A DNA stretch of 61,184 nt, from assembly GCF_017347085.1 (NCBI RefSeq), contig NZ_JADPSA010000004.1:1-61184 (forward strand), in the 5' to 3' direction. Below, one piece after another: positions 1 to 61,184 of this stretch. Numbering within the stretch: the stretch's first letter is position 1; each line of letters opens with the position of its first letter. The position numbers and the translations under genes are program-made. This DNA is from Nesterenkonia sp. E16_10. GTDB lineage: Bacteria > Actinomycetota > Actinomycetes > Actinomycetales > Micrococcaceae. The notes beneath the pieces are model-generated. The model had not been told where the DNA came from. It saw only the letters and a program-made list of their open reading frames with translations, and searched no databases.

Positions 1-81
1 GGCGCACCCCAGCTGAGGCCTTCGCCGATCAACTACGCTCATTGCAACAACAGACTGTTGCGACGATCGGTTGAATACGGC
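1..81 (+). mobile_element. 3' end of an IS30-family element (continues left of window)
   Basis: The first 74 bases carry the end of an IS30-type transposase, and the bases just after its stop codon read into IS3-type transposase sequence. The element therefore seems to have inserted into the IS3 gene. The right boundary near base 81 is inferred from where IS3 protein similarity resumes (Q-F-R-S-R-K-Y). The left end lies outside the window, so completeness cannot be judged. Confidence 0.6.
3..74 (+). CDS. IS30-family transposase, C-terminal 23 codons (partial at window edge)
   Basis: The frame starting at base 3 reads RTPAEAFADQLRSLQQ and stops with TGA at 72-74. IS30-family transposases typically end this way: a W-K/R-T-P-A-E motif followed by a short helix. 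The catalytic DDE core lies outside the window. The gene may be intact to the left. The assignment rests on this short tail only. Confidence 0.6.
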   Translation, partial: RTPAEAFADQLRSLQQQTVATIG

Positions 82-372
82 CAATTTCGTTCAAGAAAAT
101 ACCAGCGAGCGATCAAGGCTCATGGCCTGCTTGGATCGATGGGCAGGGTTGGCGCTGCAGGCGATAATGCCGCGATGGAGAGCTTCTTCTCCACGTTACA
201 GAAGAACGTGCTCAACAAGCGCCGCTGGTCCTCCCGGGATGAGCTCCGCAGGGAGATCGTCTATTGGATCGAGCGGACTTATCACCGGCGCCGTCGGCAG
301 CGTCGTCTGGGTAAGCTGACCCCGGTTGAATACGAGACCGTTTACAGAACGACCGTCGCTCTGGCGGCGTAA
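82..372 (+). pseudogene. IS3-family transposase (OrfB), C-terminal fragment
   Basis: About 96 codons survive, from FRSRKYQRA to the stop at 370-372. They contain the last catalytic acidic residue in the context GAAGDNAAMESFF and the conserved tail YHRRRRQRRLGKLTPVEYE, both typical of IS3-family DDE integrase-like transposases. The first two catalytic acids and the helix-turn-helix OrfA are absent. The frame stays open upstream to base 1, but residues before FRSRKYQ do not match the family because that DNA belongs to IS30. The fragment cannot make an active transposase. Confidence 0.75.
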
Positions 373-405
373 ACCCCGAGGTCAACTAAACCGTCAGCAG
401 ACCCC
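82..405 (+). mobile_element. IS3-family element, 3' part interrupted by IS30
   Basis: This is the downstream part of an IS3-family element: the end of the integrase-type transposase plus about 30 bases reaching a probable right terminal repeat (around 380-405, including gtcaactaaaccgtcagcag). Phage coding sequence begins immediately afterwards, so the end is placed near 405. The left half of the IS3 element is missing or displaced by the IS30 insertion. Confidence 0.6.
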
Positions 406-477
406 ACCACACTCACGGAACAGGCGGCGCGCCTGGCACGGGAAAAGGTATACGGGGCAGTGCGGAGGGCAGCGTGA
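403..477 (+). pseudogene. 3' remnant of a phage gene cut off by the IS element
   Basis: Directly after the IS3 right end, one frame reads LTEQAARLAREKVYGAVRRA and stops with TGA at 475-477. It overlaps the GTG start of the next gene as GTGA, the coupling seen throughout this phage module. About 22 codons remain. The original function is not visible. In comparable actinobacterial elements a primase/polymerase gene often precedes the DUF3631 gene, so a replication protein is a reasonable guess only. Confidence 0.5.
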
Positions 478-1763
478 TTGAAACTGCCAAGCCTGGCGAA
501 GCGGTCTTGAGATCCTTGCACGACTGGCTTACTCGGTTCATCGGAGTCATGCGAGACGACGACATCGACATCCTCACCCTATGGATCGCACATAGCCACT
601 TCACCTCGGTTACCAGAACCACACCGCGACTGCTTATCAGTAGCCCTGTGCCGGGTTCCGGCAAGACAACCCTCCTGGAACACATGGGACACCTGGCGCT
701 CGACTCAGTGCAGATGAGCACCATTTCCTCACCCGCACTACTGACGAGGATGCTCGCCGAAAGACCGCGCACCGTCCTGATCGACGAAGCAGACCGCAGC
801 CTCAACCCGAAGAACGAGGGGGTCGGCGAGATCCTGGCGGTCATCAACACCGGGTACAAGCAGGGTGCCACCCGCCCCGTGCTGGTTCCTCACAAAGAAG
901 AAGGCTGGGTTGCCAAAGAGTTTCCCACCTACGCTCCGGTCGCCATTGCGGGCAACAGTCCCAACCTTCCGGAAGACACGCTCCAGCGTTGCATCGTGGT
1001 GCACATGGCTCCCTCGGATGACGTTGAAGAGTCCGACTGGGAAGGCATAGAACACGACGCAGCCGCACTCGGAGAAGTCATCGGCAAGTGGGCTGAAGGC
1101 AATCTCAACGTCGCCAAACCATCACCCCCACTGCCGGAAGCAGTCACAGGTCGAAACAAGGAGAAGTGGCGGCCACTGAAGCGAGTAGCCGTCGCGGCTG
1201 GAGGGCGCTGGCCGGAGACAGTGGACCGCCTCGCCCTCGCTGACGTCCAGCGGATCGAAACGGAGAAGGAAGACGGCATCCTCCAGGACCGGCCACACAT
1301 CATCCTGCTCAAGCATCTGGCAGAGATCTGGCCCAGAGGTCAGAGCTTCACGGACTCCAAGACGCTCCTGGATCACCTCACGTTCCAATATCCAGACGTC
1401 TGGGGAAGTGGCTCGAGCTTCGACAAGTCCCTCACCTATCAGCGCATGGGCCGGATGCTCTCCAAGAACTTCGGCCTACAGACCGACCGACCCAACACCC
1501 AAGGGCCTAGAGGTTACTCCCGCGCCAAGCTCAACCCCCTCTGGAGCCGGTTGGGGATACCTCTCCCGGATAAACCGGATAAAGCGGCTCAACCGGCTGA
1601 ACCGGATAACACCTTTATCCACATATCCAGTTCAGCCACATTATCCGGTTCGCCGGAGACACCTTCTGATAGTGGCTCAGCCTGTCCCCTGCATGGCACC
1701 AGTCCAGTCACCGACTGCTACACATGCGATCAGATCGCAGCTCAACGAAAGGAGGCGGCATGA
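474..1763 (+). CDS. DUF3631-type phage ATPase (replication helicase-like)
   Basis: This 429-residue P-loop ATPase has a Walker A motif PGSGKTT near residue 60 and Walker B LIDEAD near 102. The layout matches DUF3631 proteins, which sit in replication modules of actinobacterial phages and integrated elements and are thought to act as helicases or primase partners. The C-terminal third is rich in Pro, Ser and Thr and probably disordered. The GTG start overlaps the stop of the truncated upstream gene (GTGA). No ATG lies nearby, although the frame is open back to 390. The gene starts the surviving phage module, so its native promoter was probably lost with the IS insertion. Confidence 0.75.
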   Translation: MIETAKPGEAVLRSLHDWLTRFIGVMRDDDIDILTLWIAHSHFTSVTRTTPRLLISSPVPGSGKTTLLEHMGHLALDSVQMSTISSPALLTRMLAERPRTVLIDEADRSLNPKNEGVGEILAVINTGYKQGATRPVLVPHKEEGWVAKEFPTYAPVAIAGNSPNLPEDTLQRCIVVHMAPSDDVEESDWEGIEHDAAALGEVIGKWAEGNLNVAKPSPPLPEAVTGRNKEKWRPLKRVAVAAGGRWPETVDRLALADVQRIETEKEDGILQDRPHIILLKHLAEIWPRGQSFTDSKTLLDHLTFQYPDVWGSGSSFDKSLTYQRMGRMLSKNFGLQTDRPNTQGPRGYSRAKLNPLWSRLGIPLPDKPDKAAQPAEPDNTFIHISSSATLSGSPETPSDSGSACPLHGTSPVTDCYTCDQIAAQRKEAA

Positions 1764-2176
1764 AGATCTGTCTCAGCTGCGGTGAACCATCAGCGCAGAA
1801 CTATTGCGGTGAACATCTTCTCGAGACTCGGAAAGCACAGCGACCGAAGAAGACAGGAAGTGCCAGCGCCCGGGGCTACGGCTACAGGTGGGCGCGCCTC
1901 TCCCGCAAGGCCCGCAAGCTCCAACCCTTCTGCACCGACTGCGGATCCACACAGGATCTCCAGCTCGACCACACAGAAGAAACCTGGTGGCGCTACCTCA
2001 ACAGCAAACCCATCGGACTAGAACACACGGGCGGCGTCGTATGTCACGGCTGCAACGTCGCACGCGGCCAAGCAAGACCCGGGGGAGAGGGGTCGACTGC
2101 ACCCCGTCCGAGACGCGGGCCGGTAGGCCAAATCCCCGACTCATTCTCAATAGGTTCTCAACAAGGGGGTTCGTGA
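1760..2176 (+). CDS. HNH endonuclease (phage packaging-associated)
   Basis: This 138-residue protein has an N-terminal zinc-knuckle-like segment (CLSCG, then YC-x2-H) and a C-terminal HNH core: FCTDCG, LQLDH near residue 70, and VCHGCN near residue 98. HNH enzymes encoded directly before the large terminase take part in DNA cleavage during packaging of cos-type phages. The ATG at 1760 overlaps the preceding stop as ATGA and has a strong AAAGGAGG ribosome site at 1748-1755, so this start is preferred to an in-frame alternative 12 codons upstream. No separate small-terminase gene is visible, so its role here is open. Confidence 0.85.
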   Translation: MKICLSCGEPSAQNYCGEHLLETRKAQRPKKTGSASARGYGYRWARLSRKARKLQPFCTDCGSTQDLQLDHTEETWWRYLNSKPIGLEHTGGVVCHGCNVARGQARPGGEGSTAPRPRRGPVGQIPDSFSIGSQQGGS

Positions 2177-3651
2177 TGGTCAAAGCAGGACCTAAGCGGG
2201 CTGCTGATGAGTCACCGCTTCCTTTCAAGCCTAGGGTTACGGGCTCTGCTCGGTTCGGGAAGTTCACGGAGAAGTTCATACGGGTGCCGAAGGGGTACGG
2301 GGCGGGCACACCGCTTCGTCTGAGGCCCTGGCAGTTGGATTTGGTGGGCAGTGTTTTGGACGCGAATCCGTGGCCGACACAGGCGGGCTGGATGCTTCCC
2401 AGGGGACAGGGGAAGTCGTCCCTGGTGGCGGCTCTCGGACTCTATGACCTGATTCTGGGTGAAGAGGGCGCGTCGGTGGTGGTGGCTGCTGTGAATGAGC
2501 AACAGGCCGGGATCGTGTTCCGGACTGCGGCGCGCATGGTGGAGCTGAACGAGGATCTGAGCACACGGATCCACACGTTCAAGGATCGGCTGGAGGTTCC
2601 CGGCAAGGGCTCCACGTTCCAGGTCATGCCAGCCTCACCGAAGGCCCTGGAGGGACTGGATCCCACACTGGCGATTGTCGATGAGGTCGGTGTCGTGAAC
2701 CGGGACGTGTGGGAAGTGATCGCACTGGCGCAGGGCAAGCGTGAACGCTCCACGATGATCGGGATCGGCACACCTGGACCGGACCCCCACGACAGTGTTC
2801 TGACGGATCTGCGGGACTACAACCGCAAGTACCCGGACGATCACACCCTGGCATGGCGGGAGTTCTCCGCTGCGGGGTTCACCGATCACCCGGTGGACTG
2901 TGAGCACTGCTGGGAACTGGCGAACCCAGCACTGGGCGACTTCCTCAACAAAGACACCATCCGGGCACTGCTCCCACCGAAGACCAGGGAGTCAACGTTC
3001 AGGCGGGCAAGGCTCTGTCAGTTCGTCACGGAGACCACGGGCGCGTTCCTGCCGGACGGTCGGTGGGAGGACATGAACACCGGGGAAGAGATCGCGGAGG
3101 GGGAGGACGTGGTGATCTCCCTGGACGGATCGTTCAACGGCGATTCGACTGCGGTGCTGGTGGCGCGTATCGGCATGGAACCTCACTTCGACGTGGTGGG
3201 CCTGTGGGATCCGGCTGACCACGACGAGGACTACCGGGTGCCGGTGGAGGAAGTCGAAGACGCGATCAGAGCGGCGTGCAAGCGGTGGAACGTCCTGGAG
3301 GTCACGGCTGATCCCTTCCGCTGGACCAGGACATTGCAGGTGCTCGAGAAGGAAGGCATCCCGATCACGGAGTTCCCCTGGTCGGCAGCACGGATCACCC
3401 CGGCGACCACGGACTTCTACAACGCGTGCATCAACGGGCAGATCACACACTCAGGGGACCCACGGCTGGCCGAGCACATCGGCAACGCGGTGGTGAATGA
3501 GACCGAACGCGGGGTCCGACTGGATAAGTCCCGCAAACACACCACACGAAAGATCGACCTTGCCGCCTGTGCAGTCATGGGGCACTCACGGGCGCAGTGG
3601 CGGGCGATGACCAAGAAGAAGAACAGACGAGCGAGGAGTTTCAAACGATGA
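2176..3651 (+). CDS. Phage terminase large subunit
   Basis: This 491-residue DNA-packaging motor has an ATPase half with Walker A-like LPRGQGKSS (about 74-82) and Walker B LAIVDEVG (about 165-172). The nuclease half follows, with acidic residues in SLDGSFNGDST (about 313-323) and a late aspartate near RKIDLAAC. Terminases cut and pump phage DNA into the prohead through the portal. The ATG at 2176 overlaps the HNH stop by one base and has an AGGGGG ribosome site. The frame stays open far upstream, but that part overlaps the HNH gene and is not coding. The length is usual for siphovirus-type terminases, and both active centres look intact. Confidence 0.92.
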   Translation: MVKAGPKRAADESPLPFKPRVTGSARFGKFTEKFIRVPKGYGAGTPLRLRPWQLDLVGSVLDANPWPTQAGWMLPRGQGKSSLVAALGLYDLILGEEGASVVVAAVNEQQAGIVFRTAARMVELNEDLSTRIHTFKDRLEVPGKGSTFQVMPASPKALEGLDPTLAIVDEVGVVNRDVWEVIALAQGKRERSTMIGIGTPGPDPHDSVLTDLRDYNRKYPDDHTLAWREFSAAGFTDHPVDCEHCWELANPALGDFLNKDTIRALLPPKTRESTFRRARLCQFVTETTGAFLPDGRWEDMNTGEEIAEGEDVVISLDGSFNGDSTAVLVARIGMEPHFDVVGLWDPADHDEDYRVPVEEVEDAIRAACKRWNVLEVTADPFRWTRTLQVLEKEGIPITEFPWSAARITPATTDFYNACINGQITHSGDPRLAEHIGNAVVNETERGVRLDKSRKHTTRKIDLAACAVMGHSRAQWRAMTKKKNRRARSFKR

Positions 3652-4949
3652 GCACTACACAGCTACAGGCACTGATTCAGGAGATCGACGGACGCAAGAC
3701 GAAGCTGGATCCGCTGGACAAGTACTACAACGGGAATCCGCCGCTGGCGTTCCTCACTCCGGAGGCGCGTGAGGCGCTGGGCAACAGGTTCGGGCATATC
3801 GCGTCGAACTTCTGCCGGCTCACGGTGACGTCAATCGCGGAGCGGCTACGGATCACCGGGTTCACCCGAGGCGGGCAGGCAGACCCGGCACTCTGGGCCG
3901 ACTGGTCACGCAATGACCTCGACCAGCTCGCGGGCACTCTGCACCGTGAAGCACTCACTCTGGGAACCGCGTATGCGATCGTCTGGGCGGACAGCACAGG
4001 GGCGCCGAGCATCAGTGTTGAGTCTGCTCACCAGATGACGGTGCTGCGGGATCCTGGCACACGGCAACTGGTGGCAGCGGTGAAGAAGTGGAACACCGCC
4101 ACCGGATCGGAGGCAGTCCTGTACGGGCCGGAGAAGATCATCCGCTACGTCTCCGACTCCCAGAACGCCACGTCGGGGGCACAGTTCAAGGTCAGTGAAT
4201 CCATCGATAACCCGCTGGGCGTGGTGCCGGTGGTGGAGTTCCGCAACAGTGACCGGCTGCTCGACGAAGGGGTCTCCGAGCTGCGGGACGTGATCCCGCT
4301 CCAGGACTCTCTGAACAAGCTGCTGGCGGATCTCATGGTTGGTTCGGAGTACTACGCACGGCCTCGACGCTGGGCCACCGGGATCGAGCTGGAAGAGGAC
4401 GAAGACGGCGAGGCAGAGAACCCGTATCCCGAGGGCAACCGGATGATGATCGCGGAGGCCCCGGACGCGAAGTTTGGGCAGCTCGCGGCGGCTGACCTGA
4501 ACAGCTATGACACGGCGATCCGGACCATCGTCTCTCAGATCATGGCGGTCTCGTCTCTGCCGGGTCACTACACCGGGATCGTAACGAATCAGCCGCCGAA
4601 CGCGGACGGGCTGCGGGCGGCAGAGGCATCACTGACAGCACGGGTGGAGCAGAGGCAGCACCAGTTTGGACGCGGTTGGGAGCAGGTGATGAACCTGGCT
4701 CACGCGATCCGGACCAACACCGATCCATCAGCGGCACGAGTGAGTGTGGTTTGGGCGGATCCTGCCACTCGGTCTATGGCGCAGGAAGCAGACGCGGTGG
4801 TGAAGCTCTACCAGGCGGGACTGCTCCCGGCATCGGCGGCACTGGAACGTCTGGGGTACACGGATGAGCAGATCACCCAGATCCGGAACTCACGACGGGC
4901 TGAGGCGCTGGACGCCGCTGGGACTGACCTGGGAGCCCTGCTGGTATGA
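3648..4949 (+). CDS. Phage portal protein (SPP1 gp6-like)
   Basis: This 433-residue protein begins with the pattern common to SPP1 gp6-like portals: an N-terminal helix, DKYYNGNPPL, then NFCRLTVTSIAERL. A central acidic clip segment (LEEDEDGEAENPYP) precedes the long C-terminal helical region. Portals form the dodecameric ring through which the terminase moves DNA and to which the head-tail connectors attach. The ATG overlaps the terminase stop (ATGA) and has a GAGGAG ribosome site. No frameshift or internal stop is seen. Confidence 0.9.
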   Translation: MSTTQLQALIQEIDGRKTKLDPLDKYYNGNPPLAFLTPEAREALGNRFGHIASNFCRLTVTSIAERLRITGFTRGGQADPALWADWSRNDLDQLAGTLHREALTLGTAYAIVWADSTGAPSISVESAHQMTVLRDPGTRQLVAAVKKWNTATGSEAVLYGPEKIIRYVSDSQNATSGAQFKVSESIDNPLGVVPVVEFRNSDRLLDEGVSELRDVIPLQDSLNKLLADLMVGSEYYARPRRWATGIELEEDEDGEAENPYPEGNRMMIAEAPDAKFGQLAAADLNSYDTAIRTIVSQIMAVSSLPGHYTGIVTNQPPNADGLRAAEASLTARVEQRQHQFGRGWEQVMNLAHAIRTNTDPSAARVSVVWADPATRSMAQEADAVVKLYQAGLLPASAALERLGYTDEQITQIRNSRRAEALDAAGTDLGALLV

Positions 4950-5488
4950 GCATCCACGACACGGTGGCGACTCTCTCACGGGAGACCAGGACACGCCTGG
5001 CGGCGCTGCACGGGCGCTACGAGGACGGGGAGCTGTCCTGGGCTCAGTTCATGGACCTGGGAACGGCGGAGGCGTCACGGAGGTCTCAGGCCGCGTCGTC
5101 CCTGGCAGCTCTCGCGGTCGCCGCTGAACTGTCCCGGCTCTCAGGCAGGGTCAGGGCACCGACCGGGGGAGGGGCCGGCTATGACATCGAGACGGCTGCA
5201 CGGTCTCAGCTCGATGAGCAGACCTCCGCGCAGTCCTACCAGCAGGACGGCAACACCGCTATGGGCATCGCGGGGGCGGCGGTGGTTATGGCCGCTTACC
5301 AGGACACCACGGCCCGGTCTATGCGGGATCAGGGGGTCACGTTCTCCCAACGCGTGGTGGAGCCCGACGCGTGCCCCATCTGTCAGGACATGGCAGACAT
5401 CATCCTGCCGACCACGCAGAACCACTATCACCACAAAGGCTGCGCGTGCATCGCAGTTCCAGTCTCAGAGAATGGAGAAGACCAGTGA
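4946..5488 (+). CDS. MuF-like minor head protein
   Basis: This 180-residue protein is encoded between portal and scaffold, the usual place for MuF/SPP1 gp7-like head morphogenesis proteins. Its C-terminal segment has the compact Cys/His signature of that family: CPICQDM, then HYHHKGCACI. The N-terminal half is helical and rich in Ala, Arg and Ser. At 180 residues it is a short member without any attached effector domain. The ATG overlaps the portal stop (ATGA). A few copies of such proteins are normally packaged inside the head next to the portal. Confidence 0.8.
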   Translation: MSIHDTVATLSRETRTRLAALHGRYEDGELSWAQFMDLGTAEASRRSQAASSLAALAVAAELSRLSGRVRAPTGGGAGYDIETAARSQLDEQTSAQSYQQDGNTAMGIAGAAVVMAAYQDTTARSMRDQGVTFSQRVVEPDACPICQDMADIILPTTQNHYHHKGCACIAVPVSENGEDQ

Positions 5489-5928
5489 CCGAAGAACAGA
5501 CCACAGAAGCACCGGAAGAGCAGGAAACTCCGGAGGCACCGGAGGAAGATGCTCCGATTTCAGCTCCGACCAAGCCGGACGAAGAAACCGAGGAAGAATC
5601 GGGCCAGTTTCCCCGGTCCTATGTGGAGAAGCTGCGAGACGAGAACGCCAAGTACCGGCAGCGGGCGCAGCGGGCAGACGAGTTGGCCCACGAGCTGCAC
5701 AGAAGCCGCGTGGAGGCGACTGGGAGGCTCGCAGATCCCACGGACCTGGAGTTCTCCGACGAGCACCTGGAAGACGTGGAGAAGCTCACACAGGCGATTG
5801 ATGTGCTGCTGACCAGGAAGCCTCACCTCGCGGCACGGAGACCGGCCGGAAACATCGGACAGGGGACTGTGTCGCACAACACCTCTACAGTGGACCTAGC
5901 CGGGCTACTCCGGGCCGGTGCCAACTGA
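5485..5928 (+). CDS. Capsid scaffolding-like protein
   Basis: This 147-residue protein is very acidic at the N-terminus (repeated TEEQ, APEEQE and EEDA stretches). A predicted helical, coiled-coil-like middle follows (SYVEKLRDENAKYRQRAQRA), then a small C-terminal domain. This composition, and its place directly before the capsid gene, fit a phage scaffolding protein that templates prohead assembly. The GTG at 5485 overlaps the previous stop as GTGA and has a GGAGAAG ribosome site, so it is chosen over an upstream in-frame ATG lying inside the MuF gene. No head maturation protease is encoded in the window. Confidence 0.75.
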   Translation: MTEEQTTEAPEEQETPEAPEEDAPISAPTKPDEETEEESGQFPRSYVEKLRDENAKYRQRAQRADELAHELHRSRVEATGRLADPTDLEFSDEHLEDVEKLTQAIDVLLTRKPHLAARRPAGNIGQGTVSHNTSTVDLAGLLRAGAN

Positions 5929-5936
5929 GGAGGAAC

Positions 5937-6161
5937 ATGACTGAAAAGAACGCAGTCGCATCTGCTTTGTACGATGAAATATTGAATACTTTGAAGCACG
6001 AGAAGGAAAAAGGTAACGAGGTAAACCAGGCAGGAATAGTGCATACACCTGCCTTAAAGAGCCTCGCTGAGGCGTTTGCCACGGTCGCAGAACATGCGCC
6101 CGGAAAAAGAGAGAAGGACGAGGGATCAGGGATCCCGAATCCCCCTCGCAGACTCCGCTGA
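5937..6161 (+). CDS. Small charged phage protein, function unknown
   Basis: This 74-residue hypothetical protein has a good GAGGAGG ribosome site directly upstream, which supports real translation. The sequence is rich in Lys and Glu with a helical first half (LYDEILNTLKHEKEKG) and a basic, Pro-containing end. Base composition is clearly lower in GC than its neighbours. It lies between scaffold and capsid, where head decoration or assembly factors are sometimes encoded. I do not recognise a family. Confidence 0.6.
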   Translation: MTEKNAVASALYDEILNTLKHEKEKGNEVNQAGIVHTPALKSLAEAFATVAEHAPGKREKDEGSGIPNPPRRLR

Positions 6162-6178
6162 AAGCACCGCATACGTGC

Positions 6179-6235
6179 TACAATGAGGGGGTCGGGCCTG
6201 GTGTCCGGCCCTCTCATTCTGTGTCCTGGCGACAC
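6179..6235 (+). promoter_or_regulatory. Promoter-like TACAAT followed by two tandem hairpins before the capsid gene
   Basis: TACAAT at 6179-6184 resembles a -10 box, although no good -35 is present. It is followed at once by a 13-bp stem (6185-6197 with 6203-6215, G-U pairs included, 5-base loop), then a 5-bp hairpin, GTGTC/GACAC, at 6221-6235. The capsid ATG comes 40 bases later. The stems lack a T-run, so a strong terminator is unlikely. A transcript-stabilising leader or a dedicated capsid promoter is the better reading. Confidence 0.45.
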
Positions 6236-6274
6236 GAGGAACTCACACTCCCTCTTATCGCTAGGACTTTTTTC

Positions 6275-7117
6275 ATGGCACTGAACACCACTGACACCCC
6301 GGAACTGCTCCAGGAGCAGGTTTCCTCCCTCCTGATCCAGCCGCTCGAAACAGCATCTATCGTGCTGGCCGCTGGACCCCGGATCTTCGACACGGCCTCG
6401 CCGCTACGGATCCCCAAGCTCGTCGGCTCCGGAACCCCCGCATGGGTAGGAGAGTCCGAGCAGATCCCCGACGACTACACCGCCGAGTTCGACGAGGTCC
6501 GGCTGATGCCCGAGGGGCGCAAGTCGGTCAAGGTCATCACCCGCTACTCGAACGAGCTGGCACGCCAGTCCGTCGTCGGCCTCGACGCGGTGCTGCGGTC
6601 CCGACTGGTCAACGATGTCTCGTCCATGATCGACGACGCGTTCCTCAACGGAGACGGCACCAACGATTCAGTGACCGGCATCTTCAACCAGCCCGGAACC
6701 CAGACTGCACCGCTGGACCTCACCAGCGCAGACACCTTCCTCGACGCACTGGCAGTCACCACGGCAGCGGAAGTCACTCCGAACCGTTGGTTCCTCAACG
6801 CTCAGGACTTCATCACCGTTCGGAAGCTCAAGGACAACAACGGGCGCTACCTCCTGGAGTCGGATCTCACCCGCGACGCGACTTACCGGCTGTTCAACAT
6901 TCCGGTGACCGTGTCCAACAAGGTTCCGGCAGGCAAGGCGGTTCTCGCGGATATCTCACAGGTGGCTGTCGCCCGTGACACCAACCCGCAGATCAAGATC
7001 CTCGATCAGCGCTACGCCGAGTTCGACCAGCAGGCGATCCGGGTCACCGCCCGGTTTGACCTCGGACTGCTCCACCCGCAGGGCGTCGTCATCCTGGACA
7101 GCGCTGCGGGGGTCTGA
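6275..7117 (+). CDS. Phage major capsid protein (HK97 fold)
   Basis: This 280-residue protein matches HK97-fold major capsid proteins: an N-terminal strand region (IPKLVGSGTPAWVGESEQIP), the spine helix segment around LRSRLVNDVSSMIDDAFLNG, and a C-terminal domain including DLGLLHPQGVV. It lacks the long N-terminal delta domain of HK97 itself, consistent with a separate scaffold gene upstream. The ATG at 6275 is preferred to the in-frame GTG at 6221, because the latter lies inside the leader hairpin and would add an untypical tail. The AGGA at 6263-6266 is a modest ribosome site. Confidence 0.88.
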   Translation: MALNTTDTPELLQEQVSSLLIQPLETASIVLAAGPRIFDTASPLRIPKLVGSGTPAWVGESEQIPDDYTAEFDEVRLMPEGRKSVKVITRYSNELARQSVVGLDAVLRSRLVNDVSSMIDDAFLNGDGTNDSVTGIFNQPGTQTAPLDLTSADTFLDALAVTTAAEVTPNRWFLNAQDFITVRKLKDNNGRYLLESDLTRDATYRLFNIPVTVSNKVPAGKAVLADISQVAVARDTNPQIKILDQRYAEFDQQAIRVTARFDLGLLHPQGVVILDSAAGV

Positions 7118-7121
7118 GCCA

Positions 7122-7445
7122 ATGAGCTACGTTCAGGCACCTATCGGTGATGACGTGGCTTCGTTCCTCGGTCTGGACGATGACCCCGCCGTCGTCGCCC
7201 TGGCCGGGGAGCACGCTCCCATCATCCGAGCTATGGCAATGGCCTACACGCGCGGCAACGGCTTCGTGGGCACAGAGGTGCAGGAAGACATCTATGCCGT
7301 CCTCGTCGCCGCTACAGCCCGCCTAGTCGCTAACCCCGAGCAGCTGCACTACGCGGCAGGCTCAGCGCGGATCTCAGGGGCATTCAACGGCTGGACGCTC
7401 CCGGAACAGTTCGTGCTCAACCGGTACAGGAAGAGGGCAAGCTGA
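7122..7445 (+). CDS. Head-tail adaptor (connector) protein
   Basis: This 107-residue protein is encoded right after the capsid. It is mostly alpha-helical with a pattern like gp6/gp15-type adaptors that bind the bottom of the portal: an N-terminal VASFLGLDDDP segment, then helices with EVQEDIYAVLVAATARLVAN, and a C-terminal FVLNRYRKR. Position and size carry most of the weight, since these proteins are divergent. The ATG is 4 bases after the capsid stop. Confidence 0.65.
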   Translation: MSYVQAPIGDDVASFLGLDDDPAVVALAGEHAPIIRAMAMAYTRGNGFVGTEVQEDIYAVLVAATARLVANPEQLHYAAGSARISGAFNGWTLPEQFVLNRYRKRAS

Positions 7446-7777
7446 TGCTGTTCCACGACCGGGTGAGCATCGAAGGTGAGGCCGAGATCATCGACTACGA
7501 CCCCTACGGCCTGCCCATCTACGGACCCGCCACGTCGCAGGTGATCCCCGCGCACGTTGACGCCACCACCACATCGGACGGCTCACAGGAGCAGGCCAAC
7601 CAAGTCATCAGTCGCTACCGAGTCCTGTTGAGGCTTCCCGCTGGACTGGAAGCAGACGGCATCAAGGAAGTGACTTGGAAGGGCAAGACTCTGACGGTTG
7701 ACGGGACGGTCCAGCCGCAGATGCTCCGAGGCCGGATCAACCACCACGAATTCGTCACTGAAAGAGTCACCGGCTAA
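7445..7777 (+). CDS. Head-closure (stopper) protein
   Basis: This 110-residue, beta-rich protein overlaps the adaptor gene by one base (TGATG). Its start (MLFHDRVSI) and later VTWKGKTLTVDG are typical of SPP1 gp16/HK97 gp7-like stoppers, which plug the filled head and provide the docking surface for tails. It is the last recognisable phage gene. No tail terminator, tail tube, tape measure, lysis or integration gene follows, which is unusual for an ordinary prophage. Confidence 0.6.
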   Translation: MLFHDRVSIEGEAEIIDYDPYGLPIYGPATSQVIPAHVDATTTSDGSQEQANQVISRYRVLLRLPAGLEADGIKEVTWKGKTLTVDGTVQPQMLRGRINHHEFVTERVTG

Positions 7778-7796
7778 TACCCCCATGGGGTATACT
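7777..7796 (+). promoter_or_regulatory. CsoR-type palindrome overlapping a TATACT -10 box
   Basis: ATACCCC-CAT-GGGGTAT at 7777-7793 is a perfect 7-bp inverted repeat with a 3-base centre, beginning inside the stop codon of the head-closure gene. The form is very like operators of the copper-sensing repressor CsoR. TATACT at 7791-7796 overlaps its right arm, as expected of a repressed promoter, but no clear -35 is visible. No copper gene follows. The motif may be an orphan operator left at a rearrangement junction, or may have been recruited to the RNA or gene pair downstream. Confidence 0.4.
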
Positions 7797-7802
7797 TGGA
7801 AG

Positions 7803-7890
7803 TGGCGTAGGTGCTGAGTTGCTGGCTGGACCTCTACCGAGGATGGGCACCCGATTCTAGATCGGCTCCCCACAAGGTAGGGGTCCAGTT
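7803..7890 (+). ncRNA. Candidate structured RNA or leader
   Basis: This non-coding stretch begins about 7 bases after the TATACT box. A 13-bp stem pairs 7826-7838 with 7876-7888, with one G-U. It encloses a second perfect hairpin, CCGAT/ATCGG, at 7851-7865, and pyrimidine/purine-rich strands that could pair further. A longer-range pairing of 7901-7906 with 7971-7976 is also possible. All three frames carry stops. It could be an independent small RNA or the leader of the small gene at 8017. It matches no RNA family I recognise. Confidence 0.35.
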
Positions 7891-8016
7891 CGTTTCTGTA
7901 GGGCGTGTACTCTGAGGCGCGACGAGGGAGGGCGACTTGGGGGTATGACGTAGTGCGGACCACATGTGATACGCCCCACATTTCTATTCGCATTCACTGA
8001 CTGGCGGGGGTACTGT

Positions 8017-8235
8017 ATGTACATGAGCGCACTGACCCTACCTCGCATCCATACCCTCAGGTATGCGTCTTCTGAGAGCGTTCACCTCATTGCGACCCCC
8101 AATGATGACGGCCTCACTGATAGTGAGCGCCAGCGGTATGCGGACCAGTACCGCGAGCAGCACCTTACTGTCACTAGCGAGGATCTAAAGGCCGCTAGGC
8201 AAACTTTAGGTGCCATTGGACGATACGCCGCCTAA
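8017..8235 (+). CDS. Small protein coupled to a GNAT acetyltransferase
   Basis: This 72-residue protein has an N-terminal strand-like segment (LPRIHTLRYASSESVHLI) and a C-terminal helix (SEDLKAARQTLGAIGRYAA). The ATG at 8017 has a GGCGGGGG ribosome site 6 bases upstream. A second ATG at 8023 is possible. The stop codon is followed directly by the start of the acetyltransferase gene, so the two are translated together. No family is recognised. In this position it could be an antitoxin or specificity partner, but no DNA-binding motif is obvious. Confidence 0.5.
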   Translation: MYMSALTLPRIHTLRYASSESVHLIATPNDDGLTDSERQRYADQYREQHLTVTSEDLKAARQTLGAIGRYAA

Positions 8236-8760
8236 GTGGAGGTCACCGTCACCGAGGCCGCGCCTCATCATATAGGCGCCCTCACGACGTTCTGTTGTGC
8301 AGACCCAGCGGGATGGGTGCGCGATCCCGTTCGAGGAAAGTATCACCCGCAGCCTCACGCAATGAAGACGCAGTCAATGGTCCGGGACCTCAAGCCGCAG
8401 AAGATTCCCAAAGACGACTTGCTACTACTTGGAGTCAATGACCAGACAATACTGAGTGTCTTGTTGCTCCGGATGGGCGACGATCCCGATCCATCCTCCG
8501 TCGATGAGTCAGGCTTCTTCCTCGTAGGACTCCTGGCGGTCCGAATCGATGCTCAAGGACAGGGCTTTGGTCGTCAGATGTTGGATCTGGCGCTCACGAT
8601 TGTCGAGGAGAATCGCGACAGCAAGCCCAAATGTCATTCTTGGCCGACCCTGGCAAGGATCGAGTCCACGAATGAGGCTAGCAAGCGACTCTTCCGTAGT
8701 CGCGGATTCGCCTACTCCAAGAACGTCGATGAGGAGCTGGAACTTTGGGCGCACCCCTAG
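8236..8760 (+). CDS. GNAT-family N-acetyltransferase
   Basis: This 174-residue protein carries the GNAT acetyl-CoA signature: a strand FLVGLLAVRID, then the pyrophosphate loop AQGQGFGRQML at about 108-118, and the late NEASKRLFRSRGF motif. GNAT enzymes move an acetyl group from acetyl-CoA to an amine on a small molecule, protein or aminoacyl-tRNA. The substrate cannot be read from sequence. The GTG start abuts the stop of the 72-residue gene, implying coupling. The pair lies in lower-GC accessory DNA beside the phage module, so it may be cargo of that element. Confidence 0.75.
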   Translation: MEVTVTEAAPHHIGALTTFCCADPAGWVRDPVRGKYHPQPHAMKTQSMVRDLKPQKIPKDDLLLLGVNDQTILSVLLLRMGDDPDPSSVDESGFFLVGLLAVRIDAQGQGFGRQMLDLALTIVEENRDSKPKCHSWPTLARIESTNEASKRLFRSRGFAYSKNVDEELELWAHP

Positions 8761-8792
8761 TCTGCAGAGGCTTCAGTTGAGGCGTGTGGCAT

Positions 8793-8810
8793 CCCAACAT
8801 TTTCCCAACA
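8793..8810. repeat. CCCAACA direct repeats, possible att-proximal sequence
   Basis: CCCAACA occurs at 8793-8799 and again at 8804-8810, separated by TTTT. Short direct repeats of this kind are common near attachment sites of tyrosine-recombinase elements in Actinobacteria, where they bind integrase arms. No integrase gene is in the window and the left end of the element is lost, so a matching att copy cannot be tested here. Nothing else gene-like is seen from 8761 to 8915. Confidence 0.2.
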
Positions 8811-8915
8811 CGAACCGCGTACGGGATCGGACTCCACTGGTCGTGGCCATAGGACGAAACCCTGACATCACGCGGTAGTAGGCGGACCCCATAGGTTGTC
8901 GTTTACCTCATGGAG

Positions 8916-8974
8916 GTAGGAGTCCTACACCCGGCAGTAAAGCCAGGAGGGCACCCGGCAGTAAAGCCAGGAGG
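8916..8974. repeat. Inverted repeat plus 23-bp direct repeat (two copies)
   Basis: GTAGGA-G-TCCTAC at 8916-8928 is a perfect short palindrome. It leads into two identical 23-bp copies (8928-8950 and 8952-8974, period 24; core CCCGGCAGTAAAGCCAGGAG). The repeats lie about 50 bases before the start of the monooxygenase-fold gene and mark the return to high-GC backbone. They may be a regulator-binding array or the edge of the inserted element. Confidence 0.5.
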
Positions 8975-9026
8975 GCCCCGCCGGGAGGGGCTGACAGGTC
9001 CGCGCGGCGCCTCTACTGTGAATCCC

Positions 9027-9326
9027 ATGACCTTCGCCAATGTGGGGACGCTGGGAGTTGCGCCGGGCGCCCGGGACCAGGTGGTGTCCCTGTTGACTCG
9101 GCACAACCCAGACCTGCAGCAGGCGGGTTGTCTGCTCTATGAGGTGGGCATCAGCGAGGAGCACCCCGAGACGGTCTTCGTCACCGAGCTCTGGACCTCT
9201 GCCGAGGCTCACCGAGCCTCGCTGCAGCTGGCGAGCGTCCAGGCGCTCATCGCAGAGGCCATGCCCCTGCTCTCCGGCGCCATGGACGGCCACCGGTTCG
9301 AGGTGATCGGGTCCCCGCTGCATTGA
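9027..9326 (+). CDS. Antibiotic biosynthesis monooxygenase (ABM)-fold protein
   Basis: This 99-residue protein has the ABM/YgiN-like ferredoxin fold pattern: a first strand MTFANVGTLGVAPG, a helix DQVVSLLTRHNP, then CLLYEVGISEEHPETVFVTELW and HRASLQLASVQALIAE. Members are small dimeric enzymes acting on quinols or haem, or of unknown activity. The ATG at 9027 is preferred to an in-frame upstream ATG at 8910 because the latter would translate the 23-bp repeats. TACTGT at 9014-9019, 7 bases before the ATG, may give a leaderless transcript. The gene converges on the peptidase pair downstream. Confidence 0.75.
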   Translation: MTFANVGTLGVAPGARDQVVSLLTRHNPDLQQAGCLLYEVGISEEHPETVFVTELWTSAEAHRASLQLASVQALIAEAMPLLSGAMDGHRFEVIGSPLH

Positions 9327-9367
9327 GGTCGCCGCAGCAGGGACCACCCGATCCAATGAAGCGGTCG

Positions 9368-9634
9368 CTACTGGACCTCTGCGTCGGGTGGGGCGATATG
9401 GTGCTGTTGGGCGCCGTCGGCGGAGGCTACTCCGGCCACCGCCGAGAAGCTCGGCGGCTCGTCCGCCGCCTGGGCCTGGATCCCCGGGGAGGTGGCGGTG
9501 TGCCCGGTGATCTGTCCGAGGCTGCGCAGCACCCGGTCAACGATCAGCCCTGCCGCCTCCAGGTCCGCGGCCACCTGGTCGATGCCGTCCAGGTGCTCCT
9601 CGTCGACGGTGATGATCCACTGCTGATCCGGCAC
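9368..9634 (-). CDS. Small protein coupled to the S8 peptidase; inhibitor- or chaperone-like
   Basis: This 88-residue protein has a GTG start only 6 bases after the stop of the upstream peptidase gene, so the two are almost certainly co-translated. The first half (QWIITVDEEHLDGIDQVAAD, then LEAAGLIVDRVLRSLGQITG) has the beta-alpha-beta pattern of the inhibitor I9/peptidase propeptide fold. The last 35 residues are low-complexity. Small proteins like this accompany S8 peptidases in actinobacteria and are sometimes misnamed ketohydroxyglutarate aldolase. A stand-alone propeptide that folds or inhibits the peptidase is inferred, not shown. Confidence 0.65.
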   Translation of the reverse strand: MPDQQWIITVDEEHLDGIDQVAADLEAAGLIVDRVLRSLGQITGHTATSPGIQAQAADEPPSFSAVAGVASADGAQQHHIAPPDAEVQ

Positions 9635-9640
9635 GCCCGA

Positions 9641-10807
9641 TCACCCGTCCTGTGCCGGAATCACGGCCAGTCCGGCCCCGACGTCTTCCACGTCGGCGCC
9701 TGAGAGCGGGCGCGCGGTTCGAATCAGCTCATCCCACAGCGGCTGGCCGCGCAGCCCGGTGGAGGCCGAGAGCAGCGCGGCGACGCCGGAGACATGCGGG
9801 GCCGCCATGGAGGTGCCGCTGATGCTGCGGTGATGCTCGGGGCCGGGCCAGGAGGAATAGATGTCCACCCCAGGCCCGGCGATGTCGACCTCCCCGCCGT
9901 CATGAGGCAGCGAGCGGGCCGAGAAGTCCGCGACCTGCAGCCCCGCGTCCAACGCCGCCACCGCCATGACGTAGGGGCTGTTCGCCGGTGCCCCCACGAA
10001 CCCAGGATCACCCGCGCTGCGCCCGGCGTTATTGCCCGCCGCCGCGATCAGCACCGAACCCCGCTCGAGCGCCCGCCGCCCCGCGGTCACATACGGCGGA
10101 TGGATCTCGCGCACATCGGCGCCGAGTGACATCGAGATGATCTGACAGTCGTTCTGCAGGGCCCAGTCGATTCCCGCAAGGATCGAGGCGTCCGAACCGG
10201 AGCCGTCGGCACCGAGCACCTTGCCCGAGAAGATCTCGACTCCGGAAGCCACGCCGAAGCCTCGCCCGGACGGGGGAGCCCAGGGCCCACAGGCGGAGCC
10301 CACGCAGTGGGTGCCGTGTCCGTGCACGTCTGCGGGGCCTTCGCCGGGGATGAAGGACTCTGCGGTCACGGCGCGCCCCAGGAAGTCCGGATGCTCGAGA
10401 TCGAAGCCGGTGTCCAGCACCGCGATGCGCACCCCGGCGCCGGTGCGTCCGGCCTCCTGGGCGCGCCCGATCTCCACCGCCTGCAGCCCCCAGGTGAGCT
10501 CGGGCGTGTCCGTGAACAGCGCCGCGGTGGGCTCGACGGCGGAGGGCAGCTCGACGGCCGGCAGATCCGCCGCCCGGCCACCGATCGCGTAATAGGTCAG
10601 CTCGGGGCTGTAGCTCATCGGGGCTCGACGGTCCCGGCACCGTCCGCTGAAGGCCTCGAGGTCACCGGCCTCACCGTCCACCACGCCCACGCCGAGGCGC
10701 GGGAAATAGCTGTCCGTGGAGAAGCCCTGGGCGCTGAGCAGCCCGGGGGCATCATGTTCGAGCATCTGAGAATCTGCGGTGTCGAAGGTCACTACGTAAC
10801 GTCCCAT
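9641..10807 (-). CDS. S8-family subtilisin-like serine peptidase
   Basis: This 388-residue peptidase has a complete Asp-His-Ser triad: AVLDTGFD (Asp near 132), HGHGTHCVG (His near 164) and SGTSMAAPHVSG near the C-terminus, with the oxyanion Asn in AAAGNN. No signal peptide or membrane anchor is seen, suggesting a cytoplasmic enzyme. The first 60 residues (MGRYVVTFDTADSQML onwards) look like a short pro-region. An ATG ten codons upstream (10837) is an alternative start behind a TAGCCT hexamer. The gene is divergent from purK and followed by the small coupled partner. Confidence 0.88.
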   Translation of the reverse strand: MGRYVVTFDTADSQMLEHDAPGLLSAQGFSTDSYFPRLGVGVVDGEAGDLEAFSGRCRDRRAPMSYSPELTYYAIGGRAADLPAVELPSAVEPTAALFTDTPELTWGLQAVEIGRAQEAGRTGAGVRIAVLDTGFDLEHPDFLGRAVTAESFIPGEGPADVHGHGTHCVGSACGPWAPPSGRGFGVASGVEIFSGKVLGADGSGSDASILAGIDWALQNDCQIISMSLGADVREIHPPYVTAGRRALERGSVLIAAAGNNAGRSAGDPGFVGAPANSPYVMAVAALDAGLQVADFSARSLPHDGGEVDIAGPGVDIYSSWPGPEHHRSISGTSMAAPHVSGVAALLSASTGLRGQPLWDELIRTARPLSGADVEDVGAGLAVIPAQDG

Positions 10808-10969
10808 TGCGGTCCCATCCCTGCGTCGTGGCGACATGTGAACCCCAGGCTAGGGTCGCAACCTGCACATCCGCCGAGTGACCTGGGGATTGGTGGGGCC
10901 GGTCGGCTGTCCGGCGTTCTCGGCCCCGGCCGGGGTGTTTCCCTGTGCGAGCCAGCGGAGGTCATGGCG

Positions 10970-10975
10970 CATAAT
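10970..10975 (+). promoter_or_regulatory. -10 box of purK (CATAAT)
   Basis: CATAAT ends 8 bases before the GTG start of purK, and no ribosome site fits between them. This spacing suggests transcription beginning at or just before the start codon, that is, a leaderless mRNA. No convincing -35 is present. Confidence 0.5.
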
Positions 10976-10983
10976 TGGGGACT

Positions 10984-12270
10984 GTGACGCGACAGGACAG
11001 CAACCCAGATCAGCCCAGCGGCCCCGCCGGCACCCCGAAGATCGGGGTCATCGGCGACGGCCAGCTGGCCCGCATGATGGCCCCGGCCGCCGTGGAGCTG
11101 GGCATCGAGCTGCACCTGCTCGCGGGCTCGGCCGATTCCTCGGCCGCCCAGGTCATCCCGCACACCACCCTCGGGGACTACACCGACCCCGACGCGGTGG
11201 TCGCCTTCGCGGCCGACCTGGACGTGATCACCTTCGACCATGAGCATGTGCCCGCCGAGGTGCTCGACGCGCTCACCGCGGCCGGCACCGAGATGCACCC
11301 TGGTCCCGAGGCGCTGATCTACGCCCAGGACAAGCTCGCGATGCGCCGCGCCGTGGAGCAGCTCGGCCTGCCGAACCCGCGCTGGGCCGAGGTCCGCAGC
11401 GTCGAGGACCTCCTGGGATTCGGCGCCGACGTCGGCTGGCCTGTGGTGCTGAAGACCCCGCGCGGCGGCTATGACGGCAAGGGGGTCCGGATGATCGACT
11501 CAGCGGAGCAGGCCGCAGAGGCTCAGGACTGGTTCGGCCGCGCCGCCGAAACCGGTTCCTCTCTGCTTGCGGAGCAGAAGGTGCGCTACACCCGGGAGCT
11601 CTCCGCGCAGGTGGCGCGCTCCGCTGCGGGGGAGACCGTGACCTACCCGGTGGTGGAATCCACTCAGACCAATGGGGTCTGCGATGAGGTCATCGCTCCG
11701 GCGCCGCAGACCAGCGCGGACCACCTGGAGCTGTGCGAGCGCATCGCTCGCACGGTCGCTGAGAAGCTGCAGGTCACCGGCATGCTCGCGGTGGAGCTCT
11801 TCGAGATCAGTGAGAATGATGCTGACCCCGAGACCGGGACCACCGCCGGCATCTATATCAACGAACTCGCCATGCGGCCGCACAACTCCGGGCACTGGAC
11901 CATGGACGGATCCGTCACCAGCCAGTTCGAGCAGCACCTGCGCGCGGTGCTCGGGCTTCCGCTGGGCGCCACCGAGGTCAAGGGCGGCGCCGGCGGCTAC
12001 ACGGTGATGAAGAACCTGCTCGGCAGCGCCGCCGGGGAGCAACGGTCCCTGCACGACTCCTTCGCTGCGGCGATGCGCCGCTCGCCGGGATCCAAGATCC
12101 ACCTCTACGGCAAGGAAGCCCGCCCGGGTCGCAAGATCGGGCATGTGAACATCCTCACCCAGACGCTCTCCACGCAGGAGACCTGGGAGGCGCGCCGCGT
12201 GCGGCTCCAGCGCGTGCGCCGAGCCGCCGCCGATGTGGCCGAGATCATCGTGGAAGGACCTGCCCAGTGA
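10984..12270 (+). CDS. purK: 5-(Carboxyamino)imidazole ribonucleotide synthase
   Basis: PurK (428 residues) uses ATP and bicarbonate to carboxylate AIR to N5-CAIR in purine synthesis, and PurE then converts the product. The ATP-grasp layout is clear: a nucleotide-type N-terminus IGVIGDGQLARMM, the ATP loop KTPRGGYDGKGVR, and the metal-binding segment INELAMRPHNSGHWT. The C-terminus includes HLYGKEARPGRKIGHVN. The GTG start at 10984 follows a CATAAT box. A TTG three codons upstream is less likely. The stop codon lies inside the first unit of a 15-bp tandem repeat that fills the gap to purE. Confidence 0.95.
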   Translation: MTRQDSNPDQPSGPAGTPKIGVIGDGQLARMMAPAAVELGIELHLLAGSADSSAAQVIPHTTLGDYTDPDAVVAFAADLDVITFDHEHVPAEVLDALTAAGTEMHPGPEALIYAQDKLAMRRAVEQLGLPNPRWAEVRSVEDLLGFGADVGWPVVLKTPRGGYDGKGVRMIDSAEQAAEAQDWFGRAAETGSSLLAEQKVRYTRELSAQVARSAAGETVTYPVVESTQTNGVCDEVIAPAPQTSADHLELCERIARTVAEKLQVTGMLAVELFEISENDADPETGTTAGIYINELAMRPHNSGHWTMDGSVTSQFEQHLRAVLGLPLGATEVKGGAGGYTVMKNLLGSAAGEQRSLHDSFAAAMRRSPGSKIHLYGKEARPGRKIGHVNILTQTLSTQETWEARRVRLQRVRRAAADVAEIIVEGPAQ

Positions 12271-12385
12271 ACCAGCACCCAATGATCCAGCACCCAGTGA
12301 GCCAGACCCAGTGAGCCAGAACCCAGCGCGCCAGACCCCCGTGAGTGAGAACCCGACCCTTGAGTGAGAACCCAGTGAGCCAGAA
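12263..12385 (+). repeat. 15-bp degenerate tandem repeat spanning the purK-purE junction
   Basis: About eight head-to-tail units resemble CCCAGTGAGCCAGAA. The first contains the purK stop codon and the last ones form the start of purE. Most units carry a GTGA or TGA, so the array offers several possible GTG starts to purE. Unit length is mostly 15 bp (five codons), with copies of 14 and 19 bp that break the frame. Copy-number change would alter spacing and start choice. Confidence 0.75.
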
Positions 12386-13016
12386 CCCCGAGAGTCACCC
12401 TGCCGAGCACCAGGCCGCCGGCGCGGCCTCGAGCGACGACGTCGGCGCGCCAGTCCGCGCCGCCGAGGCCCAGACCCGCAGCGCCGCTGCGGCCCAGGTC
12501 GGTCTGGTCATGGGATCGAACTCCGACTGGCCCGTCATGAAGGCCGCCGCCCAGGCGCTGGACGAGTTCGGCATCACCTTCGAGGCCGACGTCGTCTCGG
12601 CCCACCGGATGGCCGAGGAGATGATCAGCTACGGCAAGACCGCCCACGAGCGAGGGATCCGGGTGATCATCGCCGGCGCCGGGGGAGCAGCCCACCTGCC
12701 CGGCATGCTGGCCTCGGTCACGCCGCTGCCGGTGATCGGCGTGCCGGTGCCGCTGAAGCACCTCGACGGCATGGATTCGCTGCTGAGCATCGTGCAGATG
12801 CCCGCCGGGGTGCCGGTGGCGACCGTCTCTGTGGGCGGCGCCCGCAATGCCGGTCTGCTCGCCGTGCGCACCCTGGCCGCCGGAGACTCCGCCCAGGCCG
12901 CGCAGCTGCGCGAGAGCCTGCTGGACTTCCAGAAGTCGCTGGCCGCCGAGGCCCACGCCAAGGGCGCCGCGCTGCGCGAAGAGGCCGCCGAGCTGGGCAC
13001 GTACCGGACGCGATGA
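12345..13016 (+). CDS. purE: N5-carboxyaminoimidazole ribonucleotide mutase
   Basis: Class I PurE (223 residues as drawn) moves the carboxyl group of N5-CAIR to give CAIR. The catalytic core begins near residue 51: [14 protein letters not shown], then [18 protein letters not shown], and [20 protein letters not shown]. The first 50 residues are a low-complexity extension, partly encoded by the 15-bp repeats. The true start is uncertain: GTG at 12345, GTG at 12375 or another repeat-borne GTG. None has a convincing ribosome site. The gene ends in an ATGA overlap with the LCP gene. Confidence 0.92.
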
Positions 13017-14653
13017 GCGACTCCACGATCAGCTATCACCGGTTCACCACCGAACCCGAGGTGATCCGAAGCCCGCAGCGCGGTTCCGAGACCGACCGCA
13101 CCCGACGCGCCCTGATGCTCCTGGCGCTGACCTTGTTCATCCCCGGCGCCGCCCAGATCGCTGCGGGTTCCAAGAAGCTCGGCCGCGCCGCCCTGGCCGT
13201 CACGGTCGGCTGCTGGTTCTCCGCGCTCCTGCTGGGACTGATGTTCCTGACCATGCGCGGCGTCGTGCTCTCGCTGCTGACCCAGCCGTTCATGCTCTGG
13301 CTCAGCGCGGTGGTGCTGGGCGCGCTGGCGCTCGGCTGGCTGATCCTCTGGCTGGACACCTTCCGGCTGCTCCACTTCACCTCCCTGGCACCGGGACTCA
13401 AGCCGATCGTCGCCGTCGTGCTGGTGGTGCTGATCACCGTGACCTCGGGTGCGCTGGGCTACGGCGCCAAACTGGTCAATGAGGGTCGTGCCGCGCTGGA
13501 CGGGACCTTCGCCTCCGGTCCCGGCATCGACGCCGTGGATGGGCGGTATAACTTCCTGCTCATGGGCGCCGACGCCGGCGAGGGTCGCGAGGGCCTGCGC
13601 CCGGACTCCATCCACGTGGTCAGCGTCAACGAGGACTCTGCAGAGACGATCATCTTCTCGATCCCGCGCAATTTCCAGAACGCCCAGTTCAACGAGGACT
13701 CCCCGCTCAACGCGGTCTATCCGACGGGCTATGACTGTGGCGACGAGTGCATCATCAACTTCCTCTACACCGATGTTATGAACAACCATCAGGACCTCTA
13801 CCCCGAAGCTGAGGATCCCGGTGCCGAAGCCATGATGGACGCGGTCTCCGGAAGCCTGAACCTGGAGGTCTCCGGCTACGTGATGGTGGACATGAACGGC
13901 TTCGAGCAGCTCATCGACGCCATGGGCGGGGTGAGTGTGGACTCCGGCGGCTGGGTGCCCTACCGCGGCCCGATGCCCGACGGCAGCTGGGGAGACAACT
14001 GGTGGGCCCCCGGTGTGTACGAGTTCTCGGGCCAGGAGGCTCTGGCCTACGCACGCTCGCGCACCTTCAGCTCCGACTACAACCGCATCCAGCGTCAGCA
14101 GTGCATCCAGCAGGCGATGATGTCCCAGTTCAATCCGCAGACGCTGCTCTCGCGATTCAGCGAGATCATGCAGGCCGGAGAGAACGTGGTGGAGACCAAC
14201 CTGCCGCAGTCCCAGCTGGGCTCGTTCCTGGACCTGGCCGTGGACGCGCAGGGCCAGACCCCCCAGCGTCTGGTCCTTGGCGCCCCCGACTTCGGGGCCT
14301 CCGGCGACCTGTTCTCCACCTATCCTGATTTCGAGCAGATCCAGCAGCGGGTGGATGAGCTGATCGCCAACGAGGAGCACCAGAGCGGCGGCGGGCTCTT
14401 CGGCTCTGCCGGGTTCCTGCCCGCACAATCCGGGCCGCTCGGTGTGATGCTGGCGACGCCGGCTCAGGCCACCGGGCAGGCCGCTGGCGCGGCCGAGGAC
14501 GACGAGCCCTCGATCGAGCCGACGCCGCCGCCCACCCAGCCAGACGGTTCGGAACTGACCCGGGAGTATCTGATCGACGCTCAGCGCAATGGTCAGACCG
14601 GGGTCCTCGAGGAGGCCGCCTCCTCGAACTACCGCTGCGACCCGGTGAATTAG
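13013..14653 (+). CDS. LytR-CpsA-Psr (LCP) family membrane protein
   Basis: This 546-residue protein has four predicted N-terminal membrane spans (about residues 33-150) and an extracellular LCP domain (about 180-420). Typical elements are [29 protein letters not shown] and [20 protein letters not shown], whose Asp/Arg residues bind pyrophosphate and metal. LCP proteins attach teichoic acid, arabinogalactan or other polymers to peptidoglycan. Four spans rather than one is longer than the standard form. The ATG overlaps the purE stop (ATGA). The C-terminus is Pro- and Thr-rich and probably lies in the wall. Confidence 0.9.
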
Positions 14654-14659
14654 GGCTGA

Positions 14660-14665
14660 TAAGGT
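14660..14665 (+). promoter_or_regulatory. -10-like TAAGGT before manA
   Basis: TAAGGT ends 7 bases before the manA ATG and directly follows the LCP stop codon. There is no Shine-Dalgarno sequence in between, so a leaderless start is likely. Confidence 0.4.
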
Positions 14666-14672
14666 TCTCCCG

Positions 14673-16043
14673 ATGTTCAAGATGATCAACCCTGTTCGCG
14701 ACTACGCGTGGGGTTCCACCACCGCGTTCAGGGAGCTCTTCGGCTGGGCCGCATCCGCGACCCCGCAGGCCGAGCTCTGGATGGGGGCTCATCCGTCAGG
14801 TCCGTCGCTTCTGGAGCTGCCCTCTGACGGCGTGCAGGGTCCCGGTGAGATCACCTCGCTCCCGGAGTACCTGCACGACTCAGCCCAGTCCTCGGAGAAC
14901 TTCCCCTTTCTGCTCAAGGTGCTCGCCGCCGAGCAGCCGCTCTCGATCCAGTCGCACCCCACCGCGGAGCGGGCCCGCCTCGGCTTCGCGGCGGAGGAGA
15001 CCGCCGGGATCGCCCGGGACGCTGCGCACCGCAGCTATAAGGACCCCCACGCCAAGCCAGAACTGATCGTGGCGCTGACGGAGTTCTCCGCGCTGTGCGG
15101 CTTCCGGCCCTACACGGAGGCTGCCACGGTCCTGGAGTCGCTGCGCACGTGGCTTGCCGGTCTCGGCCACGGCGGAGCGGAGCAGCAGGATCACCCGCAG
15201 CTGCGCTCGGTGCTGGATCGGCTGCACAGCTGCGTGGTCGCGCAGGACTACGCTGCAGCGCTGGAGCAGCTGCTGGGTAGCCACCGGGACGAGTCCGTGA
15301 TCGCCGCCGGCCAGCTGCACGGCATGCTGGACCCGGTGGCAGGACCGCGGAGGGAGGGCGAGGCCGGAGGAATCACGGCGTCCCTGGACCCGGGCACGCG
15401 AGGGATGCTGGACCAGGTCAGCGCGGCGTTCCCGCAGGACCCGGGCATCTTCGTCACACTGCTGCTCAACCGGGTGCAGCTGGCGCCCGGAGAGTCGATC
15501 TATCTGCCCGCCGGGAATCTCCACGCCTACCTGCACGGGGTCGGCGTGGAGCTCATGGGCAACTCCGACAATGTGCTGCGCGGCGGACTGACCGGCAAGC
15601 ACCTGGATGTCGAGGAGCTGCTCAGCGTCACCGACTTCGGGGTGCTCCCGGTTCCGCACTGCCCGGTGCAGCGCAGTCACGCTGACCCGCGCCGAACCAG
15701 CTACCAGGCACCGTTTGAGGAGTTCGCGCTGGAACGCTTCGAACTGCCCGGAGAGGCGACGCTGGAACGGTCCGGCCCCGGTATCGTGCTGTGCACGGCC
15801 GGGGAGCTCACGCTGCACGCTCCGCGCGGCACTGGCGATGAGTGGGCTCCACCGAATGGCACCGGCGTCGGCGCGGGACTCACCTCAGGCTCAGAAAAAC
15901 CTCATATGCTGACTCTCACCCCCGGCGAATCCGCCTTCTTGCCGGACACCGCCGGCCACCGGCTGAGCGCCGCCGCTCACGCCCAGGCCTTCCTGGCCAG
16001 CTCCACCTTCGCCAGCACAGACCGGCAGGAATATCGCCCATGA
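14673..16043 (+). CDS. manA: Mannose-6-phosphate isomerase, class I
   Basis: This 456-residue zinc enzyme interconverts fructose-6-phosphate and mannose-6-phosphate and feeds GDP-mannose for glycans. The metal-site motifs are visible: PLSIQSHPT (Gln and His ligands), YKDPHAKPEL, and LHAYLHGVGVELMGNSDNVLRGGLTGKH near the substrate site. The N-terminus (NPVRDYAWGSTTAFRELFG) is typical of the class. Its place between an LCP protein and GtrA, with a giant glycosyltransferase nearby, suggests supply of mannosyl donors for envelope polymers. The stop overlaps the gtrA start. Confidence 0.93.
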   Translation: MFKMINPVRDYAWGSTTAFRELFGWAASATPQAELWMGAHPSGPSLLELPSDGVQGPGEITSLPEYLHDSAQSSENFPFLLKVLAAEQPLSIQSHPTAERARLGFAAEETAGIARDAAHRSYKDPHAKPELIVALTEFSALCGFRPYTEAATVLESLRTWLAGLGHGGAEQQDHPQLRSVLDRLHSCVVAQDYAAALEQLLGSHRDESVIAAGQLHGMLDPVAGPRREGEAGGITASLDPGTRGMLDQVSAAFPQDPGIFVTLLLNRVQLAPGESIYLPAGNLHAYLHGVGVELMGNSDNVLRGGLTGKHLDVEELLSVTDFGVLPVPHCPVQRSHADPRRTSYQAPFEEFALERFELPGEATLERSGPGIVLCTAGELTLHAPRGTGDEWAPPNGTGVGAGLTSGSEKPHMLTLTPGESAFLPDTAGHRLSAAAHAQAFLASSTFASTDRQEYRP

Positions 16044-16552
16044 TCTCCAAGCTGTATCGGCGCCTCGAGACCCTCTTCCTCACGCTCTGGCGCGAGGTCG
16101 CGAAGTTCGGCGCCGTCGGCGGTGTCGCCTTCATCATCGACTCCGCGATCTTCCTGTGGCTGATCAGCGGTCCCATGGACGACTCGCAGCTCAAGGCCAA
16201 GGTCGTCGCCGGCGTCGTCGCCACCATGTTCTCCTGGATGGCCAACCGTTACTGGACCTTTCGGCATCGGCGCTCCACCGGCAAGGCACGCGAACTGGTG
16301 CTGTTCCTGATCATGAACGCGATCGGCCTGGGCATCCAGACCGGGTGCGTGGGCATCGCGAAGTATGTCCTGGGCTTGGACTCGGTGAGTGAGGTCTTCA
16401 TCGCCGGCAACGTGATCGGCCTGGTGCTGGCCACCATCTTCCGCTTCTTCGCCTATAAGTACTGGGTCTTCACCACCGACCGCACCAGCCTCTCGGATCT
16501 GCCCGCCGAGCAGGACCCCGCCGCCGACGCCGCCGAGGCCACCTCTCGCTGA
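16040..16552 (+). CDS. GtrA-family membrane protein
   Basis: This 170-residue protein has four predicted membrane helices, starting with REVAKFGAVGGVAFIIDSAI, a signature of GtrA/DPMS-like proteins, and ending with FRFFAYKYWVF. The family is linked to translocation of lipid-linked sugars such as polyprenyl-phosphate-mannose or -glucose. The ATG overlaps the manA stop (ATGA), so both products are made together and the protein may handle mannose-lipid donors. An acidic cytoplasmic tail follows the last helix. Confidence 0.9.
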   Translation: MISKLYRRLETLFLTLWREVAKFGAVGGVAFIIDSAIFLWLISGPMDDSQLKAKVVAGVVATMFSWMANRYWTFRHRRSTGKARELVLFLIMNAIGLGIQTGCVGIAKYVLGLDSVSEVFIAGNVIGLVLATIFRFFAYKYWVFTTDRTSLSDLPAEQDPAADAAEATSR

Positions 16553-16591
16553 GCGCGGGCTCGCCGCCCTGTCGCGGGGCCCTGATCTCGC

Positions 16592-16665
16592 CGCCCCCGT
16601 CGCGGGGGCGAGAACGGTCGGAAAGATCATGAATCCGCGCAGGATTCCACCCGTCTGCGCCCCAG
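16592..16665. repeat. Hairpin and diverged copy of the right-end dispersed repeat
   Basis: The hairpin CGCCCCCG-TCG-CGGGGGCG lies at 16592-16610 after gtrA and could act as a terminator, although it lacks a T-run. It is followed at 16644-16665 by a 22-base stretch matching the repeat array at 60817-61134 with two mismatches (core CCCGTCTGCGCCCCAG versus CCCGTTTGCGCCCCAG). Hairpin and tail appear in the same order in both places, so this is one dispersed intergenic element. Nothing else is seen in the gap 16553-16742. Confidence 0.6.
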
Positions 16666-16742
16666 GGAGGGGCTCCCGGCCCGCGCCGCTGCGTGTGCCC
16701 CGGCCTGCGCCGCTGCCCGCGCCCCTGCCCGTGTCGCGGCCC

Positions 16743-17567
16743 TCAGCGGATGCCCTCATTGCGCAGCATCTGCTCCCAGGCCTCGGGCTGCGCGGCGGGA
16801 TCGCCCTGGAACAGCACCACCGGGCGGCTCTGCGCCCAGGTCTGGAACATCTGCGCGAACAGCTCCTCGCCGGCCCAGCGGCCAATCCGCCAGTCCTGCA
16901 GGCTCGTCTCGACGGCGGTGCCGAGGACGAGGAGCCCGCCTCCTGCCGCAGCGCCGGACTCGGCCCCGGTGGTCGCTTCGGGGAGCGCGAGCGGCGGCAG
17001 CGGGGCCGGCAGCTGGTCCGGGTGCTGCCGGACCTCTGCAGAGATGTCCAGCGCCCAGGCAGGAAGCCGCTCTCCGGTGGACTCCTCGAAGGAGGCATCG
17101 AGCAGTCCGGGGGAGAGTGCCGCGAGCTCGGCCTCGCCGAGCTCAGACGCCAGCGGGCCGGCACCGGTCCACGCGCCGGGCCGGTCGGTGATGATCAATC
17201 CGGGTTCCAGCCCGGGTGCGGGGGGCACGGGGGCCTCGGCGTCGTCCTGCGCCGCTGCGGGGACGCTCAGCGTCGTTCTCCAGCCCAGGGCACCTGCGGC
17301 CAGCAGGACGGCGGCGGCCTTCCAGTGCGGGGCGGCGTCGACCAGCACCGGGGCATCCTCGTCGATCTCGGTCTCCTGGCTGAAAAGGCCGATCAGCTTG
17401 ACCGCCCAGTTCTGCAGCACCCGTCCGGAGAGCTCCACCCGTCCCTGGTCCTCACCCGCTCCGTACCAGATCAGCGCGGGCTGCGGTCGGGACTCGAGCA
17501 GGTCCAGCAGGGCAGGGAAGGTCTGGGGTGCTTGGGCGGTCGAACCGCCGAGTGTGATCGGTGTCAT
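16743..17567 (-). CDS. TIGR03089-family protein
   Basis: This 274-residue protein fits the actinobacterial TIGR03089 family, which resembles the N-terminal part of ANL adenylating enzymes but lacks their catalytic motifs. It shows RPQPALIWYGAGEDQGRVEL near the start, then VDAAPHWKAAAVLLAAGALGW, and the C-terminal segment RPVVLFQGDP. Function is unknown; in many actinobacteria it lies next to LCP or mannose genes. The ATG at 17567 is chosen over an upstream in-frame start because CCAGGAGAG lies at the right distance. It is transcribed convergently to gtrA. Confidence 0.75.
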   Translation of the reverse strand: MTPITLGGSTAQAPQTFPALLDLLESRPQPALIWYGAGEDQGRVELSGRVLQNWAVKLIGLFSQETEIDEDAPVLVDAAPHWKAAAVLLAAGALGWRTTLSVPAAAQDDAEAPVPPAPGLEPGLIITDRPGAWTGAGPLASELGEAELAALSPGLLDASFEESTGERLPAWALDISAEVRQHPDQLPAPLPPLALPEATTGAESGAAAGGGLLVLGTAVETSLQDWRIGRWAGEELFAQMFQTWAQSRPVVLFQGDPAAQPEAWEQMLRNEGIR

Positions 17568-17674
17568 AGTTTCTCTCCTGGGTCCGCCGCGCCTCGCGGC
17601 AAGCTGATTTTTCACGGCGTGTCGGGCGTGATCATGGGGTTGGCGGTCTGCTAGTGGCTACTTAAGTCGCTCAC

Positions 17675-17704
17675 TTGACGGATCATTACTTACGCCAGTG
17701 TAAT
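17675..17704 (+). promoter_or_regulatory. whiB promoter (TTGACG-18-TGTAAT)
   Basis: TTGACG at 17675-17680 and TGTAAT at 17699-17704 form the best housekeeping-type promoter in this part of the window, with an 18-base spacer. The ATG of the WhiB gene is 41 bases downstream and has its own GGGAGG ribosome site. The surrounding 60 bases are notably AT-rich. Confidence 0.65.
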
Positions 17705-17745
17705 TAGGGGCAGTACACGCATGATCAACCTCGGGAGGCCCTTTG

Positions 17746-18351
17746 ATGGGGAACGCAGAGCGGCTGGGCGCAGAACAGCCCGGCACCACGGCCACAGCCC
17801 GCAGGACGGGCCTCGAGGTTCCTGCTGATTGGTTCGTGGACCCTGCTGATCCTCAGGCTGCAGAGCGGCTGGAGCACGGCAAGACCCTCGAGGATCAGGC
17901 CACGGCCTTCCTCGCCGCCCATGAGGAGGCTGAACGCCGCTCCGAGGAGGACGCGGTGGTCACCAGCTCGTCGGTCACGGCTCTCAGTGAGGCGCCTTCC
18001 CGCCGCACTGAAGCCCCGGCCCACGAGCTGCCCGCCCGGGCGACTCCGGCCCCGGAGACCCAGTCCGCGGATTCGAGCCGGACCACCTGGCTGGGTCTGC
18101 CCGCACTGGTCCCGACCGAGGAGATCGAGGGTGAGCTCGCCTGGCAGGTCGATGCGCTCTGCGCCCAGACCGATCCGGAAGCCTTCTTCCCCGAGAAGGG
18201 CGGTTCCACTCGGGACGCCAAGAAGGTCTGCGGCGCCTGCAACGTGAAGCAGGAATGCCTGGAGTACGCACTGGGCAACGATGAGCGCTTCGGCATCTGG
18301 GGTGGACTCTCCGAGCGGGAGCGGCGCAAGCTGCGAAAGCGAGCGCTCTGA
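17746..18351 (+). CDS. WhiB-family iron-sulfur regulator with long N-terminal extension
   Basis: This 201-residue protein has a C-terminal Wbl domain: four Cys for a 4Fe-4S cluster (DALC, then VCGAC, then QEC), the GIWGG turn and a basic tail ERERRKLRKRA. Wbl proteins bind the principal sigma factor and tune transcription. The position before the giant glycosyltransferase matches WhiB2-type regulators of division and envelope genes. The first 125 residues are acidic, Ala- and Pro-rich and probably disordered, about doubling the usual length. The ATG has a GGGAGG site 7 bases upstream, supporting the long form. Confidence 0.9.
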   Translation: MGNAERLGAEQPGTTATARRTGLEVPADWFVDPADPQAAERLEHGKTLEDQATAFLAAHEEAERRSEEDAVVTSSSVTALSEAPSRRTEAPAHELPARATPAPETQSADSSRTTWLGLPALVPTEEIEGELAWQVDALCAQTDPEAFFPEKGGSTRDAKKVCGACNVKQECLEYALGNDERFGIWGGLSERERRKLRKRAL

Positions 18352-18407
18352 TCAACGCTCATTCTGGCCCTCATATCGCCGCTGTCGTCCTGCACGACGG
18401 CGGCGAT

Positions 18408-21400
18408 TTGTCGTCCGCTTCAGGAACCCCGGGCATCGACCTGGGCGAGTCCGGCACCGCGGTGCAGCGAACCCGGGAGGCACTGGCCGCGCAGACTCGG
18501 GCCCCGGATCACATCATCGAACTTTCCGCCGCCGGCTACCGCGGGGTCCAGGACCTCTCCCGGTCGCTGCGCTCCGGCCTGCTCGAAGACCGCCGCCAGG
18601 CTCGGGGGACGGCGAGCAAGGGCCCGGGCGGGACCAAGGTCACCCAGCTCTGGCGCAGCCTGGAGCGACAGCTCCCGGAGGGATTCAACCCGCGCCACCA
18701 GTGGCTCTGGATCCTGCCCGCCGGCACCGTACCCACGACCGATGCGCTGGAGCGGCTCGAAGAACGACTCTTCACCGTCAAGGACGAGGAGCATCACGGC
18801 CAGATCCAGCTGATCGGCGCCAAGCAGCTCACCGCCGAGATCCCGGAGCGGCTGGTCAACGTGGGTCTCTACAGCGCCCGCTCCGCCGAGGTGCTCACGG
18901 CCACCGAGCCCAAGGAGCTGGATCAGGGCCAATACGACGGCCGCGACGCGGTGCCCGCAGTCTCCGCAGAGGCCATGCTGGTCCACGCCCCGCTGTTCGG
19001 GGACCTCGGCGGCTTCGACCCGGGACTCAGCGGAGACTACGCCGCCGCGCAGTTCTGCCGCCGTGCCCGCGAGGTCGGCGCGCATATCGTCATCGAACCT
19101 GGCGCACGGGTGCTGCGCGAGGACCCGCCGCGCCGAGACGCCGTGCACCGGCTCGGCGGGGCGCTCTACCTTCCCGGTGGCCAGCGGGTCAGCCAGATCC
19201 GCCGTCGACTCACCGACGCCCATCCGCTCGCGATGCCGTTCCTCTGGCTCGGCATGTGGCTCGCCGCCCTGCTGCGTCTGATCGGGCTGACCGTGGTCAA
19301 GGCCCCCGACGCCGGGGCCGGCCAGTTCTTCGCCTCGCTGCGTGCGCTGCTGAACTGGGCGGCGATCGTGCACACGCGTCGATTCGCCACCCAGGGTCGT
19401 CGTGCTGTGCTGGCAAGGCTCGCCCGCGACCAACAGATCAGCTCCCCTGCCGAGCAGCTACGCCGCGGACGCCAGACCGAGGCGCGCATGCTGTGCAGCC
19501 CCGCCGAGGTCAGGGCCCAGCGCCGCTCGGCGATGACCGCGGAGACCGTCTCGGTCCCGCGCACCCGGTTCACCCCCGGCTTCTACGGCGAGCCCGAGGA
19601 CACCGGGGAGCGTGAGAACAACGAGGACGCCCTGCTCGAGATCGGCGCCTCCGACGGCGAGTTCGACGAGATGCCCTCGCGCCGCTCCGGAGACCGGCTC
19701 GGGCTGTTCCTGATGCTGCTGGCCCTGGCCGGGGCGTCCCTGCTGGCTTTCCGCGACCTGCTCTCCGCCGAGGCGATCACCGGCGGTGCCGCACTGCCGG
19801 TGGCCGCCTCCCTGTTGGAGGTCTTCACCCATTCGGCGAGCTTCCTGGCCGCAGACAGCCTCGGAGCGCTCTCCGCCGCGGACCCGTTCAACCTGTTGCT
19901 GCTCGTCCTCTCCGCCCTGAGCTTCGGCCATGGGTCCGCAGTGCTGGTCTGGCTGTTGATCCTTGCGCTGCCGCTGAGCGCGCTCAGCGCCTGGTATGCC
20001 GCGGGCCTCTGGTCCACGAAGGCCTCCCGACGGGTGGTCTCGGCGCTGCTCTGGACCGCCATGCCCACCTTGCACATCGCTGTGGGAGAAGGTCGTATCG
20101 GAGCGGTTCTGGTCCACGTGCTGCTGCCGGTCGCGGTGGTGGCCACGGTCCGCGCGGTCGGCCGCGCCGCCGTCGGCCTGGGCGTCGCCGGAAGCTGGGA
20201 GTACGCCACCGGTGCCGCGCTGCTGCTGATGGTGCTCACCGCCGCCTCCCCGATGCTGCTTCCGCTGGTGGTGATCGTCGGCATCGTGCTCGCCTCGATC
20301 CTCGGTCGCCGAGGGCGCCCGCTGTGGCTGATTCCGCTGACCTCGCTGGCCGTGGCCGCACCGATGATCGCTTCCGCCGTGCTGCAGGGCAAGAACCTCG
20401 CAGCGGTGCTGGTCCACGAGCCAGGCCGCGCTCTGGCTGCCGACGCCGCCCCGCTGTGGCAGCAGCTGCTCGGCTTCTCGCGTGGCTTCGACCCTGCCGC
20501 CGGGCTGGCCTCCGCCGGAGCCGCCGGCTCCTGGCTGCCGGGCTACCTCGCCGGGGATTTCTGGAGTCTGCGCATGGCGCTGTTGATCGGGCTGCCGCTG
20601 CTGGTCATCGCACTGCTGGGGATCTTCACCGGCAGCCGCACCCGGCCGCTGCCGATCGTGGCCGGCACGCTGCTGCTCGCGGCCCTGGGTCTCTCAGCGC
20701 TGGTGGGTCTCCTGGCCGCCGGATCGGACGGCACCGTGGTGGTCAGCGGCAACCCGGGACCCGTGGTCTCGGTGATGCTGTTCTGCCTGCTCGCGGCCGG
20801 CATGGCCTCCCTGGACCGATTCCCGCTGGCCTTCCCCCGGGTGGGCGGCACCATCACCCCGGTCATCTCCACACTGCTGGTGCTGGCCATCGGCGCATCC
20901 CTGGTGCTGTTCTACAGCCCACGCGTGATTCCCGGAGCGACGCTGACCGGACAGCCGCTGACCGCGGTCAACGCCGCACCGACGCTCATCGAAGCCGGCT
21001 CGCTGCGTCAGCTCCCGGCCACCGCAGCGGATCAGGGCAGCGGCCCGGCACAGCTGCGCACGCTGGTGCTCTCCGCGGGCGATCCCGGTGTGATCGGCGA
21101 GCTGGTCTCCGGAGAGGGACGCACGCTGGACAAGTCCCGGGCGGTGACAGCCGCTGGAGACCTGCCGCTGTGGGCGCAGCCCGAGCGCGTCCCGAACCTG
21201 CTCGGCGGCTCCCGAGATGACGCCGGCCTCGCAGCCGAGCCTACGGCCGCGGTCTCGACGAGCATCGAGTTCACCGCCGCCGAGCAGCGCCTGGCCGCGC
21301 TGATCGCCTCGCTGATCACTCCCGGGGCGCTGGAGACCGAAGAGCTGATGGCAGAACTGGGGGTGGGCTACGTGCTCGTCGATCCCTCGGAGCCGTCGGT

Positions 21401-22013
21401 GCTCAGCGACGCCGTGGACACCGCTGCGGGACTCGCGCCGGTGGGCGTGACCGACCGTGGTGAACTGTGGCGCGCCGAGATCGACGAGGAGGCGCTGCTG
21501 CCCGCCGGGCCGGGCGTCTCCGGGGTCCCCACCAGCTGGGCGCGGATCGTGGACCCCCAGGGTGAGGTCCACGCGTTGCTGCCGAGCCGGTCACAGGCGC
21601 TCGACGTCGATCTGGCACGGGTCGCCGCCGAGGACGGATCCAGCCTGGATCTTGATCCGCAGACCGACTACCTGTTGGAGCTCTCCACCGAGCAGGCGCG
21701 CGGCTGGCGGGCCAGCTGGGACGGCCAGGCACTGGAGCCGGCAGCGGTGCAAGCCCAGGCTTCCGGGCAGACACCCGATGGATCAGCGTCCTGGATGCAG
21801 CGCTTCGAGCTGCCAGAAGAGGCGCTCACCGATACAGGTGCCGGGCTGGAAGGCCAGCTCAGCGCCGAGCACCGCAGCAGCTATCAGCTGCCGGTGCTGA
21901 TCACCCTGAGCGTGTTCCTGCTGCTGGTGGCGCTGATCGCGCTTCCGCTGCCCCGCGGAAGCCGGATGCTGCCGGTGGCAGACACCGATGAGCTGGAGGG
22001 ACGCCGAGGATGA
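18408..22013 (+). CDS. Giant membrane glycosyltransferase (GT2 domain plus multi-span region)
   Basis: As drawn it has 1201 residues: a GT2-like domain (about 1-270), a hydrophobic hairpin near 285-305, a cytoplasmic linker, at least ten membrane spans (about 430-840) and an extracellular C-terminal part ending in a last span (about 1165-1185). Such proteins occur next to whiB2 and DUF5719 in actinobacteria and are thought to glycosylate envelope polymers. The start is a problem. The first strand of the GT2 fold (IAAVVLHDGGD) is encoded before the TTG at 18408, yet no ATG, GTG or TTG exists in that frame back to its stop at 18282. A CTG at 18348 overlapping the whiB stop is possible. Confidence 0.85.
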   Translation: MSSASGTPGIDLGESGTAVQRTREALAAQTRAPDHIIELSAAGYRGVQDLSRSLRSGLLEDRRQARGTASKGPGGTKVTQLWRSLERQLPEGFNPRHQWLWILPAGTVPTTDALERLEERLFTVKDEEHHGQIQLIGAKQLTAEIPERLVNVGLYSARSAEVLTATEPKELDQGQYDGRDAVPAVSAEAMLVHAPLFGDLGGFDPGLSGDYAAAQFCRRAREVGAHIVIEPGARVLREDPPRRDAVHRLGGALYLPGGQRVSQIRRRLTDAHPLAMPFLWLGMWLAALLRLIGLTVVKAPDAGAGQFFASLRALLNWAAIVHTRRFATQGRRAVLARLARDQQISSPAEQLRRGRQTEARMLCSPAEVRAQRRSAMTAETVSVPRTRFTPGFYGEPEDTGERENNEDALLEIGASDGEFDEMPSRRSGDRLGLFLMLLALAGASLLAFRDLLSAEAITGGAALPVAASLLEVFTHSASFLAADSLGALSAADPFNLLLLVLSALSFGHGSAVLVWLLILALPLSALSAWYAAGLWSTKASRRVVSALLWTAMPTLHIAVGEGRIGAVLVHVLLPVAVVATVRAVGRAAVGLGVAGSWEYATGAALLLMVLTAASPMLLPLVVIVGIVLASILGRRGRPLWLIPLTSLAVAAPMIASAVLQGKNLAAVLVHEPGRALAADAAPLWQQLLGFSRGFDPAAGLASAGAAGSWLPGYLAGDFWSLRMALLIGLPLLVIALLGIFTGSRTRPLPIVAGTLLLAALGLSALVGLLAAGSDGTVVVSGNPGPVVSVMLFCLLAAGMASLDRFPLAFPRVGGTITPVISTLLVLAIGASLVLFYSPRVIPGATLTGQPLTAVNAAPTLIEAGSLRQLPATAADQGSGPAQLRTLVLSAGDPGVIGELVSGEGRTLDKSRAVTAAGDLPLWAQPERVPNLLGGSRDDAGLAAEPTAAVSTSIEFTAAEQRLAALIASLITPGALETEELMAELGVGYVLVDPSEPSVLSDAVDTAAGLAPVGVTDRGELWRAEIDEEALLPAGPGVSGVPTSWARIVDPQGEVHALLPSRSQALDVDLARVAAEDGSSLDLDPQTDYLLELSTEQARGWRASWDGQALEPAAVQAQASGQTPDGSASWMQRFELPEEALTDTGAGLEGQLSAEHRSSYQLPVLITLSVFLLLVALIALPLPRGSRMLPVADTDELEGRRG

Positions 22014-24082
22014 GCGCCAAGAAGGTCAGGGTCAAGAAGCTCATCAAGGAGCAGCGCCAGGCGCGTCGACGCGCCATCCGGGACCAGGAGCGCGCTGCCA
22101 CGCGGAAGGCCAAGCGAGACGCGGCGTCGGCCCGAACCGAGTTGAAGACCGAGGAGCAGCGGCTTCGCGCGGAGCGTCAGGCCGAGCGCCAGCAGCAGAA
22201 GTCCGAGCAGCGGCAGCGGAAGACCGAGCAGCGCCAGCGCCAGGACCAGGAACGCCAGCGGCGCGCGGAGCAGCAGAGGAATACGCCCGCAGCGTCTCCG
22301 GAGAACACCGCGACTTCGGCCGCCGTGCCTGCGTCCGTCACGACGTCGGATGCCGCGACGATTCCGGCCGCCGCCGAGGCGGCGCCAGGCGCCGCTGGGC
22401 CCCAGCCCCGTCCCGCGCGCACCCGGCGAGACCGACGTGGCGCGAAGTCCCGTGCCGCCGCCGTCGCCGTGACCGCGGGCGTCCTGGCCACCATGGTCGG
22501 ATCCGTGGCGCTGGATGGACTCATGGACGGCCATTCCCAGACCGCCACCGGCGCACCCGGAGAGCCGCAGCCGGCCTCCGCAGCGCTGGGCGCCGCCTCC
22601 GTGACGGCTCCCCAGGCCGGCGCGACCTTCATCTGCCCGCCGCTGCCGGGTCAGCCCGATTCGCTGACCACCGATGGTCAGCTGGAGTACCGCGACCGGG
22701 ACTCCTCGGCCGACTCACGCTTCTCCGCGGTGCTCTTCGCCACGGACCTCAACGGGTCCTTCCCCGACTCCTCGTGGGCTCAGCTGAACCAGGAGGGACG
22801 GATCAACGAAACGCCCGTCACCGAGGCCCCCGCGGCGGAATCCATTGACCCCGCGGAGTCCGCGGACGCCGGGCTGAGCCAGCGCGAGGCGGTCCACGAA
22901 TCGGCCCTCGACGTCGCCCGGCCCCCGCTTCTGGAAGCCTCCGCGCCCCCCGATGGCGGTGCGCTCGCTGCCGCGGCGCTCTACGAGTACGAGGCCCAAG
23001 AGGGCCCGGTGGCCGGTCTCGCGGTCGGTCAGTGCACCGCGCCCGAGCGCGGCCAGTGGTTCTTGGGCCCGGAGGTCGCAGCCGGGTCCACCTCGTTGCT
23101 GACTCTGGCGAACCCCTTCGACCGCTCCGCCACGGTGGAGGTCACCAGTGTGGATTCCGACGGTGACCGCGGGGCCAGCGGGACGCGTTCCGTGGTGGTC
23201 CCTGGCCAGACGACTCGCTCCGTGAACATCGCCGGACTGGCCTCGGCCGGCTCGGATCTGGGGGTGCAGGTCCGATCTGCAGGAGCCCCGGTCACCGCCC
23301 AGCTGCAGTCCTCGCGCGCCGCGGGACTGACCGGCACGGGCGTGGAGTTCCTGCCTCGGCTGATCGCCCCGGGCACCGAACACCTGATGCCCGGTGTGCC
23401 CATCCCCGAAGGCGTCCCGGACTCGGCAGAGCAGGCGGATGAAGAGTCCACCACTCCGCCGGAGCTGTGGATCCACGTACCGGGCGACCAGGGCGCGACC
23501 GTGGAGCTGCAGGTCTTCGGCGAAGACGGCCAGCAGGTCATCGAGACACCAGGGGTCTTCACGGTCAACGGCGGTGAGATCGATGCGGTGAATCTGCGCG
23601 GACTCGAACCCGGTGTCAGCGACATCCGGGTGCGCACCGACGTCCCCGCCTACGTGGCGGTGCGCAGCGAGACCGAGACCGGCTCAGACTTCAGCTGGGC
23701 GGCTCCCGCCGCGGCGCTGGGGGAGGGCTCCGGCACCCCGCTGCCGCAGCTCGGTGAGACCGAGCTGCACCTGTTCGCCTCTACGGCCTCGGGCAGCATC
23801 GCCTACCGAGTGATGGACACGGAGGGAGAGTTCGGTCCCGAGCAGAGCATCGAGCTCCAGGCCGAGGGCGCGAGCCTGATCTCCGCCGAGGATCTGGCCG
23901 CCGCGGCACCCGAGGACGGTCAGGAGGCCGCGGCGATCGTGTTCGAGGATCCGCAGTTCGACGGCGAGGGCAGCGTCCACGCGACGATGGCCAGCACCAC
24001 CGAGGAGGGCCGGTTCAGCCTGACCTCCGTCTCGCAGCTGCGCGGCGCCCAGGAACACGTCCCGGTGCGGCTGCTGCGCTGA
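22010..24082 (+). CDS. DUF5719-family secreted or membrane-anchored protein
   Basis: This 690-residue protein has a highly charged coiled-coil-like N-terminus (about 1-95, rich in Arg, Gln and Glu), a Pro/Ala linker, one membrane span near 145-165 (AAAVAVTAGVLATMVGSVAL) and a large extracellular beta-rich domain with two Cys. The layout fits DUF5719, found beside the giant glycosyltransferase in actinobacteria. Function is unknown; a partner of that enzyme or a structural envelope protein is plausible. The ATG overlaps the upstream stop (ATGA). The cytoplasmic charged region is longer than usual. Confidence 0.8.
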   Translation: MSAKKVRVKKLIKEQRQARRRAIRDQERAATRKAKRDAASARTELKTEEQRLRAERQAERQQQKSEQRQRKTEQRQRQDQERQRRAEQQRNTPAASPENTATSAAVPASVTTSDAATIPAAAEAAPGAAGPQPRPARTRRDRRGAKSRAAAVAVTAGVLATMVGSVALDGLMDGHSQTATGAPGEPQPASAALGAASVTAPQAGATFICPPLPGQPDSLTTDGQLEYRDRDSSADSRFSAVLFATDLNGSFPDSSWAQLNQEGRINETPVTEAPAAESIDPAESADAGLSQREAVHESALDVARPPLLEASAPPDGGALAAAALYEYEAQEGPVAGLAVGQCTAPERGQWFLGPEVAAGSTSLLTLANPFDRSATVEVTSVDSDGDRGASGTRSVVVPGQTTRSVNIAGLASAGSDLGVQVRSAGAPVTAQLQSSRAAGLTGTGVEFLPRLIAPGTEHLMPGVPIPEGVPDSAEQADEESTTPPELWIHVPGDQGATVELQVFGEDGQQVIETPGVFTVNGGEIDAVNLRGLEPGVSDIRVRTDVPAYVAVRSETETGSDFSWAAPAAALGEGSGTPLPQLGETELHLFASTASGSIAYRVMDTEGEFGPEQSIELQAEGASLISAEDLAAAAPEDGQEAAAIVFEDPQFDGEGSVHATMASTTEEGRFSLTSVSQLRGAQEHVPVRLLR

Positions 24083-24138
24083 GCACGCGCGGCGCAGACC
24101 ATTGACAGCGGCCTCGGCGACTGTGGAGCATTCCCGAT

Positions 24139-24975
24139 ATGAGCTCCTCTGCTGCCGCGGCCGCTCCCTCCACGCAGTTCCTGCAGCGCCCGGAGGGGAA
24201 GATCGCCTACGACGTCGAAGGCAGCGGTCCGCTCCTGGTGCTCGTGCCCGGGATGGGCGAGCTGCGCTCCAGCTACCGGTTCCTGACCCCGGGACTGGTG
24301 CAGGCGGGCTACACCGTGGTGACCACGGATCTGCGAGGCCACGGGGAGAGTGACCCGAGCTTCTCCGCCTACGGCGATCTTGAGACCGCCTCCGACCTCA
24401 GTGAGCTGATCGACTCGCTCGGCGGTCCTGCGGTGATCATCGGCAACTCGCTCGCCGCCGGCGCCGGGGTGATCCTGGCCGCCGATCACCCGGAGCAGGT
24501 CAACGGGCTGGTGCTGCTGGGGCCCTTCGTGCGGAATCCGTCGGCCGGGCGGATCGGCCTGGCGATCTTCCGCGCGATGACCGCTCCGTTCTGGGTCGCG
24601 TCGATGTGGAAGTTCTATATGCCCACGCTGTACTCGGGGAGGAAGCCGGCGGACTTCACCGACTACCGCAACACGGTCATCGCCAGCCTGCGCCGCCCGG
24701 CCTATGCTCGGGCGTTCTCGCTCACCACTCGGCAGACCGACCATGCCCCGGCCGAGGCCCGGCTCCTGCAGGTCAGCGCTCCGGTGCTGGTGGTGATGGG
24801 AGAACGGGACCCCGACTTCAAGGACCCTGCGGCAGAGGCGCACTGGATCGGGGAGACGCTGAAGGCCGACGTCGTGATGGTGCCGCAGGCGGGACACTAC
24901 CCGCAGTCACAGCAGCCCGAGCTCACCGGACACGCGATCATCAGGTTCCTGGAGCACATGGGGCCGCGGATCTGA
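24139..24975 (+). CDS. Alpha/beta-hydrolase
   Basis: This 278-residue hydrolase has a catalytic triad visible as a nucleophile elbow VIIGNSLAAG (Ser near 107), an acid in GERDPDFKDP, and His in QAGHYPQSQQP. The oxyanion region VLVPGMGELR and cap segment are also typical. The substrate is unknown; the closest general types are esterases and haloperoxidase-like enzymes. It sits between DUF5719 and DUF3499 without overlap, so it may be a separate transcript. A GGAG lies 10 bases before the ATG. Confidence 0.82.
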   Translation: MSSSAAAAAPSTQFLQRPEGKIAYDVEGSGPLLVLVPGMGELRSSYRFLTPGLVQAGYTVVTTDLRGHGESDPSFSAYGDLETASDLSELIDSLGGPAVIIGNSLAAGAGVILAADHPEQVNGLVLLGPFVRNPSAGRIGLAIFRAMTAPFWVASMWKFYMPTLYSGRKPADFTDYRNTVIASLRRPAYARAFSLTTRQTDHAPAEARLLQVSAPVLVVMGERDPDFKDPAAEAHWIGETLKADVVMVPQAGHYPQSQQPELTGHAIIRFLEHMGPRI

Positions 24976-25036
24976 CACAGCGCGGGCCGCCGCGCCTGAC
25001 CGGCGTGTGGGGGAGTGGTTGCTAGGGTGGTCTCTC

Positions 25037-25507
25037 GTGGATTCCTCGCGTCGATGCACCAGAAACAGCTGTGAGCGGCCTGCCGCCGCCACCCTGACCT
25101 ATTCCTATAAGGACTCCACCGTGGTGGTGGGCCCGCTGAGCGTCTACGCGGAGCCGCACACCTACGATCTCTGCGACCGGCACGCGGCATCGGTCACCCC
25201 GCCGCGCGGCTGGGAGGTGTTGCGGCTGACCTTGTCCTCGGCGCCGAAGCAGGAGGATGACCTCCTGGCGCTGGCCGACGCCGTGCGCGAGTCTCCCGAG
25301 GTTCAGGCCGCCTGGGCGCTGGCCCAGGAGGCCCAGCGCGAGGCGGAGCAGTCGGGCCAGACGGACAGCTCATCCCAGGGGCCGACGGCCGAGCGCGGCC
25401 CCGCGCCGGAGCTGCCCACCCGCTCCACCCGTGAACGCATGGCACCACCGGTCCGCGCCGGGGGCCCCGGGATCTCCCGTGGCCATCTGCGGATGCTCGA
25501 CGACTAA
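25037..25507 (+). CDS. DUF3499-family protein
   Basis: This 156-residue protein opens with a small zinc-ribbon-like part: RRCTRNSC near residues 5-12, then YDLCDRHA. Between them lies TYSYKDSTVVVGPLSVYAEPH, characteristic of DUF3499. The C-terminal third is low-complexity. Function is unknown; the family is confined to actinobacteria and is encoded near whiB2, phosphomannomutase and Trm112. The GTG at 25037 is chosen because homology begins there and TAGGGT at 25023-25028 lies 8 bases upstream, suggesting leaderless expression. An in-frame start 10 codons upstream is less likely. Confidence 0.85.
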   Translation: MDSSRRCTRNSCERPAAATLTYSYKDSTVVVGPLSVYAEPHTYDLCDRHAASVTPPRGWEVLRLTLSSAPKQEDDLLALADAVRESPEVQAAWALAQEAQREAEQSGQTDSSSQGPTAERGPAPELPTRSTRERMAPPVRAGGPGISRGHLRMLDD

Positions 25508-25547
25508 GTCGAGATAGAGTGACGTGCCAGAGACATCGGGAGGTCAC

Positions 25548-25928
25548 GTGAGAACAGGTCCGCGCGCAGAGGCCATGCATATCGGCGAACTCGCCGAACG
25601 GACCGGCCTGTCCCTTCGGACCATCCGCCACTACGGCGACGTCGGCCTGCTGCCCGCCAGCGGGCGCACCGAGGGCGGTTTCAGGCTCTACAGCGAGGCG
25701 GATCAGCAGCGACTGATGCGGATCAAATACCTCAAGCCCCTGGGCTTCAGCCTCGAGGAGCTCACCGAGGTCGTCGCGCTGCTGGAGCTGGACTCCCTCG
25801 ACGCCGAACAGCGTGAACGTGCCCAGGCCTCGCTGGACCACGTGGTGCGCGAGCGCGAGAAGCTCGCCGCCTACCTGCGTCAGGCGGACCTGTTGGCGGA
25901 CCAGCTGCGCCACCAGCTCGACAGCTGA
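25548..25928 (+). CDS. MerR-family transcription regulator
   Basis: This 126-residue regulator has an N-terminal winged helix typical of MerR proteins: HIGELAERTGLSLRTIRHY, then GFRLYSEADQQRLMRIKYL. A dimerising helix follows, then a short C-terminal part without the Cys residues of metal sensors, so the inducer is unknown. The GTG at 25548 has a GGGAGG site just upstream; ATG at 25575 is the alternative. A perfect 28-bp palindrome lies between this gene and the sulP gene on the same strand and is the obvious target. Confidence 0.87.
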   Translation: MRTGPRAEAMHIGELAERTGLSLRTIRHYGDVGLLPASGRTEGGFRLYSEADQQRLMRIKYLKPLGFSLEELTEVVALLELDSLDAEQRERAQASLDHVVREREKLAAYLRQADLLADQLRHQLDS

Positions 25929-25967
25929 GCATCCACCTAGCTCCTGAGGCGTTGGTCACATGACTCG

Positions 25968-25995
25968 AACCCTACCCTAACGTTAGGGTAGGGTT
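25968..25995. promoter_or_regulatory. Perfect 28-bp palindrome, probable MerR operator
   Basis: The palindrome is perfect over all 28 bases, with core CCCTAACGTTAGGG and flanking ACCCTA/TAGGGT. It starts 40 bases after the merR stop and lies about 125 bases before the sulP start. MerR-type operators are palindromes of this kind placed in the promoter spacer. A terminator is less likely because no T-run follows. Confidence 0.65.
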
Positions 25996-26120
25996 TCTGT
26001 CGTGGCCGGTTGGAGCTCGTCTCACCGGTTCCTCCTTCTTCTCTGCGCAATGCCGCGCACTCACACCTCGCAAGCACGCCCATGGACACCGCCGTGTCCA
26101 CAACCCGAGAACGGAGCCTC

Positions 26121-27644
26121 ATGGCCCACACTCCCACAGCCGTCGCCGAGGAGCTGACCCCGGAACAGCGGCAGTCGGTGCTTCGCGCGCTGAGGTCCCC
26201 GCGGCTGCTCAAGACCGAGCTCCTGGCCGGGCTCGTCGTGGCGCTGGCCCTGATTCCCGAGGCCATCGCGTTCTCGATCATCGCCGGCGTGGACCCGCGG
26301 TACGGGCTCTTCGCCTCCTTCACCATGGCGGTCTCCATCGCCTTCCTCGGCGGGCGCCCCGCGATGATCTCCGCCGCCACTGCGGCCACCGCCCTGGTGA
26401 TCGCCCCGCTGGTGGCAAGCCACGGCATCGAGTACCTCATCGCCACGGTCATCCTCGCAGGCGTCTTCCAGGTGCTGCTCGCGGTCCTGGGTGTGGCCAA
26501 GCTGATGCGCTTCATCCCGCGCTCCGTGATGGTGGGCTTCGTCAATGCCCTGGCGATCTTGATCTTCACCTCGCAGTTCCCCGACCTGATCGGGGTCCCC
26601 TGGCTGGTCTATCCCATGGTGGCGCTGGGTCTGGTGATCATCTATCTGTTGCCACGGATCACCTCAGCGGTCCCGGCGCCGCTGATCGCGATCGTTCTGC
26701 TCACCGTGCTGGCCGTGGTCTTCGCGCTCAACGTCCCCACCGTGGGAGACAAGGGCGAGCTGCCCCAGTCGATCCCGTCGCTGTTCATCCCGGACGTCCC
26801 CTTCACCCTGGAGACCTTCCAGATCATCGCCCCCTACGCCCTGGGCATGGCCGCCGTGGGACTCCTGGAGTCGCTGATGACCGCCAAGCTGGTCGACGAT
26901 GTCACCGACACCCGCTCCGACAAGGTCCGCGAATCCTGGGGCCAGGGTGCCGCGAACATCATCACCGGCTTCTTCGGCGGCATGGGCGGCTGCGCGATGG
27001 TGGGTCAGACCATGATCAACGTGAAGGCCTCCGGAGCCCGCACTCGGATCTCCACCTTTATGGCCGGCATCTTCATCCTGATCCTCGCCGTCAGCCTCGG
27101 TGAGATCGTTGCCCTGATGCCGATGGCCGCGCTGGTCGCGGTGATGATCTTCGTCTCGGTGGCCACCTTCGACTGGCACAGCATCCAGCCCTCCACGCTG
27201 AAGATGATGCCCAAGTCCGAGACCGCGGTCATGCTGGTCACGGTGATTGCCACGGTGTGGACCCACAACCTGGCCATCGGCGTCGGCCTGGGTGTGCTCA
27301 CCGCGATGGTGCTCTTCGCCCGCCGAGTGGCGCACCTGGCCACGGTGGAGCGCCGGATCGAGCAGCACTTCGGTGAAGAGATCGCAAAGTACGAGGTCAC
27401 CGGCGAGCTGTTCTTCGCGTCTTCCAATGATCTCTACACCCAGTTCAACTACGCCGAGGATCCCGATCACGTGGTGATCGACATGTACAACTCCCATGTT
27501 TGGGATGCCTCCACCGTGGCCTCGCTGGATGCGATCACCGAGAAGTATTCCAAGTACGGCAAGCGGGTCGAGATCTCGGGCCTCAACACCGCCAGCGCCG
27601 CGCTGCACGGCAGGATGGCCGGCAACCTCGGCGCCGGTCACTGA
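26121..27644 (+). CDS. SulP-family anion transporter with STAS domain
   Basis: This 507-residue transporter has the SulP start (KTELLAGLVVALALIPEAIAFS), a consensus GVDPRYGLFASF and about 12 membrane spans. A C-terminal STAS domain follows (about 415-500, including VVIDMYNSHVWDASTVASLD). SulP proteins take up sulfate, bicarbonate or other anions; the substrate cannot be read. The ATG at 26121 has a GGAG site 7 bases upstream. In-frame starts at 26010 and 26082 are possible but would precede the family N-terminus by 13-37 residues. It follows the merR gene and the palindrome, so MerR control is likely. Confidence 0.88.
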   Translation: MAHTPTAVAEELTPEQRQSVLRALRSPRLLKTELLAGLVVALALIPEAIAFSIIAGVDPRYGLFASFTMAVSIAFLGGRPAMISAATAATALVIAPLVASHGIEYLIATVILAGVFQVLLAVLGVAKLMRFIPRSVMVGFVNALAILIFTSQFPDLIGVPWLVYPMVALGLVIIYLLPRITSAVPAPLIAIVLLTVLAVVFALNVPTVGDKGELPQSIPSLFIPDVPFTLETFQIIAPYALGMAAVGLLESLMTAKLVDDVTDTRSDKVRESWGQGAANIITGFFGGMGGCAMVGQTMINVKASGARTRISTFMAGIFILILAVSLGEIVALMPMAALVAVMIFVSVATFDWHSIQPSTLKMMPKSETAVMLVTVIATVWTHNLAIGVGLGVLTAMVLFARRVAHLATVERRIEQHFGEEIAKYEVTGELFFASSNDLYTQFNYAEDPDHVVIDMYNSHVWDASTVASLDAITEKYSKYGKRVEISGLNTASAALHGRMAGNLGAGH

Positions 27645-27692
27645 CCAGCCACTGACCAGCCCCGGGCCAGCCCCAGACCAGCCCCAGACCAG
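27641..27692 (+). repeat. Short tandem repeat after sulP
   Basis: Copies of an 11-base unit around ACCAGCCCCAG, some shortened, begin at the sulP stop codon and run for about 50 bases. This is the same kind of spacer repeat seen before purE, ahcY and tetR, but with an unrelated unit. Confidence 0.6.
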
Positions 27693-27703
27693 AAAGGCCT
27701 GAC

Positions 27704-27754
27704 GGCACGCAGGGCCGGTGTCCTCGGATGACGACGCCGGCCCTCTGCCGTGCC
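27704..27754 (+). terminator. Hairpin terminator after sulP
   Basis: AGGGCCGG (27711-27718) pairs perfectly with CCGGCCCT (27737-27744). An outer pairing GGCAC/GTGCC (27704-27708 with 27750-27754) extends the stem across small internal loops. There is no clear T-run. It lies between sulP and the independent Trm112 promoter. Confidence 0.5.
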
Positions 27755-27762
27755 CTGCGCGG

Positions 27763-27768
27763 TAGGCT
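27763..27768 (+). promoter_or_regulatory. -10 box TAGGCT for a leaderless Trm112 gene
   Basis: TAGGCT ends exactly 6 bases before the ATG of the Trm112-family gene, and no ribosome site is present. The identical arrangement precedes the RDD gene. Confidence 0.55.
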
Positions 27769-27774
27769 GGGGCC

Positions 27775-27981
27775 ATGCCCAGTGCCCAGCCCTCCGCCGC
27801 GTCGCACCCCGTCCCGGGGTCGGCCGCCGGCGCACTCTCCGAGACTCTGCTCAAGATCCTGCGCTGCCCGGTCAGTGGCAGCACCCTGCGCCAGGAAGGG
27901 GATCAGCTGATCTCCACGCGGGATCCCAGCCTGCGCTACCCGATCGAACGCGGCGTGCCGAGGCTCCTCGCCCCACGCTGA
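27775..27981 (+). CDS. Trm112-family small protein
   Basis: This 68-residue protein has the family core [14 protein letters not shown], then [13 protein letters not shown]. Trm112 proteins are activating partners of methyltransferases. This copy keeps only one Cys of the zinc-binding set seen in many relatives, as is common in the order. The first 22 residues are an Ala/Pro/Ser-rich extension. The ATG is preceded by TAGGCT at 6 bases, favouring leaderless translation. The next gene makes S-adenosylhomocysteine hydrolase, which fits a link to methylation. Confidence 0.82.
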
Positions 27982-28030
27982 GCCCCAGCCAGAGCCAGAG
28001 CCAGAGCCTGAACCCAAGCCAGCGCCAGCC
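27981..28030 (+). repeat. 6-bp AGCCAG-type repeat before ahcY
   Basis: Directly after the Trm112 stop, about 50 bases consist of AGCCAG/AGCCCC-like units, tandem and slightly degenerate. They lie in the leader region of ahcY, about 65 bases before its ATG. Confidence 0.55.
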
Positions 28031-28094
28031 CGCCGGACGTGACCACGCACGGCATCAGACCTTTACCCCAGACTGCAGAAGGACTTCTATACCT

Positions 28095-29585
<1,491 letters not shown>

Positions 29586-29590
29586 TCCGC

Positions 29591-29854
29591 ATGTACCGCT
29601 GGAGACTCACCGCGGCCCTGGTCCTGCTGGGCCTTGCGGTGGTCTCCCCGGTGCTGTTGCTCGATTGGAACGACGACGGCGCGCCCGCCAGCTTCTGGCT
29701 GATGGGCGCGCCGTTCGTCTGTGGTCTCATCGGGGCAGCGCTGGCACTCTGGGGGCGCAGCGTGGGACTGGCCGTGGTGAGCGCCTTCCTGGGCTTCTTC
29801 TCGCTGCCGGCGTGGATCTTCGCCGCGTATCTTGTCGAGGCCATGACCCGGTGA
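29591..29854 (+). CDS. Small membrane protein, unknown function
   Basis: This 87-residue protein has three predicted membrane helices: LTAALVLLGLAVVSPVLLL, FWLMGAPFVCGLIGAALAL and LAVVSAFLGFFSLPAWIFAA. It starts 5 bases after the ahcY stop, so it is probably co-transcribed. No family is recognised. It could be a small accessory membrane protein specific to this lineage. Confidence 0.65.
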   Translation: MYRWRLTAALVLLGLAVVSPVLLLDWNDDGAPASFWLMGAPFVCGLIGAALALWGRSVGLAVVSAFLGFFSLPAWIFAAYLVEAMTR

Positions 29855-29860
29855 TCACGC

Positions 29861-31342
29861 TCAGCCGCTCCAGGGGCTCTCGATCCCGATGTACTGGGTG
29901 CTGGTGTACTCGGCGAGTCCCTCCGCCCCGCCCTCGCGGCCCAGCCCGGACTGCTTGACCCCGCCGAAGGGTGCCGCGGCGTTGGAGATCACCCCGACGT
30001 TGAGGCCGAGCAGGCCGAAGTCGATCCGGTCCCCGATCCGCAGGCCGCGAGAGATGTTCTCGGTGAACACATAGGAGGCCAGCCCGTATTCGGTGGCGTT
30101 GGCCATCGCCACCGCCTCATCCTCGCTGCCGAAGGTCAGCACCGGCGCCACAGGTCCGAAGATCTCCTCCTTGACCACCCGGGAATCGGGGGAGACGTTG
30201 CGCAGCAGCGTGGGCGCGAAGAAATGTCCCGGACCCTCCACCACGCCTCCGCCGAGGACCACCTCGGCTCCGCGGTGCACCGCGTCCTCGACCAGCTCCG
30301 CCACCGAGGCGCAGGCCTTCGCGTCGATCAGCGGGCCGACGTCGACCCCTTCCTCGAGCCCGGAACCGACCTTCAGGGCGGACATGCGCTGCGCGAGCTT
30401 CGCCGTGAACTCCTCCGCCACCGATTCGTGGACCAGGATCCGATTGGCCGCGGTGCAGGCCTCGCCCATATTGCGCATCTTCGCGGCCAACGCCCCGGCC
30501 ACGGCCTTGTCCAGGTCCGCATCCTCGAACACGATCAGCGGCCCGTTGCCGCCGAGCTCCATGGAGGTGCGCAGCACATTCTCGGTGGCCTGCCGCATCA
30601 GGTGCTTGCCCACCGCGGTGGACCCGGTGAAGGAGATCTTGCGCAGCCGCGGGTCGGCCAGCAGCGGCTCGGAGACCGCGGCGGGGGTGTCGGTGGGCAG
30701 CACGTTGAGCACCCCGGCGGGCAGTCCGGCCTCGACCAGCAGCGCGGTGAGGTACAGCATGGTCAGCGGGGTCAACGCGGCAGGTTTGAGGATCATCGTG
30801 CACCCGGCGGCGAGGGCTGGGGCGACCTTCCGGGTGGCCATCGCCAGCGGGAAGTTCCACGGGGTGATCAGCAGGCACGGGCCGACCGGCTTGCGGGTGA
30901 CCAGCATCCGCAGGGTCCCCTCCGGGGTGTCGGAGTAGCGGCCGTGATCGCGCACCGCCTCCTCGGAGAACCAGCGCAGGAACTCCCCGCCATAGACGAC
31001 CTCACCCTGGGACTGGACCAGGGGCTTGCCCATCTCGAGGGTCATCAGCAGCGCCAGCTGCTCGGCGTGGTCCTGCACCAGGTCGAATCCGCGCCGCAGG
31101 ATCTCCGCGCGCCGCCGTGACGGGGTCCGGCCCCAGGAGTCCTGCGCCGAGGCGGCGGCATCCATCGCGGCCCGGGCATCGGCGGCGCCCGCGGAGGCCA
31201 CGCTGGCCAGGGTCTCCTCGGTGGCGGGGTTCTTCACCGCGAAGCGGGCCCCGGAGCTGGCCTGACGCCACTGCCCGTCGAGGAACAGGCCGGTGGGGGT
31301 CTCGGTGAGCAGCGCATCCAGGCGCTGTGGCGATACGTCCAT
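29861..31342 (-). CDS. gabD: NAD(P)-dependent succinate-semialdehyde dehydrogenase
   Basis: This 493-residue aldehyde dehydrogenase oxidises succinate semialdehyde to succinate, the last step of GABA breakdown. It shows ITPWNFPLAMATRKVAPALA at the cofactor site, the FTGSTAVGK loop, the general base in MELGGNGP and the catalytic Cys in GEACTAANR, followed by KEEIFGPVAP. The start lies 3 bases after the gabT stop, so the two are translated together. GabD function is inferred from this pairing and from typical motifs; related semialdehydes could also be used. Confidence 0.9.
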   Translation of the reverse strand: MDVSPQRLDALLTETPTGLFLDGQWRQASSGARFAVKNPATEETLASVASAGAADARAAMDAAASAQDSWGRTPSRRRAEILRRGFDLVQDHAEQLALLMTLEMGKPLVQSQGEVVYGGEFLRWFSEEAVRDHGRYSDTPEGTLRMLVTRKPVGPCLLITPWNFPLAMATRKVAPALAAGCTMILKPAALTPLTMLYLTALLVEAGLPAGVLNVLPTDTPAAVSEPLLADPRLRKISFTGSTAVGKHLMRQATENVLRTSMELGGNGPLIVFEDADLDKAVAGALAAKMRNMGEACTAANRILVHESVAEEFTAKLAQRMSALKVGSGLEEGVDVGPLIDAKACASVAELVEDAVHRGAEVVLGGGVVEGPGHFFAPTLLRNVSPDSRVVKEEIFGPVAPVLTFGSEDEAVAMANATEYGLASYVFTENISRGLRIGDRIDFGLLGLNVGVISNAAAPFGGVKQSGLGREGGAEGLAEYTSTQYIGIESPWSG

Positions 31343-31345
31343 GGT

Positions 31346-32761
31346 TCAGACCGCCGCCGCCGCGACGCTGTGCCGGCGCAGCGCGCCCTCGAGCACGTCG
31401 AGGGCCTCGCTGAGCAGCTCCTCGCTGATCACCAGCGGCGGCAGCAGCCGCAGGACATTGCCGTAGGTGCCGCAGGTCAGCACCAGGACGCCCTGGGCCA
31501 GACAGTCCGCCGCCACGGCTCGAGTCGTCTCCGGGTCCGGCACGGTGCTGCCCGAGCGGACCAGTTCGATCGCCAGCATCGCGCCGCGACCCCGGATATC
31601 GCCGATCGGGCCCTCCGCGGTGCCCAGCTCATCGGCCAGGGCGCGCAGCCGGGGCAGCACCAGGGCCTCGATGGCTCGAGCCCGTCCGGGCAGGTCGTGC
31701 TCTTCCATGGTCTTGATCGCCGCCAGGGCTGCGGCGCAGGCCACCGGGTTTCCTCCGTAGGTGCCGCCGAGGCCGCCGGGGTGCACGGCGTCGAGCAGCT
31801 CCGCCCGCCCGGTGACTGCCGAGAGCGGCATTCCTCCGGCGATCCCCTTGGCCATGGTGATCAGGTCCGGGACGACGCCCTCGTGCTCGGAGGCGAACCA
31901 GTCCCCGGTGCGGCAGAACCCCGACTGGACCTCGTCGGCGATGAACACGACCCCGTGTTCGCGCGCCCACTCGGACAGGGTGGGCAGGAACCCCTCGGCG
32001 GGAACGATGAATCCGCCCTCACCCTGGATGGGTTCGATCAGGATCGCGGCGATGGAGCTGGCGCCGATCTGTTTCTCCATCTGATCGATCGCCCGCTTCG
32101 CCGCGGTCTTGCCGCTGATCTTCGGGTGCGCGTCGCGGTAGGGGTAGCTCATCGGCATCCGGTAGACCTCCGGGGCGAAGGGCCCGAAGTTGGTCTTGTA
32201 CGGCATGGACTTCGCGGTCAGCGCCATGGTGAGGTTGGTGCGCCCGTGGTAGGCGTGGTCGAAGGCCACCACGGCCTGCCGGCCCGTGGCGAGCCGGGCG
32301 ATCTTCACCGCGTTCTCCACCGCCTCCGCGCCGGAGTTGAACAGCACGGTGTGCTTGGCGTGATCCCCGGGGGTCAGTCGGGCCAGCTCCTCGGCGACCT
32401 CGATGTAGCCCTCATAGGGGGTCACCATGAAACAGGTGTGCGTGAAGTGCGCCACCTGCTCGGCCACCGCGGCGACGACGGCGGGGGCGCTGGCTCCCAC
32501 GGAGGTCACCGCGATCCCCGAGCCCAGGTCCACGAAGCTGTTGCCGTCCACGTCGCGGATCACCGCGCCGTCGGCGTCGGCGACGTAGACCGGCATCACG
32601 GAGACCGCGCTGGCGGCCACCGCGGCGGCTCGGCGCTGGGCCAGCCGTTTCGAGGCGGGGCCCGGGACCTCGGTGAGCAGCTCACGGCGCTGCGGGAGCC
32701 GGGTGGGCAGCGCCGAGAGCGCAGGGGGCGCGACGTGGCTGGTGCTGGTGGAGTCGGTCAT
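31346..32761 (-). CDS. gabT: 4-Aminobutyrate aminotransferase
   Basis: This 471-residue class III PLP aminotransferase moves the amino group of GABA to 2-oxoglutarate, giving succinate semialdehyde for GabD. Visible marks are LFNSGAEAVENAVKIAR, AFDHAYHGRTN, ADEVQSGFCRTG and the PLP lysine in ITMAKGIAGGMPLSA. The N-terminus with LPTRLPQRRELLTEVPGPAS is typical of actinobacterial GabT. It is the sixth gene of the operon that begins with the amine oxidase; a gap of 87 bases separates it from the amidase gene. Confidence 0.93.
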   Translation of the reverse strand: MTDSTSTSHVAPPALSALPTRLPQRRELLTEVPGPASKRLAQRRAAAVAASAVSVMPVYVADADGAVIRDVDGNSFVDLGSGIAVTSVGASAPAVVAAVAEQVAHFTHTCFMVTPYEGYIEVAEELARLTPGDHAKHTVLFNSGAEAVENAVKIARLATGRQAVVAFDHAYHGRTNLTMALTAKSMPYKTNFGPFAPEVYRMPMSYPYRDAHPKISGKTAAKRAIDQMEKQIGASSIAAILIEPIQGEGGFIVPAEGFLPTLSEWAREHGVVFIADEVQSGFCRTGDWFASEHEGVVPDLITMAKGIAGGMPLSAVTGRAELLDAVHPGGLGGTYGGNPVACAAALAAIKTMEEHDLPGRARAIEALVLPRLRALADELGTAEGPIGDIRGRGAMLAIELVRSGSTVPDPETTRAVAADCLAQGVLVLTCGTYGNVLRLLPPLVISEELLSEALDVLEGALRRHSVAAAAV

Positions 32762-32848
32762 CGGGGTCTGCCTTTCGTAGGAGGTGCGGGAGCGGAGCAG
32801 TCGCCTCAGCGGGGCCCGGGGCGCAGGTCGCCTGGGTGCTGGACCGGC

Positions 32849-34630
32849 TCAGAGTCGGGGGGTCAGCGGGGGTTCGGTGCGGCGGGAGCCGGTGGCTTCG
32901 AAGGCTGCCGCGATGCGCAGCAGCCGGGCGTCGTCGTAGGTGCGGCCGGCGAAGGTCAGCCCCACCGGCATCGAGGTGTCCCTCATGGTGCCCATGGGCA
33001 CCGTCACGGTGGGGATCCCCAGGTGGCGCCAGACCAGATTCCCGTTCGCGACCCAGACCCCGTTGCGCCAGGCCAGATCGGCGGAGTCCACCGAGCGATC
33101 GGCGTCGGCGGGTCCGACGTCGGCCACCGCGGGGAAGGCGATGACGTCGAAGCCGTGCTGGTCCATCCATCGGTCGAAGTCCAGCTCGCGGGTGCGCAGC
33201 AGCCCCTCGATACCCTCCTGCATCCAGGGCAGGTGCCTGAGCTGCAGGTCCGGGTGGGTGCGCACCAGATCCGGCAGGCTCGCAATGTCATCCTCGAAGC
33301 CGTCATAGCGGTCCGGCAGAGCTGAAGGAGGAGCGGGGAAGATCTCGCGGCCGTCGACCCGGACCAGGCTGTGCAGCGCTGGATCGGCGTTGGCGGCCAG
33401 GAAGTCCTCACAGGCCCAGGCCGAGAGCAGCCCCACCTCCTGGCGCAGATACTCCGCCGGGACCAGGCCCCGGGTGGCGATGCTCGGCGCCCCGGGCCGG
33501 TCTCCCTCGTAGTTCGAGACCACCGGCAGGTCACTGGGAGTCAGCGTGGCGCCGGCTGCGGTGAGGCTGGCCGCGGCGGCCCGCCACAGCTCGAGCACCG
33601 AGGCGCGTGGGATCACCGGGCGGCCGGTGGATCCGCCGATGCCCGTGATGCACTCGGGGGAGGGCGGGGCGGTCCCCGCCTCGGGGTCCTCGCCCAGATA
33701 CATCCGGGGTGCCCCGATGTGCAGCCCGGCGAGCGCCTCGCGGGCAGCCGCAGGATCCGAGACGGCCAGGGCGGTGTAGGAGGCCGGGCGCAGCTCGGAG
33801 ACCGGGGGCAGCGGGTGCCAAGGCTGGGTCCGCCAGAAGTCCCCGCGCGGCTGCGGGTCCTCGGCCACGATCACCTCCAGGACCTCGAGCAGGTCGGGCA
33901 TCGTGCGGGTATGCGGCACGACGACGTCCATGGTGGGCACCAGCGGCCAGTTGCCCCGCATCGAGATCAGGCCCCAGGACGGGGTATAGGCGCAGAGCGC
34001 GTTGTTCGACGCCGGGGCCCGCCCCGAGGACCAGGTCTCCTCGGCCAGCCCGAAGCTGGCGAAGCTGGCCGCCGTGGCGGTGCCGGAGCCGTTGGAGGAC
34101 CCGGAGCCGAAGGCCGAGGTCAGATATGCCGGGTTATAGGGGCTCTCGGCCCGGCCATAGAGGCCGCGCTGCATGCCCCCATTGGCCAATGGAGGCATGT
34201 TGGTGAGCCCCAGCAGGATCGCACCGGCGCCGCGCAGCCGCTCCACCACGAAGCAGTCCCCGCTGGCCATCAGGTCCGCGAACGCCGGGGAGCCCGCGGC
34301 GACGCTGAGACCGGTCACCCGGTAGCTGTCCTTGGCGGTGTAGGGAATCCCGTCAAGGGCCCCGCGCAGCTGACCTGCGGTGCGGCGAGCGTCGGAGGCG
34401 CGGGCCTCCTCCAGGGCAGCGGGATTCATCACGACCAGGGCGTTGAGCCCTGGGCCCTGCCGATCCTCCCGCCGGTCGTAGGCCTTGATCCGGTCCAGGT
34501 AGGCCTGCACCAGCTGTTCGCTGGTGACGATGCCCTGCTCCAGCGCCGCGCGCAGCTCGGCGATGCTGGCCTCGACGACGTCGAAGCCCGCCTCGCTGGG
34601 CGCAGATCGGCTCGCTGGGGAGCCGCTCAT
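32849..34630 (-). CDS. Amidase-signature family amidase
   Basis: This 593-residue hydrolase has a complete Ser-cisSer-Lys centre: Lys in GIPYTAKDSYR, cis-Ser in AFGSGSSNGSG, and nucleophile Ser in EETWSSGRAP. Amidase-signature enzymes hydrolyse a wide range of amides. It overlaps the agmatine deiminase gene by 4 bases. No nitrilase-type carbamoylputrescine amidohydrolase is present, so this enzyme may open N-carbamoylputrescine or a similar amide. That role is inferred only from context. The C-terminal region is complete and the length is normal for the longer subgroup. Confidence 0.88.
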   Translation of the reverse strand: MSGSPASRSAPSEAGFDVVEASIAELRAALEQGIVTSEQLVQAYLDRIKAYDRREDRQGPGLNALVVMNPAALEEARASDARRTAGQLRGALDGIPYTAKDSYRVTGLSVAAGSPAFADLMASGDCFVVERLRGAGAILLGLTNMPPLANGGMQRGLYGRAESPYNPAYLTSAFGSGSSNGSGTATAASFASFGLAEETWSSGRAPASNNALCAYTPSWGLISMRGNWPLVPTMDVVVPHTRTMPDLLEVLEVIVAEDPQPRGDFWRTQPWHPLPPVSELRPASYTALAVSDPAAAREALAGLHIGAPRMYLGEDPEAGTAPPSPECITGIGGSTGRPVIPRASVLELWRAAAASLTAAGATLTPSDLPVVSNYEGDRPGAPSIATRGLVPAEYLRQEVGLLSAWACEDFLAANADPALHSLVRVDGREIFPAPPSALPDRYDGFEDDIASLPDLVRTHPDLQLRHLPWMQEGIEGLLRTRELDFDRWMDQHGFDVIAFPAVADVGPADADRSVDSADLAWRNGVWVANGNLVWRHLGIPTVTVPMGTMRDTSMPVGLTFAGRTYDDARLLRIAAAFEATGSRRTEPPLTPRL

Positions 34631-35715
34631 CGGGCCGGGTCTCCGGGAAGCAGGTCCAGGGGTGCGGCGGGGTTCACCGCGGCGGGCTGCTGCTGGGTGA
34701 TGCAGTGGATGCCTCCGCCGAAGCGCAGGATGTCCCGGGCGTCGAGAAGCTCGATGCGCCGATCGGGGTAGGCCTGGGCGAGGATCGCCGCGGCCTCCTC
34801 GTCGGCGGGGTCGTCGTAGGCGCAGAGCAGCACCACCCCGTTGGCCACGTAGTGGTTGATATAGGTCCAGTCCACATGCTCGCCGTCGTCGAGGATGGTC
34901 GCCGGCGCCGGGACGTCGATGATCTCGAAGGGCTCTCCGGCGGCGTCGCGCGCGGTCTCCAGGAAGCCGCGCAGCTCACGGGTGACCGCATGGTCCGGGT
35001 GCGCCGGGTCGTCCTGGCGGTGCAGCAGGACGCTTCCGGAGGGGGTGAAGGCCGCGAACATGTCCACATGGCCACGGGTGCCGAACTCCGCATAGTCCCG
35101 GGTCAGTCCGCGCGGGAACCAGACGGCGTGGGTGGTGCCCAGCGCGGAGTGCAGCTCGGCCTCGATCTGGGCGTGGGACATCCCGGGGTTGCGGCCCCGA
35201 TCGCGCTGGACCGTCTCGGTCAGCAGCACCGTGCCGCGCCCATCGACGTGGAAGGCGCCGCCCTCGTTGACCAGCCGACTGGTGACCCGCACGGCACCGG
35301 TGGCGGCGGTGACCGCGGCGGCGATGTGCTCGTCCCGGTTCCAGCTGGCCCAGCTCTGGGCGCCCCAGCCGTTGAACACCCAGTCCACCGCGGCGAGCTC
35401 GCCGTCGGAGCGGTGGACGAATGTCGGTCCGATGTCGCGCATCCAGGCGTCGTCCAGCGGCAGCGGCCGCAGCGTGACCGTGTCACCGAGCAGCTCCTGG
35501 GCCGCGGTGAGATCCATCGGGGCCACCACCACGGTGACCGGTTCATGCTCGGCGATCAGCTTCGCGACCCGGACCCAGGCCGCCCGGGCGGCGTCGAGGG
35601 TGGCGGATCCGGGTGCGCCGAAGGTCGCGTTGGCGGGCGGGAACGCCATCCAGGTGCGCTCATGCGGCGCCCATTCCGGGGGCATCCGCAGATCGAGGTG
35701 GGGGGAGGAGGTCAT
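34627..35715 (-). CDS. aguA: Agmatine deiminase
   Basis: This 362-residue enzyme of the guanidino-group-modifying fold converts agmatine to N-carbamoylputrescine and ammonia. Motifs include MPPEWAPHERTWMAFP at the start, LDDAWMRDIGPTF, VNEGGAFHVDGRGT, the histidine segment GTRGHVDMFAAF, and the catalytic Cys in FGGGIHCITQQQP near the C-terminus. The stop overlaps the amidase start. Together with the oxidase, dehydrogenase and Gab enzymes it gives a route from agmatine to succinate. Confidence 0.9.
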   Translation of the reverse strand: MTSSPHLDLRMPPEWAPHERTWMAFPPANATFGAPGSATLDAARAAWVRVAKLIAEHEPVTVVVAPMDLTAAQELLGDTVTLRPLPLDDAWMRDIGPTFVHRSDGELAAVDWVFNGWGAQSWASWNRDEHIAAAVTAATGAVRVTSRLVNEGGAFHVDGRGTVLLTETVQRDRGRNPGMSHAQIEAELHSALGTTHAVWFPRGLTRDYAEFGTRGHVDMFAAFTPSGSVLLHRQDDPAHPDHAVTRELRGFLETARDAAGEPFEIIDVPAPATILDDGEHVDWTYINHYVANGVVLLCAYDDPADEEAAAILAQAYPDRRIELLDARDILRFGGGIHCITQQQPAAVNPAAPLDLLPGDPAR

Positions 35716-35724
35716 GGGGCTCCG

Positions 35725-37251
35725 TCAGTCGGTGATGAACTCGGTGGTCTCGAAGCGCTGGCGGAAGAACTCGGGCCGCTTATGGTGCTGCCAGAACATC
35801 GCGGCGATGCCGAGGGTGAAGACCAGCATGCCCAGGATGAACACCAGGCCGATCCCTCCGATCTCCGAGCCGGAGCCGTAGTCAGGGTCCATGGAGTCCC
35901 AGATGGTCTGGAAGAAGAAGATCAGCAGCAGGATCCCGCCCACCAGCGGGGCGAGGAGCTTGTTGAAGAATGCGCCCGCAGAGGCGGTGGCCTCGTGGCG
36001 GAAGTACCAGACGCAGGCCAGCGCGGTGATCCCGTAGTAGAAGCAGACCATCATGCCCAGCGTGGTGATGGTGTCCCACAGGACGTTCTCCGAGATGATG
36101 CGCATCACCACGTAGAACGCCGAGGCGATGATCACCGCGACCACGGTGGCGTAGGCCGGAGTCTGGTAGCGCGGGCTGACCTGGGAGTACTTCCGGTTGA
36201 GTGCGCCGTAGTGGCCCATGGCCAGCATGGTCCGGGCTGGGGAGATCATCGTGGACTGCAGCGAGGCGGCCGAGGAGGAGAGCACCGCGAGCGACATCAG
36301 GATCGCCATCGGGCCCATCACCGGTCCGGCCAGGGCGGCGAAGACGTTCTCCTGGATCTCCGGGTTGCCCAGGCCGTACTCGCCGTCGGAGACTCCGGCG
36401 AAGGTCAGCGCGCCGAGGGTGACGATGGTGTAGAGGCTCACGACCACCAGAATGGTCAGGATCGCGGCCCGCCCCGGGGTGGTGGTGGTCCCGCGGGACT
36501 CCTCGTTCATGGTCAGCACCACGTCCCAGCCCCAGTAGATGAACACCGAGAGCGCGATGCCGGCGGAGAAGGCTGAGAAGGACTCGATGCCGAAGGGGTT
36601 GAACCATTCCCAGCTGAAGGCGGTGGCATCGAAGGCAGAGCCGGCCGAGACCTGGCGGAACGCCGCCACGGCGAACCAGAGCAGCACCAGCACCTGGAAG
36701 GAGACCAGCACATACTGCACGGTCTTGGTGGTCTCCATCCCGCGGTAGGAGACATAGGCGGCCGCGGCCATGAAGATCACGCAGGTGACCACGTTGACCG
36801 GGACGTTGCGGGTCAGCTCGGCGATCGAATCGACCCCGGTGATCTGGCTGATCGCCAGGTAGAAGAAGTCCACCGCGATCCCCGCCAGGTTGGAGAGCAC
36901 CAGGATCGTGGCGGCGAGCAGGCCCCAGCTGCCCATCCAGCCGATCCAGGGGCCGAAGGCCTTCGACGCCCAGGTGAACGTGGTGCCGGCGTCGGGCATC
37001 GCGCGGTTGAGCTGGCGGTAGCCCAGCGCGACCAGCAGCATCGGCAGGAACCCGACGATCAGCACCGCCGGCAGATGATCCCCGACCGCTGAGGCCGTGG
37101 GCCCCAGCGCCCCGGAGAGCGTGTAGGCCGGAGCGATCGTGGACACGCCGATCACCACGGCGCCGAGCGCACCGATGCTGCCGACGCTGAGCCCCTTGCT
37201 GTGGGTGTGCTGGCCGGGTGCCTTGACGACGGGGCCGCGTGGTTCGCTCAT
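35725..37251 (-). CDS. APC-family amino acid/polyamine permease
   Basis: This 508-residue membrane protein has about 12 predicted spans. The start has the APC consensus VVIGVSTIAPAYTLSGALGP, and ALGYRQLNRAMPDAGTTFTW follows. APC permeases import amino acids and amines with protons. Encoded 9 bases upstream of agmatine deiminase, it is most likely the agmatine, putrescine or GABA importer of the pathway. The ATG has a good GAGGAGA ribosome site. Confidence 0.9.
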   Translation of the reverse strand: MSEPRGPVVKAPGQHTHSKGLSVGSIGALGAVVIGVSTIAPAYTLSGALGPTASAVGDHLPAVLIVGFLPMLLVALGYRQLNRAMPDAGTTFTWASKAFGPWIGWMGSWGLLAATILVLSNLAGIAVDFFYLAISQITGVDSIAELTRNVPVNVVTCVIFMAAAAYVSYRGMETTKTVQYVLVSFQVLVLLWFAVAAFRQVSAGSAFDATAFSWEWFNPFGIESFSAFSAGIALSVFIYWGWDVVLTMNEESRGTTTTPGRAAILTILVVVSLYTIVTLGALTFAGVSDGEYGLGNPEIQENVFAALAGPVMGPMAILMSLAVLSSSAASLQSTMISPARTMLAMGHYGALNRKYSQVSPRYQTPAYATVVAVIIASAFYVVMRIISENVLWDTITTLGMMVCFYYGITALACVWYFRHEATASAGAFFNKLLAPLVGGILLLIFFFQTIWDSMDPDYGSGSEIGGIGLVFILGMLVFTLGIAAMFWQHHKRPEFFRQRFETTEFITD

Positions 37252-37265
37252 GATGGTCTCCTCGG

Positions 37266-38177
37266 TCAGCGCGCGGGTGACGCGCTGGGATCAGGTTCGC
37301 TGGGGTCGGCCTCGCGGGTGTCAGCTGTGCGGGGTTCAGGCGCGGTGGGTTCAGGTTCGCGGGGCAGCAGGATCATCGGGATGGGCAGGTGGGAGAGCAC
37401 CCGGGCGGCCGTCATGCCCAGGAAGATGTGCCGGCGGCGCGCCAGGGGAGACGAGCCGATGAGCAGGATCCCGCCCCGCGGCCAGTCGACGGAGTCCACT
37501 GCATGGCGCAGCGTCCGCCCGGTGGCGTAGAGGCGGGTGGTGGACTGGGCGCTGCCGGAGTCAGGGGCTGGGTCTGCACCCGCTGAGCCTGCGCCGGAAC
37601 CGGATTCCTTGTCCTCGAAGGTCACTCGGGTGACCGCCGCTCCCAGCTGGCGTGCCCAGGCCTCACTGGCGCGGGTGACCTGGTGATCGGGGTGGGCCGC
37701 CGAAACGGCCGCCATCACGTCGGTGATCTGCGTGTTCGTCCGATAGCCCGAGGGGGCCAGCGCCACCGGAACCGGGGAGCTGTGCAGCAGGGCGGTGACC
37801 GCCGGGTGGGTCATGATCCGGCCGAACCCGATGCCGGAGCCGGTGACCAGCACGTCGGAGTCCAGCTCCTGGACCGCGGAGACCAGTCCTTCGGCCACGG
37901 AACCGGCGGGGCGAATATGGCTGTGGTGCCGAATCCCGGCCGGGATGACCGCCTCGGCCTCGGCGATCCACTGCTGGGCCTGTTCGGCGATGATCCCGAC
38001 GACGCTGCCCACCGGGGGGTACTCCTGCTTGAACGCCGAGTCCTGACGGATCACCAGAATGAGGTCGAGCCGCGCCCCGGCAGAGCGGGCCAGCGCGATG
38101 CCCAGCGCCAGGGCGTCGTGACTGCGCTCATCGCCGCCGAAGCCCACAGCGACTCGGTGGATCGTAGGTTCAACCAT
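37266..38177 (-). CDS. Universal stress protein (tandem Usp domains)
   Basis: This 303-residue protein is built from two Usp-like halves. The first starts VAVGFGGDERSHDALALGIA and ends near LVTGSGIGFGRIMTHP; the second ends GILLIGSSPLARRRH, then PIPMILLP. Usp proteins bind ATP or act in stress and transport control. The gene overlaps the end of the amine oxidase gene by 8 bases and precedes the permease by 14, so it belongs to the polyamine operon. It may regulate the permease or guard against peroxide made by the oxidase; this is inference. Confidence 0.85.
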   Translation of the reverse strand: MVEPTIHRVAVGFGGDERSHDALALGIALARSAGARLDLILVIRQDSAFKQEYPPVGSVVGIIAEQAQQWIAEAEAVIPAGIRHHSHIRPAGSVAEGLVSAVQELDSDVLVTGSGIGFGRIMTHPAVTALLHSSPVPVALAPSGYRTNTQITDVMAAVSAAHPDHQVTRASEAWARQLGAAVTRVTFEDKESGSGAGSAGADPAPDSGSAQSTTRLYATGRTLRHAVDSVDWPRGGILLIGSSPLARRRHIFLGMTAARVLSHLPIPMILLPREPEPTAPEPRTADTREADPSEPDPSASPAR

Positions 38178-39630
38178 GGCGCACCTCCACGTGGTCTGGG
38201 TGTTCCTGCTTTTCGGAGGACGCGGCGGGACGATCCGTGGTCTCCGCGAAGCGATGCACGATGTCCTCGGCGGCCCGGCGTCCCTGCCGCAGCGCGCCGT
38301 CGACGTGCTGGTAGCCTTCTGCCGCCAGGTCCGAGCAGGCCCAGTGCAGCGGGCCTACTGAGCTGCGCTGATGTGCGCCGTAGCGGGAGAGGCCGCCGAG
38401 GTCGAAGCTGGCGGCGTAGGCGCCGCGGGTCCATTCCTCGGAGCCGAAGTCCGACTCGTAGTAGACCTCCGGGGTCAGCGCCTGATCGCCCAGGTAGGCG
38501 GCCAGGGAGCGCAGGATGGTCTCTCGGCGCTCCTGCGCGGACAGGGCGAACATCTCATCGGCCACCTCATCCGAGACGAAGCCGACCAGGGTGCCGCGGC
38601 TGTCCTGGTGGTTGGTGTTGTCATAGACCTCCTGGCAGATCTCGTTCGGGCCGAAGCCGGTGCCGGAGAGCCCCTGTTCACGCCAGAAGGGACGGTCATA
38701 GACCGCGTGGACCTTGATCACCAGGCCCATGGACTGGTGCTGGTGCATCTGGTGCTGAAGCCTCGGCAGCGGCGGTTCGAAGCTGATCCGCGAGTACAGG
38801 TTCGGCGGCACCGCCAGGATGACCTCGCGGGCGCGCACGGTGACCCGATCGGAGAACACCGTCGCCCCGCCCTCGGGGTGCCAGGCGATGGTGCGCACCG
38901 GGGTGGAGAGGTGCACCGATCCTGCGGGCAGCCGGGCCTCCAGCTCCTCGGAGACGCTCTGCATCCCACCGACCACGCGCCGGTCCAGGATGAAGTCCTC
39001 ATCCACTAGGTTGCTGAACGACCCGGCGGAGGCGGCCATCAGCACCGCCTGCAGCGCGGAGAAGGCGTGATCTGGTTTGGTGAGCATCCCACCGGCGAGG
39101 AAGATCGCGATGTTCTCCCGAGCGGCGGCGTCCTGGGTCTGGCCGCGCAGCCATTCATTGAACGTCACGGTGTCGAGCTCGCGCGCCAGCGGGTGGGCCC
39201 ACGGCTCCTCCGGACCGATCGAGGCGGCCAGCTCGTCGAGGGTCTCGATGATCCGCTGCATCTCCGCCACGGTCTGCTCCGGTGCCGGGAACATCTCTCC
39301 GGTGAACTCGTGGCGCACCCCCTCGCGGTCCAGGTAGATGTTCGCGCCCTCGCGGTAGCGGCTGAAGGTCTCCATCCCCAGCTCCTCGAGCAGCCCCAGG
39401 AGCACGGTCTGGTCGGGGGAGACCCACTGTCCGCCGACCTCCAGGAAGGCCCCATCGATCTCCTGGGACCAGGTGCGGCCGCCGACGCGGTCACGCGCCT
39501 CCAGCACGATGGTGGAGAGTCCGGCGGCATGAAGCGTCCGGGCGGCCATCAGTCCGGCAGGTCCCGCGCCGACGACGACGACGTCGCAGTCCTGCGCCTC
39601 GCTGCTGCCCAGCGTTCGCTTGGGTTCCAT
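38170..39630 (-). CDS. Flavin monoamine oxidase, putrescine-oxidase-like
   Basis: This 486-residue FAD enzyme shows a dinucleotide-binding start (VVVVGAGPAGLMAARTLHAA, then LEARDRVGGRT) and GGQWVSPDQ. The C-terminal FAD segment has HWACSDLAAEGYQHVDGAL. It fits the monoamine/putrescine oxidase group, which turns putrescine into 4-aminobutanal, ammonia and hydrogen peroxide. Neighbouring genes make upstream and downstream enzymes of that route. The ATG at 39630 has an AAGGGGAA site. The frame stays open another 178 codons upstream through the 23-bp repeats, but that part has no homology. Confidence 0.88.
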   Translation of the reverse strand: MEPKRTLGSSEAQDCDVVVVGAGPAGLMAARTLHAAGLSTIVLEARDRVGGRTWSQEIDGAFLEVGGQWVSPDQTVLLGLLEELGMETFSRYREGANIYLDREGVRHEFTGEMFPAPEQTVAEMQRIIETLDELAASIGPEEPWAHPLARELDTVTFNEWLRGQTQDAAARENIAIFLAGGMLTKPDHAFSALQAVLMAASAGSFSNLVDEDFILDRRVVGGMQSVSEELEARLPAGSVHLSTPVRTIAWHPEGGATVFSDRVTVRAREVILAVPPNLYSRISFEPPLPRLQHQMHQHQSMGLVIKVHAVYDRPFWREQGLSGTGFGPNEICQEVYDNTNHQDSRGTLVGFVSDEVADEMFALSAQERRETILRSLAAYLGDQALTPEVYYESDFGSEEWTRGAYAASFDLGGLSRYGAHQRSSVGPLHWACSDLAAEGYQHVDGALRQGRRAAEDIVHRFAETTDRPAASSEKQEHPDHVEVRHG

Positions 39631-39652
39631 AGTGTTCCCCTTCACAGATAAA

Positions 39653-39693
39653 TTAACTATATTCATTAACGGGCAGTGCGGAGTGGTTGTCAA
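39653..39693 (-). promoter_or_regulatory. Promoter of the polyamine operon (TTGACA-17-GTTAAT)
   Basis: On the minus strand, TTGACA (39693-39688) and GTTAAT (39670-39665) are separated by 17 bases and point at the amine oxidase gene, with the ATG 35 bases from the -10. TTAAC occurs twice in an AT-rich block (39653-39657 and 39666-39670), covering the -10 and the expected start of transcription. That block is a likely site for the divergent TetR regulator. Confidence 0.6.
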
Positions 39694-39771
39694 GACCTGC
39701 TGGAAGTTTTCATCGGCGCGGCGCCGAGCTCTTAGACTTGCCCCTTGTGAACGGCGCGAGGGCCGGCAAGG

Positions 39772-39863
39772 AGACCAGCGCGGGACCTGCGCGAGGACCA
39801 GCACGGGACCTGCGCGACGACCAGCGCGGGACCTGCGCGACGACCAGCGCGGGACCTGCGCGA
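39772..39863. repeat. Four tandem copies of a 23-bp repeat between amine oxidase and tetR
   Basis: Four head-to-tail copies of a 23-bp unit (core CCAGCGCGGGACCTGCGCGA) run from 39772 to 39863. The last two are identical, and the first two differ at one or two bases. The array sits in the divergent promoter region, and its final base is the A of a tetR ATG. It contains the palindrome-like CGCGGGACCTGCGCG. It may bind a regulator or may be a slippage product; copy number could affect tetR expression. Confidence 0.85.
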
Positions 39864-40567
39864 TGAGTGAAGGAACGGACACAGTGACTGCGGAGAAGAC
39901 ACGATCTCGGGGGCGAGGGCGACCCACCTCGCCGGTGCTCTCGCGAGGCGTGATCGCGGGCCGGGCGATGACCCTGGTCGCCGAGCGCGGGTACGACCAC
40001 CTGACCATGGCGGGCCTGGCGCGCAAGCTCGGCGTCTCGGCCTCGGCGCTGTACAACCATGTCTCCTCCAAGCAGGAGGTGCTGGTGCTGATCCAGGATC
40101 GGCTCAATGAGGAGATCGACTGCAGCGCCTTCGACCGGCTTCCCTGGCCCGAGGCGCTGATCACCTGGGCGCGCTCCTACCGGGAGTGCTACATCGAGCA
40201 CACCGAGCTGATTCCGCTGATCGCCGTCCTGCCCATCGCCGACGCTCCGCAGTCACTGAAGATGTATGAGCGCGTCTTCGGGGCGCTGCATTCGGCAGGC
40301 ATCGATGACCGCGACGCGGTGGACATCATCGTCGGGATCGAGGCGCTGGTCTTCGGCGCCGCGTTTGACGCCTCGGCGCCGGCGAACATCTTCGACCCCG
40401 GCGGCAGCGTGGAGATCGCGCCGACCTTCGCGCGGGCGGCCGCGCTGCGCGCCGCCGATGCCCGGGCCTCGGCAGACCGGGCGTTCGAGATGACCCTGGA
40501 GATCCTGGTGGACGGACTGGTCCGGCGGATCCAGGACGGCGAGACGTTCAGTCCAAGGCGTGCATGA
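39863..40567 (+). CDS. TetR-family transcription regulator
   Basis: This 234-residue regulator has an N-terminal helix-turn-helix (TMAGLARKLGVSASALYNHV) after GVIAGRAMTLVAERGYDHL, plus a C-terminal TetR_C-type helical ligand domain. It is divergent from the amine oxidase operon and convergent with the aldehyde dehydrogenase, so it probably controls both in response to a polyamine or aldehyde. The ATG at 39863 is formed by the edge of the 23-bp repeat. GTG at 39884 has a proper GAAGGA ribosome site and may be the true start. The 3' end overlaps the dehydrogenase gene by 20 bases. Confidence 0.88.
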   Translation: MSEGTDTVTAEKTRSRGRGRPTSPVLSRGVIAGRAMTLVAERGYDHLTMAGLARKLGVSASALYNHVSSKQEVLVLIQDRLNEEIDCSAFDRLPWPEALITWARSYRECYIEHTELIPLIAVLPIADAPQSLKMYERVFGALHSAGIDDRDAVDIIVGIEALVFGAAFDASAPANIFDPGGSVEIAPTFARAAALRAADARASADRAFEMTLEILVDGLVRRIQDGETFSPRRA

Positions 40568-41978
40568 CGTGCTTGACCCGGGTGTATTCCTCCACTGAGT
40601 ACAGCGAGAGGTCCTTGCCGTACCCGGAGGACTTGAACCCGCCGTGCGGCATCTCGGCCACCAGCAGCAGGTGGGTGTTGACCCAGACGCAGCCGAAGTC
40701 GAGATCCCGGCTCATCCGCATCGCCTGACCCTGATTCGTGGTCCAGACGCTGGAGGCCAGCGCGTAGTCCACGCCGTTGGCCAGGGTCAGCGCCTCCTCC
40801 TCGGTGCTGAAGGGCTGCACCGTGAGCACCGGGGCGAAGGTCTCCTCCTGCACCAGCTCATCCTCCTGGCGGACCCCGGTGATGATGGTGGGCTTCACGA
40901 AGAATCCCCGCCCATCCTCCGAGGGCACGCCTCCGGTGATCACCGTGGCGTGGTCGGGGATGTTCTTGAGCTTGGTGCAGACGGTCTCGAAATGGCGCAC
41001 GTTGTTCAGCGGCCCATAGTCGTTGAGCCCGTCGTCGAGCTCTCCGGTGGTGAGCTTGGCCGCCTGAGCGGCGAGCAGCTCGACGAACTCGTCGTGGACG
41101 CTGTCCTGGACCAGCACCCGGGTCACCGCGGTGCAGTCCTGTCCGGCGTTGAAGGTTCCGAAGGTCAGGATCAGCTCGGCGGCCTTGTGCAGGTCCGCGT
41201 CGGCGAAGACCACAGCGGGCGCCTTGCCCCCGAGTTCCAGGTGGGTGCGTTTGACCGACTTTGCGGCAGAGGTGGCCACGGCCTGGCCGGCGCGCACCGA
41301 GCCGGTGATCGACACCATGGCGGGGGTGTCGTGTTCGGTGAGCAGCTGACCCGTGCTGCCGTCGCCCAGGACCACGTTGAGCACGCCGGGAGGCAGCACC
41401 TCCCCGGCCAGGCGAGCCAGCACCAGGGTGGACTCCGGAGTGGTCTCCGCGGGCTTGAGCACGATGGTGTTGCCGGCCGCCAGGGCCGGCCCGATCTTCC
41501 AGATGGCCATCATGAGCGGGAAGTTCCACGGGGTGATCTGCGCGACGACGCCCACCGGCTCGCGCCGCACATAGGAGGTGTGGCCCTCCATGTACTCGGC
41601 GGCGCCGCGGCCCTCCAGCAGCCGGGCGGCGCCGGCAAAGAAGCGCAGCTGGTCCGCGCCCGCGGCGACCTCCTCCTGCGCGATGATCCGGCGTGGCTGT
41701 CCGGTGTTGCGGTGCTGGGCCTCGACCAGCTCGTCGGAGTGCTTCTCCATCGCGTCGGCCAGGGCGAGCAGGCAGCGCTGACGCTCTGAGGGGGTCACGG
41801 ACTTCCAGGAGGCGAAGGCGCTGCGTGCCGCGGCGAAGGCGGCGTCGATGTCTTGCGCATCGGAGACCGGGGAGAGTGCCACGCGCTCGCCGGTCACAGG
41901 GCTGAGGACCTCCAGCTCCGCCGTCCCCGTGGCTGCGACGAACGATCCATTGATGTAATTCTCAAGCCGGGAGTTCAC
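40548..41978 (-). CDS. Aldehyde dehydrogenase, gamma-aminobutyraldehyde type
   Basis: This 476-residue NAD-dependent aldehyde dehydrogenase has the cofactor segment ITPWNFPLMMAIWKIGPALA, SITGSVRAG, the general base in HLELGGKAP and the catalytic Cys in GQDCTAVTR. The C-terminal region GGFKSSGYGKDLS, then YTRVKHV, is typical of PatD-like aminobutyraldehyde dehydrogenases. It would oxidise 4-aminobutanal from the amine oxidase to GABA. The GTG at 41978 is chosen because GGAGGAG lies 6 bases upstream; longer in-frame starts lack support. Confidence 0.88.
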   Translation of the reverse strand: MNSRLENYINGSFVAATGTAELEVLSPVTGERVALSPVSDAQDIDAAFAAARSAFASWKSVTPSERQRCLLALADAMEKHSDELVEAQHRNTGQPRRIIAQEEVAAGADQLRFFAGAARLLEGRGAAEYMEGHTSYVRREPVGVVAQITPWNFPLMMAIWKIGPALAAGNTIVLKPAETTPESTLVLARLAGEVLPPGVLNVVLGDGSTGQLLTEHDTPAMVSITGSVRAGQAVATSAAKSVKRTHLELGGKAPAVVFADADLHKAAELILTFGTFNAGQDCTAVTRVLVQDSVHDEFVELLAAQAAKLTTGELDDGLNDYGPLNNVRHFETVCTKLKNIPDHATVITGGVPSEDGRGFFVKPTIITGVRQEDELVQEETFAPVLTVQPFSTEEEALTLANGVDYALASSVWTTNQGQAMRMSRDLDFGCVWVNTHLLLVAEMPHGGFKSSGYGKDLSLYSVEEYTRVKHVMHALD

Positions 41979-42108
41979 AGAGGTCTCCTCCACCATCAGA
42001 TAATGATTCGTGTTCATTTTACGATGGGTTGATGTGATGCGCAACACTCACGCAGAATTAGCCGAAGCAGGCTGACGAGCAGAAATTCGCGGAGCGGAGG
42101 AGGCTCAG

Positions 42109-42615
42109 ATGCGCAAGGTCATCACGGGACGAAGGACGCACCGACACGAGGGGGACCTGGTGGTGTTCATCGTAGGGATGACGGTCAACCAGCCATGGCG
42201 CGTGCGCACCTGGTTTCCGGTCTTCGCCGCGATGCCGAAGATGCTCGAGGAGCTCACCGCGGACCCCGACTCGGGGCTGCTGGGCTACCGGCTGGTCTTC
42301 GGGCGCGGGGGCCCAATGTGCATCCAGTACTGGTCTTCCGCCGAGCAGCTCTATGCCTACGCCTCCGACCGCGAGGGGCTGCACCGCCCGGCCTGGGCGG
42401 AGTTCAACCGGGGTGCGAAGAAGGTGCCGGGCGCGGTGGGGATCTGGCACGAGACCTACCAGGTGGCGCAGTCGGAGTCGGTCTACGTCGACACCCCGGT
42501 GGCGGGGCTCAGCGAGGCGACGGAGTCCGTGGAGCTGGGACGCGGTCAGGACAGCGCCCGTGATCGGCTTCGGCGCAGACGCCCGGCTCGGGCCGCTGCT
42601 GCCGGATCGCCGTAG
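42109..42615 (+). CDS. DUF4188-family protein
   Basis: This 168-residue protein matches DUF4188: VVFIVGMTVNQPWRVRTW, FPVFAAMPKMLEEL, CIQYWSSAEQLYAYA, and the C-terminal VGIWHETYQV with its conserved His. The family has a dimeric alpha/beta-barrel-like fold related to small monooxygenases, sometimes named as such; the activity is unproven. The last 25 residues are basic and low-complexity. It is divergent from the aldehyde dehydrogenase and may share its promoter region, hinting at a role in amine or aldehyde handling. Confidence 0.8.
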   Translation: MRKVITGRRTHRHEGDLVVFIVGMTVNQPWRVRTWFPVFAAMPKMLEELTADPDSGLLGYRLVFGRGGPMCIQYWSSAEQLYAYASDREGLHRPAWAEFNRGAKKVPGAVGIWHETYQVAQSESVYVDTPVAGLSEATESVELGRGQDSARDRLRRRRPARAAAAGSP

Positions 42616-42625
42616 CCGCGCACCT

Positions 42626-42650
42626 GCCCCCCGCTCGCGGAGGGTGGGGC
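42626..42650. terminator. Hairpin between convergent DUF4188 and lacI genes
   Basis: GCCCC/GGGGC (42626-42630 with 42646-42650) encloses CCGC-TC-GCGG, with a 5-base bulge on one side. It lies in the 81-base gap between two convergent genes and could terminate transcription from both sides. No strong T-run is seen. Confidence 0.45.
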
Positions 42651-42696
42651 GTGTTGTCCCTCGGGTGTGCTCGATGCGCCGAGTGGGCGCGTTGAC

Positions 42697-43725
42697 TCAT
42701 TTGGCAGGTGCCGCCGTGCTGTCTCGCACCACCAGACGAGTGCGCACCACTGGGCGCCGGCTGGGCATGGTGGGGTCTCGCAGCTGCTCCATGACTTCTT
42801 CGACACACTCGCGTCCGAGCTCCTCGAAGTCCTGGTCGATCGTGGTCAGCGGGGGGTCAAAGGAGTCTGAGTCTTCGATGTTGTCGAAGCCGACGACGCT
42901 GACGTCCTGGGGAATCCGTCTCCCGGTCTGACGCAGCGCTCGATAGAGACCCAGGGCCATCTGGTCGTTCGCACAGAAGACGGCGGTGCACTCGGCGCCC
43001 GCGGGGAGCTGCAGTCCTGCCTCGTAGCCGGATCGGGCCGTCCAATCCCCGCGGATCGCCGGAGGAGCAGCGCGGCCTGCGACCTCGAGGCTAGCTCGCC
43101 AGGCTTCCTCTCGCCGACGTGCAGCGTGCGATGCCTGGGGTCCGGCGATGTGCCATACGGTCTCGTGACCGAGGTTGAGCAGATGTTCGGTGACCTTGCG
43201 CGCCCCTGCGACCTGGTCCGCATCCACGCCGTAGGTGCCGGCTCCGTGGTCGGCATCGACTACGACGACTGGCATGCCTGGCGGAAGGATCAGGTGGTCG
43301 GAGTCCCGGAGGTTTGTCTCCATGATCACGATCACCGCGTCCACTGCGAGCTCTTCCAGGCGGCCGAAAGCACGGTGCACGCTGCGTTGGGTAGGGACGC
43401 GCACGGGCAGGAGCGTAGTGGCGTAGCCCGCGCCCGCAGCCGCCTGGGCGATCGCGTCGATCGTCCTGACGTTGCCGTAGGTCGTCATCGTGAACGTGAT
43501 GATCCCCAGAGTGCGAAAGTGTCCGCGCTTGAGGGCGCGCGCCGCGCTGTTCGGTCGATAGCCGAGATCACGCATCGACTGCAGAACCTTGTCGCGCGTG
43601 GGTTCGCTGACCTTCGACGAATCATTGGACACCCTTGACACCGTCTGTGAGGAGACTCCCGCGTGCGCTGCGACGTCCGCCATGGAGACGCGTCTTCCCC
43701 CGGGCGCAGAGCTCACCGGTGTCAT
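42697..43725 (-). CDS. LacI-family transcription regulator of the galactoside operon
   Basis: This 342-residue regulator has the LacI helix-turn-helix and hinge (MADVAAHAGVSSQTVSRVSN, GYRPNSAARALKRG). A periplasmic-binding-protein-like sugar domain follows, ending in QDVSVVGFDNIEDSDSFDPP and TTIDQDFEELGRE. The latter is typical of sugar-responsive LacI members. The ATG at 43725 has a GAGGAG site. It is divergent from the ABC/glycosidase operon, and the intergenic region holds a perfect 16-bp palindrome, so it most likely represses that operon until a galactoside is present. Confidence 0.93.
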   Translation of the reverse strand: MTPVSSAPGGRRVSMADVAAHAGVSSQTVSRVSNDSSKVSEPTRDKVLQSMRDLGYRPNSAARALKRGHFRTLGIITFTMTTYGNVRTIDAIAQAAAGAGYATTLLPVRVPTQRSVHRAFGRLEELAVDAVIVIMETNLRDSDHLILPPGMPVVVVDADHGAGTYGVDADQVAGARKVTEHLLNLGHETVWHIAGPQASHAARRREEAWRASLEVAGRAAPPAIRGDWTARSGYEAGLQLPAGAECTAVFCANDQMALGLYRALRQTGRRIPQDVSVVGFDNIEDSDSFDPPLTTIDQDFEELGRECVEEVMEQLRDPTMPSRRPVVRTRLVVRDSTAAPAK

Positions 43726-43790
43726 GGCAGGGCTCCTCTCGATGGTGTTGACGATGCTATGCGCGACTGTACAGACCCCAAAATCGACCA

Positions 43791-43819
43791 TTGTGACGTA
43801 CATCATAGCGTGCTATGTT
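43791..43819 (+). promoter_or_regulatory. Promoter of the galactoside operon (TTGTGA-17-TATGTT)
   Basis: TTGTGA at 43791-43796 and TATGTT at 43814-43819, with a TGC extension before the -10, are 17 bases apart. The -10 box lies inside the LacI palindrome, so repressor and polymerase would compete. Confidence 0.65.
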
Positions 43820-43830
43820 TACGTAAACAT
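43804..43830. promoter_or_regulatory. LacI-type operator palindromes
   Basis: ATGTTTACGTAAACAT at 43815-43830 is a perfect 16-bp palindrome with a central CG, the usual form for LacI-family operators. It overlaps CATAGC-GT-GCTATG (43804-43817), a second inverted repeat. Together they cover the -10 and the probable transcription start of the sugar operon. Confidence 0.75.
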
Positions 43831-43859
43831 TTTGAGTGACCAGTGTGAGGGGACGGACG

Positions 43860-44792
43860 ATGACAGCGGTCGCACCAGTGGTTCCAGAGGGTTCGGCAGT
43901 TCGCCGCCGACGGCGGGTGGGGGCCTCCCGATCCTCCACAGGATGGGCTTTCCTGGGCCCTTTCATGATCGTCTTCGTGCTGGTCTTCATCGCACCGATC
44001 ATCTACGCGATCTACCTGAGCTTGTTTCGGGACCAGCTGATCGGTGGGTCGATCTTCGTCGGATTGGACAACTACCTGGTGGCAGTCCAGGACGGGAACT
44101 TCTGGGCTGGACTGACACGGGTGAGCCTGTTCCTCGCCGTCCAGGTCCCGATCATGCTGTTTCTCTCGCTGCTCGCGGCGCTCGCCCTGGACAGCGGCAG
44201 GCTCTACGGCAGCAACTTCTTCCGGCTCTCGATCTTTCTGCCCTACGCCGTTCCTGCGGTGGTCGCCACGCTCATGTGGGGCTTCATGTACGGCACGCGA
44301 TTCGGCCTCGTGGGCAACATCAATGAGCTCTTCGGCCTGGGTCTGCCCAACCCGCTCTCCCCAGATCTCATCCTCGCCTCGATCGCGAACATCGTGACCT
44401 GGGAGTTCGTGGGCTACAACATGATCATCTTCTATGCGGCGCTCCGGGTGATCTCACCGTCGCTGTATGAGGCGGCGGCCATCGACGGCGCAAGCCAGCT
44501 CCGCGTCATCCTGCACGTCAAGCTTCCGGCCATCCGCGGTGCGCTGGTCGTCGCAGCGATCTTCTCGATCATCGGCAGCTTCCAGCTCTTCAACGAGCCC
44601 AGCATCCTCTCGACCATCGCACCGAATGCGATCACGTCATCGTTCACCCCGAACCTCTACGCCTATAACCTCTCCTTCTCCGGCGGCCAGTACAACTACG
44701 CGGCCGCGGTGGCGATCATCATGGGCGTCATCACGATGATCATCGCCTACGCCGTGCAGCTGCGCGGCATGCGGAAGGACGGCCAGCCATGA
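43860..44792 (+). CDS. Sugar ABC transporter permease (MalF type)
   Basis: This 310-residue membrane protein has six predicted spans and the permease coupling motif EAAAIDGASQLRVILHVKLP, which contacts the ATPase. The start GWAFLGPFMIVFVLVFIAPI is typical of family-1 carbohydrate uptake systems. The ATG at 43860 has a GAGGGG site 6 bases upstream. It is the first gene of the operon behind the LacI operator and overlaps the second permease gene. No ATPase gene is encoded nearby, so a shared MsmK/MsiK-like ATPase elsewhere is expected. Confidence 0.92.
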   Translation: MTAVAPVVPEGSAVRRRRRVGASRSSTGWAFLGPFMIVFVLVFIAPIIYAIYLSLFRDQLIGGSIFVGLDNYLVAVQDGNFWAGLTRVSLFLAVQVPIMLFLSLLAALALDSGRLYGSNFFRLSIFLPYAVPAVVATLMWGFMYGTRFGLVGNINELFGLGLPNPLSPDLILASIANIVTWEFVGYNMIIFYAALRVISPSLYEAAAIDGASQLRVILHVKLPAIRGALVVAAIFSIIGSFQLFNEPSILSTIAPNAITSSFTPNLYAYNLSFSGGQYNYAAAVAIIMGVITMIIAYAVQLRGMRKDGQP

Positions 44793-45694
44793 GCGGCGGA
44801 CTGATCACCCTGCGCACCGCGCGGAAGCCGAAGACCGCTCCGACCGTGCTGCGCCCGGCCAAGAGCAAGCTCCTCACCGTGCTCCTTGGACTGATGCTGG
44901 TCTACTCGCTGGTGCCGCTGGCCTGGCTCTTCATCAACGCCACCAAGAGCCAGGAATCGCTGCTGTCCAGCTTCGGGCTCTGGTTCGCCGAGGACTTCTC
45001 GCTGATCGACAACGTGGTGCAGACCCTGACCTACGACGACGGGATCTTCCTGCGCTGGCTGGGCAACACGATGCTCTACGTGGTCGTCGGAGCCGGGGGA
45101 GCCACCATCCTGGCGGTGCTCGGCGGGTACGCCCTGGCGAAGTTCGACTTCGTGGCCAAACGAGCGGTCTTCGCCGTCGTCATCGGGGCTGTCGCGGTGC
45201 CGGGTACCGCGCTGGCTGTCCCGACCTTCCTGATGTTCAGCGAGATGGGCCTGACGAACACGCCATGGGCCGTGATCATTCCGACGCTGATCTCACCCTT
45301 CGGGCTCTATCTGATGTGGATCTACGCCGCCGACTCGATCCCGCGGGACCTCATGGAGGCGGCGCGGATCGACGGTGCCACCGAGCTGCGGCTCTTCCTC
45401 CAGGTCTGCCTGCCGCTGCTGAAGCCAGGAATCGTGACGGTGGCGCTGTTCAACATGGTCGCCACCTGGAACAACTATTTCCTGCCGCTGATCATGCTGC
45501 GCAACGAGGACCTGTACCCACTGACTTTGGGGCTCACCGCCTGGAACCGGCAGGCATCGACCATCGGCGGCGAAGCGATCTTCCATCTGGTCATCACCGG
45601 CTCACTGTTGACGATCATTCCGCTCATCGTGGTGTTCCTGCTGCTTCAGCGGTACTGGCAGAGCGGACTCTCCATGGGAAGCACCAAAGAGTAA
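44789..45694 (+). CDS. Sugar ABC transporter permease (MalG type)
   Basis: This 301-residue protein is the second permease of the system, with about six spans and the coupling motif MEAARIDGATELRLFLQVCL. The ending ILLQRYWQSGLSMGSTKE matches MalG-type partners, whose C-terminus reaches into the ATPase dimer. The ATG overlaps the first permease stop (ATGA), so equal production of both halves is expected. Confidence 0.92.
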   Translation: MSGGLITLRTARKPKTAPTVLRPAKSKLLTVLLGLMLVYSLVPLAWLFINATKSQESLLSSFGLWFAEDFSLIDNVVQTLTYDDGIFLRWLGNTMLYVVVGAGGATILAVLGGYALAKFDFVAKRAVFAVVIGAVAVPGTALAVPTFLMFSEMGLTNTPWAVIIPTLISPFGLYLMWIYAADSIPRDLMEAARIDGATELRLFLQVCLPLLKPGIVTVALFNMVATWNNYFLPLIMLRNEDLYPLTLGLTAWNRQASTIGGEAIFHLVITGSLLTIIPLIVVFLLLQRYWQSGLSMGSTKE

Positions 45695-45722
45695 TCACGG
45701 ACACTCTCTTGAAAGGGAAGAC

Positions 45723-47048
45723 ATGATGAATCACCACAGGAAGAGAATCTTCACCGGCACCTCGGTGTTCGCGGTCTCAGCACTGGCGCTGAGCGCATGT
45801 GGAGGCTCCGAGGAGACGACGGAGACCGACGCGGCACTGGAAGAGGGTGGCACCATCACCGTGTGGGCCTGGGAACCCACCCTCGATCAGGTGGCGGAGG
45901 CCTTCGAGGCGGAGAACGAAGGGGTCACCGTCGATCTCGTCAACGTCGGCACCGGAGACGAGCACTACACGAATCTGCAGAACGCCATGCGCGCCGGATC
46001 GGGCCTTCCGGACGTCGCGCAGGTGGAGTATTTCGCCATACCCCAGTACATCCTGGGCGAGTCCCTCATGGATCTCTCCGAGTTCGGCGCCGGGGACTAC
46101 GCCGAGGGCACCTTCAGCGACGGTCCGTGGAACGCCGTCACCTTCGGCGGTGAGGGGATCTACGGGATCCCGATGGACTCCGGACCTATCGCGCTGTTCT
46201 ACAACCAGGACGTCTTCGACGAGCACGACGTCGAGGTCCCGGAGACCTGGGAGGAATACGAAGAAGCGGCACGGCAGTTCCGTGAGGCCGACGACGACGT
46301 CTACATCACCAGCGACCAGGGCGACGCCGGCCAGGTGACCACCATGATCTGGCAGGCCGGAGGAACACCGTTCAGCACCGAGGGCACTGACGTGACGGTG
46401 GACCTCACCGGAGACGAAGGCACCGCCCGCTGGGCCGAGTACTGGCAGCCCTTCATCGACGACGATCTGATCATGCCCGTCGCCGGTTGGACCGACGAGT
46501 GGTACCAGGCGCTGGGAGACGGCAGCATCGCCAGCCTCACCATCGGTGCCTGGATGCCGGCCAACCTCGAATCGGGCGTGCCAGATGGTGCGGGCTCATG
46601 GCGGGTGGCACCGCTGCCGCAGTGGGAGGCCGGTGAGTCTCAGACCTCGGAGCAGGGCGGCAGCTCCCTTGCGATCCCAGAGGGTGCGGAGAACGCAGAA
46701 CTGGCGTACGAGTTCATGCAGTTCGCCGGAGTCGACGGCGGAGTGCAGGAGCGCCTGGACTCCGGGGCCTTCCCTGCCACGCTGGAGGATCTCCAGTCGG
46801 AGGACTTCATCAACCGCGAGTACGAGTACTTCGGGAACCAGCAGATCAACCAGGTCCTCTCCGAGTCCGCGCAGAACGTCGTGGACGGCTGGCAGTACCT
46901 GCCGTTCCAGGGGTACGCGCACAGCGTCTTCAATGACACCGTCGGGCAGGCCTACGAAGGACAGGCCACCTTGGAGGAGGGCCTCGGCGACTGGCAGGAC
47001 GACCTCACCGGGTACGGCCGTGACCAAGGATTCGACATAGCCGAGTAG
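45723..47048 (+). CDS. Extracellular sugar-binding lipoprotein
   Basis: This 441-residue protein begins with a lipoprotein signal: basic HHRKR, a hydrophobic stretch and the lipobox ALSACGG (Cys near residue 26). The mature part is a family-1 solute-binding protein: TITVWAWEPTLDQVAEAFEA, then PMDSGPIALFYNQDVFDEHD. It captures oligosaccharide outside the cell for the two permeases. The acidic surface is typical of secreted actinobacterial proteins. GAAAGGGAAG gives a ribosome site. The exact sugar is not readable, but GH42 and GH36 neighbours point to galactosides. Confidence 0.92.
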   Translation: MMNHHRKRIFTGTSVFAVSALALSACGGSEETTETDAALEEGGTITVWAWEPTLDQVAEAFEAENEGVTVDLVNVGTGDEHYTNLQNAMRAGSGLPDVAQVEYFAIPQYILGESLMDLSEFGAGDYAEGTFSDGPWNAVTFGGEGIYGIPMDSGPIALFYNQDVFDEHDVEVPETWEEYEEAARQFREADDDVYITSDQGDAGQVTTMIWQAGGTPFSTEGTDVTVDLTGDEGTARWAEYWQPFIDDDLIMPVAGWTDEWYQALGDGSIASLTIGAWMPANLESGVPDGAGSWRVAPLPQWEAGESQTSEQGGSSLAIPEGAENAELAYEFMQFAGVDGGVQERLDSGAFPATLEDLQSEDFINREYEYFGNQQINQVLSESAQNVVDGWQYLPFQGYAHSVFNDTVGQAYEGQATLEEGLGDWQDDLTGYGRDQGFDIAE

Positions 47049-47119
47049 CCCCGGTCCGCACCTGGCTCATTGGCGCCCCTGGTCTTCAGTTGCGCCGCCC
47101 CCGATGAAAGGAAACGTCC

Positions 47120-49159
47120 GTGACCCAGTCAACTTCCACGTGGCTGTACCGACATCCAGCATCCAAGTCTTCGGCGAACGAGAGGAGAATCTCGTTCGGA
47201 GCGGACTACAACCCCGAGCAATGGCCTCGCGAGGTGTGGGATGACGATATCCGCCTGATGAAGCAGGCCAACGTGGATGTGGTCTCCATCGGCATCTTCT
47301 CCTGGGCGCGGCTCCAGCCGGCCCAGGATCGATGGGACTTCGACTGGCTCGACGAGCTCATGGACCTGCTGGCCCAGGCGGGGATCGGCGCGGATCTCGC
47401 AACAGCGACCGCGTCGCCCCCTGCCTGGCTCGTCACCCAGCACCCCGAGGTGCTCCCGGTGACTGAGAACGGAACGGTGCTCTCGCCCGGGGGACGCCAG
47501 CACTGGCGGCCGACATCTCCAGTGTTCCGGGAGCACGCACTCACGCTGGTCCGCACCCTCGCCGAGCGATACCGGGATCACCCGGCACTGGTGGCCTGGC
47601 ATGTGAACAACGAGCTGGGCTGCCACAACCTCTATGACTATTCCGAGGACGCCGCCGCGGCATTCCGAGTCTGGCTGCAGCGCCGCTATGGGACCGTGGA
47701 CAGGCTCAACCGCGCCTGGTCCACTGACTTCTGGTCACAGCGCTACCAGGAGTTCGACCAGATCCTGCCTCCCCGCACGGCCGCCTCATTCCCGAACCCC
47801 GCGCAGCAGCTGGACTTCCACCGGTTCAGCTCAGACGCGCTCAAGGAGCACTTCATTGCTGAACGAGACGTGCTGCGAGGGTTCACTCCCGAGGTTCCCG
47901 TCACCACGAACTTCATGGTGATGGGGGAGGTGAAGGGGATGAACTTCGCAGACTGGGCCGAGGAGCTCGACTTCGTCGCGAACGACCACTACCGGCAGCC
48001 GGTCGCAGACTCGCGGGAGGAGTTGTCCTTCTCTGCCGCCACTACCTCTTCACTTGCCCAGGGCAGGCCGTGGTTCCTCATGGAGCACTCCACGTCGGCA
48101 GTGAACTGGCAGCCGATCAATCCTCCCAAGCGCCCGGGTGAGCTGCAGCGCGATTCCCTCGCCCATGTGGCCCATGGTGCCGATGCGGTCTGCTACTTCC
48201 AGTGGCGGCAGTCGGCGGGCGGTGCAGAGAAGTATCACTCCGCCATGGTTCCTCACGCGGGTGAGGACAGCCGGCTCTACCGCAGCGTCGTGGAGCTCGG
48301 AGAGACTCTGCGTCGGCTCGACCCGGTCGCCGGGAGTCACCGCAGACCGGCTCAGGTTGCGGTGCTGATGGACTGGGAGTCGTGGTGGGCCAGCGAGCTG
48401 GACTCCCACCCCACCGAGGACCTGCGCTACCGGCCAGAGCTCTTCGCATGGTGGCTGTCTCTGCTGGACGCCGGGATACGAGCCGATGTGGTCCAGTCCC
48501 ACCAGGACTTCAGCGGCTACGACATGGTGGTTGCCCCGGTGCTGCACATGGTACCGGCAGCTCTGCAGAAGCGTCTGGAGCACTACGTGGAGTCGGGCGG
48601 ACACCTCGTCACCACATTCTTTTCCGGCATCGTGGATGAGGATGACCGGGTGTGGCTCGGCGGATACCCCGGGGCGCTGCGCGCGCTGCTGGGCATCAGG
48701 GTCGAGGAATTTGCCCCACTGACCCGGGGAGAGATGGTCGTGCTCGACGATGGAAGCACCGGCCGGCTCTGGAGTGAACCGATCGACTGTGCCGCCGACG
48801 TCGAGATTCTGCGGAGATATCGCGGCGGGGACCTCGATGGGCGAGCCGCCATCACCCGGCGCGCACACGGTAAAGGCTCAGCCACCTACGTCTCCACCCA
48901 GCTCGACGCCTCGGGTCGGTCAGCGATCCTGCCGGAGCTGGTGCGCGACACGGGAGTCATCGCCGAAGTGCCCGCCTCGCTGCGTGGTCGGGTAGAGGTC
49001 ACGCGCAGAACGGGTGAGACCGGAGACTTTCTCTTCGTCATCAACCGGACCGACGACGTTCTGGACATCTCCGAGTTCCCGGGGGAGCCAGTGATCGGCG
49101 TGGAGCAAGGCTCGAAGCTGCTCGACCCGCGCGCGGTGGCGGTCTTGAGAGAGAGCTGA
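47120..49159 (+). CDS. Beta-galactosidase, GH42
   Basis: This 679-residue enzyme starts with the GH42 pattern FGADYNPEQWPREVWDDDI. The catalytic acid/base Glu is in AWHVNNELGCHN and the nucleophile Glu in WFLMEHSTSAVNW. The trimerisation domain (including VAVLMDWESWWASE) and a small C-terminal beta domain follow. No signal peptide is present, so it acts in the cytoplasm on imported galactosides, releasing beta-linked galactose. The GTG has an AAAGGA ribosome site. Confidence 0.95.
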   Translation: MTQSTSTWLYRHPASKSSANERRISFGADYNPEQWPREVWDDDIRLMKQANVDVVSIGIFSWARLQPAQDRWDFDWLDELMDLLAQAGIGADLATATASPPAWLVTQHPEVLPVTENGTVLSPGGRQHWRPTSPVFREHALTLVRTLAERYRDHPALVAWHVNNELGCHNLYDYSEDAAAAFRVWLQRRYGTVDRLNRAWSTDFWSQRYQEFDQILPPRTAASFPNPAQQLDFHRFSSDALKEHFIAERDVLRGFTPEVPVTTNFMVMGEVKGMNFADWAEELDFVANDHYRQPVADSREELSFSAATTSSLAQGRPWFLMEHSTSAVNWQPINPPKRPGELQRDSLAHVAHGADAVCYFQWRQSAGGAEKYHSAMVPHAGEDSRLYRSVVELGETLRRLDPVAGSHRRPAQVAVLMDWESWWASELDSHPTEDLRYRPELFAWWLSLLDAGIRADVVQSHQDFSGYDMVVAPVLHMVPAALQKRLEHYVESGGHLVTTFFSGIVDEDDRVWLGGYPGALRALLGIRVEEFAPLTRGEMVVLDDGSTGRLWSEPIDCAADVEILRRYRGGDLDGRAAITRRAHGKGSATYVSTQLDASGRSAILPELVRDTGVIAEVPASLRGRVEVTRRTGETGDFLFVINRTDDVLDISEFPGEPVIGVEQGSKLLDPRAVAVLRES

Positions 49160-49207
49160 GCCATCCCGAGGGGTCAGCCCCATCCGTATCAACCCCTAGG
49201 AGCCGAC

Positions 49208-51424
49208 GTGTTTGAGCTCTCGGAAGCACCGACGATCACTCTTGACCCCACGGGTCCTTGTCTGATCCACCTGAGTGCAGGGGGCGTCTCCGTCCTGGTC
49301 GACATCTCCCGTGCCTCGCTGCCGTCGATCGTGCATTGGGGGGCGCCTCTGCCCGGGCTGCATGAGGCGGAGGCGGTGGCGCTGGTGGACGCCGCCGTGC
49401 CGCACCGGACATCCAACGGTCAGGACCTCCCGGTGCGCGCTGACGTGCTGGGCAGTCTGCACTCAGGCTGGAGTGGTCGACCAGGACTTGTAGGGGATCG
49501 AGAAGCTACCGCATGGACACCACGGCTCACGGTCAGGGAGGCTCAGCTGGTGCTCAACGAGCCTCAGGAAGCTGTCCCCGAGGGTGCTCTGACGAGCGTC
49601 GGGGCGGGTGCGCTCCACATCGCTGCAGAAGACTCAGCAGCGGGTCTGCGCCTGGTGGTCGAACTGGAGCTCATGCGATCGGGGCTGCTGCGCGGTCGAG
49701 CTACGGTGACGAACACCGGCTCGGGGCTCTACCGCGTCCACGAACTCGGTCTTGTCCTGCCGGTGCCGACGTGGGCCAGAGAGATCCTCGACTTCGCCGG
49801 CCATTGGGGGAAGGAGCGGGTTCCGCAGCGGCGCGAGCTCACCGTTGGCACGCATATGAGAGAGGGCCGCAAGGGACGTACTGGAGCTGATGCCGCTTAC
49901 GTGGTCTCCGTCGGAGAACCGGGTTTCGGGTTCGCCGACGGCGAGGTCTGGGGTCTTCACACCGGGTTCTCCGGGAACCATCGCACCTGGGCGGAGCGGC
50001 TCTTCGACGGGCACCAGGTGCTCGGAGGCTCGGAGCTGCTGCTCCCCGGTGAAGTGTCTCTTGTGCGGGACGAGAGCTATACCACCCCATGGCTCTACGG
50101 GGTCTACGGGCGTGGGCTCGACGAACAGGCCGGCAGGTTCCACGACTGGCTGCGTGCCCGGCCTCAACACCCCACCCGCCCCCGGCCGGTGACCCTGAAC
50201 GTCTGGGAAGCCGTGTATTTCGACCACCGCCTGCAGAAGCTGACCGCCCTCGCGGACCACGCATCCGCCATCGGCGTCGAGCGCTATGTGCTGGACGATG
50301 GCTGGTTCGGCGCCCGCCGCGACGACTCTGCCGGGTTGGGTGATTGGGTGGTCTCCCGGGAGATATGGCCGCAGGGGCTCTCGCCGCTGATCGATCACGT
50401 CAAGAGCCTCGGCATGGAGTTCGGACTGTGGTTCGAGCCGGAGATGGTGAACCCCGACTCAGACGTGGCACGCATGCACCCTGAGTGGATCATGGCGCCA
50501 GCGGAACGCCTGCCGACCGAATCGCGGAGACAACAGGTGCTCAACCTCGGCATCGAGGATGCATATGCCCATGTGCGCGACCAGATGATGGCCCTGCTCG
50601 AGGAATATCCCATCGACTACATCAAATGGGACCACAACCGCGATCTGCTTGAAGCCGGCACCCGTCCTACGGGGCGCCCGGGGGTTCATATCCAGACCCT
50701 CAGCGCCTATCGGCTCATGGCCGAGCTGAAGGAAGAACACCCTGACCTCGAGATCGAGTCCTGTTCCTCCGGGGGAGCCCGGGTGGATCTGGGCGTCCTC
50801 GAACATGCCGACCGCATATGGGCCTCTGATGACATAGATCCTTTTGAACGCCAACAGATACACCGGTGGACCCAACAGCTGGTCCCTCCGGAACTCATGG
50901 GCTCACATGTCGCGTCGCCGATCTCTCACACCACCGGACGCAGTCACACCCTTGACTTTCGTGCCGGCACCGCGATGTGGGGCCATCTGGGCATCGAGTG
51001 GGATCTGACCCAGGCGGCTGACGAAGAGATCACCGAGCTCGCGCAGTGGCTCTCCTTGCACAAGAAGCACCGACACCTGCTCCACTCCGGACGGATGGTT
51101 CGAATGGATGCTCCCGATCACGCTCTGCAGTTGCATGGCGTGGTCCGAGCTGATCGAAGGGAAGCCCTGTTCGCGATCATCGGCGCGGCCCTGCCCAACA
51201 CAGAACCCCTGGGCAGATTCCGGCTGCGCGGACTGGATCCGGAGCTCGGCTACCGGTTGCGGGACGTGACTCCCGGGCCTGACCCGCACGGCTTCCGCAG
51301 AACACCGTGGTGGCCCGCCCAGGCAGGCGCGGTTCTGTCCGGCCGAGCACTGCACGGCGTCGGCATCCAGGCGCCCTGGCTCGCCCCTGACACGCTGCGC
51401 ATCCTTCATCTCGACGCCGAGTGA
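49208..51424 (+). CDS. Alpha-galactosidase, GH36
   Basis: This 738-residue enzyme shows the GH36 domains: an N-terminal beta-sandwich, then the barrel with VLDDGWFGARRDD, GLWFEPEMVNPDSD, the nucleophile Asp in YIKWDHNRDL and the acid/base Asp in WASDDIDPFER. CSSGGARVDLG binds galactose. No signal peptide is seen, so it works inside the cell on alpha-galactosides such as raffinose-type sugars. Together with GH42 it lets the operon use mixed-linkage galacto-oligosaccharides. The GTG has AGGAG 5 bases upstream. Confidence 0.95.
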   Translation: MFELSEAPTITLDPTGPCLIHLSAGGVSVLVDISRASLPSIVHWGAPLPGLHEAEAVALVDAAVPHRTSNGQDLPVRADVLGSLHSGWSGRPGLVGDREATAWTPRLTVREAQLVLNEPQEAVPEGALTSVGAGALHIAAEDSAAGLRLVVELELMRSGLLRGRATVTNTGSGLYRVHELGLVLPVPTWAREILDFAGHWGKERVPQRRELTVGTHMREGRKGRTGADAAYVVSVGEPGFGFADGEVWGLHTGFSGNHRTWAERLFDGHQVLGGSELLLPGEVSLVRDESYTTPWLYGVYGRGLDEQAGRFHDWLRARPQHPTRPRPVTLNVWEAVYFDHRLQKLTALADHASAIGVERYVLDDGWFGARRDDSAGLGDWVVSREIWPQGLSPLIDHVKSLGMEFGLWFEPEMVNPDSDVARMHPEWIMAPAERLPTESRRQQVLNLGIEDAYAHVRDQMMALLEEYPIDYIKWDHNRDLLEAGTRPTGRPGVHIQTLSAYRLMAELKEEHPDLEIESCSSGGARVDLGVLEHADRIWASDDIDPFERQQIHRWTQQLVPPELMGSHVASPISHTTGRSHTLDFRAGTAMWGHLGIEWDLTQAADEEITELAQWLSLHKKHRHLLHSGRMVRMDAPDHALQLHGVVRADRREALFAIIGAALPNTEPLGRFRLRGLDPELGYRLRDVTPGPDPHGFRRTPWWPAQAGAVLSGRALHGVGIQAPWLAPDTLRILHLDAE

Positions 51425-51452
51425 CTCACCCGGCGCCACCTTGCGGCCCAGC

Positions 51453-52265
51453 TCAGCTGTACGGCAGCTGGTGAAGCCGTTGGCCGAGCCGCTGCTGCCG
51501 CTCCGCCTGGATGCGCAGTCGCCGGTACTCCCGGTTGCGCCGCTCGGCCATCACCGCCACCAGGAACTCGGTCGCCGAGGAGGGCGGGGCCGGGGGAGCC
51601 ACGTGGCCGGCGACCTCGTTGGCCAGCCGATGCGCGGTGTGCTCCAGGGCCTGGGTGTTGTGCCCGCGCGGGTTGTCCTGGATGGTGCGCAGGAACCGCG
51701 AGGCCCGGGCCGCCACGGCGTCCGGGATCCGGCCCAGGTCAGCGATCTGGGTCCAGGAGGTCAGCTGGGCAGGCACCGGCAGCATCATCGGCTTCACGGC
51801 CGGCTGCCGGACGCAGATCACATAGGTGCCCGCCACCATATCGCCCAGGCGCCGGGTCCGCCGGCTGAACATTCCGGCGAAGAGCGGGATGATGCCGAAG
51901 CTGAGGTAGATCTCCCCGAAGCCGACCAGCGCGCGGATCCCGGCATGACGGAGCCGGATGGCGCCGCCGTCGTCGCGCACCACCCGGGTGCCGAAGATCA
52001 GCCGTCCCACCGAGCGGCCGCGGGAGAGGGTCTCCACCGTCATCGGCAGGATCACCAGGCACAGCACGGCCCCGCCGAGCATGACCGCGGCCTCCATGGC
52101 GGGGTCCAGGACCCCGGCCCCGGCCGCCAGGCCGGAGAGGATCAGGAAGGCCAGCAGCGCTGCCCACGCGATGATCAGGTCCACGATCAGCGAGGCGGCG
52201 CGGGTGATCAGGGATGCGGCCGGAAGCTCCAGTTCGACGCCTTCACCGGTGATCACATTGCGCAT
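51453..52265 (-). CDS. RDD-family membrane protein
   Basis: This 270-residue protein has the RDD core: LPAASLITRAASLIVDLII in the first span, a second span and GGAVLCLVILPMTVETLSRG. The polar loop GRLIFGTRVVRDDGGAIRLR contains the Arg-Asp-Asp signature. The C-terminal 100 residues are cytoplasmic and Arg-rich. The family is proposed to act in ion transport or membrane stress. In actinobacteria RDD and SpoIIM-like genes often lie side by side, as nearly here. TAGGCT lies 6 bases before the ATG, so the mRNA may be leaderless. Confidence 0.85.
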   Translation of the reverse strand: MRNVITGEGVELELPAASLITRAASLIVDLIIAWAALLAFLILSGLAAGAGVLDPAMEAAVMLGGAVLCLVILPMTVETLSRGRSVGRLIFGTRVVRDDGGAIRLRHAGIRALVGFGEIYLSFGIIPLFAGMFSRRTRRLGDMVAGTYVICVRQPAVKPMMLPVPAQLTSWTQIADLGRIPDAVAARASRFLRTIQDNPRGHNTQALEHTAHRLANEVAGHVAPPAPPSSATEFLVAVMAERRNREYRRLRIQAERQQRLGQRLHQLPYS

Positions 52266-52271
52266 GGCTCA

Positions 52272-52277
52272 AGCCTA
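52272..52277 (-). promoter_or_regulatory. -10 box TAGGCT for the RDD gene
   Basis: On the minus strand TAGGCT ends exactly 6 bases before the ATG of the RDD gene, and no ribosome site intervenes. It is identical to the hexamer and spacing at the Trm112 gene. Confidence 0.55.
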
Positions 52278-52314
52278 GCGTCGACGGGGCGGGATCGGGC
52301 GTCGCCGCGAAGGC

Positions 52315-53088
52315 TCAGGCGCTCGGGGTCCACGGCTGGAGGATCTCGTTCATGGCATCGGTGAGGCTGCGCTGCAGCAACGGTCCGAAGGAGACCCGCT
52401 TGACCCCCAGTGTGGTGAGCTCGGCAAGGCTGAGTCCGCCGGGGATGGCGCCGTTGACCGGGTGCGCCGTGACATTGACCGGGGTCTTCACTGCGGCCAG
52501 GATCTGTTCCAGGTGGTCCCGGGACGGGACCTTCACCGGGTAGAGCGAATCGGCGCCGGCCTGTTCGAGCAGACGCAGCCGGTGCAGCGCGTCCTTGAGC
52601 TGGGCCTCCGGGTCGGCGTCGATGGTGAACGCATCGGTGCGACCGTTGATCACCAGGTGGGTGCCGGTGGCGTCCGCGGCGGCCCGGATCGCGGCGATGT
52701 AGCCGGCGTGCTCCTCGGGGGAGCGCATCTCATCCATCGAGTGCACGGTGTCTTCGATGTTGATGCCGACCGCGCCGGCCTCCAGGGTCCGGTGCACCAG
52801 CTCCTCGGCGGGGGTGTCGTAACCGGACTCCAGATCCACCGACACCGGGATGTCGACGACGTCGGTGATCCGGCGCACGACGCGCAGCACCTCGGCAAGC
52901 TCCATGGCCTCGCCGTCGGCCTCACCGAGCGAGTCCGCCACCGGGTGGCTGCCGATGGTCAGGGCCGAGAATCCGAGCGAGGCGCAGGTCTCGGCGGACC
53001 AGGCGTCCCAGACCGTGGGCAGGATGACCGGGGTGGCCTGGTGGTGGAGATCCAGAAGGCGCTGGGCGTGCTGTTCTATGGAAGTCAT
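52315..53088 (-). CDS. Isocitrate lyase/PEP mutase-family protein
   Basis: This 257-residue single-barrel enzyme fits the PEP mutase/isocitrate lyase superfamily: VWDAWSAETCASLGFSALTI, the metal-binding VSVDLESGY and GINIEDTVH, and NGRTDAF. It lacks the classic KKCGH loop of isocitrate lyase, so a 2-methylisocitrate-lyase-like or oxaloacetate-related activity is possible and the substrate is unknown. The ATG at 53088 is where homology begins, although the frame is open 36 codons further. It separates the RDD and SpoIIM genes. Confidence 0.82.
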   Translation of the reverse strand: MTSIEQHAQRLLDLHHQATPVILPTVWDAWSAETCASLGFSALTIGSHPVADSLGEADGEAMELAEVLRVVRRITDVVDIPVSVDLESGYDTPAEELVHRTLEAGAVGINIEDTVHSMDEMRSPEEHAGYIAAIRAAADATGTHLVINGRTDAFTIDADPEAQLKDALHRLRLLEQAGADSLYPVKVPSRDHLEQILAAVKTPVNVTAHPVNGAIPGGLSLAELTTLGVKRVSFGPLLQRSLTDAMNEILQPWTPSA

Positions 53089-53164
53089 CCTGGCATCGTG
53101 GCACATGCGCGACGCCGAGGGAAGGCAGTTTCGCCGGCGCCGCCGTGAGGCGCTGAGCTCGGGG

Positions 53165-53170
53165 TAGTCT
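53165..53170 (+). promoter_or_regulatory. -10 box TAGTCT for the SpoIIM-type gene
   Basis: TAGTCT ends 6 bases before the GTG start, with no ribosome site between; a leaderless transcript is likely. Confidence 0.5.
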
Positions 53171-53176
53171 CGTGGC

Positions 53177-54166
53177 GTGGATATCGACGCCTTCATCGCC
53201 GTGCATCAGCACGAGTGGGACCGGCTCTCGGCGCTGGCCTCGCGCCGTCGGCTCGCCGCCGCCGAGGCCGACGAGATGCTGCGGCTCTACGAGCGGACCT
53301 CCACCCACCTGTCCATGATCCGCGCCGCCGAGCCGGATTCTCCGGTGGTCGCCTCGCTCTCGGCCCCGCTGGGCCGGGCCCGTGCGCATCTGACCGGCTC
53401 CGGGGAGAACGTGTTCGTCTCCAGCGCCTATTTCTTCACCCAGACCCTGCCGGTGGCGTTCTACCGGATCCGGTGGCTCACCGTGATCCTGGGTGCCGCG
53501 TTCATCGCCGTGGCCGTGGCCTTCGCCTTCTGGACGATCCATCACCCGCAGATCGATCTGCTGATGCCCCAGGAGGCTCGGCAGAGCTACGCCGGCACCG
53601 AGTTCGCCAACTACTACTCGGAGCACCCCAACTCCAGCTTCGCGGCCCAGGTGTGGACCAACAACGCCTGGATCGCCGCCCAGGAGGTCGCCTTCGGGGT
53701 GACCGGCGTCTTCGTGCCCTTCGTGCTCTTCGTCAATGCCCAGGGCCTGGGCATGGCCGCCGGGGTCATGGCAGAACAGGGTGAGGCGTCCACCTTCTGG
53801 CTCTACATCCTGCCGCACGGGCTGATGGAGATCACCGCGATCTTCATCGCCGGGGCGGCTGGGCTGCGGATCTTCTGGGCCTGGGTCGCGCCGGGTCAGA
53901 TGCGACGCTCTGCCGCGCTGGCCGCGGAGGGGCGCAAGCTCATCACGGTGGCCTTCGGGCTGGTGCTGGTGCTGCTGATCTCCGGAGTGGTGGAAGGCTT
54001 CGTGACCCCCTCGGATCTCCCGCACTGGCTGCGCATCGGCATCGGCGCCGCGGTGCTGGCGGGGTACTGGGTCTACACCCTGGTGCTGGGCGGACGGGCC
54101 CACCGGGCCGGGGTCACCGGGGACCTCGGAAAGTACGACGCCGGCACCGTGGAGCTGACAGCCTGA
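53177..54166 (+). CDS. SpoIIM-like (stage II sporulation M) membrane protein
   Basis: This 329-residue protein has a cytoplasmic N-terminal helical part (MDIDAFIAVHQHEWDRLSAL) and six predicted spans with FVNAQGLGMAAGVMAEQG and LPHGLMEITAIFIAGAAGLRI. These are hallmarks of the SpoIIM/DUF95 family. In non-sporulating actinobacteria the role is unknown; the family is usually associated with RDD proteins and MoxR/DUF58 genes. It is divergent from the PEP-mutase-family gene. A small GCTCGG-ACAG-CCGAGC hairpin follows at 54182-54197. Confidence 0.85.
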   Translation: MDIDAFIAVHQHEWDRLSALASRRRLAAAEADEMLRLYERTSTHLSMIRAAEPDSPVVASLSAPLGRARAHLTGSGENVFVSSAYFFTQTLPVAFYRIRWLTVILGAAFIAVAVAFAFWTIHHPQIDLLMPQEARQSYAGTEFANYYSEHPNSSFAAQVWTNNAWIAAQEVAFGVTGVFVPFVLFVNAQGLGMAAGVMAEQGEASTFWLYILPHGLMEITAIFIAGAAGLRIFWAWVAPGQMRRSAALAAEGRKLITVAFGLVLVLLISGVVEGFVTPSDLPHWLRIGIGAAVLAGYWVYTLVLGGRAHRAGVTGDLGKYDAGTVELTA

Positions 54167-54484
54167 GCCTGGGTCGGTCGAGCTCGGACAGCCGAGCCCG
54201 CCGTCCTCTCACCCGCGCAGGAAGATCCCCGTCCGCGAGGGGCTCATCGGGGCTCTGCCGACGTCCACCGGGCCCCAGAGTGCTCCGCTGATGTTGCTGC
54301 GCCGCGCGGTGATCGCCGGCGGAGCGATCCGGACACGAGCCCGAAGCGTCCGAAGGCTGTCCGCATGCGGTCCTGACGCGGAATCATGGGGATGCTCATC
54401 GCCGACTCTCCGGGCTTCCTCCCCGCATAAGCGGCGTCGCGCTCATACTGTTGGGGAGAGTCAGTAATGCGTGGAGAGGCAGAT
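54167..54484. other. Intergenic region before the frameshifted membrane gene
   Basis: This stretch of 318 bases holds no convincing gene. It contains a 6-bp hairpin (54182-54197) that may end SpoIIM transcription and CATACTGT near 54444-54451 that may serve as a -10 for the next gene. An upstream ATG at 54467 is in frame with the next gene, six codons before the preferred start. Otherwise nothing is seen. Confidence 0.5.
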
Positions 54485-56166
54485 ATGAGCGCGAATTCCG
54501 ATCGGAACGAGGCCGGCAGGCCCGCCGATGAGAACGAAGATTTTGAATCCGGGTTGGACTACGGTGCTTTTGCATCCGAAGAACCCGATTTCCCCGACGA
54601 CAACCTGAGCGCGGAGCGAGACCAGCGCCCCGCCAGGACCGGTCAGGGCCAGCCCGATGACCAGGCCACCCAGGCCATTCCCGCAACCCGGGCACCGCAG
54701 GGCACTCCTGGTCCTCAGGACCAGGAGCAGGACGCCCCCACCGAGAACATTCCGCGCACGCCCGCCCAGGGAGCAGGTGCGCAGAACCCCAACGCCACGC
54801 GTTCCCTCGATGATCTGCGCACCTCCCGGGACACCCATTCCATGGAGGACACGACCACGTTCACCGGGGCGGCCGCAGCAGGTGCCGGCGGAGCCGGTGC
54901 CGCGGGCGCAGGCACCGCCAGCTCTGGCACCGCGAGCTCTGGCACCTCGAGCTCAGCTGCCGCGGCAGAGCCCGGGGCGGCGCAGGGCGTGCCGAGTCCC
55001 ACCCCGGCGACCCCGAACCAGGGGGCCGATACCCACCAGCCCACGGAGAACGCCGCCGAACTGAGCCGACGCGAGCAGCGCCGGCGTGAGCGGGCCGAGG
55101 CGAAGTCCGAGGATCAGGACACCGCCGTGGTTCCCGCCACCTCCGGAGCCTCGGGCTCAACGGCAGGGGCAGCGGCGGGAGCTGGCGCCGGCCAGGCACC
55201 GCCGCAGGCACCGCCGCAGGCACCGGGGGCGTCGACCGCTCCGGTCGCCCGGACCCCAGTCCGAGCCACGCGGCCTACGGCTCGGATGAGGCGGTCACCG
55301 ACGCGGACCTCGACGATGAGGTCGCCCGCTCCAAGCGCGGCGTCTCGCGGTTCTTCCAGGTCCTGATCGCGATCTTCACCCCCATCCTGCTGCTGGTCGC
55401 CGCCGTGCGACTGGTCGCCTCGCCGATCTTCCTCTGGGTGGCCTACAACCGCCCGTGGATCCCCGAGGGGGCCTACAGCATGAACGCCGATGACCGGCTG
55501 GTCTACGGCTCCTACGGCACAGACTTCCTGACCAACCTGGCCAACGGTCGATACCTCTCGGAACTCGCCACCGGTGGAGAGCAGCTGTTCACCGACGGTG
55601 AGGTCTCGCACATGGTCGACGTGAAGTTCGTGGTCCTCTGGGCCATGCTCATCGGCGTCGTCCTGCTCGTGATCACCCTGATCCTGGCGCTGCTGCTGCG
55701 CGCCTGGCGTCCCGGAGGCATGGCCCGCGGACTCTTCGCCGGTGCCTGGGTCACGCTGGGCATCATCATCGCCGTGGCGGTGCTGGCGATCATCGACTGG
55801 CAGCTCTTCTTCGCCGAGTTCCACCGGATCTTCTTCGCCGACGGCAGCTGGACCTTCCCGGCCGACTCCACGCTGATCCAGCTCTACCCCGAACAGTTCT
55901 GGATCGACGCCGGCGTGGCCGTCGTCGCGCTTGCGGTGCTCTTCGCGGTGATCCTGCTGATCGCGACCTGGCCGACCCGCCGTCGTCGTGCCCGCCGGGC
56001 CGCCCGCCTGGCCGAGGTGCACGAGCGTCGCAAGGTGAAGCTGGTCGAGGAGCTGAACAAGGGCAACGCGGAGTACAGCGAGGCACCTGCTCATACCCCT
56101 GCCCGCGGTCGCAAGCGTGATCGCAACCTGGATCGAGAGCGGGATCAGACCACTGCGGTGGGCTGA
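54485..56166 (+). pseudogene. DUF1461/TIGR01906-family membrane protein, frameshifted
   Basis: The first part (frame of 54485, stop at 55364-55366) is an acidic, disordered cytoplasmic region. The membrane part lies in another frame up to 56166: FFQVLIAIFTPILLLVAAVR, then YNRPWIPEGAYSMNADDR and VSHMVDVKFVVLWAMLI, as in DUF1461. That frame has no ATG, GTG or TTG from its stop at 55087 until 55405, inside the first membrane helix, so it cannot start by itself. A one-base loss in the GGGGG run at 55225-55229, or another slip in the nearby 12-bp repeats, explains both parts. A sequencing error or recent mutation is more likely than programmed frameshifting. Confidence 0.8.
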
Positions 56167-56223
56167 CCCGCCGGTGCCCGAGGACGCCTGTTCTGCAGGC
56201 GCCGAAGGGTACACTCTTCGCTG

Positions 56224-56955
56224 ATGACCAGTGACAATACCGCCGCCGCCCATGCCGCCCAGGGCCCCCTCGTGGGGATCCTGGGCGGCATGGGTCCTGC
56301 CGCCACAGTGGACTTCTACTCGAAGCTCATCGCGGCCACCCCCGCCGCCACGGACCAGCAGCACCTGCGGGTGATGATCTGGGCCGATCCCACCGTCCCG
56401 GACCGCTCGCAGGCGATCGTGGGCCACGGGGAGGACCCGACGCCGAAGCTGGCCGAGGGCGCCCAGCAGCTCAAGGACGCCGGCGCCGCGTTCTACGTGG
56501 CCGCCTGCAACGGGTCCCATGCCTTCCTGCCGCGCGTCCGCGAGCAGGTCGACCTGGAGTACGTCTCCATGATCGAGGTGACCGCCGAGCACCTCAGCGC
56601 GCTGCCCTACGTGAAGGCCGCCGGACTGCTGGCCACCGATGCGACACTCACCGCAGGGCTCTACCAGGACAGCCTGGCCGCCTACGGGGTGCAGCCGATC
56701 GTCCCGGAGCCCGCCGAGCAGCACACGGTGATGGAAGCGATCTACGCGGTCAAGGCCGGCAGCCTCGGGTCGGAGCTGCGGGCCGGTCTGATCCGGGTCG
56801 CCCGGTCCCTGGTGGCCCAGGGCGCTGACGTGATCGTGGCAGCATGCACCGAGATCCCGCTGGCCATGACCACCGAGGAGTCTCCGCGACCGCTGGTGGA
56901 TCCTGCGGTGCTGCTGGCGAACCACGTGGTGACCAAGGCGAACAGCCTGCGCTGA
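56224..56955 (+). CDS. Aspartate/glutamate racemase-family protein
   Basis: This 243-residue protein has both catalytic Cys of cofactor-independent Asp/Glu racemases: VAACNGSH (about residue 98) and VAACTEIPL (about 206). The start GILGGMGPAATVDFYSKLI is the family signature. It interconverts D- and L-aspartate or a related acid. TACACT lies 8 bases before the ATG, so it may be leaderless. It probably has its own promoter, as the upstream gene is unrelated. Confidence 0.9.
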   Translation: MTSDNTAAAHAAQGPLVGILGGMGPAATVDFYSKLIAATPAATDQQHLRVMIWADPTVPDRSQAIVGHGEDPTPKLAEGAQQLKDAGAAFYVAACNGSHAFLPRVREQVDLEYVSMIEVTAEHLSALPYVKAAGLLATDATLTAGLYQDSLAAYGVQPIVPEPAEQHTVMEAIYAVKAGSLGSELRAGLIRVARSLVAQGADVIVAACTEIPLAMTTEESPRPLVDPAVLLANHVVTKANSLR

Positions 56956-56961
56956 GGCGCG

Positions 56962-57009
56962 TCAACGCTGTGCCACTTCAACGCGGTGCCGCTTCAACGC
57001 GGTGCCGCG
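56962..57009. repeat. Three tandem copies of a 16-bp repeat
   Basis: The unit TCAACGCGGTGCCGCT is repeated three times (56962-56977, 56978-56993, 56994-57009) with small changes, directly after the racemase gene in a convergent gap. It is the same class of spacer repeat as elsewhere in the window, with an unrelated unit. Confidence 0.7.
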
Positions 57010-57075
57010 GTCACGGATGCGTGAACGGTGCAGCCGAGTGGGCGGCGGGCCGGCAGGCGCGCTGCCCACGCCGGC

Positions 57076-57720
57076 TCAGATGGTGATCTCGCCCTTGGGG
57101 CTGCGGAAGGTCACCGACATGATGCCCGGGGTGCCCGACGGGGCGATCCACTCCACGTCCACATCCTCGAACGGATCCACATTCGGGCTGTCGAGCCACT
57201 GGGTGACCCGGTCCGGGGAGCCGGCGATGCTCAGCTTCGTCAGGGCGGCCTCCGGCGGGTAGGCCTGCGAGGGGTGCAGCCCGTCGGTGCCCTCGTTCCA
57301 GCGCAGGAGATAGGGGACCTGCGGATCGGCGATGAGTCCCTTGATGCCGATCTGCTGCCAGGTCAGCTCTTGGCCGTCGGGGAACTTGCGGTTGCCCGGG
57401 ACGGCCTTGCGGCCGAGCCGCTCTTCGAACGGGGTGAGGTCATCGACGCTGACGCACCAGCCCATCCAGCCTCCGCCCACCAGGGAGCGGTTGCGCACGG
57501 CCTGGCCGAAGGGCGCCTTGTCCGCGCTGGGGTGGTCCAGCACCTCGACGATCTCCAGGTACTGCCGGTTCTCCAGCGGAATGATGGCGTTGCGGGTCCC
57601 GAAGCGCGGATGGATGCCGCCGCGGACGCGTTCAACGCCCAGCGCATCGGTGATTCGTGCCACCGTGGCTTCCATTCCATCGGGACCGACTGCATAGGAG
57701 ACGTGATCGAGGCGCATCAT
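57076..57720 (-). CDS. VOC-family (glyoxalase-like) protein
   Basis: This 214-residue protein begins LDHVSYAVGPDG, the first strand of a glyoxalase/VOC fold with its metal His. IIPLENRQYLEIVEVLDHP carries the partner Glu. The whole has two repeated VOC half-modules and fits the glyoxalase-like domain group. The substrate is unknown. Two adjacent ATG codons start it; CATGAT lies 6 bases upstream, consistent with a leaderless mRNA. It is convergent with the racemase gene. Confidence 0.82.
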   Translation of the reverse strand: MMRLDHVSYAVGPDGMEATVARITDALGVERVRGGIHPRFGTRNAIIPLENRQYLEIVEVLDHPSADKAPFGQAVRNRSLVGGGWMGWCVSVDDLTPFEERLGRKAVPGNRKFPDGQELTWQQIGIKGLIADPQVPYLLRWNEGTDGLHPSQAYPPEAALTKLSIAGSPDRVTQWLDSPNVDPFEDVDVEWIAPSGTPGIMSVTFRSPKGEITI

Positions 57721-57787
57721 GAGGCCATCATGGCACCCCTGACCGCAGAGGTTAAATCGAGTTGAATATTCATACTTATCCGAGATT

Positions 57788-57806
57788 TTTCTACGGATTG
57801 TAGAAA
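57788..57806. promoter_or_regulatory. Inverted repeat TTTCTAC-5-GTAGAAA
   Basis: Perfect 7-bp arms with a 5-base centre lie in an AT-rich stretch between the divergent VOC and SURF1 genes. Size and place suit a regulator-binding site. It is about 50 bases before the SURF1 start. Confidence 0.5.
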
Positions 57807-57845
57807 CATCGCGACCCCTGCGCCCGGAGCGCTCTGCATGGCGCG

Positions 57846-57851
57846 TATCCT
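57846..57851 (+). promoter_or_regulatory. -10 box TATCCT for the SURF1 gene
   Basis: TATCCT ends 6 bases before the GTG start; there is no ribosome site between, so translation is probably leaderless. Confidence 0.55.
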
Positions 57852-57857
57852 TGATGA

Positions 57858-58700
57858 GTGCTCAAGACCGCTCTGCAGCCCAAATGGATCGGGACCCTCG
57901 CCCTGGCGCTGGTCCTGGCCACGGTCTTCGTGGTGCTGAGCGCCTGGCAGTTCAGCGAATCCAGCTCCGAGCCGCCACCGACCCAGGAGATCACCGAGAC
58001 CCCGGTCCCGCTCACCGAGGTCCACGAGCCGCTGCAGCCGATGACGGTGGCCCAGGCCGACCAGATCGTGGAGTTCAGCGGCGAGTTCCTCGCCGACACC
58101 CAGGTGATCATCGATGAGCGGCTGCAGGACGGGACGTCTGGCTACTGGGTGGTCGCGGCCTTCCGCCCCGAGGACGCCCCGGATGAGAACATCATCCCGG
58201 TGGTGCGCGGCTGGGTCTCGGATCCAGCCGATGCGCAGGAGCTGCCCTCCGACGAGGCGCTCGAGGTCCAGGGCAGGCTGCTTCCTCCCGAGGCTCCCGG
58301 CCCGGGTCAGCGCGGGATGTCAGCCGATGGAACGCAGATCTTCCCCACGCTGTCCCCGGCCGAACTGATCAACGTGTGGGATGAGCCGGGCTACTCCGGC
58401 TTCGTCGTGGCCTTCGAGACGCTGGACGCCAGCGGCGCGGAGGTGGGGGCGACGTCGTCCTCGGCCATGGAGCCGGTGCAGGTCGACCCGCAGCCCGAGA
58501 CCTCGGACATCAACTGGCTCAACCTCTTCTACGGCGTGGAATGGACGGTCTTCGCCGGATTCGCCTTCTACCTGTGGTGGCGCCTGGTCAAGGACGCCCA
58601 TGAGAAGCAGCTGGAGGAAGAGCGGCTCGACCGTGAATGGCAGGAGCAGTGGCGCGCCGAGCAGCTCGCCCTGCGGCAACAGACCCAAGCGAAAGACTAG
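57858..58700 (+). CDS. SURF1-family cytochrome oxidase assembly protein
   Basis: This 280-residue membrane protein has one N-terminal span (WIGTLALALVLATVFVVLSAWQ), an extracellular domain with VVAAFRPEDAP and IIPVVRGWV, and a C-terminal span (about 230-248). The family helps assemble haem-copper cytochrome oxidase. The N-terminal WQ and central VRGW features are typical. The tail is basic and charged. DUF3817 follows after 6 bases; this gene pair is common in actinobacteria. Confidence 0.85.
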   Translation: MLKTALQPKWIGTLALALVLATVFVVLSAWQFSESSSEPPPTQEITETPVPLTEVHEPLQPMTVAQADQIVEFSGEFLADTQVIIDERLQDGTSGYWVVAAFRPEDAPDENIIPVVRGWVSDPADAQELPSDEALEVQGRLLPPEAPGPGQRGMSADGTQIFPTLSPAELINVWDEPGYSGFVVAFETLDASGAEVGATSSSAMEPVQVDPQPETSDINWLNLFYGVEWTVFAGFAFYLWWRLVKDAHEKQLEEERLDREWQEQWRAEQLALRQQTQAKD

Positions 58701-58706
58701 AGACGC

Positions 58707-59258
58707 ATGAGTGACTCCCGCAGCGGCGACGCCCACCTCACCGATCCCGCAACGACTGATGCCGCGACGACCGGCGCCGCGACGCATGACGACATCCCGC
58801 CGGCGCCGCCGCGGCCCAAGCAGCGCCGCTTCGGGGGCACCGCCGCGCAGATCCAGGGTTCGCTGAACTTCTACAAGGCCTTCGCCTTCATCACCGGCAT
58901 CATGCTGCTGATCCTGGTCGCCAAGATGATCATGGACTACGGCTTCGGCTACGAGCTCTACGCCGGGGGCACCACCGCCGCGGGAGTCGAGAACACGCTG
59001 GGCTTCCACCCCAAGGACTCGGTCGTGGACGGCACCGGGATCTCCTACTGGATCGCGGTGATCCATGGCTGGATCTACGTCATCTACATCATCGCCGGAT
59101 TCCGGCTCTGGTACCTGATGAACTGGAAGGTCGGCCGACTGGTGACCATCGTGCTCGGCGGTGTCGTGCCGTTCCTGAGCTTCGTGGTGGAGCGCAAGAT
59201 CGCCCGCGAGGTCCGGGTCGACATGGAGTCCAATCCCGAGGCCGTGCGCCGCTACTGA
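58707..59258 (+). CDS. DUF3817-family membrane protein
   Basis: This 183-residue protein has an N-terminal disordered part (about 1-45, Ala/Thr/Pro-rich) and three predicted membrane helices: LNFYKAFAFITGIMLLILVA, ISYWIAVIHGWIYVIYIIAG and VTIVLGGVVPFLSFVVERKI. The second carries the conserved HGW motif of DUF3817. Function is unknown. It is co-transcribed with SURF1 (6-base gap), suggesting a link to respiration. Confidence 0.88.
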   Translation: MSDSRSGDAHLTDPATTDAATTGAATHDDIPPAPPRPKQRRFGGTAAQIQGSLNFYKAFAFITGIMLLILVAKMIMDYGFGYELYAGGTTAAGVENTLGFHPKDSVVDGTGISYWIAVIHGWIYVIYIIAGFRLWYLMNWKVGRLVTIVLGGVVPFLSFVVERKIAREVRVDMESNPEAVRRY

Positions 59259-59290
59259 GCGGTCCACGGCGTCGACGCCTGGACCGGCCG

Positions 59291-59322
59291 GGCTGGGGTC
59301 TGGACTGGCTGGGGTCTGGACT
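59291..59322. repeat. Two tandem copies of a 16-bp repeat
   Basis: GGCTGGGGTCTGGACT occurs twice head to tail between the convergent DUF3817 and MFS genes, followed by shorter GGTCGAGCTGGGG-like remnants. This is another member of the spacer-repeat class seen throughout the window. Confidence 0.7.
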
Positions 59323-59350
59323 GGTCGAGCTGGGGCCCGGCCCGGGAGGG

Positions 59351-60772
59351 CTAGCCGGGCGCGGCTGCGGTCCGCGCGTTGGCCCGGCCGGCCCAGAAGA
59401 GCACCGGGATCAGCAGCAGTGCGAGCAGCCCTCCGCCGAGCGAGAGGTGTTCGAAGCTCGTCGCGGACATCACCGCCCCTGACATCGCCCCGCCGCCGGC
59501 CCCGGCGAGGGCGATCAGTACGTCCACGCCGCCCTGTGTGCGGGCACGGTTCTCCGGGACCGTGGCGTCCACGACCAACGCAGTGCCGGCGATGAGCCCC
59601 ACATTCCACCCCACCCCCAGCAGGATCAGCGCCAGGATCAGCAGACCCAGGGAATCCCCGGGCGCTCCGGCGCCCACCACGCCGGCGCCGAGCAGCAGCA
59701 CCGCCGCCACGACGCTCATCGGAATCCGGCCGAACCGGTCCACCAGGACCCCGGTGACCAGCGAGGGCAGCCACATGGCGCCCACATGCAGCCCGATCAC
59801 CAGTCCCACCGAGCCCAGTCCGTGGCCGTGGGCCAACATGTGGATCGGGGTCATCGTCATGATCGCGACCATCGCGATCTGGGTCAGCACCATCACGGTC
59901 GCGCCGATGTAGACGCCGGGCTCAGGCCTGGGGGCAGCTGTGGGATGCGCGGAGACGGGGGAGCGTGCGCCGGCGGAGAGCTCGGAGACGGGTTCGGCCG
60001 CGGCCGCACCTCCAGCGGCGTCTCCGGCGGCGTCGATGTGGGTGTTGGCGGTGGGTTCCCCGGCCATGCCCACGGCTGCGGCCGATTCGGCCAATTCGGC
60101 CGCTTCGATCTCGGCGAGCTCCCGCGCCAGCAGGAACGGATCCGGTCGCAGGAAGGCGAGGAGGATCGCGGCAGCGGCGAGGTAGGCCGCGGCCGCGAGC
60201 AGGAAGGGCCCGGCCAGCGGCGGGATGCCCAGGCTTGTCGCGAGATCCCCCAGCGGCTGGACCAGGTTCGGGCCGGCAACGGCCCCCAGGGTCGTGGAGA
60301 CCATGGCGATGCTGATCGCGGTGGCCCGGCGCGATTCCGGCGCCAGGTCTGTCCCGGCATAGCGGGCCTGCAGGTTCGTCGCGGTTCCGGCTCCGTAGAT
60401 GAACAGCGCGAAGAACAGCAGCGGGACGTGATCGGCGATCGCCGCGGCCACCACGCCGATCGCGCCGAGCCCTCCGGCGGTGAACCCGAGACCCAGCCCG
60501 ATCCGGCGGCCCCAGCGCTGACTGACCCGCCCCACGGAGAACGCCGCCAGCGCCGAGCCCAGCGTGAACAGCGCGATGGGCAGCCCGGCCAGGCTCGCTG
60601 AGCCGAGCATCTCCTGCGCCAGCAGAGCACCCACGGTGACCCCTGCGGCCAGCCCGGCGCCGCCGAGGATCTGACTGAAGACGACGACGGTGAGCGTGCG
60701 CCGCTGCACCTCGGCCCGCTTCGCCTCAGTGTGCTGCGTGAGTGTCCGCTGCTGGGCGCCCCCGTGAGTCAT
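59351..60772 (-). CDS. MFS transporter
   Basis: This 473-residue transporter has about 12 predicted membrane spans in two bundles joined by a low-complexity loop (about residues 210-265). The first-bundle signature GRVSQRWGRRIGLGLGF and the second GVLVDRFGRIPMSVV match the MFS loop motif. The likely role is drug or metabolite export, but the substrate is unknown. The ATG at 60772 is preferred because TATGAT ends 6 bases upstream (leaderless). The frame continues into the repeat array, but that is not coding. Confidence 0.88.
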   Translation of the reverse strand: MTHGGAQQRTLTQHTEAKRAEVQRRTLTVVVFSQILGGAGLAAGVTVGALLAQEMLGSASLAGLPIALFTLGSALAAFSVGRVSQRWGRRIGLGLGFTAGGLGAIGVVAAAIADHVPLLFFALFIYGAGTATNLQARYAGTDLAPESRRATAISIAMVSTTLGAVAGPNLVQPLGDLATSLGIPPLAGPFLLAAAAYLAAAAILLAFLRPDPFLLARELAEIEAAELAESAAAVGMAGEPTANTHIDAAGDAAGGAAAAEPVSELSAGARSPVSAHPTAAPRPEPGVYIGATVMVLTQIAMVAIMTMTPIHMLAHGHGLGSVGLVIGLHVGAMWLPSLVTGVLVDRFGRIPMSVVAAVLLLGAGVVGAGAPGDSLGLLILALILLGVGWNVGLIAGTALVVDATVPENRARTQGGVDVLIALAGAGGGAMSGAVMSATSFEHLSLGGGLLALLLIPVLFWAGRANARTAAAPG

Positions 60773-60778
60773 GCCCGA

Positions 60779-60784
60779 ATCATA
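60779..60784 (-). promoter_or_regulatory. -10 box TATGAT for the MFS gene
   Basis: On the minus strand TATGAT ends 6 bases before the ATG. It is the closest match to a consensus -10 among the leaderless-type starts in the window. Confidence 0.6.
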
Positions 60785-60816
60785 GACCGCTGCCCGCCGC
60801 GACCCTCCGCTGAGGA

Positions 60817-61134
60817 GAGGCGTCATCCCCGTCGCGGGGCGGAAACAGGTGCTCTGAGCTCGCCCGACACGATGATTCCGCCCGTTTACGCCCCAGCACC
60901 GCGGTCGAAGGCGCTGAACTCCGCCCAACTGAGGCGTCATCCCCGTCGCGGGGGCGGAAACGGGTGTTCTGAGCTCGCCCGACACGATGATTCCGCCCGT
61001 TTGCGCCCCAGCGCGGCGGTCGAAGGTGCTGAACTCCGCCCAGTTGAGGCGTCATCCCCGTCGCGGGGGCGGAAACGGGTGTTCTGAGCTCGCTCAACAC
61101 GATGATTCCGCCCGTTTGCGCCCCAGCGCGGCGA
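60817..61134. repeat. Tandem array of a 114-115-bp palindrome-containing repeat (2 full + 1 partial copy)
   Basis: Copies begin at 60817 (114 bp), 60931 (115 bp) and 61046 (about 89 bp, then diverging). Each contains a CCCCGTCGCGGGG hairpin, then GCGGAAACGGG whose near-complement CCCGTTTGCGC lies about 40 bases on, so the unit can fold into a long stem. Copies differ at several positions. The element also occurs in diverged form at 16592-16665. Readable frames cross the array but show no protein-like composition. Confidence 0.85.
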
Positions 61135-61184
61135 AAGGCGGCGCGCGGCGGCGAATGACGGCGCCCCGCCGCGGCGAAAGGCAG

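Follow-up and report, generated by a model that had tools for sequence, protein, structure and literature searches.

The head and packaging genes at the left of the window (the whole 61,184-nucleotide stretch analysed, bases 1-61184 of contig C4 of Nesterenkonia sp. E16_10) very probably belong to an integrated, tail-less phage satellite that encodes its own capsid. The island is integrated and about 11.06 kb long; these genes make up its right-hand three quarters, and the remaining left end lies on a second contig of the same genome, C38. Head-only gene content, together with related islands that differ little in size and occupy precise sites in numerous other actinobacteria, makes it most likely that the island travels by borrowing the tails of other viruses. 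A preliminary description of this DNA had proposed a capsid-forming satellite rather than a broken prophage, and attachment (att) sites, an empty site and recurrent tail-less islands support that proposal.

The window part of the island, read along the + strand, opens with a putative replication ATPase of the DUF3631 type (474..1763, 429 aa from a GTG; PF12307, 1.2e-14), whose frame is open back to an insertion sequence (IS), so its N-terminus may be cut. An HNH endonuclease gene (1760..2176; phrog_144, 2.3e-8, scanned from the ORF-finder start at 1724) overlaps it via ATGA and is followed by genes for the terminase large subunit (2176..3651; phrog_9, 4.6e-88; PF03354 and PF20441) and an SPP1-type portal (3648..4949; PF05133, 2e-40; phrog_104, 8.7e-115). 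Next is a gene for a MuF-like minor head protein with no protease half (4946..5488), which carries a conserved Cys/His pattern; family searches with this protein gave no match, a fold search gave nothing usable (best E 1.1), and only its N-terminal half weakly matched phage proteins annotated as maturation proteases. A scaffolding protein (5485..5928; phrog_233, 2.3e-5) and a 74-aa ORF with no assigned function (5937..6161), whose slot holds a different ORF in loci L090-L092, precede the 280-aa major capsid protein (6275..7117; PF05065, 1.2e-38). The capsid profile matches mature HK97 chains of 282 aa, and the island capsid thus has the length of mature HK97 gp5. The series continues with a head-tail adaptor (7122..7445), which has a fold like HK97 gp6 and SPP1 gp15 and is recognised by phrog_137 in six of 19 aligned sequences, and ends with the stopper, or head closure protein Hc1 (7445..7777; phrog_501, 2.5e-9). 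Beyond the stopper, the island holds a small ORF that is a possible accessory gene (8023..8235) and an accessory GNAT acetyltransferase gene (8236..8760; PF00583, 5e-5).

The complete head and packaging block of the preliminary description is real, and its reading frames are intact, with overlaps. In line with that description, profile scans of the window found no tail, lysis or head protease gene: tail genes were absent among the island genes, no protease family was found in any head gene, and the tail tube, tape measure and lysis genes that an ordinary prophage would hold inside its att sites were not among the matches. A small terminase was likewise not recognised in profile scans of the window (one of two short unassigned ORFs in the left half was also scanned), which counts against the satellite reading since it leaves packaging specificity without explanation.

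Both ends of the island could be located. On C38, glpX terminates in GAGTCCTACACCCGGCAGTA (attL, L193:9667-9686), and the same 20 bases recur in the window as attR (8920..8939, + strand). In the congeneric genome G004 the site is empty, with glpX directly joined to the window's right flank, which together with the 20-base repeat places the insertion point at the 3' end of glpX; the glpX reading frame is left complete despite the insertion. The two parts of the island, 2,545 and 8,535 bases, give a length of 11,057 bases after subtraction of one att copy and one triplet, IS excluded, and island G+C is 60-62% versus 68-70% in the flanks.

The break between the two parts coincides with a single IS. 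Its right end occupies window positions 1..404 (+ strand; transposase C-terminus at 58-372, with rve_3/rve_2 domains), so that the window's left edge, at base 1 of C4, is a contig end within an insertion sequence; its other end lies on C38 from L193:12212 onward, where the C38 end matches the IS right end as an inverted repeat, in inverted orientation. A CAC triplet just outside both IS ends represents a 3-bp target duplication, and the assignment to the IS3 type is drawn from this duplication and the transposase domains. Just inside the island on C38 are an intact 375-aa tyrosine integrase (PF00589), a helix-turn-helix repressor-like gene and a small HTH_17 excisionase-like gene, in an order that agrees with related islands. 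From the triplet duplication, the att sites and this gene order, we infer that C38, the IS and the window, although assembled as separate contigs, are contiguous. The left end had been described as lost to IS elements and the element as free of a repressor; neither claim holds, as the left end lies on C38, where a single IS coinciding with a break in the assembly separates it from the window, and this part includes the repressor-like gene. In a defence-system scan of seven island proteins, the repressor-like and xis-like proteins alone gave matches, which were weak and of HTH type. The island's own replication may be impaired in this copy because the IS lies beside or in the DUF3631 gene.

Related loci were collected with a terminase profile against viral contigs (80 loci retained from 96 confirmed) and a capsid profile against one genome per species (69 loci). 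Of the latter, 45 are actinobacterial by record title (L090-L134), and the remaining 24 are distant, at 24-34% identity. An integrase lies within the fetched stretch in 33 of the 45; of the 12 stretches without one, ten start at a contig edge that falls at the head genes or a short way ahead of them, and the other two, the long relatives L132 and L134, contain capsid fragments only. L121, in which an integrase adjoins the capsid gene and there is no terminase, looks rearranged. Att repeats were sought in 80 loci and accepted in 26, where they were exact, at least 20 bp long and fitted a tRNA gene or gene 3' end; shorter repeats were rejected, as were a run of Ns in L099, a palindromic sequence in L024 and, in L025, a repeat of 30 bp; the L025 element is nearly identical to that of L105, which has a tRNA repeat elsewhere. 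Many of the viral contigs stop at or near the element ends and are unable to display att sites. No repeat was accepted for L095, L099, L112, L119, L124 and L128, which have an integrase near the head block, or for L090 and L092. The island of N. natronophila M8 (L091), by contrast, has both att sites and carries no IS.

The preliminary description had looked to recurring tail-less islands for support, and such islands were found across Actinomycetota, at about 10-11 kb, with integrase, replication genes and head block, at tRNA genes or gene 3' ends. The 26 islands with accepted repeats measure 9,437-11,320 bp (mean 10,562, SD 529), and 19 of their repeats overlap tRNA genes (ARAGORN). Insertion sites differ among related islands, whose carriers include Nesterenkonia, Brevibacterium, Gordonia, Nocardia, Mycobacterium, Nocardioides and others. 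The stretches before the head genes contain 104 ORFs, 64 of them of at least 90 aa; the 57 of these 64 that were scanned gave, among the matches listed (25 of 58 families in one scan), AAA_25 in ten, regulators, and families of primases and helicases. At E<=1e-20 the capsid has matches in five of 30 genomes of the genus and seven of 396 of the phylum, this genome included in both counts; because the weaker matches in G029, G191, G318 and G169 are to longer capsids in other settings, the true island counts are below these figures. Portal matches also occur in plasmids (11 records, best 46%).

Some relatives may be met outside chromosomes. Among 120 listed terminase homologues (of 1,384), the longest contig measures 9.5-10.7 kb in 22, 9.0-9.5 kb in two and 10.7-11.5 kb in none, and the 10,302-bp L042 is a circular permutation that opens with TerL and closes with HNH, a layout as expected of an excised or concatemeric form. 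The pile-up of contigs at the island's own size and L042 point to possible life outside chromosomes; neither proves packaging. No terminal repeats that would prove circular genomes were found in L003-L089.

Close relatives in which the head block ran on into tail genes would have argued for an ordinary prophage; there were none among the matches listed. In the att-bounded islands, 147-2,470 bases separate the last head gene recognised by profile (the adaptor where the stopper was unrecognised) from the end of attR. The 33 ORFs in these intervals (31 from a simple custom gene caller with a 45-aa floor and two regulators added by hand) include no tail or lysis family, and match regulators, two Hc1, one adaptor and unknowns. 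At loci without accepted att sites, 117 ORFs gave no tail family among the matches listed (25 of 70 families, so that a lone match could be hidden), and ten of these loci's ORFs scanned singly gave none.

Among the matches listed, the head genes of ordinary phages are only distantly related to those of the island. Against 50,697 phage records, the capsid matched 297 (27-29% identity in the 40 listed), the portal 2,215 (31-37% in 40 listed) and the terminase 1,841 (29-34% in 40 listed), and a nucleotide search of phages with the head block gave no match. The 14 ordinary-phage regions read, whose head genes are distantly related, all have annotated tail genes after the connectors, although in the last four a number of unnamed genes intervene. 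In a quick capsid tree of 69 rows, a branch with support of 100 separates 47 island capsids from 12 phage and ten other capsids. This grouping fits one old lineage, though phages inside it may have been missed, because the rows were hand-chosen from sequences that island capsids had retrieved, and long branches lead to several of the outgroup rows.

The proposed life cycle is modelled on capsid-forming phage-inducible islands (cf-PICIs) and the satellite MulchRoom. The island would be excised on induction, probably triggered by a helper phage, and would then replicate; its own scaffold would direct the assembly of small heads without a protease, and its terminase and HNH nuclease would package the roughly 11-kb genome. 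The stopper would close the head and then dock helper tails, with lysis provided by the helper. A possible helper is a tailed prophage on contig C41 (35,376 bp) of the same genome, which has small and large terminase, portal, HK97 capsid, adaptor, Hc1, tail chaperone, tape measure, Dit and endolysin genes. It holds the only match in this genome to the tape-measure family phrog_58, and a TAA within that match means that the prophage may not be intact. Although the stoppers of the island and of this prophage both match phrog_501, their connectors are not recognisably similar: blastp of the island stopper against the prophage proteins gave no match at E<=1, and the island adaptor gave three weak matches (E 0.36-0.97), none to the prophage connectors. 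Phrog_58, the single tape-measure family tried, has no match in three island-bearing genomes of the same genus (G013, G023 and G027), and a genome can therefore carry the island without a resident helper of this kind.

That three of the four carriers examined have no phrog_58 match could also be read as a sign of a tail-less virus that is autonomous, with heads that need no helper tail to exit or enter cells. We consider this very unlikely, as portal, adaptor and stopper together make a neck, no lysis or receptor-binding gene was recognised, and the known role of a neck is to hold a tail. Furthermore, particles of MulchRoom, a comparable satellite, have tails of helper length, as reported in the consulted part of PMC10690885.

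If the island does borrow tails, the stopper would be the part that meets them. In seven island pairs whose capsids are at least 90% identical, stopper identity is 52, 53, 55, 61, 64, 65 and 92%, whereas the same-position gene in 21 tailed-phage pairs with capsids 80-99% identical shows 75-92%, a comparison in which six of the seven island pairs derive from four Nesterenkonia islands and are not independent, and in which the phage gene may not be a true counterpart, being labelled tail terminator in one record and functionally unnamed in the rest of the six phiC31-like phages. Portals diverge too (73-91% in the island pairs versus 86-94% in the phage controls), so part of the stopper gap reflects general divergence, and the adaptor ranges overlap (68-93% versus 73-97%). 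A protein search with the stopper found seven homologues, none named as a phage protein, and one weak phage match (E 4e-3). Faster stopper divergence in islands is thus a lead that these identities suggest.

The size of the islands can also be set against modelled heads. Modelled capsid capacities are 8.94 kb for T about 2.49, 11.78 kb for T=3 (with a modelled head of about 43 nm) and 17.98 kb for T=4 (consulted part of PMC7762592), and the mean island size would fall between the first two, nearer T=3, with model confidence intervals that are wide and overlapping. In the island, a separate scaffold gene would replace the delta domain of HK97. A joint reading, which we put forward tentatively and regard as doubtful taken whole, is that a single old capsid lineage across Actinomycetota is exclusive to tail-less satellites; that scaffold and mature-length capsid make protease-free heads holding about 10.6 kb, near the predicted size of unseen T=3 tailed-phage capsids; and that the tail-facing stopper diverges far more quickly than the other head parts, since every island has to fit a different helper tail, by adaptation or exchange of its neck. 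If the satellite reading is right, the islands would offer compact natural particles for studies of protease-free assembly near the predicted T=3 size (11.78 kb; PMC7762592, consulted part). Head-making satellites would then be an established, widespread strategy in Actinomycetota, tailed actinophages may shuttle small islands between strains, and there would be a way to study how a neck accepts a foreign tail.

An integrase belongs to the definition of cf-PICIs, and the island has one (PF00589), together with the xis-like HTH_17 gene, the 20-bp att repeat and the empty site. cf-PICIs (Alqurainy et al. 2023, via the consulted parts of PMC10690885, PMC10803314 and PMC11389934) have their own capsid, connectors, terminase, HNH and protease and use helper tails (PMC10690885), average 14 kb and are found chiefly in Enterobacteriaceae, lactobacilli, enterococci and hosts of that kind (PMC10803314), and have capsids that form three clades (PMC11389934). 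Capsid, portal, connectors, large terminase and HNH are all present in the window, and the island resembles cf-PICIs as an integrated element with its own head and without tail or lysis genes. It could therefore be a direct member of the cf-PICI family whose protease and small terminase were merely lost or have diverged, and a common logic speaks for this, as does the gene order, which runs from int and xis through replication, HNH, TerL, portal and capsid to the connectors, with no tail. We nevertheless find it highly improbable: the Nesterenkonia window has no recognisable protease or small terminase and has a separate scaffold gene, MuF-like and scaffold genes separate the portal from a capsid as long as mature HK97 gp5, the hosts are Actinomycetota, and mean size is 10.6 kb versus about 14 kb, compared by published description only (PMC10803314, consulted part). 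Use of a helper and its tails is a prediction for this island. The island appears to work like a cf-PICI, yet we do not class it as one, because a head protease was looked for and not found.

A truncated ordinary prophage, reduced to its head genes by deletion of those for tail, lysis and lysogeny, is extremely unlikely. The window alone does show heads without tails next to an IS, this copy is interrupted, and the capsid fragments of L132 and L134 indicate that decay occurs among relatives. However, the island has an integrase and two att sites, its head genes overlap and have intact reading frames, and the same tail-less layout and size in 26 att-bounded islands contradict truncation; we reject truncation on the att sites, the empty site and this recurrence. 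Just as improbable is a head module that resembles a gene transfer agent or has been domesticated, and that packages host DNA or works for the host. This would suit head genes without tail or lysis genes and the phylum-wide spread as one capsid group, but not an element that looks mobile (integrase, xis-like gene, att repeats, differing insertion sites) and is patchily present, at upper counts of 5/30 and 7/396 genomes.

The tail-borrowing satellite that we favour can be compared with further known systems. Among the matches listed, phiC31-like phages have distant homologues of the capsid (about 28%) and terminase (33-34%), and Arthrobacter siphophages of the portal (33-37%), but in the 10 regions read from these phages tail genes come after the head genes, and the annotation includes a maturation protease. 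Oceanic Charybdis elements were dropped from the comparison, as no head genes are recognised in them (PMC12324425, consulted part). A literature search by title and abstract, with most subscription journals outside reach, found no treatment of the phylum-wide group or of Nesterenkonia islands.

Also comparable to the island are the Streptomyces satellites MulchRoom and MiniFlayer, which, in the consulted part of PMC10690885, encode their own terminase, portal, scaffold, capsid and adaptor; an integrase is present in MulchRoom, whose particles have small heads. They differ in their lengths of 14.8 and 17.4 kb, terminal repeats of 1.6 and 1.1 kb, lack of a primase and virulent helpers, and the same source sets them apart from "predicted Actinomycetota PICIs". 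Candidate islands in Mycobacterium similar to the Nesterenkonia island are already in print (PMC10654092, consulted part): these candidate PICIs and phiRv1/phiRv2-like elements have an integrase and capsid, several lie at tRNA genes, and some have a terminase and scaffold. The present island likewise combines an integrase and a major capsid gene and is not a full prophage, in a host other than Mycobacterium. That set covers Mycobacteriaceae only and is defined by integrase plus capsid, and the consulted part of the paper does not mention a capsid group that spans the phylum, a tight size or the anatomy of the neck. Our 26-island set probably overlaps it, since six of the 26 att-bounded islands come from mycobacterial records (L100, L101, L104, L123, L125 and L127).

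The terminase large subunit of the window island (2176-3651) is only 52% identical to that of a related actinobacterial island (L092:5940-7409), whereas the capsids of the same two islands share 91% identity; judged from this difference between the two proteins, these islands seem to swap packaging genes among themselves. A metagenomic contig (L042:1-10302) carries an island in circular permutation, with its break point between the HNH and terminase genes, and a cos site might lie at this junction.

At another related locus (L076:1-16422), the integrase-repressor-xis set is present twice in tandem: this is one island followed by the beginning of another. Two actinobacterial loci (L132 and L134) are decayed islands, since the capsid is present as fragments only and neither terminase nor integrase was matched across long stretches. 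Another genome (G191) encodes an integrase, an excisionase-like gene, a DUF3631-like gene, and a 422-aa capsid on contig C7 (L221), with no terminase match at this locus, perhaps representing a second, more reduced type of capsid-bearing element.

In Nesterenkonia sp. Act20, the island seems, on a reading of the sequence, to interrupt a cpaF/tadA-like pilus ATPase gene (L090:1219-1539 and 13844 onward), the N-terminal piece of which is still present to the left. The repeat test of this locus found no att repeat longer than 12 bp. At the window island's attR and immediately to its right, part of the att sequence is repeated in a short tandem array (8924-8980; two copies of CACCCGGCAGTAAAGCCAGGAGGG).

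The genome harboring the window island also contains a tailed prophage (contig C41:1-35376; L195 and L196), which carries genes for the head and the tail as well as for lysis. One TAA falls within its tape-measure match. This prophage is a possible helper for the window island.
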